From contig DAIDJG010000434.1 in assembly GCA_027451445.1 (NCBI GenBank), forward strand, positions 1 through 43,592: 43,592 nucleotides of DNA. Reading direction: 5' to 3'. A program made the translations under genes and the position numbers. Position 1 is the stretch's first letter, and each line of letters opens with the position of its first letter. The stretch is from Singulisphaera sp. Its GTDB lineage: Bacteria > Planctomycetota > Planctomycetia > Isosphaerales > Isosphaeraceae. Below are positions 1 to 43,592 of the stretch, piece by piece. The notes under the pieces were generated by a model that saw nothing but the letters and a program-made list of their open reading frames with translations, searched no databases and was not told the origin of the DNA.

Positions 1-609
1 CTTCAGACCTTCCCAGGGATTGGTTCCCATCACCTGCGGGCATTCGCGCGTCTCGACGATCCAGAATCGCTCGACCCGTTCCGGTCGCGGCCGAAGGTGG
101 TCAAAAAGCACGAACGGCCAGCCGGTGCGAGGATCGAGGGCTCCGTCGAGGAAGTTCTCGCCGCCTCCCTGACTGATCCCCGGTCCGGCGGCGCCGGGGT
201 CAAAAACGCTGCCTGGCCTCGGTCTCCCTCCGCCGGGTGGGAGCCCCGGTGGCGGCAGGTTGGCTTCGTTCGATAGCGCACCGTCACGCCCGGTCCCAGG
301 CAGCGCTCGCAACAGCGGCGCCCGAGGGGGCGGCTCAGGAACCAGGGCGCCCGGAGTCGGCGGCTGGGTGAGAGGAGGCGTCGTGCTGGGCGGTTGGGTT
401 AAGGAAGGGGTCGCCGGCGACGGGGCGGGGGGTTGGGTCAAGGGGGGCTGACCACCAGGTGCCGGTCCCGGGGTCACCCCAGGCACCGGTGCGGTCGCTG
501 GCTGCGAAGGCTGGGGGGCTGCGGCAATTGCATCCGACCGAGCGGCGAACCCAAAAGCGAACAAGCTCAGCACGAAGGCGCTTGCGACCGACGGCTCCGA
601 GAAACCCAT
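1..609 (-). CDS. Secreted proline-rich protein of unknown function (3' end cut by window edge)
   Basis: An open frame runs on the minus strand from ATG at 609 to the left edge (203 codons, no stop). An AGGAGG ribosome binding site lies at 617-622, 7 nt before the ATG, which decides this start over the out-of-frame ATGs at 613 and 616. The N-terminus is signal-peptide-like (hydrophobic residues about 8-25, then an alanine-rich cleavage region). Residues about 30-125 are dominated by proline, with repeated PPLTQPP-type units, and look like a disordered linker. After about residue 145 the composition becomes that of a folded domain (for example GWPFVLFDHLRPRPERVERF), which continues off the window. 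I do not recognise the family. An exported or periplasmic protein is the most that can be inferred. Strand, start and export are well supported; function is unknown. Confidence 0.75.
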   Translation of the reverse strand, partial: MGFSEPSVASAFVLSLFAFGFAARSDAIAAAPQPSQPATAPVPGVTPGPAPGGQPPLTQPPAPSPATPSLTQPPSTTPPLTQPPTPGALVPEPPPRAPLLRALPGTGRDGALSNEANLPPPGLPPGGGRPRPGSVFDPGAAGPGISQGGGENFLDGALDPRTGWPFVLFDHLRPRPERVERFWIVETRECPQVMGTNPWEGLK

Positions 610-960
610 GCATCATCCTCCTGAAGAGCCGCCTCGTCCTTGGTGAGACCGCACAGAGTTTTATCGGCATTTCGAATAGTTGAATTCCAATCGTTTCTCC
701 GATCGCACGGGAAATCGGGCCTGCGCCGCCGCGTCTTGCGTTTTCGAGTCGAATTCCATCGCCGTTCCACACGCGGGATACCTTCTTGGAGACGGGCGCC
801 CATTGGGCTGGAAGGTGTTTTACACCAGGCGAGTCGACTGCACCCTCACACTTGCTCCGAGGACGAGCGCGGCGTACTCATATAACGCCTTTGCTCGCAC
901 TTCGGGTTCGTGTTTGTCGCTAATTCTGATGAAAGGCGCAACTCACGCTCAACACCAAAA
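610..960. other. Intergenic stretch with a degenerate palindromic-repeat fragment
   Basis: This 351-nt gap separates the 3' end of the dihydroorotate-dehydrogenase-like gene from the start of the left-edge secreted gene. It holds the ribosome binding site of the left gene at 617-622 and a degenerate copy (about 878-908) of the palindromic repeat seen intact at 33372-33437. I see no further gene; short open frames here lack ribosome binding sites and recognisable sequence. Confidence 0.6.
878..908 (+). repeat. Degenerate half-copy of the GCTCGCGCTTCGGGTT palindromic repeat
   Basis: The 16-mer at 893-908 matches positions 33417-33432 with a single mismatch (GCTCGCACTTCGGGTT versus GCTCGCGCTTCGGGTT). 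The loop octamer TCATATAA also recurs, starting 15 nt upstream here and 17 nt upstream in the intact copy. The opposite arm has decayed. This indicates a dispersed family of short palindromes inserted in intergenic DNA. Confidence 0.5.
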
Positions 961-2964
961 TCAACTCTCGGAGTGAACTCGTCGCAGGCGCCGCGCCCAC
1001 TCGTCAGCGAGTATGACGTCCGGAGAGCAGAGGTAGGGGTAGGAGAGCCAAAGTCCTGTCACGAACAGTGCGAGGCCCGCAAAGGCGGGGGTCAGGTGCC
1101 AGAGGTTCTCATAACCCACGGCGTAGTGGACGAGGATCGCCGCCAGGTAACCGGGAAGACCTGCAACGAGAGTCGTCCACCAGAGCCAGGACGAACCACG
1201 TCGGAAACCCCAGAGCGACGACGTCAGAAAGACCAGGCCCGCCGAGATCAGCATGCCGCCAAAGCTCGCGCGGTCGTGCGCGATGAGCGGCACCAGATGG
1301 GGACTGACGGCACCCAACTTATGGGCGTCGGTCTTCATGAATTGCAGGTCTTCGGGCACGAACACCGAGGTTATCCCGACCCCTGAAATCACGAGCCCGG
1401 CGACGATGAACGAGACGGCTTGAACGATGAAGAGGAGCTGACCCCACAGGCTTCGGCGCCAGCGGGCGTCGTCGTGCAGACTCGGCGCAGGAATCGCGGC
1501 GCGCGGCGAGAGTCGGGAGTGGATTCCCAGCAGCATCAATTGCAACAAAACAGATGTTACGAACGCGTGGAACGGATCGAAGTAGCCGAATCCCAGGAAC
1601 AGAAAGAAGCTCGCGAAGCCGGCGAATCCCGAAACCGCGACCGCCTTCATGGCCCAATGTTCTCCGCGTCGGATTCCGAACCAGGAGAGCCCAGCGTACA
1701 TCACGCCGATCGTCACCATCGCCCCCGCGAGAGTCACACGATCGTGGGTCATGAATCCGAGCAGTCGCGGATTCGCCGCGGCGATCGCCGTGCGAGGAAG
1801 GCCAACGAAGTGTTCGTCGTAAGGCAAGACGACCCGCGTCGCCGCGATGACGAGTGCAATCGAGCTGCCAACACACATGCTCAACCCTAACAGCAAGAAC
1901 CAGAACCACGTCAATTCGGCGCGACGGGCCGGCGCCGACACTCGCAGCGAATCGTCGCGGGCCTCAGCATGCGTGGCGAACAGCACGGCTTCGTTAACCC
2001 GTTTGGGGAGCCCGGGACCCGAGAAAACGAGTCCGCTGTCGATCTCGACGAGGTCCGCTCCCGCATCGATGAGGTCAAGCGCATCGGCCGGTTCGTGGAC
2101 TCCGCCGGAGGCAACGATGGATAAGCCCGAACCGAAGCGTTCCCGTAACTCCCGAACCCTTAACTGCGCCGTCGCGCGCACGGGTCGCCCCATAAGCCGA
2201 CAGCCTGTCGCGTCGCGCAAACCGCCGTCAACGAGAACGACCGCGATCCCTCGCGATCGCGCTTGCTCCACTCGTCCTACCGCCTCGGCCAGGGGTAGGT
2301 CCGGTGGCACGACCAACCACAAGCCGCGCGTTTCTGCGAGTTCGCGCCGCGCGGCGATCACGCCGTCGAGAAACGTCGACCAGTCGTCGATGGTCCAACG
2401 GGTGTGCGTTGGCGGATCGAGCGCAAAAATCGTGACGGTGCTGGAAAGCTGCGCGATCATCGTGCGCACATCGTTCACGGCGTCAGCGACAGATCGATCG
2501 GCGATTGTGGCAAGGCGCGCGACCAGGGGCAGCCCGACGCTCCGGGTCGCGGCGAGCCTGGTCGCCAGCGCTGCGGCCCCGATGTTCTCGGGTGGGTTCG
2601 CCATGGCGATGGATTGGTCGTGATCGGTGCGTTCGATCTCATCACTTTCGCGACTCACAGCGGGAAGAACCGTGATTGGCCCGAGCTCGATGAACCCGAA
2701 TCCGAATCGCGCCAGCGCTGGCAACGCGAATGCATCGATGTCAATTCCGCAGCCGAATCCCACCGCTGATGGAAAAGTCACCCCATTCAGCGTCCGGGCG
2801 AGTCTCGGGTCCGGATTCATGTGGCCCATGAAGTCGATAACGAACGGCCCGATCGGAGACCGGCCCAGCGTTCCCATGACACCAAGGGCCAGGTCGCGCG
2901 CGGCTTTCGGCCTGAGCCGGAAGAGCAACGGGCGGAACACCGTACGATACGACCAGTCGGGCAT
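961..2964 (-). CDS. Dihydroorotate-dehydrogenase-like barrel fused to a duplicated membrane module
   Basis: 667 residues from ATG at 2964 (GAGG 5 nt upstream; the frame stays open further upstream but without family similarity). Residues about 1-335 follow the class 2 (quinone-linked) dihydroorotate dehydrogenase fold: GFGFIELGPITVLP at about 87-101, and the FMN phosphate-binding end ASGGVHEPADALDLIDAGAD followed by SGLVFSGPGL (285-319). However, the catalytic-serine motif (NISSPNTPG in E. coli PyrD) is replaced by FALDPPTHTRW (180-190), the VKIAPDL lysine by LVVPPDL, and the GLDKDG lysine by GIDIDA. Residues about 352-645 hold roughly eight hydrophobic segments forming two similar halves, each with an HDR...G...RRG signature (about 407-433 and 563-589). 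A membrane-bound flavoprotein is likely, but classical dihydroorotate oxidation is doubtful. No pyrimidine gene lies nearby, so no pyrD symbol is given. Confidence 0.85.
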   Translation of the reverse strand: MPDWSYRTVFRPLLFRLRPKAARDLALGVMGTLGRSPIGPFVIDFMGHMNPDPRLARTLNGVTFPSAVGFGCGIDIDAFALPALARFGFGFIELGPITVLPAVSRESDEIERTDHDQSIAMANPPENIGAAALATRLAATRSVGLPLVARLATIADRSVADAVNDVRTMIAQLSSTVTIFALDPPTHTRWTIDDWSTFLDGVIAARRELAETRGLWLVVPPDLPLAEAVGRVEQARSRGIAVVLVDGGLRDATGCRLMGRPVRATAQLRVRELRERFGSGLSIVASGGVHEPADALDLIDAGADLVEIDSGLVFSGPGLPKRVNEAVLFATHAEARDDSLRVSAPARRAELTWFWFLLLGLSMCVGSSIALVIAATRVVLPYDEHFVGLPRTAIAAANPRLLGFMTHDRVTLAGAMVTIGVMYAGLSWFGIRRGEHWAMKAVAVSGFAGFASFFLFLGFGYFDPFHAFVTSVLLQLMLLGIHSRLSPRAAIPAPSLHDDARWRRSLWGQLLFIVQAVSFIVAGLVISGVGITSVFVPEDLQFMKTDAHKLGAVSPHLVPLIAHDRASFGGMLISAGLVFLTSSLWGFRRGSSWLWWTTLVAGLPGYLAAILVHYAVGYENLWHLTPAFAGLALFVTGLWLSYPYLCSPDVILADEWARRLRRVHSES

Positions 2965-3328
2965 GGGAACCTCGTCGGCACGTCGATGGCGAACGTCCTT
3001 GGAATCGGCGTCTTCCGCGAGCACACCATCTGTACACGGACAGAAGCAGTTTGAGTAGAAACCAGTCAGCAAAGTAGCAACCGAAGCCAAGGCGCCGCCT
3101 TAACTTCGCGGGGCGTTCGCACGCGCCCGATCGCCGCATCAAAGTTCGGCGACCACGGCGATCGCGGTACAGGAAATTGCCATAACAAGATGTCTGTCGA
3201 CCCCTCTGGACCGGAAGGCTCCAATCGTTTATTGGTAAAGATGCTTTCCCCTCACGGCGGAGATGGCTTGGAGCGGCCGGGTCAGTCACCGTAATCCGCG
3301 TGGGGCACGGGGGCAATGGAGCCCTGCT
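2965..3328. other. Divergent intergenic region between the dehydrogenase-like gene and msrA
   Basis: This 364-nt spacer must carry the promoters of two divergent genes. It includes the ribosome binding sites of both (GAGG just before 2964 on the minus strand, GGAG at about 3317-3320 on the plus strand). I see no gene, repeat or convincing sigma-70 promoter pair. Confidence 0.5.
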
Positions 3329-4216
3329 ATGAACGCACGTTGGGTTTCGGCGTTGTTCATGATGGCGTTTGGCCTGGTCTTGCCGCTCACGATATTGGGC
3401 CAGGAAGAAAAGCGACCGGAACCTCCGTCGCCGCAGGCGAACGCGACGGCAGCGCCTTCCGACGCGCCGGAAAAGCCCGCAACCAAAGACAACGCATCGG
3501 ACAAGCCTGCGAGTAAAGAGGACAAACCTGTGCCTCTGAAGCCGGGTAAAGTCGAATTGGCGACGTTTGGCGGCGGGTGCTTTTGGTGCACCGAGGCCGT
3601 CTGCGAGGTCGTCCCTGGCGTGTATTCCGCTGTCTCGGGGTATTCGGGAGGGAGTGTGCCGTTCCCGAGTTATGACGCCGTTTGCTCCGGGAACACCGGC
3701 CACGCCGAGGTCGTCCAGGTCGCGTTCGATCCTGCCATCATCTCGTACGAAAAGTTGCTCGAAGTCTTCTTTCGCTCTCACGACCCGACCACGCCGAATG
3801 CCCAGGGTCCCGATGTCGGAACTCAGTACCGCTCGATCATCCTGTACCACAGCGAGCAGCAGATGAAATCGGCCCTGAAAGTCGCGAAGGAGCTCAAAGC
3901 TCGGAAGGTGATCAAAGGGGACGTGGTGACGCAACTGGTTCCCTTCGTCGCGTTCTTTCCGGCCGAGGCGTACCATCAGGACTACTACAGGAATCACCCG
4001 TTCGAACCCTACAGCATGGTTTATATCGAGCCCAAGTTCGACTTGTTTCGGAAGATGATGAAGGGATCGAGGGCAGCTCAACCCAAGAGCCGCAACATCA
4101 AGGCGTCGGGTACGGTGAAGGCGGCGACGGATGCTACCAAGAAAACGAACGAAGCCGGGCCTGAGAGTGCGAGCCCGGATACGGCCGCGGCCGTGAAGGG
4201 CACAAAGGCTCCATGA
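3329..4216 (+). CDS. msrA: Exported peptide methionine sulfoxide reductase A
   Basis: 295 residues. The enzyme reduces methionine-S-sulfoxide in oxidised proteins. The catalytic cysteine lies in the GCFWC motif (residues 83-87, C84 nucleophile), followed by the family pattern GYSGG, GHAEVVQVAFDP, FFRSHDPTT and GTQYRSIILY. The core spans about 74-240. Start chosen at ATG 3329 (GGAG 8 nt upstream); it begins with a signal peptide (hydrophobic 8-23, then GQEE), so the enzyme is probably periplasmic. A lysine/proline/alanine-rich linker (25-72) and a 50-residue lysine/alanine-rich tail flank the domain, making it longer than the usual 170-220 residue enzyme. A free upstream frame from 3263 lacks a better ribosome binding site. 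It stands first in a plus-strand run but is separated from the next gene by about 200 nt. Confidence 0.95.
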   Translation: MNARWVSALFMMAFGLVLPLTILGQEEKRPEPPSPQANATAAPSDAPEKPATKDNASDKPASKEDKPVPLKPGKVELATFGGGCFWCTEAVCEVVPGVYSAVSGYSGGSVPFPSYDAVCSGNTGHAEVVQVAFDPAIISYEKLLEVFFRSHDPTTPNAQGPDVGTQYRSIILYHSEQQMKSALKVAKELKARKVIKGDVVTQLVPFVAFFPAEAYHQDYYRNHPFEPYSMVYIEPKFDLFRKMMKGSRAAQPKSRNIKASGTVKAATDATKKTNEAGPESASPDTAAAVKGTKAP

Positions 4217-4423
4217 CGACCGTCGGCGGGCCCCCTTAGGGAAGTCGAAGACATGATCCGGCCCCAAAATGGGGTTCGCGATTCCAAAGCGGGAGCAAGG
4301 TCCTGCACTACCACGAGCCCGATCGGCCTCAAATCACCGAGAGCCAGCCCCTGGACTGCTGTGGAGTCTCGCGCCATAATCCGGATCCAAACTGCGCGTT
4401 GGCCTGCCTTCGCCGGAGATCCC

Positions 4424-6004
4424 ATGCTGTTCGGATACGTCAGCGACGAGCGCTATGTGGCCTTGCCCGACGTTCTGCTCGAATTCGAGAACGGCCGTGA
4501 ATCGTTCGAGACCCGCTCCCGAGCGAGCGGATCGGTTCACATCGACGTCCCACCGGGTCCCTTCAAAGTCACACTTCAAAAACCCGGCTTCGGGGCCAAG
4601 AGCGTTCAGATCGAGGTCGGGACCGGCCTCCATCACTTTCGGCTCCTCTCCGACGGCCTGCTCGGCTACGCATGGCCGAAATGGCTACGCGCGGGCGAGA
4701 AGTCGGAGTTCCGGGTTCACTCAGTCGAACCGTACAAGCTCGGGCTCTGGCGTTATGGAGCGGAGAAGGAGTTTATCCGCAACCTCGGATGGTTCGATGA
4801 GCACGGCCCCCGCGCCACGATGCAAATCACACCCGATGGCGATTACACCCGGACGGGCGTCGCATGGAACAAGTACGGGTACGCCAATCCTCATCACAAG
4901 CAGTTCGTCGAAGCACCTTCGCGGTCGGGTCTCTATTACTTTCACGCCCACACGGCCCGAGGCGCGACGTTTGCATTCCCGTGGATCGTCGCACCGCAGA
5001 AGCCCTTAGCGCGTCTGGCGGTACTCGCCTCGAACATCACCTGGAACGCGTACAACAGCTTCGGTGGCCGGAGCAATTACATCAATCCCGACCGGCTGCC
5101 AGAGCGGCCCACAGTCAACGCTCGCCTGGAGCTCCAGCGCTACACCGATCCCGACAGCGTGACATATAGCGCAGACGTCTACGCTCCCCTCTCGTTCGAC
5201 CGGCCGGAGCCGATCAATCACATCGACCTCGCCGAGCAGATTACCGACCCAATCGAGGGGCGCGCCGCGTGTCACATCGCGCCAGCCGAATGGCGGTTCC
5301 TGGGATGGCTGGAACGCGAGGGATTCGCCTACGACTACTATGCGGAGACCCAACTTCACTCCGGCGCACTCAACCTCGACGACTACCGTGTGTTGGTCAT
5401 CAGCACCCACCCGGAGTATTGGACACGAGAGATGTACTTCCGCGTCAAGTCCTGGGTCTTCGAACGCGGCGGGCGTTTGCTGTACCTGGGTGGCAACGGA
5501 CTGAATTGCGAAGTCGATATGATCGACTCTTCTGCGGCCGTTTATCAGAATGGCGACGCGCGTAAGTTGATTCGAGGCGGCTTCGAGAGTCGGTTTCACA
5601 TGCGGGTCGAGTCGGAAGCGAACCTGCTCGGCGTGGTTTTTACCGATGCAGGCGTGATGACGGCTGCGCCGTTTCGGGCGCAGAACGCATCGCACTGGGC
5701 GTTTGCGGGGACGGGCTTACGCGAAGGAGACCTGTTCGGCGAGAAAAGCCTGCACATGCGTTGTGAAGGGGGAGCGTCGGGACACGAGACGGATAAGGTT
5801 TCACCGAGTTCGCCCCCCAACGTCGTAAAACTCGCCAAGGGGACGAACCGAGACGATGGCGGGGCCGACCTCATCACATTTGAGACACCGAGCGGGGGTG
5901 CCGTGTTTTCCGCGGGGTCGATCACCTGGACGAGCTCGATCCCGGTGGACGATGCCGTATCCCGAATCACCGCGAACGTCCTGAAACGATTTCTGGGAGA
6001 CTGA
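4424..6004 (+). CDS. N,N-dimethylformamidase large-subunit-like protein
   Basis: 526 residues from ATG 4424 (GGAG at 4415-4418; the frame extends upstream to 4253 without similarity). Residues about 4-75 form a beta-rich N-terminal domain. The rest matches the C-terminal domain of the large subunit of N,N-dimethylformamidase, with signatures ITWNAYNSFGG (205-215), YDYYAETQLHSG (303-314), ISTHPEYWT (326-334) and GGRLLYLGGNG. In the characterised iron enzyme the metal is held by tyrosines, a glutamate and a nearby histidine. H329 and E331 of HPEYW and the tyrosines above are candidates, from memory of the family. No small subunit is adjacent and no signal peptide is seen. The true substrate is unknown; a C-N bond hydrolase is the reasonable guess. 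The downstream permease begins within 57 nt in the same frame, suggesting co-transcription. Confidence 0.8.
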   Translation: MLFGYVSDERYVALPDVLLEFENGRESFETRSRASGSVHIDVPPGPFKVTLQKPGFGAKSVQIEVGTGLHHFRLLSDGLLGYAWPKWLRAGEKSEFRVHSVEPYKLGLWRYGAEKEFIRNLGWFDEHGPRATMQITPDGDYTRTGVAWNKYGYANPHHKQFVEAPSRSGLYYFHAHTARGATFAFPWIVAPQKPLARLAVLASNITWNAYNSFGGRSNYINPDRLPERPTVNARLELQRYTDPDSVTYSADVYAPLSFDRPEPINHIDLAEQITDPIEGRAACHIAPAEWRFLGWLEREGFAYDYYAETQLHSGALNLDDYRVLVISTHPEYWTREMYFRVKSWVFERGGRLLYLGGNGLNCEVDMIDSSAAVYQNGDARKLIRGGFESRFHMRVESEANLLGVVFTDAGVMTAAPFRAQNASHWAFAGTGLREGDLFGEKSLHMRCEGGASGHETDKVSPSSPPNVVKLAKGTNRDDGGADLITFETPSGGAVFSAGSITWTSSIPVDDAVSRITANVLKRFLGD

Positions 6005-6061
6005 GTCACGTCGAGCCCGTACGATCCCCCCTATCCGGCCTCGGACGAACGCCCCACCAAC
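5995..6061 (+). promoter_or_regulatory. Possible translation-start region of the permease without a canonical start codon
   Basis: The amidase-like gene ends at TGA 6002-6004. The 19 codons that follow, in the same frame, read like a permease N-terminus (YDPPYPASDERPTNVRW) and run without interruption into GTG 6062, yet contain no ATG, GTG, TTG or CTG. A GGGAG sequence at 5995-5999 stands 8 nt before an in-frame ACG (6008). GTG 6062 itself has no ribosome binding site. The real start may be ACG, or TGA readthrough or coupled reinitiation may occur. Confidence 0.4.
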
Positions 6062-7408
6062 GTGCGCTGGGCCGTGGTCGCGGTGCTGGCGAGCGCGGCA
6101 ATCACCTCGTATTTGACGCGGGCGAGCATCTCGTCCGCCGGAACGACGATCCAGGCCGATCTGCACCTCGATGACGTGCAAATGGGCTACGTCCTGAGCG
6201 GATTCTTTTGGGGCTACATCGTCCTTCAGATTCCCGGCGGTTGGCTCGGCGGGCGAATTGGTGTCCGCGCATCATTGGCCATCTTCAGCGTCCTGTGGTC
6301 GCTGGCGACGCTGGCCTCCGCCCTCGCACCATCGTTCGAGGTGCTCCGATGGTCGCGGGTCGCCATGGGAGCCGCGCAGGCGGGGTTGTTCGCCGTAACG
6401 ATCAAAGGTCTGGCGGACTGGTTTCCCGAGACCCGGCGCGGGACGGCGGGCGCGATGATCACGGGCTGCATGTCCGTGGGGGCGGTGATTGCCAGTGGGT
6501 TGACGGTCCGTTTGCTTGGTCCTCTCGGGTGGCGGGGGACGTTTGAAGCGTATGCGCTGGTCGGCGTTGTCTGGGCTGCCGGATTTTATTTGTGGTTCCG
6601 AAACACGCCGGAGGAACACCCGCGCGTGAATGCGGCGGAATGCATGCTCATTCGAGGAGAGGCGAAAAAGCCGGACGCACTCGCTGATCCCCTGAAGGAC
6701 AGCACCGTACCCGCCGATCAACCGAAGGGGCGTTCGTCGGCTCGCAGTGCGCTGGCCGTGATGGCAACGAGCCGGGGGATGTGGGCGCTCTGCATTCAGG
6801 CGTACTTCCGGGCCTTCGGCTACGCGCTGTTCATCACCTGGTTCCCCGCCTACCTCGAGAAGGCTCACCATGTGAGCAAGGCACGGGCCGGTGATCTCTG
6901 CATGATGCCGCTCGCGGCCGTGGTGATCGGGAGCTTCGCGGGCGGACCGCTCGTCGACGTTATCCTTCTGAGCACGGGGAGCAAATGGCTCAGCCGTTGT
7001 GGCGTTTCCGCGGTGTCGCTGGGTCTCTGCGGGCTCTTCACCCTCGTAGCCACACAGATGGCACAACCGCTGCTGATGGTTAGCGTGATTGCATTGGGGG
7101 CCTTGCTCTCCGGGATAGCGGCCCCTCCGACGTGGGCCGTGACCATGGACATCGGCGGTCGTCATACGTCGCTCGCATTTGCCATCATGAACATGGCCGG
7201 GAACGCGGGCGCGATCGCCTGCCCGATCGTGGTGGGATATCTGATCGATCATGTCACAAAAACCAACGGAGATTGGAACCTGGTTCTTTATCTGTTTGCC
7301 GGCATCTACGCCTCAGGCGCCATCGCCTGGCTCTTTCTTAACCCGAATAAATCCGCTGTGGATAAGGAAGAGTTTTATCCGCAGATGTCGCAGATGGACG
7401 CAGATTAG
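6062..7408 (+). CDS. MFS permease, anion:cation symporter (hexuronate/sugar-acid transporter) type
   Basis: 448 residues from GTG 6062, with 12 predicted membrane segments. The pattern after segment 1 (TSYLTRASISSAGTTIQ), the segment 2 region QMGYVLSGFFWGYIVLQIPG and ADWFPETRRGTAGAM are typical of the ACS family of the major facilitator superfamily, whose members take up sugar acids and other organic anions by cation symport. The central loop is about residues 195-235. The start is doubtful because the preceding in-frame codons look coding but contain no standard start. The last residues (after about 436, YPQMSQMDAD) are encoded by one arm of a palindromic repeat and are not family sequence. 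The upstream amidase-like gene and downstream enolase-superfamily gene point to uptake of a carboxylate that they process; this is inference. Confidence 0.88.
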   Translation: MRWAVVAVLASAAITSYLTRASISSAGTTIQADLHLDDVQMGYVLSGFFWGYIVLQIPGGWLGGRIGVRASLAIFSVLWSLATLASALAPSFEVLRWSRVAMGAAQAGLFAVTIKGLADWFPETRRGTAGAMITGCMSVGAVIASGLTVRLLGPLGWRGTFEAYALVGVVWAAGFYLWFRNTPEEHPRVNAAECMLIRGEAKKPDALADPLKDSTVPADQPKGRSSARSALAVMATSRGMWALCIQAYFRAFGYALFITWFPAYLEKAHHVSKARAGDLCMMPLAAVVIGSFAGGPLVDVILLSTGSKWLSRCGVSAVSLGLCGLFTLVATQMAQPLLMVSVIALGALLSGIAAPPTWAVTMDIGGRHTSLAFAIMNMAGNAGAIACPIVVGYLIDHVTKTNGDWNLVLYLFAGIYASGAIAWLFLNPNKSAVDKEEFYPQMSQMDAD

Positions 7409-7508
7409 AAGTTTCAATACATAAAATAAAAATCAATTAAAATTCGCATAATCCAATCGAAACGTCCGATGTCTCATTCATCTGCGTCCATCTGCGACAT
7501 CTGCGGAT
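7377..7508. repeat. Perfect 29-bp inverted repeat with AT-rich loop
   Basis: Arm 1 (7377-7405) and arm 2 (7480-7508) are exact reverse complements over 29 bp, each built from the imperfect repeat units CCGCAGATG, TCGCAGATG and GACGCAGAT. The 74-nt loop is far richer in A and T than the surroundings. Arm 1 lies inside the permease gene and supplies its last codons, with the TAG stop one base beyond it. The element resembles short dispersed palindromes found in many planctomycete genomes and probably inserted here. It could act as an RNA hairpin between the permease and the next gene. Confidence 0.9.
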
Positions 7509-7540
7509 GACGAATCTTCGTTTTGGAGAAGCAGCCGTAC

Positions 7541-8656
7541 ATGAAGATTACAGCCATTGAAGCAATCCCGGTTCGTGTCCCCTTGAAAGCGGGTATGACC
7601 ACGCGTACGGCCCATGGCGATCACGTGACGTCCGATTATGTCATCGTCCGCGTACACACCGCAGAGGGGCTCGTGGGACTCGGTGAGGCCACGGTCGCCG
7701 CGCGTTGGAGTGGCGAAACGAGCCGGTCGTGCGTGGCAGCCATCGAAGAATTGATCGGACCGGCACTCGTAGGCTCGGACCCAAGACGCGTCAACCACCT
7801 GCGGGCTCGGATGGATCGCGAGCTGAAGCTCAACCCTTTTACGAAAGCCGCCGTCGAAATGGCCCTCTGGGACCTGACCGGCAAGGCCGCGGGCGTGCCG
7901 GTTTACCAGTTGCTCGGGGGCCAGGTGCGGGAGACGATCCCGACCAAGATGATGATCGGCGCATTTGACATTCCCCACGTCCTGCGGCTCGCCGAGCAAT
8001 TCCTGGCATGGGGCTCGCGCTGTTTGAAGGTGAAGGTCGGTATCGATCTCGAGGGTGATGCGGCGAGAGTTTCGGCTGTGCGGAAGCTCGCGGGACCGGA
8101 TATCCCCATCACGATCGATTCGAACTGCGGCTGGAATGTGACCACCGCGCGGCTGGCGCTGGAACGCCTGCGGCCGCTCAATCTCCTCGTCGCTGAACAG
8201 CCCATCGCGCCTGGTGACACAACTTCGATGGCCTACCTCCGAGAGGTCGGTGGCATTCCGATCATGGCGGATGAGAGCGTCTTTACACTGAGTGATGCCT
8301 GGAACGTTCTGGGCGCTCACGCGGCCGACGTCATCAGCGTGTATCCGGGCAAGAATGGCGGCATCGCAGCATCGATCGAGATTGTCCACGCCGCCCAGGC
8401 GGCGGGGATCGCATGCCACGTTGGCAGCAACCTTGAGCTCGGGATCGGCAGTGCGGCGATGCTTCATCTCGCGTGCGCAGTCGCGAACATCGATAGCGAG
8501 ACCTATCCGGCCGACATTCTGGGCCCTCACTATCATGAGGCGGATCTACTCCGCACACCACTGTCGCTGGGACCAGAGGGTGCCAAGGTGCCCGAAGGGC
8601 CTGGTCTTGGCGTCGAGATTGACGAAGCCCAGCTTCAGAGGTTTCGCGTTCAATAG
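7541..8656 (+). CDS. Mandelate racemase/muconate lactonizing enzyme family protein (MLE subgroup)
   Basis: 371 residues from ATG 7541 (GGAG at 7525-7528; a TTG at 7523 is an alternative start). Enolase-superfamily enzymes remove a proton alpha to a carboxylate with Mg2+ help. Visible: a capping domain (1-125) and a barrel with KVK at 163-165 (base on strand 2), metal ligands D193 (IDSN), E219 (AEQP) and D244 (ADES), and a second general base K271 (YPGKNGG). This arrangement with two lysines is that of the muconate-cycloisomerase subgroup, which also includes N-acylamino-acid racemases and dipeptide epimerases. VGSNLELGIG (295-304) is also typical. Substrate cannot be assigned from sequence. 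It follows the permease after a hairpin-forming repeat, so it is likely transcribed with it, perhaps at a different level. It converges with the DUF1501 gene 20 nt away. Confidence 0.9.
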   Translation: MKITAIEAIPVRVPLKAGMTTRTAHGDHVTSDYVIVRVHTAEGLVGLGEATVAARWSGETSRSCVAAIEELIGPALVGSDPRRVNHLRARMDRELKLNPFTKAAVEMALWDLTGKAAGVPVYQLLGGQVRETIPTKMMIGAFDIPHVLRLAEQFLAWGSRCLKVKVGIDLEGDAARVSAVRKLAGPDIPITIDSNCGWNVTTARLALERLRPLNLLVAEQPIAPGDTTSMAYLREVGGIPIMADESVFTLSDAWNVLGAHAADVISVYPGKNGGIAASIEIVHAAQAAGIACHVGSNLELGIGSAAMLHLACAVANIDSETYPADILGPHYHEADLLRTPLSLGPEGAKVPEGPGLGVEIDEAQLQRFRVQ

Positions 8657-8676
8657 GGGGAACTTCGGTCGGCGTT

Positions 8677-10047
8677 TCACGCCAACACGTCGGCGATCGG
8701 CTTGCCGTTTGGAACTACGGTCAGTGGCCTTTGCAACTGGTCGTGCAGTTCGAGATCGTGCGGCACCCCAAGACAGTGATAAATTGTCGAGACGATCTCG
8801 GCGGGCGTAACCGGGTCGCGTTGGGGCCGGCCGCCGATCTTGTCGCTCGCGCCGTGGACGTAGCCGGCCTTGATCCCGCCGCCTGCCATCAAGAGGCTGT
8901 AACCGAAGTTCCAGTGATCGCGCCCGGCTCCCGCGTTGATCTTGGGACTGCGGCCGAACTCGCCCATGACGACCACCAGGGTCCGATCCAGCATTCCGCG
9001 CGCATTCAGGTCCGAAATCAAACTCGACACCGCCGCATCGAGTTGGGGCAGCAAGGGATCCTTGAGCTTCTGGAAGTTGTTGCCGTGCGTGTCCCAGGTG
9101 GCATTAGCGTCGGGGGCCCAGGTGATGCACGCGAATCGGGTCCCGGCCTCGATCAGGCGACGTGCCAGCAAGATGCTCTGGCCGTAAATGTTCCTGCCGT
9201 AGGCGTCGCGCGTCTTGGGATGCTCACGATCGATCCGAAAGGCATCGCGCGTTTTCGGCGACGCGAGCAGGTCAAAGGCCTTCGCCTGAAACTGGTTCAT
9301 CTCGCGCACCCGGCGATCCCCACCCAGCGACCCGGTCAGCGAATCGAGATCGCTCGCCAGACGGACTCGCTGTTCGCGACGGCCCAAACCAACGTTTTCA
9401 GGCCACGCCAATTCACTCATGCCGAAATCGGCCGCGTTGGGATCCTTGAGCACGAAAAACGGATCGAGCGCCCGTCCGAGCCAGCCCCCGAAGAACCCCG
9501 GTTGCGGCGGCCCGCCGGCCCCTTCAGCCGTGATGTAGGGCATCGACACAAAGGGAACGACCGGATGCTCCGGCGGCCGGTACATGCCCAGCACCGAGCC
9601 CATCGCCGGGTAATCCGTCGCGCTGGCCTTGCCGCCGACCTCACCCCGATCGAGACCCGTCAAAGCCGTGTAAACCGCCGCGCCGTGCGAGTTGTTCACG
9701 CTGTGATGGGCGGAACGGATCAGCGTGCAGTGATGCATCTGCCGCGCGAACAGCGGCAAATGCTCCGAGAACTGCACGCCGGGGAGACTCGTGGGGATCG
9801 GCTTGAACTCGCCGCGAATCTCGGCAGGAGCGTCGGGCTTCATGTCCCACATGTCGAGGTGGCTCGGGCCACCGTCAAGAAACACGAGGATGCACGAGTC
9901 CGCCTTGGGAGCAAATCGCTTGGTCGTCTGCGCCTCGGCACGGAGCAGGCCAGGGAGATTCAGCCCCCAGAGACCGATCCCTCCGACCTGGAGCATCCGC
10001 CGACGACTGATAGGGGCAGGGCCAGGGCAACCGGTCGATGGGCTCAT
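8677..10047 (-). CDS. DUF1501 domain protein, Tat-exported (sulfatase/alkaline-phosphatase-like fold)
   Basis: 456 residues from ATG 10047. The N-terminus carries a twin-arginine signal, SRRRMLQVGGIGLWGLNLPG, so the protein is folded before export. DUF1501 signatures are present: LDGGPSHLDMWDMKPDAP (about 55-72), IRGEFKPIPTSLPG, IYGQSILLARRLIEAG, TWDTHGNNF, VVVMGEFGRSPKIN, AGRDHWNF and PAEIVSTIYHCLG. The family is related to alkaline-phosphatase-type hydrolases, but no reaction has been established to my knowledge. In planctomycetes it is usually paired with a DUF1549/DUF1553 cytochrome gene. Here it stands alone between two convergent or divergent neighbours, so its partner is elsewhere. The frame remains open upstream to 11991, but that part lies opposite asnS and is a shadow. 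A second, divergent DUF1501 gene occurs at 29802-31199. Confidence 0.92.
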   Translation of the reverse strand: MSPSTGCPGPAPISRRRMLQVGGIGLWGLNLPGLLRAEAQTTKRFAPKADSCILVFLDGGPSHLDMWDMKPDAPAEIRGEFKPIPTSLPGVQFSEHLPLFARQMHHCTLIRSAHHSVNNSHGAAVYTALTGLDRGEVGGKASATDYPAMGSVLGMYRPPEHPVVPFVSMPYITAEGAGGPPQPGFFGGWLGRALDPFFVLKDPNAADFGMSELAWPENVGLGRREQRVRLASDLDSLTGSLGGDRRVREMNQFQAKAFDLLASPKTRDAFRIDREHPKTRDAYGRNIYGQSILLARRLIEAGTRFACITWAPDANATWDTHGNNFQKLKDPLLPQLDAAVSSLISDLNARGMLDRTLVVVMGEFGRSPKINAGAGRDHWNFGYSLLMAGGGIKAGYVHGASDKIGGRPQRDPVTPAEIVSTIYHCLGVPHDLELHDQLQRPLTVVPNGKPIADVLA

Positions 10048-10248
10048 GAGGATTCTCGCCGGAATCGTACGCAGGTTCGCTACACGCGAATGCACTTCAT
10101 GCATCTTGTCCGAAGTGCGACAAAAGTTCAACCTTGAGTGCCAGCGGAAGGAGTCGCCTTCGGCAACCACGCTCGGGAGTCGCAGCGCCCGTAGACAATC
10201 GTGCGCGCGCCCTTCATAATCAGCCCACCAAACACTCGGGAGGGAGCC

Positions 10249-11658
10249 ATGACCCATCTGACGATCCGCGAAATCCTGGCTGGGCGAGTCGATGTCGGTG
10301 CACCGGTAGTCGTCGAGGGGTGGGTTCGCACGCGTCGCGATTCCAAGGCGGGGCTGTCCTTTTTGCAGGTGCACGACGGCTCCTGTTTTGACCCGATTCA
10401 GATCGTGGCCGAGGCGACCCTGCCCAACTATCAGGATCAGATTCTTCACATCACGACGCATTGCGCGGTCCGCATCGAGGGGACACTCGTCGAATCGCAA
10501 GGGAAGGGCCAGCGGTTCGAGGTGAAAGCCAATCGGGTCGAGGTTGTCGGCTGGGTCGAGAACCCCGATAGCTACCCCGTGTCCGCCAAGCGGCATTCGT
10601 TCGAGTACCTGCGGACGATTGCACACCTCCGCCCGAGGACGAACACCTTTAGCGCCATCGCCCGGGTGCGCGACTGTCTTTCGATGGCCGTCCACCGCTT
10701 CTTCCATGAGAACGGCTTCGTCTGGGTCCACACGCCGATTATCACGACGAGCGACGCCGAAGGCGCGGGGGCCATGTTCCGTGTCTCGACCCTCGATTTC
10801 GCCAACCTCCCGCGCGACGAGCACGGGCACATCGACTTCGCGACCGACTTCTTCGGTAAGGCCGCCAGCCTGACCGTCTCGGGGCAACTCAACGTCGAGA
10901 CCTACTGCCTCGCGCTCAGCCGCGTTTACACGTTCGGCCCCACGTTCCGGGCCGAGAACTCGAACACGACCCGCCACCTCGCGGAATTCTGGATGATCGA
11001 ACCCGAGATCGCCTTCGCGAACCTCTCGGACGACGCCGACCTCGCCGAACGGTTCCTGAAGTACCTCTTCCGTGCGGTGCTTGAAGAGCGGGCCGACGAC
11101 ATGGCCTTCTTCGCCCAGCACATCGACAAGGATTGTATCCAGCGGCTCGAAACCTTCATTGGTGCGAGCTTCGAGCGCATGGACTACGGCGACGCGATCA
11201 AGGCCCTTGAAGACGCCCGCGCGAAAGGCGTGAAGTTCGAATTCCCGGTGCAGTGGGGGATGGACCTCCAGTCGGAGCACGAGCGCTACCTGACCGAGAC
11301 GCTCGTCGGCCGGCCCGTCGTGGTGATGAATTACCCGAAGCAGATCAAGGCCTTCTACATGCGCGTCAACGACGACGGCCGCACTGTGGCCGCCATGGAT
11401 GTGCTCGCCCCCGGCATCGGCGAGATCATCGGCGGCTCGCAGCGGGAAGAGCGGCTTGACGTGCTTGACTCGCGCCTCGATGAGCTGGGGCTTTCGAAAG
11501 AACAGTACGCCTGGTACCGCGACTTGAGGCGGTACGGGACAGTGCCGCACGCCGGCTTCGGCCTGGGATTCGAGCGTACGATCATTTACGCGACCGGTAT
11601 GGCCAATATCCGCGACGTCATCCCGTTCCCACGCACGCCGGGGAACGCGGAGTTTTGA
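10249..11658 (+). CDS. asnS: Asparaginyl-tRNA synthetase
   Basis: 469 residues, the normal length for bacterial AsnRS. Charges tRNA-Asn with asparagine in the cytoplasm. An N-terminal OB-fold anticodon-binding domain (about 1-115; [14 protein letters not shown] and SFLQVHDGS) precedes the class II catalytic core. Motif 2 reads [21 protein letters not shown]-like at about 243-262, with the loop typical of AsnRS, and motif 3 is [10 protein letters not shown] (about 440-449). A strong ribosome binding site, GGGAGGGAG, sits at 10239-10247, directly before ATG 10249. It is the only obvious housekeeping gene in the window and faces away from the DUF1501 gene across a 200-nt divergent spacer. Presence of AsnRS suggests that Asn-tRNA is made directly rather than only through Asp-tRNA amidation. 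Confidence 0.97.
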
Positions 11659-11716
11659 ACGGGGTCGGGCTCTCGCCTCGAAAGATGCCACGTTTCGGCA
11701 CTGGGGTCTCGCCGCC

Positions 11717-14524
11717 ATGAGAATCCTCTGCGTCGTGCTGCTCCTACCGCTGATAGTCGCGCCGGCTCGGGCCGAGGAGACGGTTCGACTGCCGGTCACT
11801 CGCGATACCTGGGTCTCGGACGTCGGCTCTGAGTCCGAGGGGAACAACGGTGGCGCCCCCAGACTGAAGATCAAGTCGTTCCAGGAACTTTCTCTCCTCG
11901 ACTTCGACCCCGCACGATTGCGGGGACGGGTCGTGCAATCAGCGACCCTGCACTTGCGGTCGACGGGCGAACCGAGACTACGACGCGTCACGGTCAGCAG
12001 CCTCGGTGCGGAGTGGGTCGAAGGGACGGCGACGGGCTACAAGCCGCAGGAGGGAAGTTCGAGCTTCCATCATCGTCGCAACCCCGACGTACCCTGGGCG
12101 GAGCCAGGAAGCGACCTGTGCAGCGTAATGCTCGGCATGGGGGGCACGCTTTGGCGGATGGCGGACGCGTCGAGCCCAGACCGCGAGGGCTGGCAACACA
12201 TCGCCGTGGGTCCAGACGTGATCGCGGCGCGGGTGGGGGGCCTCAGTTATGGATTCGTCGTATTCGACGACACCGGGTCGGAATGGACGCGGAGCGGCGA
12301 GAAGTTCACACTCCATCACATGCCCAACCGATTTTTTTACAGCAAGGACCAGAACGCATCGAGTGCGCCGCACTTCACGGTCGTCTTGGGGCCGGAAGAC
12401 CGCTCGCCGCCCGGAGCGCCCGGCGGACTCGTTGCTGAGCCCGGAGATTTACCCGCCGGGGAGGCGTGGGTTTCCTGGACGACACCAGTCGATAACGGAC
12501 CCGCGGGGACGCTTGGCTTCATCGTCACCGCGGACGGCAAGCCGGTTCCCCGCTACCTCATCCCGCTCGCTGGCGAGCCGGGTGGGCGCACGAGAATGCA
12601 CCTGCGCGACCTGGACCTCAAGCCAGGGGCGAGCGTCGCGCTGTCGGTTCAGGCCGTCGATCGCGCTGGCAACATGGGACCCGCGGCCGAAAAAACTGTG
12701 CGGGTTTCCGATCACTCTGTGCCGTCCGTCCCCAAAACGGAGTTGAAGCCGTTTGCTACGAAGGGACCATTGCCGAAGCTTGGAGCCGCCGAAGTCGCGG
12801 TGATCGATGAGTTGGACAAGGTCAATCCGGCGAGCGGTGCGTTCATCCCGGCTCGCAACGCCGAATACGTTGTGGCCAACCACTTGTGGGATGCATCGAC
12901 GCGCCGGGTGCGTCTGCAAGCGGCGCGTAACGAGTTCGTCGCGTTTCAGGTGCTGATCCAGGGCGACGGCAAGAGCGTAGAGCCCACGCTCAGATTCACC
13001 GACGGCGATCCATTCGCGATCGAATTCGGTCGCTACCAGACGGTGGCGACCCGCGTCGGCCCGCTGCCCGATCCCATCGTGCCGCTGGCAGCGAATGAAG
13101 GAATGCCCTCCGGTTCCCGACACAGCCTGCACTGCGAGATCTACGTGCCGCACGACGCCCGCGGCGGCTCACATCAAGGCCGGCTCACACTGCGCCAGGG
13201 GCATGCCACGCTGGAGCTGGACGTATCCTTGGAAGTCTGGGACTTCACGCTTCCGGACCGCCTCAGTTTCCTGCCCGAAATGAATTGCTACGGGCTGCCA
13301 TCCAACGAGCGCGATTATTATCGACTGGCGCACAGGCACCGGACCTTCCTCAATCGGGTTCCCTACCACCAGAACGGGGCCATGTCGGACGGGTGTGCTC
13401 CGCGCTGGGATGGGAAGAGGCTCGACTTCTCCGAGTGGGACAAGCGCTTCGGCCCCTTGTTCGACGGCTCGGCGTTTGCGGACTTGCCACGGTCTCGAGT
13501 GCCAATCGAGGGTTTCTATTTGCCGTTGCACGAGAACTGGCCCACGCCGATCGAAGGGAACTACAACGGGAATTACTGGGCCGATCACGCATTTCCGGAA
13601 TCGTATCGGGCTGCATTCGTCGAGGCCTCGCGGCAGTTCGCCGAACACCTTCAGCGCAAGCGCTGGGACGGGACGCTCTTTCAGTGCTTCTTCAACGGCA
13701 AGAACAACTTCAAGGAAAACGGGTGGTCGCGAGGCTCGTCCCCCTGGCTGCTCGACGAGCCCGCGAATTTCCAGGACTTCTGGGCTCTGCGCTATTTCGG
13801 CCTCGCCTTTCACGAGGGAATCAAACCCGTCACAGGCCCCGCTCAGCTTCTTTTCCGTTGCGATATCTCGCGTCCCGAATGGCAGCGAGACGCATTTGAC
13901 GGCCTCCTCGACTACAACGTGGTCGGAGGCGCCTTCCGCCGCTATCGGCGGCTCGTCCAAGACCGCAAGGAGGCCCAGGGACAACTCGTCATCGAGTACG
14001 GGTCCTCAAACGCGCTCGAAGACTCGAACATTCAGCCCGCTGCCTGGGCCATTGACGCATGGTGTCTGGGAGCCGACGGCGTCCTCCCATGGCAAACGAT
14101 CGGGACAACCGAATCGTGGAATCGGGCCGATCCGCTCGCACTGTTCTACCCAAAACGCAACGGCGGACCACCCGTCCCGTCGATCCGCCTGAAGTCCTAC
14201 CTCCGAGGGCAGCAGGATGTGGAGTATCTGACACTGCTGGGCATTGTCACCAAGGAGCCGCGCTGGGCCGTGGGGCAGGGGGTGCGGGCCGCACTCAAGC
14301 TGTCCGCGGAACGACGCGGGACCGGATCGGGCGGCGAAGACGCGGGCGTGATGCACTACGGCCGCATACGGCCGGAGGATCTGTGGGCGCTCCGCGTCGC
14401 CTCGGGCGAACAGCTTTCGAAGGCACATCCCGATCCAAAGCGGCAACTCGTCGAGCTGCGAACGCCTCGGCGAGATCTCTCGCATCTCGCGCCTGGTGAA
14501 GTCGACTCGCCAGGCGGGCGGTGA
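11717..14524 (+). CDS. Secreted DUF4091 (GH123-like) protein with DNRLRE-like and fibronectin-type domains
   Basis: 935 residues from ATG 11717, 58 nt after asnS; the ribosome binding site is weak. Signal peptide 1-19 (hydrophobic, then ARAEE). About 22-215: a DNRLRE-like beta domain of the type seen in planctomycete surface proteins (RDTWVSDVG, LLDFDPARLRGRVVQSATL, GAEWVEGTA). About 228-330: a fibronectin-III-like domain. About 385-870: DUF4091, the module related to glycoside hydrolase family 123 catalytic domains, with RVRLQAARNEFVAFQVLIQ at its start, a central region containing LPLHENWPTPIEGNYNGNY, and the diagnostic SYLRGQQDVEYLTLLG near its end. Likely an extracellular or periplasmic protein acting on glycans. 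The hydrolytic activity is inferred and catalytic residues were not identified with certainty. Converges with the amidohydrolase gene. Confidence 0.82.
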   Translation: MRILCVVLLLPLIVAPARAEETVRLPVTRDTWVSDVGSESEGNNGGAPRLKIKSFQELSLLDFDPARLRGRVVQSATLHLRSTGEPRLRRVTVSSLGAEWVEGTATGYKPQEGSSSFHHRRNPDVPWAEPGSDLCSVMLGMGGTLWRMADASSPDREGWQHIAVGPDVIAARVGGLSYGFVVFDDTGSEWTRSGEKFTLHHMPNRFFYSKDQNASSAPHFTVVLGPEDRSPPGAPGGLVAEPGDLPAGEAWVSWTTPVDNGPAGTLGFIVTADGKPVPRYLIPLAGEPGGRTRMHLRDLDLKPGASVALSVQAVDRAGNMGPAAEKTVRVSDHSVPSVPKTELKPFATKGPLPKLGAAEVAVIDELDKVNPASGAFIPARNAEYVVANHLWDASTRRVRLQAARNEFVAFQVLIQGDGKSVEPTLRFTDGDPFAIEFGRYQTVATRVGPLPDPIVPLAANEGMPSGSRHSLHCEIYVPHDARGGSHQGRLTLRQGHATLELDVSLEVWDFTLPDRLSFLPEMNCYGLPSNERDYYRLAHRHRTFLNRVPYHQNGAMSDGCAPRWDGKRLDFSEWDKRFGPLFDGSAFADLPRSRVPIEGFYLPLHENWPTPIEGNYNGNYWADHAFPESYRAAFVEASRQFAEHLQRKRWDGTLFQCFFNGKNNFKENGWSRGSSPWLLDEPANFQDFWALRYFGLAFHEGIKPVTGPAQLLFRCDISRPEWQRDAFDGLLDYNVVGGAFRRYRRLVQDRKEAQGQLVIEYGSSNALEDSNIQPAAWAIDAWCLGADGVLPWQTIGTTESWNRADPLALFYPKRNGGPPVPSIRLKSYLRGQQDVEYLTLLGIVTKEPRWAVGQGVRAALKLSAERRGTGSGGEDAGVMHYGRIRPEDLWALRVASGEQLSKAHPDPKRQLVELRTPRRDLSHLAPGEVDSPGGR

Positions 14525-14560
14525 CCGTGGCGCTTCCGGTCGAATCACACCTCATGAATA

Positions 14561-15505
14561 CTACAGTTTGAGCAGACGGATCGCGTTCTCTCGGTAGATC
14601 TTCGCCTGGACGCCATCGGGGAGCTTCAACGAGTCGAGCAGTTCGAAGTGCGGAATCTCCTGATCGGCCATGAGGAAATCGGTGCCGAACAAGAGCCGGT
14701 CGGCGCGTCGAATGATGAAATCGCGGCCAAACGCTTCATCGCGGTGGATGGCCCAGTAGCCTCCGGGCTCGGACAGGTCGCCGTAGAGGTTCGGGTACTT
14801 GTCCATCAAGCGGTCGAGGGCGCCTCCGGGTGCGACCGGCTTGGGTCCAGAGGGGTAGCGCCGGAAGTCCTCGTCCAGGGCATCGCCCGAGATCGAAGCC
14901 CAGAACCCGCAGGCATGACCAATGAGCGGCAGCTTTGGAAAACTCTTCAAAGCGTTCTCGAGCCGGGGTAGACCTGGCGAGTCGATCCCTCGGATGTCGT
15001 CGAGGTGGAACAGGATCGGCAAACCGGCCCGATCGCAGGCGTCGTAGGTCGTCATCATCAACGGATGATCGAAGGGCAAGCCGACTTGGTGCTCGCCGAA
15101 ACCGCGAGCGCCGAGGTCTCGGTAACGCTTCAGGAGGGCGGTCATCGACGCGAGGTCGAGCCGCCCAAATCGCTTGGGATTCCCCGAGTTCGTCCTTGGA
15201 TCAACGCAACAAAACGGAATGATTCGGTCGGGATGGGCTTTGAACGTCGCGAGGGCATCGTCACTCGTCTGGGGAAACACCGTGGACTCCGGTGAGACGA
15301 GCGGGAGGACGCACGCGCGCTCGATTCCGTGTTTGTCCATGAGCTTCAGGAGTCCATCGATCGTGAGCTCCTTGCCCCAGTAGTAGCGACCGACGTGGGT
15401 GTGGATATCAATGTACGGATACTTGCGCCGGGGCTTGTCCGCGGCGATTCCGGCGCGACCCAGACCGACCGCCGCCGCCGCACGCAGGAAGGACCGGCGG
15501 TTCAT
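14561..15505 (-). CDS. Amidohydrolase_2 family metal-dependent hydrolase, exported
   Basis: 314 residues from ATG 15505. The N-terminus MNRRSFLRAAAAVGLGRAG is a Tat-type signal with arginine pair. The barrel has the amidohydrolase signature: YIDIHTHVG (metal-binding HxH, about 32-40), LPILFHLDD, LPLIGHACG, and the terminal aspartate in RLLFGTDFLMADQE. These enzymes hydrolyse or decarboxylate cyclic and aromatic substrates; the substrate here is unknown. The gene follows the PVC dehydrogenase gene on the same strand after 32 nt, so the two are probably one operon. A GTG at 15520 has a better-placed ribosome binding site (AGGGG 8 nt upstream) and would add five residues before the arginine pair, so the exact start is uncertain. 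Confidence 0.85.
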   Translation of the reverse strand: MNRRSFLRAAAAVGLGRAGIAADKPRRKYPYIDIHTHVGRYYWGKELTIDGLLKLMDKHGIERACVLPLVSPESTVFPQTSDDALATFKAHPDRIIPFCCVDPRTNSGNPKRFGRLDLASMTALLKRYRDLGARGFGEHQVGLPFDHPLMMTTYDACDRAGLPILFHLDDIRGIDSPGLPRLENALKSFPKLPLIGHACGFWASISGDALDEDFRRYPSGPKPVAPGGALDRLMDKYPNLYGDLSEPGGYWAIHRDEAFGRDFIIRRADRLLFGTDFLMADQEIPHFELLDSLKLPDGVQAKIYRENAIRLLKL

Positions 15506-15537
15506 GGAACAATCTATCACGGGCTCTTCCCCTTCTA

Positions 15538-18500
15538 TCAGCGTTGTTTCGTCAGGAATTCGACGAGATCGCACAGTTCCTGGCGGGTCATGACCTTTTC
15601 CAGACCTTCCGGCATGAGTGAGGTCGTCGCCGGAGCCATGTCCTCGACATCTGACCGGGGTAGGCGGACCTCGGCGAGGTCGGCTGTGCGGAGCGTGATC
15701 GCGTCAGGCGCGTCACGGACGATCAGACCGGAGACGGTGCGACCCTCTTTGGTAACGACCGAATACGTTCGATACTCCGGCGCGATCGTCAAACCGGGGA
15801 AGAGGATCGACTGCAAGAGTTCGTCGCGCGTCCGGAACTGACCGATCTTCGAAAGGTCCGGGCCAACGGTTCCGCCCCGTCCCACCGCACGGTGGCAGCC
15901 GATGCAGCCGACCTTCTGCGAAAGGAGGATTTCGTGGCCTCGGTCCACGTCGCCCTGGAGCTTGGCCAGCTCCGCGTTGATCTGGGCCAGATAGCTCGCC
16001 TTCCCGCGTTCACGCGCCATGAGCTTCTCGCGAAGGGACTTCGCACGCGAACGCACCTCAGCCGGATAGCTCCCCAGTGTTCGATCCAACTCGGTCACGC
16101 TGAGCACCTCAGCCGATGGGGAGCGTTCCAGAGCCTCAATCAATACGCTGCCGATGCCGGATTCACTCGCCCTGGCAAAGACGGGCAACAGCGTCCGGAT
16201 GACCACCGCACTGGCGGATTTGGTCGAGGCTGCGAGGCGAATCAAATCCTCGTCCGCGAACTTGCTGACCGCCAGCGTCCGCGCCGCGGCTAACCTCAAT
16301 AAGGGATCGGTCGCGTCCGAGAGATGCACCGTAAGCAGTGAAAACTGCGGTGGCTCTAACGGGCCGCTACGTCCCGCAAGACATTCCAGCGCTGCGATTC
16401 GTAGGTCGGCTGGAAGTGTCGATTGCCGGCTCAGCTCGACAAGCTGCTGGTCAAACCGGGTCAAACGCCGGGTCTTGACGGTGTTGATCGCTTCTCGGCG
16501 GACGGCCGGGGCCGGGTCAGCAAGCGCCGTCCCTATCGCTTCGAGCCAACTGTCTGGAAATGTGCCAACACGCGACTGCGCGACGCTCCTGAGCAGCAAG
16601 AGTCGCGTCGCAACCGTCGCACGAGAATTTGCCAGAGTCGCGGCGACCGCTTTTTGAATGTCCGCCTGGTCGCTGAGCGCCAGCAAGACGTCGCGTAAGA
16701 CTTGCTCCTCATTGGATGAGAGTATCGGTTTTGTGAGCCAATGATGCAGCGTTTGTTGTGTCAGGGCAGACCACTTCGGGTGGCGTGCCACGACGTCGAG
16801 CGCCGCGCGTTGAAGGTCGGGATCATCGCTGTCGACCAAGGGAGCCAGGAGCTCACTCGTCAGTCGCTTGTCCTTCATCTGGTCGAGCGCAATCAGCCCG
16901 CCCTTGCGTACGCGGGGTTCCCGAGCGGTCAAGGCGGTTAGCGTGTCTGCGGGATCGTTGATTCGGATGAGCGCGTAGATGAGAGAGTGCTCAAGAAAGC
17001 GATCATTGTCGGATTCAAGGGCCTTGAGCAGCGAGTGTATGGCGTCAGCGCGGCCGATCCGGCCGAGTGACTCCGCGGCTTTTCGCCTGAGGGGTGGTGT
17101 GTCGGACGTCACAATGTGACACAAGGCTTCCGTCGCCGGTTTGTCACGCTGAAGGCCGAGCGTGTGCACAGCCGCCAATCGGACTGTAGGTGATTCGTCG
17201 GAGAGCGCGCGGCGAACGAGCACCCGCGCCTCGCCCACATTCATGCGGCACAGCGCCCAGACGGCATCCCGTCGAACGGATTCGGACCCGTGGTCTTTGC
17301 CGAATAGCGCGGCTTCCAGCGCTGGGATCGCCGCGAGGCCGAGCCTGGCCAGCCGCTCAACCGCTTGGTCGCGAACCTTCGGTCGCGGATCGCTCAGCAG
17401 TGCGATCAGGTCGTTGGGGGCGAGTTCGTTGATCCGGGCTTCGCGTCCCCAAGGGTCTGCGACCTTCGGCGCTTCCTTTCGCCGGATCCGGTAGATCGCG
17501 CCGAGAGCGTCAGGTTTGGGGAGGGGATTGCCAGGGAATCCGTAGGTAAACCACGCTCCCATATCGACGAAGAGGAGACTGCCGTCGGCATCTTCCAGGA
17601 CGTCGGTCAGACGGACATCATGCGTCGAGCATGTGAGAAAGTCGGTATCCTCCGCCTTGATTGTCGATCCGACGCGCGAGACGTCATGCCGCACGATCTT
17701 ATGGAGCATGTATTGGGTTGAGAACAGGCGGCCGACGTAGTCTTCACCGAACGTACGAGAGCGGTAGTCCGTGAGACCGCAAAGGGCCGCCGGAAGCACG
17801 GCGGAGTATTGCCGGACCGCGCCGAGGAGCGGTCCGGTCCTGGGGAATTCCTCCAGGCACGGGTGTTCCATCGGGTAGACGCCACCTTCGACATAGTGGA
17901 GCAGGCAGTCGCCAGGCCCCTGGTCCATCGTGCCGATGCTTTCGCCCTCGGGGGTGAAGGCGATTTCGATCGGGTTGTCGAATCCACCGCCGCAAAGGCG
18001 TTCGATCTCAGTTCCATCCGGCCGGCAGCGCCAGATGCGCGAGGCGAGGCCTTCCAGACGTTCACCGTCGCGCGTCGAGATCTTGTAGCCGTGCCGTCCG
18101 TCGGTCCAGTAGATCCGGCCGTCAGGGCCCAGGAATGGCCCGTGGATGTCGCAGCCGTTACCGTTGAAGCCAAAACCGCTCACTAGCTCATCCCGCTGAG
18201 TGGCCTTGCCGGTCCCCTCCGGATCCACCAGGCGCCAAAGGCTGGGGTGCGACGCCGTGTAGAGTGCTCCGTTGTGCCACAATACGCCCTGGGGAAACAC
18301 CAGTCCGTCGGCAAAGACCCGGCTCTGATCGAACGTGCCGTCGCCGTCGCGGTCTTCGAGGAGCAGAATGCGCCCGAGCTTTTTCGAACGCAGCTCGTCG
18401 CCCGAGAGATTGGTCCCAGTCCCTTCGGCAACGAAAAGGCGCCCGCGATCGTCGAAGGCGGCAAACAGCGGATACCGCACGAGTGGCGGCGCCGCGACCT

Positions 18501-18627
18501 TCTCCACAACAAACCCGCTCGGGACGTGGAACTCAGGGAGCACCGGCGCATTGGACTCGGCAAGGACGAGCATCGGAACGATCAGGATCGAGACCGAGGC
18601 GATTCCGAATCCGCGTGTAATTCGCAT
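15538..18627 (-). CDS. PVC-type membrane-bound dehydrogenase with HEAT repeats and C-terminal cytochrome c domain
   Basis: 1029 residues from ATG 18627 (GGAGGGAG 6 nt upstream). A signal peptide (about 1-23) indicates export. About 30-385: a six-bladed propeller resembling soluble glucose/sorbosone dehydrogenases (FVVEKVAAPPLVRYPLFAAF, GRIYWTDGRHGYK, DGTEIERLCGGGFDNPIEIA). About 425-800: HEAT-like alpha-helical repeats (LIALLSDPRPKVRDQAVERL and successors). About 890-1029: a PVC heme-binding domain with CIGCH at about 907-911 as the covalent heme site and GPDLSKIG downstream; MPEGLEKVMTRQELCDLVEF lies near the end. It probably oxidises a sugar or alcohol in the periplasm and passes electrons through its own heme; cofactor and substrate are not known. 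Forms an operon with the amidohydrolase downstream. A related protein is truncated at the right edge of the window. Confidence 0.9.
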   Translation of the reverse strand: MRITRGFGIASVSILIVPMLVLAESNAPVLPEFHVPSGFVVEKVAAPPLVRYPLFAAFDDRGRLFVAEGTGTNLSGDELRSKKLGRILLLEDRDGDGTFDQSRVFADGLVFPQGVLWHNGALYTASHPSLWRLVDPEGTGKATQRDELVSGFGFNGNGCDIHGPFLGPDGRIYWTDGRHGYKISTRDGERLEGLASRIWRCRPDGTEIERLCGGGFDNPIEIAFTPEGESIGTMDQGPGDCLLHYVEGGVYPMEHPCLEEFPRTGPLLGAVRQYSAVLPAALCGLTDYRSRTFGEDYVGRLFSTQYMLHKIVRHDVSRVGSTIKAEDTDFLTCSTHDVRLTDVLEDADGSLLFVDMGAWFTYGFPGNPLPKPDALGAIYRIRRKEAPKVADPWGREARINELAPNDLIALLSDPRPKVRDQAVERLARLGLAAIPALEAALFGKDHGSESVRRDAVWALCRMNVGEARVLVRRALSDESPTVRLAAVHTLGLQRDKPATEALCHIVTSDTPPLRRKAAESLGRIGRADAIHSLLKALESDNDRFLEHSLIYALIRINDPADTLTALTAREPRVRKGGLIALDQMKDKRLTSELLAPLVDSDDPDLQRAALDVVARHPKWSALTQQTLHHWLTKPILSSNEEQVLRDVLLALSDQADIQKAVAATLANSRATVATRLLLLRSVAQSRVGTFPDSWLEAIGTALADPAPAVRREAINTVKTRRLTRFDQQLVELSRQSTLPADLRIAALECLAGRSGPLEPPQFSLLTVHLSDATDPLLRLAAARTLAVSKFADEDLIRLAASTKSASAVVIRTLLPVFARASESGIGSVLIEALERSPSAEVLSVTELDRTLGSYPAEVRSRAKSLREKLMARERGKASYLAQINAELAKLQGDVDRGHEILLSQKVGCIGCHRAVGRGGTVGPDLSKIGQFRTRDELLQSILFPGLTIAPEYRTYSVVTKEGRTVSGLIVRDAPDAITLRTADLAEVRLPRSDVEDMAPATTSLMPEGLEKVMTRQELCDLVEFLTKQR

Positions 18628-18805
18628 GGGACACTCCCTCCGACTTCTCGGTCGAGCAACGACCGGCCAGGAGATACCACAGTGCCGTCGCACCCTGGCA
18701 TGATCGCCCGTTGATTACACAGCGAAACACGTAGGACGTCCAACAAAAAATCGACAATCATCATGCGAGGAAACACACCGGCGCATTGCCGTGCCGCGCG
18801 TGGGT

Positions 18806-19060
18806 TCAGTCGTCGATCAGGACTTTGGCTTCATCGGAGTTCGCGCGCAGCTCAGGATCGTGCATAGCGTATCCGACGGTCGGCAGCGCGGAGAACTTGC
18901 TGGGGAGTGCCGCCCCTAATCGATAGCGCAGACTGTGCTGCCCTCAAGCGAGAAAGCGAGTGAAGAAGCGAGCCTTTTGGTCGCGGAGCTCCAGGTACGC
19001 ACCCAGGTCGCTGCCGCGGCAACCACTCTGAATCTCGACCGGATTCGTCGTAACCCATTG
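18806..19060 (-). pseudogene. Relic of an alpha-2-macroglobulin family protein C-terminus
   Basis: Read on the minus strand from 19060 down to a TGA at 18808-18806, one frame gives a sequence that I recognise as the end of a bacterial alpha-2-macroglobulin: LGAYLELRDQKARFF, an in-frame stop (TGA at 18946-18944), then GQHSLRYRLGAALPSKFSAL, PTVGYAMHDPELRANSDEAK and the natural stop. The ELRD...FF...GQHSLRYRLRAE...F.ALPT...MYAPELRANSDE pattern is the receptor-binding-like macroglobulin end of these protease-trapping proteins. The remaining 1500 or so residues are missing. Similarity stops close to the 19-bp inverted repeat, suggesting a deletion or insertion there. A start codon, a ribosome binding site and the thioester region are absent, so it is certainly not functional. 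The identification is by eye. Confidence 0.6.
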
Positions 19061-19097
19061 TCCCCGTTTGGCTTCCGAATAGCTGGCGAAATCACCC

Positions 19098-19148
19098 ATT
19101 CGGTAATTCGGAACCCCTTGTTAGCCTTTGGGTTCCGAATTACCGAAT
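19098..19148. repeat. Perfect 19-bp inverted repeat, 13-nt loop
   Basis: Arms 19098-19116 and 19130-19148 are exact reverse complements built on GGTTCCGAATTACCGAAT; the loop is 19117-19129. A further partial copy of the arm (GGCTTCCGAATAG) lies at about 19070-19082. The element adjoins the upstream limit of the alpha-2-macroglobulin relic. It has no following T-run, so it looks more like a dispersed palindrome than an intrinsic terminator. Confidence 0.8.
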
Positions 19149-19780
19149 AGGGCGCGCACATGCGCACGCTCGTTTTGGGTGGTCGTCGCGATCGACTCGT
19201 CGGCGCGCACGCTCGTCGCCAGCGTGACCTTCCCGTGCATGAGGCGCGTTCGAGCGAGCCGAGATGTGCCTTGAATGCGCACTGCGTGTGTCCTCCGAGG
19301 TACGTATCTACTCGCATGCGCGAGTGTCCCCGGCGAGACAACACTGGGCTTGGACGTGAAGCGACAGACTCATGAGCCACCGTCGAAGCGGAAAGTCGTC
19401 GAGATCCGCCGCCCGGGACAACGCGGAGATCCTGGACTTGCGCATCTTCCTACACTCTATATACTCCGGGTAACTTGCTAGCTTTTGCCACCCCCGATGG
19501 TGATTCGACGCAGTGTTTTCCAGGGTTCTGCGCGATTTTTGCGTCGTAAGTTTTTCGTCGTCAATGACGGTTGACCGCTCGCAAGGCGCATGACTAACAA
19601 AACTGAAAGCGCATCGGCACCGTCGGGCGCCCCGCGCATCCTCAACGATGCCGATAGACCGGCCCGACTCGGACCCTCGCCGTTCTTGATCTCAAGGAAC
19701 AGGCTCGAAATCACTTCCCGATGTCCAACACGATCATGAGGTGGACGATCTTGACCTGAGAAACATCCGTATTTGTCTTT

Positions 19781-20002
19781 GTCCCGTAGGGACATTTGAT
19801 AATAGATCCCAGCGTTTTAACGCTGGGATCGCGTCCGAGCCACAAAATAATTTTCCGTCCCGGAGGGACGGTGGGAGTGCGGGTCGCGGAGTCGATCGCG
19901 ACGGTTTCCGTGGCCCCTAGGGGGCAAGAAAACAGTTGTGCGGTTCGTTCGTCGAACCCAGCGTTAAAACGCTGGGCTATTGTCAAATGCCCCATACGGG
20001 GC
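19781..20002. repeat. 222-nt composite palindromic element: two inverted copies of a multi-hairpin repeat
   Basis: Copy A (from 19781, plus) and copy B (ending 20002, minus) share the same order of parts: GTCCCGTAGGGAC (19781-19793) matched by GCCCCATACGGGGC (19989-20002); the spacer CATTTGATAATAG matched by its near complement; the 20-nt palindrome CCCAGCGTTTTAACGCTGGG (19808-19827) matched by 19957-19976; and CCGTCCCGGAGGGACGG (19855-19871) matched by 19908-19924. All pairs share one centre near 19890-19892, where GTCGCG...CGCGAC (19883-19902) forms the tip. The arms are similar, not identical, and compensating changes keep each small hairpin (for example GTCCC/GGGAC versus GCCCC/GGGGC). 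That points to an old, structurally maintained repeat. Confidence 0.85.
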
Positions 20003-20077
20003 AAAGAGGAAAACACGAAAGAATCGGCGCGCGCGTTCCCTAAGACCGGGAACTTGTTCCCGGCTCGTTCCAAGAGA

Positions 20078-21490
20078 TCAAATCGCGTCGTAACGAGCGG
20101 TCGAATCGCCGAACCGCTCCACGCCCTTTAGTCCCAGCCGATCGACCATTCCGAGATACAGATTCGACATCGGTACGCCGCCCGCTTTCACATAGCGTCC
20201 CGGCGTCAGGCCGCCTCCACCGCCGCCCGCAAGAATCAAGGGAAGATTCGAGTGCGTGTGGCGATTGCCATCCGAGTTGCCGCTGCCGTAGACGATCATC
20301 GAGTTGTCGAGCAGCGTTCGGCCGTCCACATCCTTGATGGCGTCGAGTTTCTCCAGGAAGCGTGCAAATTGCTTCACGTAAAACAGGTCGATCTCAGCGA
20401 CCTTGTCGATCATATCCTGACGACCCTGGTGGTGGGTCAAGGAGTGGTGCCCCTCCGAGATCCCAATCTCCGGGAACGCGCGGTTGCTCCCCTCGCCGGC
20501 GAGCAAGAAGGTCGCAATTCGGGTCGAGTCGGTCTGGAACGCCAACACCATCAGATCGTACTGAAGCTGAATGTAGTCCTCGAAGCTCGAAGGAATCCCC
20601 AACGGCGTTGGAGCCTCAGGATCGGGCGTTTTCTCGGCAAGCTTCTCCGCCTGCCCGATCCGCCCCTCGATCTCACGCACGCTTTCGAGGTATTCGTCCA
20701 GCTTGTGCCGGTCGCGGTTGGCCAGCTCGCGCTGAAGGAGGCGGGCGTCTTCGCGGACGAAGTCGAGGATCGACCGCTGCTGATCCTGTCGCCGCAATAA
20801 GCTCGCCTTGCGCTCACCATGAGACCCCGATCCGAACAGGCGCTCGAACAACAGCCGAGGATTTGGTTCGGGGGGCACCGGCGTGGTCGGCGACCGCCAC
20901 GCGAGGTTGTACTGGTAGGCACACGAGTAGCCCGAGTCGCAGTTTCCCGACCGTCGTACGGGATCGCAGCTCAACTCCAGCGAGGGGAACCGCGTCAGGT
21001 GGCCAATCTGGTTCGCAGCGACCTGGTCGATTGAGATCCCGGCATGAATGCTCGAACCCGCCGTCTTCTTGACGCGCACCCCGGTGAGGAACGTACCGCT
21101 GGCTCGCGCGTGGTCGCCCGCCCCGTCGGGGCCGGCGGTGGCGTTGATGTGGTCGAAGCCGCTCAATACCTGGACCTTGTTCTTGACGTTCGCCAGCGGC
21201 ACCATCGTCCGCCGAAGTTCGAAGTCGGTCGGGCTGACGCCTTCCTTGGGCCACCAGGTCTGCTGGATCGCCCCATTGGGGAAGTAGACGAAGGCCGAGC
21301 GGAGTGGAGCACCCGTGGCAGTCGTCCCCATGGTCGAAGAGGCAGCGCGCACCGACGAGCCCAATCCCACGAGGGACTCCAGGGCTGGGAGCGCCAGGCA
21401 GGCGCCCGTACCGCGCAGGAAACGCCGACGGCTCATGCTGGCCCGTCGCTCGGCGGCCATTCGGTCCCGATTCCCTTGGTCAGCGCTCAT
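20078..21490 (-). CDS. DUF1552 domain protein, exported, coupled to a DUF1592 cytochrome gene
   Basis: 470 residues. The start ATG at 21490 overlaps the stop of the upstream DUF1592 gene by 4 nt (ATGA), so the pair is translationally coupled. A Tat signal (MSRRRFLRGTGACLALPALE, about 19-38) follows a short leader; ATG at residue 19 is a possible alternative start. DUF1552 signatures: FVYFPNGAIQQTWWPKEG (68-85), VLSGFDHINA, AGDHARASGTFLTG, IHAGISIDQVAAN, FPSLELSCDP, EYLESVREIEGRI, DLMVLAFQTDSTRIATFLLA and NSMIVYGSGNSDGNRHTHSN. The fold is thought to be related to DUF1501 and alkaline-phosphatase-like proteins. Its biochemical role is undetermined; its almost constant partner is the DUF1592 family, which suggests they act together in the periplasm. 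Confidence 0.93.
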   Translation of the reverse strand: MSADQGNRDRMAAERRASMSRRRFLRGTGACLALPALESLVGLGSSVRAASSTMGTTATGAPLRSAFVYFPNGAIQQTWWPKEGVSPTDFELRRTMVPLANVKNKVQVLSGFDHINATAGPDGAGDHARASGTFLTGVRVKKTAGSSIHAGISIDQVAANQIGHLTRFPSLELSCDPVRRSGNCDSGYSCAYQYNLAWRSPTTPVPPEPNPRLLFERLFGSGSHGERKASLLRRQDQQRSILDFVREDARLLQRELANRDRHKLDEYLESVREIEGRIGQAEKLAEKTPDPEAPTPLGIPSSFEDYIQLQYDLMVLAFQTDSTRIATFLLAGEGSNRAFPEIGISEGHHSLTHHQGRQDMIDKVAEIDLFYVKQFARFLEKLDAIKDVDGRTLLDNSMIVYGSGNSDGNRHTHSNLPLILAGGGGGGLTPGRYVKAGGVPMSNLYLGMVDRLGLKGVERFGDSTARYDAI

Positions 21491-24150
21491 GGCTTTGCCC
21501 CCGTCCGCTCGTTCAGTCCGACCTTCTGCGCAGGCGCCTGGTCCGGGGCGGAAACGTTCCGCCGCTTCTGGAAGGGCGCAGATTCAATCACTCCCGTTAA
21601 CAGGGCGCTAAACCGCCCGCCGTTCTGCTCCAGGCGCGCGACGATCCGGTCGACCGTCTCCACGTCATCATACTCCAAACCACGCCCCAGGGCGTAGGTC
21701 AAGAGTTTTTCCGTCAAACAGCGGTAGAAGTCGGTCCGGTGCTGCTCTTTCAAAATCTGCTTCAACGCTCGGACGCCTTCGAACGTCTCGCCCGACAGGA
21801 GTTTCCCGCCGGTATCGAGCGGCTGGCCGCGCTCTTTTTCGCGCCAAAGGCCCATCGCATTGAAGTTCTCGAACGCGAGGCCTAGCGGATCCATCCGGGC
21901 ATGACACGAGTTGCACAGCGGCTTGCTGCGGTGGATTTCGAGGACCTCCCGCAAGGTCGGCTCGCGATCCTTGAACCCCATCTCGGCATCCTCGAGCGCC
22001 GGGATGTTCGGCGGTGCGGGTGGGGCAGGGGTCCCCAGAATGTTATCGAGAATGAAGAGCCCGCGCTTGACCGGCGACGTCCGCGTTGGGTTCGAGGTCA
22101 CCACCAACACGGTCCCCTGGGTCAAGATTCCGCCGCGCGGACTGTCTTTCGGCAAGGTGACGCGCCTCATGTTCTCGCCCGTGACATTCGGGATGCCGTA
22201 AAACTTCGCGAGTTTCTCGTTCACGTAGGTGAAATCGCTGTCCAGCAGGTCGAGGACGCTCCGGTCCTCGCGCACGACGGCGGTGACGAACATCTCGGTC
22301 TCGCGCCTCATCGCCTGGCGCAGGGCGTCGTCGATATCGACTCTTGGCTGCCCAAACACTCGGCGAAAACGTCCCGAACGGCGGACTTGATTGAAGTTCT
22401 GCGCTTCGGGAACGGCTTCCCCCCGCGCCCTGGCCTCGGCCGCGGCCTTGGCCTGAGCTTCGCGCTCGGCCAGGAACACCCGGAACGCTTCTTTCTCGAT
22501 CTTGAATTCCTTCTCTTCACCGTCGTCGCGCGCCAGCACGGACCGCGCGTCGATCGCAACCGCCTCAACATCGCGAGCCTGGAGCCACTGACCCGCGAAG
22601 TTCCGCACCATCCGTTCCGCTCGCGAGTCCGACAACATTCGCTTCACCTGCGCAGCGAGGTTCTTCCGCAGTTCCCCACGCGCTGCCAGCCCGAAAAGCT
22701 CGTCGTCCGGCATCGTCGACCAGAGGAAGTAAGACAACCGCGAGGCGAGCGCATACTCATCAAGGTCGGGGAAGGTGCCGGCGTTGCTCTTCGGATCGAC
22801 GTCCTCCACCCGGAACAGGAACCGCGGCGATGCCAGCACCGCGATCATTGCCTGTGCCAGGCCCTCCTCGACGGTCTTACCCTCGGGCGAATACGCCTGC
22901 TCGGCAATCGCCGTCAATCGGTCAAGGGAGCGTGCATCAACAGGACGTCGGTACGCCTTGGTCGCAAAGCGCCGCAACACCTCGCGGGCGTACTCGCGCC
23001 GGGCTTCGGGGGTCTCAGGATCATCCTTGAAAAAGAACCGGTCGAAGTTCTTCGGACGTCCCCACTTTTCCTTTTCCAGTGGTCCCTCGATCCGCACGGA
23101 GGCAATCCGCATGTCGACCGACGAGGTCTTTTTCTCGGGAGGAGTGAGCGCCTTCAATTCAAAACCGAGTTTGTGCTGGCCCGCTTTCCAGTTGTCCTCA
23201 AATTCGTACTGAAACCGTTTCCCGTCGTGCCAGCCAAAACTGCCGTGAAATAACTCCTTGCGGTCCGATCGGAACGACACGCGGCACTCGCCTGGATCGA
23301 ACTCGAAGCCGCCGCGGACCTGCAGTTCGAGGATGATCCGCCTCCGCCCGGGTTGCGAGGTATTCACCGTGTACGAGAGCTGGGCATCCTTGTAGAAGCT
23401 CATCTTTTCGCCATCATCCTTGCTGCCGACTCCTTCAAAGTCTTCTCCGGCGAGGGTTCGGACGGGCACCACTTTCGACACGGTCGGCACGGTGCTCCGC
23501 ACAATCGTCTCGGCCGCCTGCATGTACTTCTCCAGCAGCAGCGGCGAGACCGTCAGCACGTCAGCAATGGTATCGAACCCATACCCCGTGTCATCCGGGG
23601 GGAATTCTTCTTCGGCGTTGAACTCCGTTCCCATCAGGTCGCGGATCGTGTTGCGATACTCGGTCCGGTTCAGCCGGCGAATCGTCACGCGCCCCGGGTC
23701 CGGATTCTTGGGATCGATCCGAAAGACCGACCGCTTGATCCAATCCTCCAATGCACGCATTTCCTCTTGGGAGAGACGCGGCCTGTCGGCCGGGGGCATG
23801 ATGCCGGAGCGCACATTTTTCAAGACGGCCCACCAGAGCTCGCGGTTCTTCAGCAGGTCGTTTTCCGACGCGAAGGCGTCAAGGCTTACGTTCCCCTTCT
23901 TGAGGCCCTCACCGTGGCAGCGATAGCAATGGTCTTCCAGAACCGGTTGGACCTGGTCGCGAAAACTCGCCAGCGTCGGGGATTCCTCCGCACGCGCGCT
24001 CCCCGTGAGGAGCAGAAGCGAAACGAGCGCGAAAACCCAGGGGCGTCCGGTGGGATGGAGCCCTGGAAGCCAGCGATACAGCCGACGCGGTTCTTGGAAT
24101 GAGCCGTCATTCATCATGGGAGGACTGTTCCCGGTCCCGTCAGGGATCAT
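21487..24150 (-). CDS. Planctomycete cytochrome c protein with DUF1587/1595/1592/1588/1585 domains
   Basis: 887 residues from ATG 24150; ATG 24117 or 24114 are alternatives and none has a clear ribosome binding site. After an N-terminal signal segment (about 37-53) comes a planctomycete cytochrome c domain with the heme site CYRCHGEGLKKG (about 73-84). Then DUF1587 (TIRRLNRTEYRNTIRDLMG, about 155-173), a beta-rich carbohydrate-binding-like insert (about 210-350), DUF1595 (ATKAYRRPVDARSLDRL), DUF1592 (DEYALASRLSYFLWSTMPDD), DUF1588 (GGILTQGTVLVVTSNPTRTS...LGTPAPPAPPNIP) and DUF1585 (RCLTEKLLTYALGRGLEYDD). The multidomain order is that of the phylum-wide family. Function is unproven; a secreted redox protein attached to polysaccharide processing is the usual guess. 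It is the first gene of a two-gene operon with DUF1552 and is divergent from the histidine kinase gene. Confidence 0.93.
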   Translation of the reverse strand: MIPDGTGNSPPMMNDGSFQEPRRLYRWLPGLHPTGRPWVFALVSLLLLTGSARAEESPTLASFRDQVQPVLEDHCYRCHGEGLKKGNVSLDAFASENDLLKNRELWWAVLKNVRSGIMPPADRPRLSQEEMRALEDWIKRSVFRIDPKNPDPGRVTIRRLNRTEYRNTIRDLMGTEFNAEEEFPPDDTGYGFDTIADVLTVSPLLLEKYMQAAETIVRSTVPTVSKVVPVRTLAGEDFEGVGSKDDGEKMSFYKDAQLSYTVNTSQPGRRRIILELQVRGGFEFDPGECRVSFRSDRKELFHGSFGWHDGKRFQYEFEDNWKAGQHKLGFELKALTPPEKKTSSVDMRIASVRIEGPLEKEKWGRPKNFDRFFFKDDPETPEARREYAREVLRRFATKAYRRPVDARSLDRLTAIAEQAYSPEGKTVEEGLAQAMIAVLASPRFLFRVEDVDPKSNAGTFPDLDEYALASRLSYFLWSTMPDDELFGLAARGELRKNLAAQVKRMLSDSRAERMVRNFAGQWLQARDVEAVAIDARSVLARDDGEEKEFKIEKEAFRVFLAEREAQAKAAAEARARGEAVPEAQNFNQVRRSGRFRRVFGQPRVDIDDALRQAMRRETEMFVTAVVREDRSVLDLLDSDFTYVNEKLAKFYGIPNVTGENMRRVTLPKDSPRGGILTQGTVLVVTSNPTRTSPVKRGLFILDNILGTPAPPAPPNIPALEDAEMGFKDREPTLREVLEIHRSKPLCNSCHARMDPLGLAFENFNAMGLWREKERGQPLDTGGKLLSGETFEGVRALKQILKEQHRTDFYRCLTEKLLTYALGRGLEYDDVETVDRIVARLEQNGGRFSALLTGVIESAPFQKRRNVSAPDQAPAQKVGLNERTGAKP

Positions 24151-24609
24151 GCGGAACGTTTTCTAGGGGAGGGCAGGGCGGCCCGACGGTGCGCGGGCCT
24201 GGGCAAGTACTCACAGCTATATTAGCGACCATCCGGCCCATTTCGTCCAATCCTTTTTTGCTGAAAAACAAGGAACGCCCTGCAACCCTCGCGCGGACGG
24301 CGCTTTTCGGAAAACGTGTCCTAGTGTTGCAGCAGAATCGAACGCAGCCCCTCAGAGAACCATTGCGCGACTGCGCCTACGAGTCAAAAAGGACCGGATC
24401 AACAGGCTAAAGACCTGAATGGTGTTTAAGGATTTTTGGTCTTAGCATTCGGCTCAAGACGAACGGCCGCGAAGAAAAAAAACGCTCGATTTCGCGCCGT
24501 GGGCTTAGAGAACAAGGTTGCGTTGAGGGCCGGAACACCCTCGACAATCGGGACGGGAAACGACGGAGGCCGTCCTTCCTGGCCAGGGAAGGGAACGAGA
24601 AATCGCCTC
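24151..24609. other. Divergent intergenic region before the hybrid histidine kinase
   Basis: This 459-nt region separates divergent genes and should hold both promoters. The kinase frame is open back to TTG 24436 but that part has no membrane or domain similarity. Two homopolymer-rich spots occur (TTTTTTGCTGAAAAA at about 24254-24268 and an A8 run near 24475). I see no gene, repeat or clear operator. Confidence 0.45.
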
Positions 24610-27600
24610 ATGAGAAGCTCCAATTGCCCGGTGCGCCGACGAAGACAGAGGGGGAAGCAGGCCTCTACCTACGTGGGAATCGCGACGGTTGTTCTGGGCC
24701 TCTCAGTCCTGGCGGGCTGGGTCTTCGACATCGAGGGGCTGCGACGCGGTCGGATCGATTCCAACCCGATGCTGCCCAACGTGGCCGTTGGCTTCCTCCT
24801 CGCGGGAACGGCGTTGGCCGTCTTACCGCAAGGGCGATTGCATGCGCCGACGGCCCTCATCTCGAGTCTCCTGATCGCCTGGATCGGCGGAGTCACACTC
24901 CTCGAATACGCAACGGGGTTCGCGCTCGGAATCGACCAGCAGTTCCTGCAAGTCGCGGCAGGAGCTTGGACGGCTCCAGGGCGAATCCATCCGGTCTCGG
25001 CGCTGGAATTCTTGCTGATTGGATTCGCACTGGCACTCCTGGCAACGCGCCGGGGTTACTTCATCGCGCAGGCGTTGGCCATCGAATCCGGCGCGATCGC
25101 AGGCACGATGTTGGTCCGCTACCTCTCGGCGTCGCGTGCCATTCCGCCGGTGGTAACCGCGAATCAGATGCCGTTCAACGTGTGCCTCGGATTTTTCGGC
25201 TTGAGCCTCGGAATTCTGTTGGCTCGTCCAGACCGGGGCTTGATGAGAGCAATCACGAGCGACACCGCGGGCGGCCTGATGGCACGCCGGCTCTTGCCGG
25301 TCGCCATCTTCGTACCACTGGTCCTTGCCGAAGTGACATGGATGGGGGTCGGATCAGGAATCATCGATGAGCGGCTCGCCGCCGCCCTCCGCGTCGTGGT
25401 CACGATCACCCTCTACGTCGCGGGCATCGGCTGGAGTGCGAGCTCGCTGCACCGACTCGACCTCGCACAACGCAGCACCACGAAGAAACTTCGGCAAGCG
25501 CACGACGCCCTCCACCTTCGCATCGAGCGGCAGGACCGGACCGAGGAGGCACTTCGTGCCGCCGCGAAGCGTTACCGTTTCCTGGCTGAGGCCATGCCGC
25601 AAATCGTCTGGACAGCTCGGCCCGACGGCACCACCGACTACCGGAATCAGCGCTGGTACGACTATACCGGCCTTGCGCCAGGGAACGCTGACGAGCGGGA
25701 TTGGGTCGCAGTCGTCCATGAAGACGACCTTGAGGCTCGAGCGGCGCGCTGGACTCAGGCGGTCGAATCGGGAATCTCGTACGAAAGCGAGCATCGTCTG
25801 CAGGGCAAGGATGGATCGTACCGTTGGCACCTCGGACGAGCTGAGCCGTTCCGCGACGAGACCGGCCAGATCGTCCACTGGGTCGGGACGTGCACCGATA
25901 TTGACGACCAGAAACGGGCCGAGTCGGCCTTGCGACAGGCCCACGACGACCTCGAAGAACGGGTGCGGGTACGGACCGGGGAGTTGTACGCCGCCAATGC
26001 GATGCTGCGCAGCGAAATCACCGAACGCGTCAACGCCGCCGAATCGCTCCGACTGAGTGAGGAGCGATTCCGCGGGGCCTTCGAAGCCTCCGCCATCGGA
26101 ATGGCCCTTGTGGGACCGGACGGCCGATTTCTCAAGGTCAACCGCGCTCTTTGCGAGCTTGTCGGATACTCGGAATCGGAGCTGCTTGTCATCGACTTCC
26201 AAACGATTACACATCCGAAAGACCTCGACGCCGACCTCGCATTCGTGCGCCGGGTGCTGGCGGGGGAGATCCGCTCGTACACGATGGAGAAACGGTACAT
26301 TCACAAGAACGGCCAGGTCGTGTGGATCGTGCTGATGGTCTCGCTCGTGCGCGACGCAAGGGGAAATCCCGTTCACTTCGTGTCTCAGATCATGAACGTC
26401 ACGGAGCGGAAGAGGGCCGAGGAGAAATTCCGCCTGCTGTTTGAAAAGTCATCCGAGGCGCATCTCTTGATCCATGAGCGTGATGGCATACTCGATTGCA
26501 ATGCCGCCGCGGTCGCGATGCTCGGCTGTCGGGAAAAGCTCGACGCGCTAAGACTCAATCTCGATGCACTCTCGCCCGAGTTCCAGCCGGACGGGCGCTG
26601 TTCCCACGAGAAAGCGGCGGAAACGTACGACCAGGCCCGCCGCGACGGATTCCACCGCTTCGACTGGTGGTATCGCAGGCAAGGGGGGGAGTCGTTTCCC
26701 TGTGAAGTTTCGTTGACCCCGGTCGAAGTCGCGGGGCGTTCGGTCTTGTTGGCAGTGTGGCACGATCTGACAGAGCGAAAACGCACCGAAGAAGAGCTGA
26801 GAAGTGCCAAGGAGGCGGCCGAGGCGGCAACGCGGGCGAAGAGCGAGTTCCTGGCCAACATGAGCCACGAGATCCGTACGCCCATGAATGGGATTCTCGG
26901 GATGACCGAGCTGACCCTCAGCACCTCGCTGTCCGTTCGTCAGCGGGAATACCTGGGACTCGTCAAGTCGTCGGCCGACGCGCTGCTCAAGATCATCAAC
27001 GATATCCTCGACTTCTCGAAGATCGAGGCCGGAAAGCTGGAGCTGAATCCCGTCGCTTTCTCGTTGCGCGACTCGGTCAGCGAGACACTGCGGACCCTGG
27101 CGCTGCGCGCTCATGAGAAAGGGCTAGAGCTGGCGTGTCGGATCGCGCCCGACGTACCCGAGGCGGTCGTCGGCGACGTTGGTCGCCTGCGACAGATCCT
27201 CGTGAATCTTGTCGACAACGCGATCAAGTTCACTCCGCGCGGGGAAGTGGTTGTGGCGGTGCAATCGGAACTCACCAGTTCCGACGAAGCCGTTCTCGAG
27301 TTCACCGTCACCGACACTGGGATTGGCGTCCCTGAAGAAAAGCGGTCCGCGATCTTTGCGGCCTTTGTTCAGGCCGATGGTTCTTCGCGACGCAATCACG
27401 GTGGGACGGGGCTCGGGCTCTCGATCACATCCTTGCTCGTCGAAATGATGGGCGGACGTATCCGGGTCGAGGATAACCCCGGCGGTGGCAGTATCTTCCG
27501 ATTTAGCATTCGCTTGCTGCGCGACTCGACCAGTCATCCCGACGCACCTTCGTTGCTGCTGGGGTCGCGCGTGCTGGTTGTCGACGACAACCGTTCGAGC

Positions 27601-28809
27601 CGCAACATCCTGAGCGATCTGGTTGCTTCCTGGGGCGCACGAACCTCTGCGGTGGCCGACGCATCCTCCGCGCTGAAGATCCTCGCCGACTCCATTCTAG
27701 GCGGCGAGCCGTTCACGTTGGTCTTGCTGGATAGGACGTTGCCCGGCATGGACTGCGTTGACCTGGTCGACGGCATACGGAAAATCCCCGTCCTCGAAGG
27801 ACTGCCGATCGTTTTGCTGAGCACCGGAGGCAATACCGAAGATACGAACCTCTTTGAGAGCCTGGGAATCCGCGCTTCATTGACGAAACCCGTTCGTCCC
27901 TCGGAGCTCTTCAAGGCATTAGAGGCGGTTGTCGAGGGAGGTTTCTCGGTCGACGGTACGACCGAAGCTGGCGTGCCTGAGCAGGCCGCTGAAACGAGTC
28001 CGTCAATCACGAATCAGGCTGCGCGCCGGCTTCGGGTTCTCCTGGCCGAAGACCATCCCGTCAATCAAATGGTCGCCGCAAGGATGATCGAGCGGCTGGG
28101 TCATCATGTCGAAGTCGTCTCGAACGGCCGCGCCGCCGTGGACGCCCACGCCACACAGCCATTCGACGTTGTCCTCATGGATCTTCAGATGCCGGAGATG
28201 GACGGCTTCGAGGCCCTGGCCGCCATTCGAGCGAGTGCAGGTCAGTTCAGTTCAAGCGTCCCAATCGCAGCGTTGACCGCTCACGCGCTCAAGGAAGACC
28301 GGGAGCGCTGTCTTGCCGCCGGGTTTGACGTCTACCTCGCCAAGCCGGTCCAGACTGAGTCGCTTCGTGAATTGTTCGTTCGGCTTGGCGGTTGTCCCGA
28401 TTCCGAAGTTCGCGCCGCCGCGAGCCCGATCCACAACGCCGCCTGTTTCGATCGAGACGCCGCGCTCCAGTCGCTGGGCGGCGACGTTCAGTTACTGAGA
28501 GATGTACTCGACCTCTTTATTGCCGACTGTGCGAAGAATCTGCCGCGAATTCAAGCCGCGATTGCCAGCGAGGAGCACACCACGGTGAGGCGTCTCTGCC
28601 ACACCATCGCAGGAGCTGCGACCCATTGCGCGGCTCCCGAGCTCATCACAGCCGCGCGGCGACTCGAAATGATGGGCAGGGACGAAAACCTCAGCACCGC
28701 GAGCACGGCGTTCGGCGTACTCCGAGACGCCTACGTCCGGTTTCGAGCGAATGCCGAACGGGAATTCATGATCGAAATTGAGAATGCCGACTTTGCGGCG
28801 ACGACATAG
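24610..28809 (+). CDS. Hybrid sensor histidine kinase: membrane sensor, three PAS, HisKA-HATPase, two receivers, HPt
   Basis: 1399 residues from ATG 24610. Residues 20-280 hold about eight hydrophobic segments forming a membrane sensor. A short coiled coil leads to PAS domains at about 322-445, 485-605 and 610-720; PAS1 and PAS2 end in the usual HRL.KDG or KRYIHKNG and W..G...DI patterns. HisKA has the phospho-accepting histidine H753 in MSHEIRTPMNGIL. The HATPase has LVDNAIKFTPRG (N box), DTGIGVPEEK and GGTGLGLSI (G boxes). Receiver 1 (about 987-1105) has VVDDN and phospho-acceptor D1041; receiver 2 (about 1138-1257) has AEDHPVNQ and D1191 in LMDLQMPEMDG. A C-terminal HPt (about 1290-1385) has H1331 in CHTIAGAATHCAA, lacking the common lysine of H-x-L-K-G. 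An intramolecular His-Asp-His relay is thus complete, with the next gene as likely target. The signal sensed is unknown. Confidence 0.93.
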   Translation: MRSSNCPVRRRRQRGKQASTYVGIATVVLGLSVLAGWVFDIEGLRRGRIDSNPMLPNVAVGFLLAGTALAVLPQGRLHAPTALISSLLIAWIGGVTLLEYATGFALGIDQQFLQVAAGAWTAPGRIHPVSALEFLLIGFALALLATRRGYFIAQALAIESGAIAGTMLVRYLSASRAIPPVVTANQMPFNVCLGFFGLSLGILLARPDRGLMRAITSDTAGGLMARRLLPVAIFVPLVLAEVTWMGVGSGIIDERLAAALRVVVTITLYVAGIGWSASSLHRLDLAQRSTTKKLRQAHDALHLRIERQDRTEEALRAAAKRYRFLAEAMPQIVWTARPDGTTDYRNQRWYDYTGLAPGNADERDWVAVVHEDDLEARAARWTQAVESGISYESEHRLQGKDGSYRWHLGRAEPFRDETGQIVHWVGTCTDIDDQKRAESALRQAHDDLEERVRVRTGELYAANAMLRSEITERVNAAESLRLSEERFRGAFEASAIGMALVGPDGRFLKVNRALCELVGYSESELLVIDFQTITHPKDLDADLAFVRRVLAGEIRSYTMEKRYIHKNGQVVWIVLMVSLVRDARGNPVHFVSQIMNVTERKRAEEKFRLLFEKSSEAHLLIHERDGILDCNAAAVAMLGCREKLDALRLNLDALSPEFQPDGRCSHEKAAETYDQARRDGFHRFDWWYRRQGGESFPCEVSLTPVEVAGRSVLLAVWHDLTERKRTEEELRSAKEAAEAATRAKSEFLANMSHEIRTPMNGILGMTELTLSTSLSVRQREYLGLVKSSADALLKIINDILDFSKIEAGKLELNPVAFSLRDSVSETLRTLALRAHEKGLELACRIAPDVPEAVVGDVGRLRQILVNLVDNAIKFTPRGEVVVAVQSELTSSDEAVLEFTVTDTGIGVPEEKRSAIFAAFVQADGSSRRNHGGTGLGLSITSLLVEMMGGRIRVEDNPGGGSIFRFSIRLLRDSTSHPDAPSLLLGSRVLVVDDNRSSRNILSDLVASWGARTSAVADASSALKILADSILGGEPFTLVLLDRTLPGMDCVDLVDGIRKIPVLEGLPIVLLSTGGNTEDTNLFESLGIRASLTKPVRPSELFKALEAVVEGGFSVDGTTEAGVPEQAAETSPSITNQAARRLRVLLAEDHPVNQMVAARMIERLGHHVEVVSNGRAAVDAHATQPFDVVLMDLQMPEMDGFEALAAIRASAGQFSSSVPIAALTAHALKEDRERCLAAGFDVYLAKPVQTESLRELFVRLGGCPDSEVRAAASPIHNAACFDRDAALQSLGGDVQLLRDVLDLFIADCAKNLPRIQAAIASEEHTTVRRLCHTIAGAATHCAAPELITAARRLEMMGRDENLSTASTAFGVLRDAYVRFRANAEREFMIEIENADFAATT

Positions 28810-28841
28810 TGTGACATGATCACCGAACGAGGGAGGCGGAA

Positions 28842-29795
28842 ATGGCGTTGTCCGTGTTCACCGAGAAGCCATCACACGCAGGCTCGCCCGATCGGGCGAA
28901 AGGCCGGTCCGTTTTAATCGTTGATGACTCGCCCGTCGATCGTCGAATCGCCGGGGGGGTCATGCAGAAGGCGACAGGTTTGGATGTGCTGTACGCGGGC
29001 GATGGCGAGGAGGCGCTCGTGATCATTGAGCGCGAGCGTCCTTCGCTGGTCGTGTCCGACCTTTTGATGCCCGGGCTCGACGGCTTGATGCTTGTCCAGG
29101 AGGTACGCCGGCTCTTTCCGCAGATTCCGGTCATCCTGATGACGGCTCACGGGAGCGAGGAGGTCGCGATGCAAGCGTTGCGCGCGGGGGCGGCCAACTA
29201 CGTTCCCAAGCGATCGCTGGCGCGAGACCTCGTGTCGACGATCCGCCAGATACTGGCCGTCGCGTCCACGGGGCGCAAACGTCAGCGCCTGCTCGGCTCG
29301 GTGCTCGGCTGGTCGTCTCACTTCCAGTTGGAGAACGACCCGGACCTGATCGATCCCATGATCGAACTCTTGCAAGAAGATCTCGCACGGATGGAGTTGT
29401 GTGATGAAACAGCGCGGATGCGCGTCGGCATCGCGCTCCAGGAGGTCCTGACCAACGCGCTTTACCACGGCAACCTGGAGGTGAGCTCGCAGCTCCGCCA
29501 GAACGACGAACGGCTTTTCCACGCCGAGGTGCAACGGCGGCGGTCCCAGGAGCCGTATCGCGACCGGACGATCCATGTGCGGGTCCAGCTCGACCGCCAT
29601 TCGGCTACCTACATAGTGAGTGACGAAGGACCAGGGTTCGACACCTCGCGCCTCGACCGGCCGGTCGAGGCCGAGGAGTTGCTTTGCATGGGCGGTCGGG
29701 GTCTTTTGCTCATCCGCGCGTTCATGGACGAGGTGACGTACAACGCGAAGGGCAACGAGGTGACCCTCGTCAAGCACGGTGTCGCCACGAGTTAG
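28842..29795 (+). CDS. Response regulator with RsbW-like ATPase (anti-sigma-factor-type kinase) output
   Basis: 317 residues; GGGAGGCGG precedes ATG 28842, 32 nt after the kinase gene, so the two are one operon. Receiver domain about 22-140: acidic pair D28/D29, phospho-acceptor D73 in VVSDLLMPGLDG, T in LMTAHGS, K in YVPKRSL. After a linker, a GHKL ATPase of the RsbW/SpoIIAB type occupies about 180-310: N box RVGIALQEVLTNALYHGN, an insert ending in QEPYRDRTIHVRV, then SDEGPGFD and GGRGLLLIRAFMDEV. RsbW-type proteins are serine kinases or anti-sigma factors in partner switching. Here phosphorylation of the receiver could switch that activity. No sigma factor or anti-anti-sigma (STAS) gene is adjacent. 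Roles are inferred from domains. It ends 6 nt from a convergent DUF1501 gene. Confidence 0.92.
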   Translation: MALSVFTEKPSHAGSPDRAKGRSVLIVDDSPVDRRIAGGVMQKATGLDVLYAGDGEEALVIIERERPSLVVSDLLMPGLDGLMLVQEVRRLFPQIPVILMTAHGSEEVAMQALRAGAANYVPKRSLARDLVSTIRQILAVASTGRKRQRLLGSVLGWSSHFQLENDPDLIDPMIELLQEDLARMELCDETARMRVGIALQEVLTNALYHGNLEVSSQLRQNDERLFHAEVQRRRSQEPYRDRTIHVRVQLDRHSATYIVSDEGPGFDTSRLDRPVEAEELLCMGGRGLLLIRAFMDEVTYNAKGNEVTLVKHGVATS

Positions 29796-29801
29796 GGGGG
29801 C

Positions 29802-31199
29802 TTAGCCGAAGAGTTGGGTCAGGGGCGTTCCCATATTGATTCGGAGAGGACGTCCGACGGTATCGCGCACCTCGGTTGCGGGATCAATCCCCAGCCCGGC
29901 GAGGATGGTGGCGCCCAGGTCGTCGGGGCTGACCGGATCGCGCGCGGGGTAGGCAGCCCAGCGATCGGACGCTCCGTAAACGACGCCCCCACGCACTCCG
30001 CCGCCGGCCAGCACCGCGGAATAACAGCGCGGCCAGTGTTCGCGCCCGGCATTGTTCTTCGTGATCCGCGGCGTCCGGCCAAACTCACCGGTCCAGACGA
30101 CCAGGGTCTCCTCCAGCATTCCCCGCGCCGCGAGGTCGTCGAGCAGCGCCGCAAAACCGCGGTCGGCAGGAGGCATGAGGCGGTTCTTGAGCTGGTTGAA
30201 GTTGTCGCCGTGCGTATCCCAGAAATTCTGGCCGTCGTTGTGCCAGTTCACCGTCACCAGCCCCACACCCGCTTCCACGAGCCGACGCGCCAGCAGGAGG
30301 CACTGACCGTGGATGTGCCGCCCGTAACGTTCACGCAGCCTGGGGTCTTCGCGCTCGATCTGAAACGCCTTGCGGACCTGTGCCGAAGTGAGAGCATCGA
30401 GCGCTCGCGTCTGAAACCCATCCCAGGCACGCGCCCCGGCGCCGCTCGCGGTCCACGAGTCGCTCCGAGCCTCCAGCAAGTTGCGACGGCCGCGTAACCG
30501 GTTCCCGTCGACGCCGTCCGGTAGGCCGAGTCCAGCCACCTGGAACCCAGGGTCGTTCGGATCCCCCTCCACCTGGAACGGCTCGAATGCCTTGCCGAGC
30601 CAGCCCGCGTTCTGGCCCGGCGCCCTGCCACCAGGGGCTGCGGGATGGGCGACGACCCAGGGAAGGTTCACGGCGGACGGCAGTGCGCCCTCAGACGGGC
30701 GGCATCGCGTCACCAGCGCTCCAAGATGCGGCCAATCTTGCGGCGACGGTCCGGCCGCATCCGAGAAGGGCGTCGGAGCAAGATGACCCGTTAGTACCCG
30801 ATGCGCCGTGGACAGGTGCGCGGGGTCGTCGTGACTCATTGAGCGGACGATCGCCAGCCGATGCACCTGCGCGGACAGTTGAGGGAAGTGCTCGCTGACC
30901 CGCACGCCCGGCAAACTCGTCGCGATCGAACCGAACTCGCCGCGGATGTCAGCGGGCGCGTCAGGCTTCGGGTCCCACGTATCGAGCTGGCTCGGTCCGC
31001 CCCACTGGAAGATCAGAATACACGAACGCGCCCGCCCCAATGCGGTCGTCGGGCCGGCAACCACACGCGCCCGAAGCACATCAGCCAACGTCAACCCCGT
31101 CCACGCCAACGCGCCCGCCCACAGCGCTTGCCGTCTCGTCGGGCAAGCCCGCTGGGGGCCTGGACACGACGATTGAGGAGTCGATTGACGGTTAGCCAT
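29802..31199 (-). CDS. DUF1501 domain protein, exported (second copy)
   Basis: 465 residues from ATG 31199 (no clear ribosome binding site; the frame is open to 31331). An N-terminal leader with CPTRRQALWAGALAWTGLTL (about 20-39) resembles a Tat signal. DUF1501 marks: LIFQWGGPSQLDTWDPKPDA, IRGEFGSIATSLPGVRVSEH, GRHIHGQCLLLARRLVEAG, FWDTHGDNFNQLK, LVVWTGEFGRTPRI, GREHWPRCYSAVLAGGG and DPVSPDDLGATILAGLGID. It differs clearly from the copy at 8677-10047, so they are not a recent duplication. No DUF1549/1553 partner lies next to it. It is convergent with the response regulator gene and divergent from the acetyltransferase gene. Function unproven. Confidence 0.92.
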   Translation of the reverse strand: MANRQSTPQSSCPGPQRACPTRRQALWAGALAWTGLTLADVLRARVVAGPTTALGRARSCILIFQWGGPSQLDTWDPKPDAPADIRGEFGSIATSLPGVRVSEHFPQLSAQVHRLAIVRSMSHDDPAHLSTAHRVLTGHLAPTPFSDAAGPSPQDWPHLGALVTRCRPSEGALPSAVNLPWVVAHPAAPGGRAPGQNAGWLGKAFEPFQVEGDPNDPGFQVAGLGLPDGVDGNRLRGRRNLLEARSDSWTASGAGARAWDGFQTRALDALTSAQVRKAFQIEREDPRLRERYGRHIHGQCLLLARRLVEAGVGLVTVNWHNDGQNFWDTHGDNFNQLKNRLMPPADRGFAALLDDLAARGMLEETLVVWTGEFGRTPRITKNNAGREHWPRCYSAVLAGGGVRGGVVYGASDRWAAYPARDPVSPDDLGATILAGLGIDPATEVRDTVGRPLRINMGTPLTQLFG

Positions 31200-31421
31200 G
31201 AATTGTCGAGCCACGTGATGAGAGGGTATCAACCCAGTGGGCCGATCGGTTAAACTTTCGCACAACATCAGGACAGGGAAACTGTAACGCGCCCACCGGG
31301 TTTCGTCCACCTTGTCTGCGGCGTTCGACATGGGATCGCATCGTGGGCCCGGAGCGGCCGGAACCCGTCATCCCGCGCAAAACGTTCGAACCGAATTCGG
31401 CCGTTTGGGAGGATCGTCCGG

Positions 31422-32261
31422 GTGATTCGCATTCGCGTGCTGACCATGACCGACATTCCGATCGGCATGCGGCTCAAGGAGCAAGCTAGCTGGAACCAGC
31501 TCGAAACCGACTGGCGACGCCTTATCAGCCTGCAACCGGACGGCTGTTTCCTGGCCGAGTGGGACGGCGTTCCCGCCGGCACCGTTACAACGTGCCGGTT
31601 CGGCCCGGTCGCATGGATCGCAATGATGCTGGTCGACGTCGCTTTCCGTCGCAAAGGAATCGGGCGAAGTCTCATGGTCCACGCCCTCGCCGCGCTCGAA
31701 TCGCAAGGGGTCCGCTCGATCCGGCTCGACGCGACCCCCCTCGGTGAACCGTTGTACGAGTCGCTTGGTTTCAAGGCGGAAATGACTCTGGCACGGTACC
31801 ACGGTACCCTCCCCCGCAACGTAAACGCACCCACACTCCCGAATGTCCTCGTCGATCAGGTGTTTGACGAAATCCTTGCACTCGACCAGGCCGTGACAGG
31901 GACTGACCGCGGCCGGTTGCTGAAAGCGTTGATCACGGAGCACCCCGCCTCCCTCCGTGTCGGCTTCGACGGAAGCGCTGTCAGCGGTTATGTGCTCGCT
32001 CGTCCCGGATCCAAGGCGCGGCAGATCGGGCCGTGCATTGCCCAGAGTGACGTGGCTCCCGTATTGCTCGACGACGCGGCCTGCCGCTACGCCGGAGAGA
32101 CGGTGGTCCTCGATGTCCCAACAACTCACGAACCGGCTTGCAGGATTGTCGAGTCGTGGGGCCTTCGCCCTTTGAGGATCTTGACGCGAATGGGATACGG
32201 TCCGAGAGTCGCCGAGGACCTCGATCGGTTGTGGGCGAGCGCCGGGGCGGAAAAGGGCTGA
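31422..32261 (+). CDS. GNAT family N-acetyltransferase with extra C-terminal domain
   Basis: 279 residues from GTG 31422 (GGGAGG at about 31407-31412). The first GNAT domain (about 1-130) has the acetyl-CoA-binding pattern VDVAFRRKGIGRSLMVHAL (motif A, R/Q-x-x-G-x-G/A as RRKGIG), preceded by the WIAMMLVDV strand and followed by ESLGFKAEMTLARYHG. The remaining 140 residues match the C-terminal domain that many bacterial two-domain GNAT proteins carry (SGYVLARPGSKARQIGPCIA). Substrate unknown; these enzymes acetylate amines of small molecules. It is 23 nt upstream of an NAD-dependent epimerase gene, and both are transcribed in the same direction as the Gfo/Idh and DapA genes further on. Confidence 0.88.
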   Translation: MIRIRVLTMTDIPIGMRLKEQASWNQLETDWRRLISLQPDGCFLAEWDGVPAGTVTTCRFGPVAWIAMMLVDVAFRRKGIGRSLMVHALAALESQGVRSIRLDATPLGEPLYESLGFKAEMTLARYHGTLPRNVNAPTLPNVLVDQVFDEILALDQAVTGTDRGRLLKALITEHPASLRVGFDGSAVSGYVLARPGSKARQIGPCIAQSDVAPVLLDDAACRYAGETVVLDVPTTHEPACRIVESWGLRPLRILTRMGYGPRVAEDLDRLWASAGAEKG

Positions 32262-32284
32262 AACACCAGACCGGAGATTCGTCG

Positions 32285-33328
32285 ATGGACGACCTGAACG
32301 GAACTGCGATCGCAAACGTTGAGCAACTCGACGACCTCCTGAGTACGCCGACCGCCGGATTGATTGATACGTTCTCCCGACTCGACGGGGACCTGATCGT
32401 GCTCGGTGTTGCCGGGAAAATGGGCCCGACTCTCGCCTGGATGGCCCGTCGCGCGTTCAACGCCGCGGGCCAGCATAAGCGACGTGTGCTCGGTGTGGCT
32501 CGCTTCTCGGACCCGGCTCGCGAAACCTGGCTCCGCGAGCGAGGGATCGAGACCATCCGCTGCGACCTGCTCGACCTCGACGCGCTGAAAGGCTTACCGG
32601 ACGTGCCCAACGTCGTCTCCATGTTCGCCATGAAATTCGGTGCTACCGGCCAGGAAGCTCGAACGTGGGCGATGAATGCGTTCCTGCCCGGCCTGGTTGT
32701 TCAGAAATACCGGGGAAGTCGCGTCGTGGTCTTCTCGACGGGAAATGTCTATGCACTCGAGCCCGTCACTCGCGGCGGCTCGAAGGAGACGGACGCGCTC
32801 CGCCCCGTGGGCGAGTATGGCATGAGCTGCATGGGGCGCGAGCGGATCGTCGAGCACCTCAGCCGGACGTTGGGAACCTCCGCGGCTATTATTCGCCTCA
32901 ATTACGCGGTCGAAATGCGATACGGCGTGCTGCTCGACCTGGGTCGCAAAGTGCTGGCTGGTGAGCCCATTGATCTCACGATGGGTTACTTCAACGTCAT
33001 CTGGCAAGGCGACGCCAATGCGCAAGCGCTCCAGGCGTTCGAACACGTCGGGATCCCGCCGTTCGTGCTCAACGTCGCGGGGCCGGAGATTTTGAGCGTA
33101 CGAGAAGTCGCTCAACGATTCGGGGCCTTGATGGACCGCCCGGTCGTGTTTCGAGGCGAAGAATCGCCCGACGCCCTGCTGAACGACGCCAGCGTCAGCC
33201 GTAGCCTTTTCGGCCCCCCTCGGCTCAACGCTGCGCGCCTGATCGAATTGACGGCGGACTGGCTGCTCCGAAGCGGGCCGACCCTCGACAAACCGACCCA
33301 CTTCGAAGCGCGTGACGGACGATTCTAA
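32285..33328 (+). CDS. NAD-dependent epimerase/dehydratase family protein (atypical active site)
   Basis: 347 residues from ATG 32285 (GGAG about 9 nt upstream). Extended short-chain dehydrogenase fold: VLGVAGKMGPTLAWMARRA at about 41-59 is the dinucleotide loop (G-x-x-G-x-x-G), then a VLGVARFSD strand, VVFSTGNVYAL as the serine/threonine strand, and the C-terminal NVAGPEILSVREVAQRFG typical of sugar-nucleotide epimerases. The canonical Y-x-x-x-K is not intact: the expected tyrosine lies in EYGMSCMGRERI, where the lysine position is cysteine. It may use another residue or have a different reaction. Probably in an operon with the preceding acetyltransferase; role in sugar or sugar-acid metabolism inferred. 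Confidence 0.85.
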   Translation: MDDLNGTAIANVEQLDDLLSTPTAGLIDTFSRLDGDLIVLGVAGKMGPTLAWMARRAFNAAGQHKRRVLGVARFSDPARETWLRERGIETIRCDLLDLDALKGLPDVPNVVSMFAMKFGATGQEARTWAMNAFLPGLVVQKYRGSRVVVFSTGNVYALEPVTRGGSKETDALRPVGEYGMSCMGRERIVEHLSRTLGTSAAIIRLNYAVEMRYGVLLDLGRKVLAGEPIDLTMGYFNVIWQGDANAQALQAFEHVGIPPFVLNVAGPEILSVREVAQRFGALMDRPVVFRGEESPDALLNDASVSRSLFGPPRLNAARLIELTADWLLRSGPTLDKPTHFEARDGRF

Positions 33329-33371
33329 AGCGGATCGAACGAATCGCGCGCGTCGTAGGGTCGATCCAACT

Positions 33372-33437
33372 ATACTAACCCGAAGCGCGAGCGAGAGCAT
33401 CATATAATTATCCCTCGCTCGCGCTTCGGGTTAGTAT
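33372..33437. repeat. Perfect 24-bp inverted repeat between convergent genes
   Basis: Arms 33372-33395 and 33414-33437 are exact reverse complements (core GCTCGCGCTTCGGGTTAGTA), separated by an 18-nt AT-rich loop. It lies between the convergent epimerase and DNA ligase genes and could serve as a two-way transcription terminator. A decayed relative occurs at 878-908. The arms themselves contain palindromic GCGCGAGCG-type sequence. Confidence 0.9.
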
Positions 33438-33502
33438 CGAAAACTCGACCTCAAAACGTGTGCAATGCCTTGGTCAGACGCTGAAAGACGCCCCCAATCG
33501 CA

Positions 33503-34813
33503 TCACGCCGATCTGCCCTCGACGTAACCTTTGCCCATTTTCTCTTCCACCAGCTCGCTCGCATGTCGAGCGGCGGCGGACTCGTCCGGCAGTTCCTTCG
33601 TCTTCGTTTGCCCTTGAGTACCGACCCGGCCGAAGCGAACGGTGACCGCGCGCCCCGATCGGCTGATCTCCCAGAATTTGCTCGAATTCCCTTCGACGAA
33701 CTCAAAGTGCCGGGTTCCGGACGAAACCGGCGTCTCAGGAGTCTTCGCCGCAGGCACCGGAACTGCAGGAGTTGGCGTCGTATTCACGGCGGACAAACCT
33801 TGATCCGCACGCACTCCAATGTACGACGGAAACCGCGGAACGCCCGCTTCGGACAATTCCTGGTAGCGGAAAGTGATGACCGAGCCTATGGGTGGCGGAG
33901 ATTCACGCTCCTTGTCGGAAAAGCCGGTCCCGACCGAAAATCTGGTCCCGTCGGGTAACTCCACACACAACGCACCCAGCCGTCCCTTGTGCCGGCCGGC
34001 GCCTTTCTGGTGCTCCAGCACGCGTGCTTCCGCGTCGCGAAAGTTCTTGATCTTGAGCAACGTCAGCGAACGACCAACCTCGTAGGCGGATCGAGGCTGG
34101 CGCATCATCAATCCCTCGCCACCGAGCGCTTCGACCCGTGCTAACTCCTCGCGAAGATGATCAACGCTCGTGCAGGGGGCGTGCTCGTGTGCTCGGAGAT
34201 ACGGCGGCGCCTTGCGCGCAACGTGCTCTCGCACGAAGGTGAGTCGTTCCTCGAACGGCACTCCGAGCGATGGCGCATCGAATGCAACGTAGACCACCTC
34301 CTTCCACAGGTCGGACTTGTCCTGCCGGCGCACGATGCTGACCGTCCGCTGAAACGCTTTCCGCGCGATCCAGAGCTCGCCGTCAAGCGGAGTCTCGGGC
34401 AAGCCTTCCACGAACCAATCGGGCGCGTGAAAGGTATTCCCGAGGCGGGAGATCAACGATTTTCCGTCCCAGTAGGCCCGGACGCCATCGAGCTTTTCGC
34501 TCATCCACCACCCGGTCAGTTCCTGCGCATTGTCCCAGCGCTCCGCCAGCAAGAGCGGCGGCCCGGACTTGGTTTCGTCCTCATCGTCGCCCGTTTCGGG
34601 CTTGGGCTGCGGCGCCTGACCGACCCGGGCGTCTTCCGCCGCATCGCCCCGCAGCTTGCGGAGGTGTTTGCACGTTCGTTGCTCGATCGCAGTGGATTGA
34701 TTGCGCCAGGCGGGGCAGGAGCAGGAATAGACGCCCCCGACATTCTTCAAGACATAAGGCTTGGCTCCGGACCCCTTCATCTCGACCGACTCACCGTCGC
34801 TCAAGTCCGCCAT
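33503..34813 (-). CDS. SWIM zinc finger - ATP-dependent DNA ligase - WGR domain fusion
   Basis: 436 residues from ATG 34813 (GAGG 8 nt upstream; the long open frame above it is antisense to the Gfo/Idh gene). Residues 18-55: SWIM-type zinc finger with C31-x-C33 and C48-x-H50. Residues about 85-265: ATP-dependent DNA ligase nucleotidyltransferase with motif I EKLDG (K107 is the adenylated lysine), DGELW (144-148), EGLMMR (233-238) and LLKIKN (252-257). Residues about 265-335: OB-fold domain (RVLEHQKGAGRHKGRLGAL, VITFRYQEL). After a proline/alanine linker (345-365), a WGR domain (368-432; FWEISRSGRAVTVRFGRVGT), a module known from PARP-type proteins. The enzyme should seal nicks. SWIM and WGR may direct it to particular DNA ends or partners. 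No Ku or polymerase gene is close, so the repair pathway is open. Confidence 0.9.
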   Translation of the reverse strand: MADLSDGESVEMKGSGAKPYVLKNVGGVYSCSCPAWRNQSTAIEQRTCKHLRKLRGDAAEDARVGQAPQPKPETGDDEDETKSGPPLLLAERWDNAQELTGWWMSEKLDGVRAYWDGKSLISRLGNTFHAPDWFVEGLPETPLDGELWIARKAFQRTVSIVRRQDKSDLWKEVVYVAFDAPSLGVPFEERLTFVREHVARKAPPYLRAHEHAPCTSVDHLREELARVEALGGEGLMMRQPRSAYEVGRSLTLLKIKNFRDAEARVLEHQKGAGRHKGRLGALCVELPDGTRFSVGTGFSDKERESPPPIGSVITFRYQELSEAGVPRFPSYIGVRADQGLSAVNTTPTPAVPVPAAKTPETPVSSGTRHFEFVEGNSSKFWEISRSGRAVTVRFGRVGTQGQTKTKELPDESAAARHASELVEEKMGKGYVEGRSA

Positions 34814-35023
34814 GGCGTATCCCTCGTCTCGTGGAGATTGGCAGTCGTAAGGCGACACCAGAATCGTGTACGTTCTAACAGATATAATCGACCACGGCCA
34901 GCAGCTTCTGAATCCAAAACCGGCGAGTCCTGGCATCGCCGAAAGACGCGGATTATCGTGAGGCGTGCGCCGGTTCCTGCTGAGCTGCGCTCCGAACACT
35001 CGAGCGACTGTGAAGGGGTGATC

Positions 35024-36412
35024 ATGAGGAACGTGAAGGCTGACAATCCACCCAGGGCGGGCACTTCGCGCCGGCGCTTTGTCGGCACGATCGGCGGAGC
35101 GGCGTTGGGATTCATGATCGTTCCGCGGCACGTGCTCGGCGGCGCAGGATTCGTTGCGCCGAGCGATCGTGTAAACGTCGCCGGGATCGGAGCGGGGGGC
35201 ATGGGTGGAGGGGACATTGCCACCCACAGCAAGAACGGTGCAAACATCGTGGCGCTTTGCGATGTCGACTCCGAGCGTGCCGCCGGCAGCTTCAGCGCCT
35301 TTCCGAAGGCCCGCCGATACAAAGATTTTCGAGAGCTGATCGACAAGGAAGCGGCGCACATCGATGCGGTGACCGTCGGTACGCCGGACCATATCCACGC
35401 CGTGGCTTCGATGGCCGCGATCCGGGCCGGCAAACACGTGTACTGCCAGAAGCCGCTGACGCACACGCTCCTCGAGTGCCGCGAATTGACGAAGGCCGCG
35501 AAGCTCGCGGGGGTCGCGACGCAGATGGGGAACCAGGGGCACGCCACCGAAGGGGCGAGACTCACGAACGAGTGGATTCAGGCCGGTGTCATTGGCGACG
35601 TGCGCGAGGTTCACGTCTGGTCCGATCGCGCCGGTCGGCTCTGGAAGCAGGGGATCACCCGGCCAGCCGAAACTCCGCCGGTTCCGCTGACGCTGGACTG
35701 GAACCTCTGGCTTGGTCCCATCCGAGAGCGCCCGTACCACCCGGCCTACGCACCCGTCAGTTGGCGCGGGTGGCGCGACTTCGGCACGGGTGCACTCGGC
35801 GACATGGGGTGCCATATCATCGACCACCCGGTCTGGGCACTGGGGCTGGGTGCACCTTCGACCGTCGAAGCCAGCGCAACGATCGACGGGTTCGTGCTGG
35901 ACAATAACAAGCTGAACTTCGAAACCTACCCCATCGCCGCGATCATCACATTCGACTTTCCGGCGAGAGGCACGCAACCTCCCGTGCACATGACCTGGTA
36001 CGAAGGGGGCCTCATGCCGCCCACGCCCGCCGAGATGGCGCCGGGCCACCGTTTGCCCGACAACGGTGTGCTCTACGTCGGCGCAAAGGGAAAGATGTTC
36101 CACGGCTCGCACGGCGGGATGCCCACGCTGCTCCCCGGTGCGTTGCACGAGCAGGCGAAGGCCGTTCCGAAGACGATGGCTCGATCGCCGGGCCATTACG
36201 AGGAGTGGCTCGAAGCCTGCAAGGGAGGACCGCGGCCGGTCTCGAATTTTGACTATGCGGGACCTCTGACCGAAATCGTGCTCCTGGGAGTCCTGGCGCT
36301 CCGAGCGCCGGGAAAGCGTCTGGAGTGGGACAGCGAAAACCTCAAGGTGCGCAACGCGCCTGAGCTCAACGAGTTCGTCCACACCGAGTATCGCAAGGGG
36401 TGGACGCTGTAA
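35024..36412 (+). CDS. Gfo/Idh/MocA family oxidoreductase, Tat-exported
   Basis: 462 residues from ATG 35024 (AAGGGG 6 nt upstream; the open frame before it is antisense to the ligase gene). A Tat signal TSRRRFVGTIGGAALGFMIV (14-33) is followed by the Rossmann domain with GIGAGGMGGGDIA (54-66), VTVGTPDHIHAVASMAAIR and the family's EKP motif as CQKPLTH (about 140-146). The C-terminal Gfo/Idh/MocA domain contains WNLWLGPIRERPYHPAY, GTGALGDMGCHIIDHPVWAL and MTWYEGGLMPP, typical of planctomycete members. These enzymes use NAD(P) for sugar oxidation or reduction. Tat export suggests it carries its nucleotide cofactor folded into the periplasm, as glucose-fructose oxidoreductase does. Substrate unknown. 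The DapA-type gene follows after 166 nt holding a repeat. Confidence 0.93.
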   Translation: MRNVKADNPPRAGTSRRRFVGTIGGAALGFMIVPRHVLGGAGFVAPSDRVNVAGIGAGGMGGGDIATHSKNGANIVALCDVDSERAAGSFSAFPKARRYKDFRELIDKEAAHIDAVTVGTPDHIHAVASMAAIRAGKHVYCQKPLTHTLLECRELTKAAKLAGVATQMGNQGHATEGARLTNEWIQAGVIGDVREVHVWSDRAGRLWKQGITRPAETPPVPLTLDWNLWLGPIRERPYHPAYAPVSWRGWRDFGTGALGDMGCHIIDHPVWALGLGAPSTVEASATIDGFVLDNNKLNFETYPIAAIITFDFPARGTQPPVHMTWYEGGLMPPTPAEMAPGHRLPDNGVLYVGAKGKMFHGSHGGMPTLLPGALHEQAKAVPKTMARSPGHYEEWLEACKGGPRPVSNFDYAGPLTEIVLLGVLALRAPGKRLEWDSENLKVRNAPELNEFVHTEYRKGWTL

Positions 36413-36435
36413 CGAGTCGCTCATAGCTCCTAACA

Positions 36436-36549
36436 GAATGGCAGATGCAAGATGCGAGTTGATGGCTAACGGGAGATAGCGCCAGCCGACGAATTAGGCT
36501 CTCACTGGTCTACCGCCATTTGCCGTCTGCCGACTGCCATCTGCCATTC
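36436..36549. repeat. Degenerate GCAGATGGCAGT-type repeat with 12-bp inverted arms
   Basis: The 12-mer GAATGGCAGATG at 36436-36447 recurs as its reverse complement at 36538-36549. Positions about 36511-36549 are a string of related units on the minus strand (GCAGATGGCA, GTCGGCAGAC, GGCAAATGGC). This lies in the gap between the oxidoreductase and DapA-type genes and looks like a dispersed short-unit repeat; a regulatory role is not evident. Confidence 0.55.
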
Positions 36550-36578
36550 GTTCGGCTTATCGCAAGAGAATTACAAGC

Positions 36579-37640
36579 ATGGCCCAAGGCCTTCCCACCG
36601 ACGTGCGAGCCGTCCTGGAGCGCGGCGCGGTCATCCCGGCCTTGCCATTGGCCCTGGATGCCGCGCGGCGGTTGGACGAGCGCCGGCAACGGGCACTCTG
36701 CCGGTACTACTTGACGGCCGGAGCCGGTGGGATTGCCGTCGGCGTTCACACGACCCAGTTCGCCATCCGAGACCCGCGTCACGGGCTCTTCGGACCGCTC
36801 CTCGAACTCGTCGCCGAGGAATTCGACCGCGCCGCGTGCCTGGGTCCTCATGTGCGAATCGGCGGAGTGTGCGGCCCCACGGCACAGGCCGTCGCGGAAG
36901 CCAAGCTGCTGCGTGAGTACGGCTACCACGCAGGCCTGCTCAGTCTCGCGGGAACGGGCCTGGAACCCGACGAAATGCTCGAGCACTGCCAAACGGTCTC
37001 GGAGGTGATCCCTCTGGTTGGCTTCTACCTCCAACGCGCCGTCGGGGGGCCCAATCTGCCCTATCGTTTCTGGCGCGAGTTTGCCGAAATCGAAGGGGTC
37101 GTGGCGATCAAAATTGCCCCGTTCGACCGGTACAAAACGATGGACGTCGTTCGAGCCGTCGCCGCGTCGGGCCGTGCCGACATCGCCCTCTACACGGGCA
37201 ACGACGATAACATCGTGCTCGACCTGGTGACGCCCTATCGGTTCCTCGTCGGCCGCCGGCACGTTGAACGCAGAATTGTGGGTGGTCTGCTGGGGCACTG
37301 GGCCGTCTGGACCCGCAGGGCGGTCGAACTGCTCGCGACCTGCCACTCCATCGCGGACAAGGGGACTTCGCTATCCCCGGAATTTCTGCGGTTTGCCGTG
37401 ACGGTCACCGACACAAACGCGGCGTTTTTCGACGCCGCGAACGGCTTCAAAGGCTGCATCGCAGGACTGCACGAAGTCCTGCGCAGACAGGGGCTTCTTG
37501 AAGGGATCTGGCTGCTCGATCCGGACGAGACTCTGGGACCCGGTCAAGGGCTCGAAATTGACCGGGTCTATCGGGCCTATCCGCGATTGAACGACGACCA
37601 GTTTGTCGAGCTTCACCGCGACGAATGGCTCAGCGGTTAG
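36579..37640 (+). CDS. Dihydrodipicolinate synthase (DapA) family aldolase/dehydratase
   Basis: 353 residues from ATG 36579 (weak AAGAGAA upstream). DapA-family barrel enzymes form a Schiff base with a keto acid and carry out aldol cleavage, condensation or dehydration. Visible: HTTQ at 57-60 (the threonine pair), tyrosine Y150 in GFYLQRAVGG at the usual position, and the Schiff-base lysine K178 in GVVAIKIAPFDRYK. It is about 60 residues longer than lysine-biosynthetic DapA (about 290), and the strand regions around the active site differ (LQRAVGGPNLPYRFW in place of YNVPGRT), so a catabolic sugar-acid or keto-acid substrate is more likely than a role in lysine synthesis. Position after Gfo/Idh and epimerase genes fits this. 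Its last 11 nt overlap the end of the convergent phosphoesterase gene. Confidence 0.88.
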   Translation: MAQGLPTDVRAVLERGAVIPALPLALDAARRLDERRQRALCRYYLTAGAGGIAVGVHTTQFAIRDPRHGLFGPLLELVAEEFDRAACLGPHVRIGGVCGPTAQAVAEAKLLREYGYHAGLLSLAGTGLEPDEMLEHCQTVSEVIPLVGFYLQRAVGGPNLPYRFWREFAEIEGVVAIKIAPFDRYKTMDVVRAVAASGRADIALYTGNDDNIVLDLVTPYRFLVGRRHVERRIVGGLLGHWAVWTRRAVELLATCHSIADKGTSLSPEFLRFAVTVTDTNAAFFDAANGFKGCIAGLHEVLRRQGLLEGIWLLDPDETLGPGQGLEIDRVYRAYPRLNDDQFVELHRDEWLSG

Positions 37641-40107
37641 CGGCGGGATTGCGGTACGCAATCGCCCTCCGCACTGCCGGGGGCAGCGGTGCCTCCGCGC
37701 CCTTGATGGCTCGCCACAGAATCTCATTGAGCTCGAAGTCGTCGATCTTGTCGTACTCGCTGAAGTCCATCCGAGCGGACCGATCAGCGCCATACGCCAA
37801 TGCGCCGTTCTTGGCGTTCAGGTCGATCTCGGCGGGCACATGATCGTAAGGAGTGACGGTTGGCTCGGCATTGAACGATGCGAACATGGGGTTCGCCGCG
37901 GCGTCGAACTGGCTCAACGGCGCGAGACCGAGAATCAGCTCGATGGTCCGCAGCATGCTCACCGTGCTGTATTGCGAGCTATCGAGATGGTGCCGCTTGG
38001 TATACGGGCTGATCGCCAGACCGACGGTGCGATGGGCATCAACGTGGTCGGGACCGTTCTGGGCGTCGTCCTCGATGACGAAGATTGCGGTCTCCGGCCA
38101 GAACTTGCTGTGACTCACCGCGTCGACCAGTCGCCCGAGCGCCAGGTCGTTGCTGGCGACGCACGCCTGGGGCGTGAACGAGCCCGGCCGTGTACCGGTC
38201 GTGTGATCTTCGCCGAGGCTCATCACGATGAACCGGGGAAGGTCGCCCGTCTTCTCGTAGGCGCGGAGTTCCTTGACGAACGTGTCGACCCGGTCCGTAT
38301 CGCGGACGGGTTTACCGCGCTCCGTTGAGATGCCCCAATCCGGGCAGAAATGGCCGATGAGTCCAGGGACGGAGCCCTCCATCTTGAAGGTGCCATCCGG
38401 CTGGCTCACGCGCCGGCCGTATTCGCCGTAACTGCGGTAGGTCAGGTTGCTGCGGGCACACGCATCCCAGAGGTAGCCCGAAGGGGCCTTGGCGAGATCG
38501 CCGTCTTCATCGTCGTCGACACCCGCGCGGCCCGAATAAGTGAGCGCCCAGTTGCGCGCAATGTAGTCGGTGTTGTACGCCATCGTCGACCAGGGGTGGC
38601 CGTCGGCCGAAACATGACCGTTGCAATAAAGGTTGTCGAGGAGGACGAACTCGTCGGCCAGCTTGTGGTGATTCGGGGTCACCGCCTTGCCGAACATCAC
38701 CAGCGCAGGATCGCCATTCCCGCGGGGCATGTCGCCGAAAACTTGATCGTAGGTTCGGTTCTCCTTGATGATGTAGATCACGTGCTTGATCGGTGACGGG
38801 TCACCGACCTTGGTCGGAATGGCGGTCTTGCGCGGATAGGGGGCGTCCGTCAAAAGCGCATCGGAGTAGGGGCAATTCTCGTAGACGGCATTCGAGTATG
38901 TTGCGAGCTGTTTCTCGTCGGGGATCGGCACGATCGACAGCGCACCCGAGAGCGTCGTCCCAATGTAAGGAAACGGCAGGTTCGGGCGCCGCTCGTCCTT
39001 CTTTTCGGCCGCGGCCTTCTTGGCTTCGATCGGATTTGGCTTGGTCTGGTTCCCCTTACCAACGCCCACGAGGAGCGACTTGCCGTCCGGCGTGACGGCA
39101 ACCGCGGTCGGATACCAACCCGTCGGAATGAAGCCTTTCACCTGGCTCCGCGACGGCGTGGCGATGTCGAGCACGGCCACACAATTGTTATCGGCGTTCG
39201 CAACAAAAAGGGTGCCGCCATCAGGAGCGATGGCCAGGGCATCGGGCGTGCTGCCTTCCGGCGCTTTGGGGAAGAGCGGCGTCGCGATCGTTTCAGTGAC
39301 CGTCCCGCGCAGGGTGTCGATGACAGCGACGCTATTGCTCGACGCACACGCGACGAAGATCCGGTCGTCCTTCGGGTGCACCGCGATCTGATTCGGATGC
39401 TCGCCAACACCGATCCGCGCGAGGATATGCAGGTCCGCCGGGTCGAGGGCGAGGACCGTTCGACTGGCCCAATCGGACACGTAGAGCCGCGAGCCATTGC
39501 GCGCCAGGACGACGTCGTAGGGCCGGATTCCCGCTGTGGCGACCGTCGGCGTGCCCTCGCTCCCCTGCGGAATCAGCGCAATCGTGCCGGCGTTGATGTC
39601 GAGCGAATACAGGACCGATTTCGCCGCATCGAAGGCCAACCCGCTCCGGAAGTGTCCCTTGGTCTGCTCCTTCGTTTGGGGAGCCTCCGGCGCGTCGACG
39701 GCCGAAAGCTTTCCGTCCTGCAAGCGATACTCATTCAGCCGGTTGCTCCCGCCGCCCGACCACCAGATGCGCTCAGCTTTCGCGTCGTGGACTAGTCCAT
39801 ACCAGCTCTGCCGCGTGCTTGCCTTCGAGACGACCTTCTTGCTCGTCAGATCGATCAACGCCAACTCGTGGGCGTTGTAGCCGCTCGTCGCGACCACGGC
39901 GTGGCGCCCATCGGAGAGGGGCATGATGTTCAAGGGAAGATCGGTCAACGGCACCTGTTCTCCCGCCGGGGAGATCGTCCACCCGTTCGGGAGGACAAAC
40001 CCCTTGGTGGTGGGGCCGGCGTATCTCGGTGAGTCCTGCGCTCGGAGCGGAATCGAGCACAGTCCAACACTCAATGCAAGCGGCACGAGCAAGCAAGTCC
40101 GAATCAC
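37630..40107 (-). CDS. Secreted beta-propeller (YVTN) protein with phosphoesterase domain
   Basis: 825 residues from GTG 40107, chosen because GGAG lies 7 nt upstream and a signal peptide begins there (IRTCLLVPLALSVGLCSIPL then RAQD). About 30-385: YVTN-type seven-bladed propeller (RPYDVVLARNGSRLYVSDWA, HPNQIAVHPKDDRIFVACAS, TPDALAIAPDGGTLFVANAD, YPTAVAVTPDGKSLLVGVGK). About 450-790: phosphoesterase of the phospholipase C/acid phosphatase AcpA type, with HVIYIIKENRTYDQVFGDMP, CNGHVSADGHPWSTMAYNTD, FIVMSLGEDHTTGTRPG, DDAQNGPDHVDAHRT and MLRTIELILGL. Acts outside the cytoplasm on phosphate esters, substrate unknown. The fusion of propeller and phosphatase is known from several phyla. Confidence 0.9.
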   Translation of the reverse strand: MIRTCLLVPLALSVGLCSIPLRAQDSPRYAGPTTKGFVLPNGWTISPAGEQVPLTDLPLNIMPLSDGRHAVVATSGYNAHELALIDLTSKKVVSKASTRQSWYGLVHDAKAERIWWSGGGSNRLNEYRLQDGKLSAVDAPEAPQTKEQTKGHFRSGLAFDAAKSVLYSLDINAGTIALIPQGSEGTPTVATAGIRPYDVVLARNGSRLYVSDWASRTVLALDPADLHILARIGVGEHPNQIAVHPKDDRIFVACASSNSVAVIDTLRGTVTETIATPLFPKAPEGSTPDALAIAPDGGTLFVANADNNCVAVLDIATPSRSQVKGFIPTGWYPTAVAVTPDGKSLLVGVGKGNQTKPNPIEAKKAAAEKKDERRPNLPFPYIGTTLSGALSIVPIPDEKQLATYSNAVYENCPYSDALLTDAPYPRKTAIPTKVGDPSPIKHVIYIIKENRTYDQVFGDMPRGNGDPALVMFGKAVTPNHHKLADEFVLLDNLYCNGHVSADGHPWSTMAYNTDYIARNWALTYSGRAGVDDDEDGDLAKAPSGYLWDACARSNLTYRSYGEYGRRVSQPDGTFKMEGSVPGLIGHFCPDWGISTERGKPVRDTDRVDTFVKELRAYEKTGDLPRFIVMSLGEDHTTGTRPGSFTPQACVASNDLALGRLVDAVSHSKFWPETAIFVIEDDAQNGPDHVDAHRTVGLAISPYTKRHHLDSSQYSTVSMLRTIELILGLAPLSQFDAAANPMFASFNAEPTVTPYDHVPAEIDLNAKNGALAYGADRSARMDFSEYDKIDDFELNEILWRAIKGAEAPLPPAVRRAIAYRNPAANR

Positions 40108-41476
40108 GGTGTGGCTCCGATGCGACAAACGGCCGAGGGTGGAGTTGGACCTCTCAGGAGCAGGCGTCCATACTGGCGAACCGAACCGGGCTCGTCCAGA
40201 AGCTGGCCGAGTCAGTCCTTGAAAACTCACACTATGCAATGCATCACAACGTGAGTCAGATCCTTCGTTGCGGTCGGTTGGCAGGTCGGGCAGGCGAAGA
40301 AAACGCGGGCATGCGTTCCCGCGTCCCGGGGGGGGCTGATCGCGTGCGTGAGCAAGCGAGCGCGGCACGACTTTTCGGGAGTCGGTACCGCGCGTTCATT
40401 GATCGGATCTAAAAATGCAGATTCAAAAAGCGCCGGGGCCGTCGGTGCGTTGCCTAGAACGACGCCCCGGCAGGCGGGGTTATTGTGACACCGTTCGGCG
40501 GTTCGTCCGAACGCCACCACAGCCCGGCCGGGCACTCTCCGCCAAATCCCATGTGGCCGGGGTAGCTCCTTGGTATGCGAGAACGAGCGAATCCAATCCG
40601 GTGCAGACACGCTCGAGAAGGAACGTGCGCGTCCTATTGATTCATGTCGAGGCACACGAAATCCCAGGTCGCGGCACATGTGTGCGACGAATCGCGGTTT
40701 TCGACCTGTGGGTGGTACCCCGTCAGGAGAGCCAGCCCAGCGTGCTTAACGCGATCGACGTCGCAAGGTCACGCGCTGGATTCAACCCGTGCGCACGGTG
40801 GCCCTTAGCAGAGTAGGCGACAGAATTGAACGATCGTGTCCTGCGGATGGTCTGAAACCGAGTCCGTGTGGAGTCGTTGGGAAGGAGGGGGAGGGGCGTG
40901 ATCAACATGGGTTGCCGAAAGCGCGATTCGAAAGCCCGTCGCCCCATGGCGACGAATCATCGACGGAGCCATCAACGCCGGCCAGGCGGCGTCACAAACG
41001 ACAGCGGGGCTCGGGACGGAGCCTTCGCTCTCCGTGGAGCGCTCGGCATCAACGTCGACGTTTGCGAGCCCGGCCCAATGGGGCGGCTGGTGATTTCGCT
41101 CCGAGACACGACCACGGGGAGCGTCGAGCAAAATCTGAAGGAACGCTTCGGGAGTGAGGGGACCCGAAAGCACGTCCGTGGCCAACCCTAGCGTTGACCA
41201 GGTCAACGCAAGGATGGTCAGGCATCTCGGGACACCGTTCACCACAAGCTGCATTCCGCCTGTCCTCAACGGATCGAAGGCAACCCCGGCATTCCTGCAA
41301 GGATGCGACGGTTCGATTATTGACACGATCCGCGACTTAGGGAAGGCCAAAACCTCAAGGTTCACTGAACGCTTCCTCATACGGCGAAAGACTCTTGCAT
41401 TCAATATGAAATAGTTATCCAAAATACGCTAATATGCGCATCACGAGAACGCGATTTGCGCGACCGGGATCTTTGC
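40108..41476. other. Gene-poor 1.37-kb interval
   Basis: Apart from one weak candidate gene (40805-41254, minus) I see no recognisable gene. A small hairpin with 7-bp arms (40303-40309 and 40318-40324) is followed by a G8 run. The open frames in 40150-40700 on both strands have no ribosome binding site or known motif. The bases just upstream of 40107 must hold the promoter of the phosphoesterase gene, although no clear consensus is visible. Confidence 0.45.
40805..41254 (-). CDS. Hypothetical small secreted protein (weak candidate)
   Basis: 149 codons from ATG 41254, with GAGG 9 nt upstream. The N-terminus could be a signal peptide (GVPRCLTILALTWSTLGLAT). The remainder (for example LTPEAFLQILLDAPRGRVSE, later GATGFRIALSA) matches no family I know. 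The frame extends up to 41422 without a better start. Codon third positions are only moderately GC-rich compared with the neighbours, so it may be a decayed gene or chance. It lies alone in a gene-poor interval. Confidence 0.3.
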   Translation of the reverse strand: MQLVVNGVPRCLTILALTWSTLGLATDVLSGPLTPEAFLQILLDAPRGRVSERNHQPPHWAGLANVDVDAERSTESEGSVPSPAVVCDAAWPALMAPSMIRRHGATGFRIALSATHVDHAPPPPSQRLHTDSVSDHPQDTIVQFCRLLC

Positions 41477-43592
41477 TCATTCTTTCTTCAAAGAGACTCG
41501 TGGCGAGAGCACGATAGCGCGCAGATCCATCAGCGCATTGTGCACGGTATCAGCGGGGCGCAAGTCGAGCCGGTGGGTGCCGACCGCGAGGGTCACTTCT
41601 CCCAGGAAGATCGACTGATAATGGGACCACGTCCCGGCGCCGGTTCCCCCCACTCGTCCGCGAATGGTCGTTCCGCTCATTTGAAGCTCGAACGGATTAT
41701 TGGCCGACTCGTCGGCGCAGGCCCATTCCATCGTCACCGTGAATGTTCCAGGCCGATCGACCTGGACCACCCAGGACGCATGATCGTCGCGTGAGTGCCA
41801 ATAGCCGAGGTTGCCAAATTCGGGCTCGTAGGTGAGGCTCGGCCCGTAAATCTCGGCGGTCTCGGCCGACAGTCGCAGGACGCCCGCAGCGTTTTGAGCC
41901 ACGGTCCGGGGACGATTACCCGCGACGCTCTTGGGCCGGTAACCGCCCGAGGACAAATAGGCGACCAGGTCCGTCAGTGCGTCTGACTTCAAGTCGTTCT
42001 CGAGCCCCTCGGGCATCAGCGACTTGCCCGCGGTCTTCAACTCGTCCAGCTCGGAGCGAAGGAGGACGTCGAGCTGACTGTCCAGGCGTTTCAACGAAAC
42101 GCTGTTCGCGGTCTCGGCGGCCACAAGCCCTGTGACGAGCCGCCCGTCCTTCAGCGCAGCGGTATAGCTCGCGTAACGTGCATCGACCTCTCGGTTCGGG
42201 TCGAGAATGGCGACCAGGAAGGCCTCGGGGGTCCGATCCGTCAGCGCAGCGAGGTCGGGGCCGACCTCATGGCCGTGGCCGCCGAATTTGTGGCATGTGG
42301 CGCACGTTTTCACGAAGATGGCCTCTCCGCGCTGGGCGTCTCCGGCGACCGCCAGGGCAGGGCGGAACGCGTCGACGACCGCAGTTCGTGAGCTTGGTCG
42401 TGACGCCTCAAACGCTCTCGACGCGCGGCGTTTGATTGCCTCAGTGGGGTGATCGAGTAGCCGCTGTCGATGCGCCGCATCGATCGAGCTCGCGGCCAGA
42501 ACGCCTCGCTCTACTGCGTCGAGAAGCGCAACGGGCCCCGTTGGGTGGCCCACCAGCGCATCGAGAGCCCGTGAGCGGACCTCGGGGCCTAGTCCATCCC
42601 AACGCCTTACGATCTCCGAAAAGGCGGGCGTCTCGCCAAAGCGCGCGAGTTCCCCGACCGCGGCGATTTGCAGCGAGACCGGTACGTTGGGCTCCAGCAT
42701 CTCGCCAAGGAACGTCCGATCCGCGTCACGTTCTTCGGGCACTCGCCCGAGCAGCCGGAACGCAAGAGTACGTTTTGGTACGGAAATCCTCGAGTTCCGG
42801 GCTGTTTCGCCGGCACGCCGCAGGAACGCGTGGTTGCGGTCCTCGGCGTCTTTCGTCGATCCTCGATTCAGGTCGAGCAAGCGCGCGGCAGCGGCCAGTC
42901 GCCAGTCCTCGAGCGGCTGATCGGTTGGGAATCGTGCCATGACCGCGTTGATGGCGTGCGAAAGTGACTTCCGATCGTTCGAACCGCCCAACGTATCGAT
43001 CAATCGTGAGATGAGCGTGGCGTCCGCGCGACCGTCACCGGCAGGAGCGCCGCCCTCGACCGGTGGGTGGGCCAAGGCGACGCGCAGGATTTCCCCGGTG
43101 CGTCGCCAGGAAGAGCTGACCACGGCCGCCTCGATCCAGACGTCGTGAGGCCGGTCGAGAGCCAGCCGGCCGAGCGCTTCCGCTGCACGCGAATCGTCCC
43201 ATTGTCCGAGGCTCAGCGCAAGCTGAAAACGAACTGTCGGGTCTGGGTCATTCACGAGTCGGACGGCAGCTTCGAGTAACGGCTCGTCCTGACCAGCCCA
43301 ATGATCGGCGAGTCGCAGCGCCTGCCGCCGCACGCCTGGTGCTGGATCGTTGAGAGCCCGCGCGACCAGGCCCGGCGTCAGCGCACCCATTCCGTCCAAC
43401 GTGCATAGTGCCTGCATTCGGGTCACGGGGCGCCGACCGTCGCGCGCCAACCGCATGAGGACAGGAACCGCGGCAGGGTCGTCCCGGTGCACGAGAAGGC
43501 GCTGGACGTTATCGCGCAGCGTGCCGTTGGAGTGGTCGAGGGACGCCGCGAGCGACGCCGTGTCGAGCGCTTCGAGAATCGGTACCGCGCGC
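41477..43592 (-). CDS. PVC-type HEAT-repeat/cytochrome c protein with C-terminal carbohydrate-binding-like domain (5' end beyond window)
   Basis: The frame is open from the right edge (translation continues cleanly above GTG 43492 as ILEALDTASLAASLDHSN), so 705 codons are visible and the N-terminus, probably a propeller, is missing. The visible part starts with HEAT-like repeats (about the first 370 residues), then the PVC heme-binding domain with CATCH (codons at 42304-42290), GHEVGPDLAALTDRTPEAFL, and MPEGLENDLKSDALTDLVAY. Unlike the related 1029-residue protein at 15538-18627, it goes on for about 170 residues with a CBM6-type beta-sandwich (YEPEFGNLGYWHSRDDHASW, FTVTMEWACADESANNPFEL, LGEVTLAVGTHRLDLRPADT). 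Likely a secreted redox protein that binds carbohydrate. Function otherwise unknown. Confidence 0.88.
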   Translation of the reverse strand, partial: RAVPILEALDTASLAASLDHSNGTLRDNVQRLLVHRDDPAAVPVLMRLARDGRRPVTRMQALCTLDGMGALTPGLVARALNDPAPGVRRQALRLADHWAGQDEPLLEAAVRLVNDPDPTVRFQLALSLGQWDDSRAAEALGRLALDRPHDVWIEAAVVSSSWRRTGEILRVALAHPPVEGGAPAGDGRADATLISRLIDTLGGSNDRKSLSHAINAVMARFPTDQPLEDWRLAAAARLLDLNRGSTKDAEDRNHAFLRRAGETARNSRISVPKRTLAFRLLGRVPEERDADRTFLGEMLEPNVPVSLQIAAVGELARFGETPAFSEIVRRWDGLGPEVRSRALDALVGHPTGPVALLDAVERGVLAASSIDAAHRQRLLDHPTEAIKRRASRAFEASRPSSRTAVVDAFRPALAVAGDAQRGEAIFVKTCATCHKFGGHGHEVGPDLAALTDRTPEAFLVAILDPNREVDARYASYTAALKDGRLVTGLVAAETANSVSLKRLDSQLDVLLRSELDELKTAGKSLMPEGLENDLKSDALTDLVAYLSSGGYRPKSVAGNRPRTVAQNAAGVLRLSAETAEIYGPSLTYEPEFGNLGYWHSRDDHASWVVQVDRPGTFTVTMEWACADESANNPFELQMSGTTIRGRVGGTGAGTWSHYQSIFLGEVTLAVGTHRLDLRPADTVHNALMDLRAIVLSPRVSLKKE

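Follow-up and report, generated by a model that had tools for sequence, protein, structure and literature searches.

The locus studied here raises a simple question: what is the role of a protein in which a barrel of the class 2 dihydroorotate dehydrogenase (DHODH) type, stripped of its catalytic residues, is fused to a duplicated membrane module? The gene lies in a stretch of 43,592 nucleotides from Singulisphaera sp. (contig DAIDJG010000434.1), hereafter the window, and the original prediction offered two readings of it, namely a new flavoprotein working on another substrate at the membrane or a quinone-linked sensor.

The gene and the pyrD of the same genome

The gene occupies positions 961 to 2964 on the minus strand, a strand that the original prediction did not name, as an open reading frame of 667 codons with a product of 667 aa; all features of this gene given below are on the same strand. 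The ATG at position 2964, with GAGG lying 5 nt upstream and a product starting with MPDWSY, is the most likely start, since an MPDWxY peptide opens nearly all full-length relatives. The gene is single-copy and has no conserved neighbours. In the window, the neighbouring genes on the opposite strand encode a peptide methionine sulfoxide reductase (3263-4216, plus strand), the catalytic domain of which is flanked on both sides by low-complexity extensions and which carries an N-terminal signal-like segment, an N,N-dimethylformamidase beta-subunit-like protein (4253-6004, plus strand) preceded by a carboxypeptidase-regulatory-like segment, an MFS transporter and an enolase-superfamily protein. 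No link was found between these window neighbours and the gene, and in an all-against-all comparison of 41 neighbourhood loci (7 from planctomycetes with the fused form, the window among them, 6 with the module alone, 8 from actinomycetes and 20 from Paenibacillales) only generic regulators and three close relatives recurred near it.

A survey for a second, canonical pyrD, suggested with the original prediction, returned a positive answer in every genome checked. The Singulisphaera genome encodes a separate, canonical class-1-type DHO_dh protein with the NISCPN catalytic cysteine motif (C287, E 5.8e-71), and a full-strength DHO_dh protein is encoded elsewhere in each of the other 15 genomes (E 1e-67 to 1e-88), giving 16/16 for genomes whose family member is fused or barrel-shrunk. 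These results support the conclusion that the gene at 961-2964 is not the pyrD of the cell. A second DHO_dh-like protein of the Singulisphaera genome (L002, G000:C607, 1204-2217) is encoded between pyruvate:ferredoxin-oxidoreductase-like and ferredoxin-like genes.

The class 2 DHODH-type barrel and its former active site

Residues 1-333 (1966..2964) form a class 2 DHODH-type domain in which the fold is complete and the active site is lost. Homology to the class 2 NCBIfam model (PRK05286-type) extends along the whole length of the domain (E 1e-41), with a score of 143 bits that is far below the equivalog cut-off of 267 bits, and the match to Pfam DHO_dh (PF01180; E 8e-15, 55 bits, above the gathering cut-off of 27) shows homology and not function. 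When the full-length protein was modelled (mean pLDDT 78), the whole class 2 fold was reproduced, including the N-terminal helices, and the modelled barrel superimposes on the Escherichia coli enzyme (1f76) with Z 38.7 and rmsd 2.3 over 314 aligned residues; the proposed descent of the barrel from class 2 DHODH is thus borne out. The N-terminal helical segment (residues 1-50, 2815..2964) is equivalent to the helices that form the quinone tunnel and membrane-docking site of class 2 enzymes, and its MPDWxY start, R23, G39 and G47-H48 are kept across the family. In summary, the barrel shares with the quinone-dependent PyrD of E. coli (1f76) and Mycobacterium tuberculosis (8ofw) the whole fold, the N-terminal helical domain and the FMN phosphate side at about 22-29% identity; unlike these enzymes, the protein is without the catalytic, substrate and flavin-ring residues, is fused to eight transmembrane (TM) helices and coexists with a real pyrD.

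The roles of the active-site residues of E. coli PyrD are well established, and their positions, given here in E. coli numbering, were mapped by aligning 35 fused relatives with 9 canonical enzymes. In the window protein, the site of Lys66, which serves FMN and substrate, is found in GIDIDA (residues 73-78, 2731..2748), where GLDK has become GIDI and the lysine is now Ile76; the site of the FMN lysine Lys217 is found in WLVVPPDL (residues 216-223, 2296..2319), where VKIAPDL has become LVVPPDL and the lysine is now Val218. At the site of the catalytic NxSSPNT loop (residues 176-191, 2392..2439), the motif is gone and the loop is shortened, with N172, S175 and N177 replaced by D183, T186 and a gap, respectively. 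Moreover, N111 has become M121, N246 has become G247, GGLSGxP has become CRLMGRP, and the flavin-ring contacts T86 and N139 have been swapped for proline and arginine. The losses at the serine/asparagine motif, the lysines and the GGLSGRP loop that had been read from this single sequence are therefore confirmed, and they extend across the family: 31 of the 35 fused members keep none of the seven catalytic and substrate residues, the maximum being two, and all nine canonical controls keep seven of seven. Position 66 is never a lysine (0/35), Asn111, Asn139, Asn172, Asn177 and Lys217 are kept in 0/35, Asn246 in 1/35 and Ser175 in 4/35; on the flavin-ring side, T86 is proline in 35/35 and T245 is never kept. 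A displacement of the catalytic residues to other positions, against which the alignment was also checked, is excluded, because the only lysines of the barrel are K20 and K321 and no SSPN-like motif is present anywhere in it.

In the same barrel, the FMN-phosphate side is preserved, as had been predicted. The segment of residues 286-324 (1993..2109; SGGVHEP...IDSGLVFSGPGLPKRVN) keeps GG287-288, S310 and G316-P317 in the window protein, and the corresponding positions are kept in 30-34 of the 35 fused relatives (G268 in 32/35, G297 in 34/35, S/T319 in 30/35). The family also has conserved residues of its own, namely Arg23, Gly47-His48, Pro96, Pro292, Lys321-Arg322-x-Asn324 behind the phosphate loop, and HEP. 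The middle of the barrel, the old active-site region, is the most variable and least conserved stretch of the protein. Binding of a phosphate ligand in the barrel, or of FMN anchored chiefly through its phosphate, is conceivable.

The duplicated membrane module

Residues 351-646 contain eight predicted TM helices arranged as two sets of four, with two short helices in the TM1-TM2 and TM5-TM6 gaps. Half 1 (residues 351-482, 1519..1914) and half 2 (residues 500-646, 1027..1467) are similar by BLASTP (26% identity over 112 aa, E 1e-13) and by profile-profile comparison (probability 99.6%, E 8e-24), and both carry the signature P.D..F...HDR....G...(W)G.RRG..W...G..GY....H; the internal likeness noted earlier is thus a true duplication. 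Asp383, His407-Asp408-Arg409 at the start of TM2 (1738..1746), His466, Asp539 and His563-Asp564-Arg565 at the start of TM6 (1270..1278) are invariant in 51-52 relatives, and His613, Tyr618 and His623 are each kept in 51/52, each being absent from a single row. Arginine and lysine are denser in the presumed cytoplasmic loops (TM2-3, TM4-5 and TM6-7; 6.5 per 31 residues) than on the opposite side (3.1 per 66), which would place the barrel and the RRG loops in the cytoplasm and the HDR/His clusters at the outer face. From this positive-inside pattern and the model, the clusters apparently face outward.

When the module and every family member were scanned against Pfam and NCBIfam, only chance-level matches appeared (SPW, EamA, DUF2568); PDB sequence-profile searches with the module and with a single repeat gave chance matches to RNA polymerase only, and Foldseek gave no match to the module below E 0.08. 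As neither of the two family libraries nor any PDB sequence matches the module, its function is deduced here from conservation alone. A group of single 4-TM actinobacterial proteins (L094, L095, L153 and L154) matches half 2 at E 1e-16 to 1e-19 and carries its three histidines; these proteins differ from the module in having one half only and in the replacement of the Asp-Arg of HDR, with SHLHI instead of AHDRA, and they matched no Pfam or NCBIfam family.

Two known structures were considered as relatives of the module. In heme A synthases of the CtaA/COX15 type (PF02628), two 4-TM halves carry histidines at equivalent places, with a spacing of about 62 in CtaA, and the module has the same eight TM helices, the same two-fold repeat, and histidines at the outer ends of TM2/TM4 and TM6/TM8 with a spacing of 59-60. 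A distant heme-binding bundle of this type nevertheless appears unlikely, given that profile-profile comparison with CtaA from genomes carrying family members returned a probability of 0.2% and E 0.32 over small alignments, that PF02628 is absent from the Pfam matches of the module, and that the motifs differ, CtaA having no HDR motif. Somewhat more credible, and still doubtful, is a common 8-TM fold, perhaps with a common role as membrane scaffold or in translocation, for the module and chain O of the Ycf2-FtsHi import motor from Chlamydomonas chloroplasts (8xqw). VIA-align superimposed 250 residues spanning the whole module on this chain (Z 18.2, rmsd 3.6; next best Z 8.5), a score to be read with caution, since predominantly helical models can attain Z of about 14 even when they have no relatives, and since confidence in the modelled module is medium (pLDDT 73.5, 4 alignment rows). 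Against such kinship, identity is 10%, the sequence profile matches no PDB chain, the Foldseek search was empty below E 0.08, and the modelled chain has no barrel. The resemblance is best treated as a lead. Several uncharacterised proteins associated with the algal import machinery were listed in a 2020 study, and one of them (Ctap6) has predicted TM regions (PMC7768757).

Family forms and the proposed role

Among Planctomycetota, fused proteins are found (L005, L006, L012, L021 and L023), and the module stands alone, without a barrel, in several members of the phylum (L013, L015, L016, L017 and L026). Fused proteins also occur in 91 of 296 Paenibacillales genomes (Bacillota; 31% of those sampled) at E <= 1e-5; the query was the module, nearly all matches fell within open frames at least 600 aa long, and a few were broken or partial. 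Among 299 genomes drawn across the phylum outside Paenibacillales, the match was in the centre genome only. A plasmid of Cytobacillus spongiae carries a fused relative (WP_233811857.1). In Actinomycetota, 10 of 394 genomes gave a match, 8 near full length, and the barrel of these forms is cut to about 200 aa, the middle being deleted and both ends kept (MPDWTY ... AGPGWFQRVIEA, the latter cognate to SGPGLPKRVNEA); a relative of this type, annotated as a hypothetical protein, is found on a plasmid of Mycobacterium branderi. No viral contig was found to encode a relative. Several broken copies were also observed: barrel and module in two overlapping frames in a planctomycete (G411:C56, 7413-9298; L022, L102), broken just before the SGPG phosphate loop by a frameshift that is either real or an assembly error, a broken second module copy in an actinomycete (L096, G886:C4), and, in a genome of the Paenibacillales (G580:C109), a module split between two frames.

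In the module tree, which is unrooted, the modules without a barrel fall in a group with the fused L023 (support 100), so that a lost barrel is suggested as the simpler explanation for this planctomycete lineage. Four rows of the barrel tree (L009, L011, L124 and L134, labelled 'can_noSSPN') duplicate fused proteins; with them set aside, the fused members cluster together, L023 being adjacent to the canonical enzymes. A single origin of the fused barrel would be compatible with this topology, though the long branch of L023 keeps it short of proof. Across the family, the membrane module is the constant element, and the barrel is eroded, shortened or absent depending on the lineage.

If the barrel were a decaying, functionless domain carried on a transporter-like protein, a variable middle and its loss in some lineages would be expected, as found; that reading is nonetheless the least probable considered here. 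The omega values of close pairs, obtained from Nei-Gojobori counts with high dS in several pairs, are 0.17-0.30 for the barrel, 0.20-0.34 for its middle and 0.04-0.32 for the module, so that purifying selection acts on both parts, with tighter constraint on the module in most close pairs. Barrel values far below 1 indicate that it is maintained, and the family-specific R23, G47-H48, P96, P292 and K321-R322-N324 likewise argue against decay. This selection, together with the retained phosphate-side glycines and serine, which would fit residual FMN binding, and the conserved quinone-tunnel helices, would also suit an active flavoenzyme that has a different substrate to oxidise and hands the electrons on to quinone or the module. 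Such an enzyme is improbable, because the residues contacting the flavin ring are gone family-wide: every polar contact is replaced, position 86 is uniformly proline, and neither N139, K217, T245 nor a lysine at K66 is retained. In addition, conservation is lowest in the middle of the barrel, a region that actinomycetes have lost, and the conserved membrane clusters apparently lie on the opposite face of the membrane. The flavoprotein reading of the original prediction is thus disfavoured. Its second reading, a quinone-linked sensor, could draw on the same conserved N-terminal segment, although no redox centre can be demonstrated beside it.

Herein, we favour a model in which the barrel is a pseudoenzyme docked on a so far undescribed membrane module with a ligand or cofactor, and to this model as a whole we assign a probability of about two in three. 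Its firmest part is that the DHODH barrel is non-catalytic in vivo, which we consider very likely from the residues lost. The ancestor shared by the whole family is probably where the class 2 barrel would have lost its dihydroorotate chemistry; the barrel would have been retained as a cytoplasmic, membrane-apposed domain for docking, assembly or regulation, or for holding a phosphate-bearing ligand. The working part would be the C-terminal 8-TM module, made by duplicating a 4-TM unit, in which Asp383/His407-Asp408-Arg409/His466 are related by symmetry to Asp539/His563-Asp564-Arg565/His613/Tyr618/His623. The two Asp/HDR/His clusters, on the outer side of the membrane, most likely form a binding site for a cofactor or ligand, which may be a metal, heme or lipid-like molecule; any one particular ligand would deserve much less confidence than the model as a whole. 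The heme bundle and the fold of 8xqw chain O are refinements of the module that can hold alongside a pseudoenzyme barrel, so that the confidences attached to these readings need not sum to one. A partial parallel is offered by the trypanosomatid deoxyhypusine synthase prozyme, likewise an inactive copy of a metabolic enzyme kept beside the active one, which is reported to activate its active paralogue (PMC3663545). In contrast to the prozyme, nothing indicates that the window barrel binds PyrD, and the PyrD of the Singulisphaera genome is of the class-1 type (C287).

The DHODH homology of the barrel is ordinary in itself. A pseudoenzyme under family-wide selection, fused to a duplicated and unnamed module, was not found in the libraries and open papers searched, and may be known elsewhere; no open paper was found on a DHODH-membrane fusion or on 8xqw. 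In its widest form, which we put forward tentatively and regard as less likely than the model above, the proposal is of an undescribed family, present in at least Planctomycetota, Bacillota and Actinomycetota, in which an enzyme would have become a structural domain stepwise (dead site, shrunk, gone), with a duplicated, outward-facing Asp/HDR/His module as the constant part, bearing a new cofactor site and a fold common to a chloroplast import-motor subunit. The family points to a module with invariant His/Asp/Arg clusters, apparently outward, that is absent from the family libraries searched. At least one member (WP_233811857.1, the Cytobacillus protein) is mislabelled 'dihydroorotate dehydrogenase' though its lineage is without the catalytic residues, a label that misleads pathway reconstruction. 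Moreover, the family provides a graded natural series leading from an enzyme to a non-catalytic domain.
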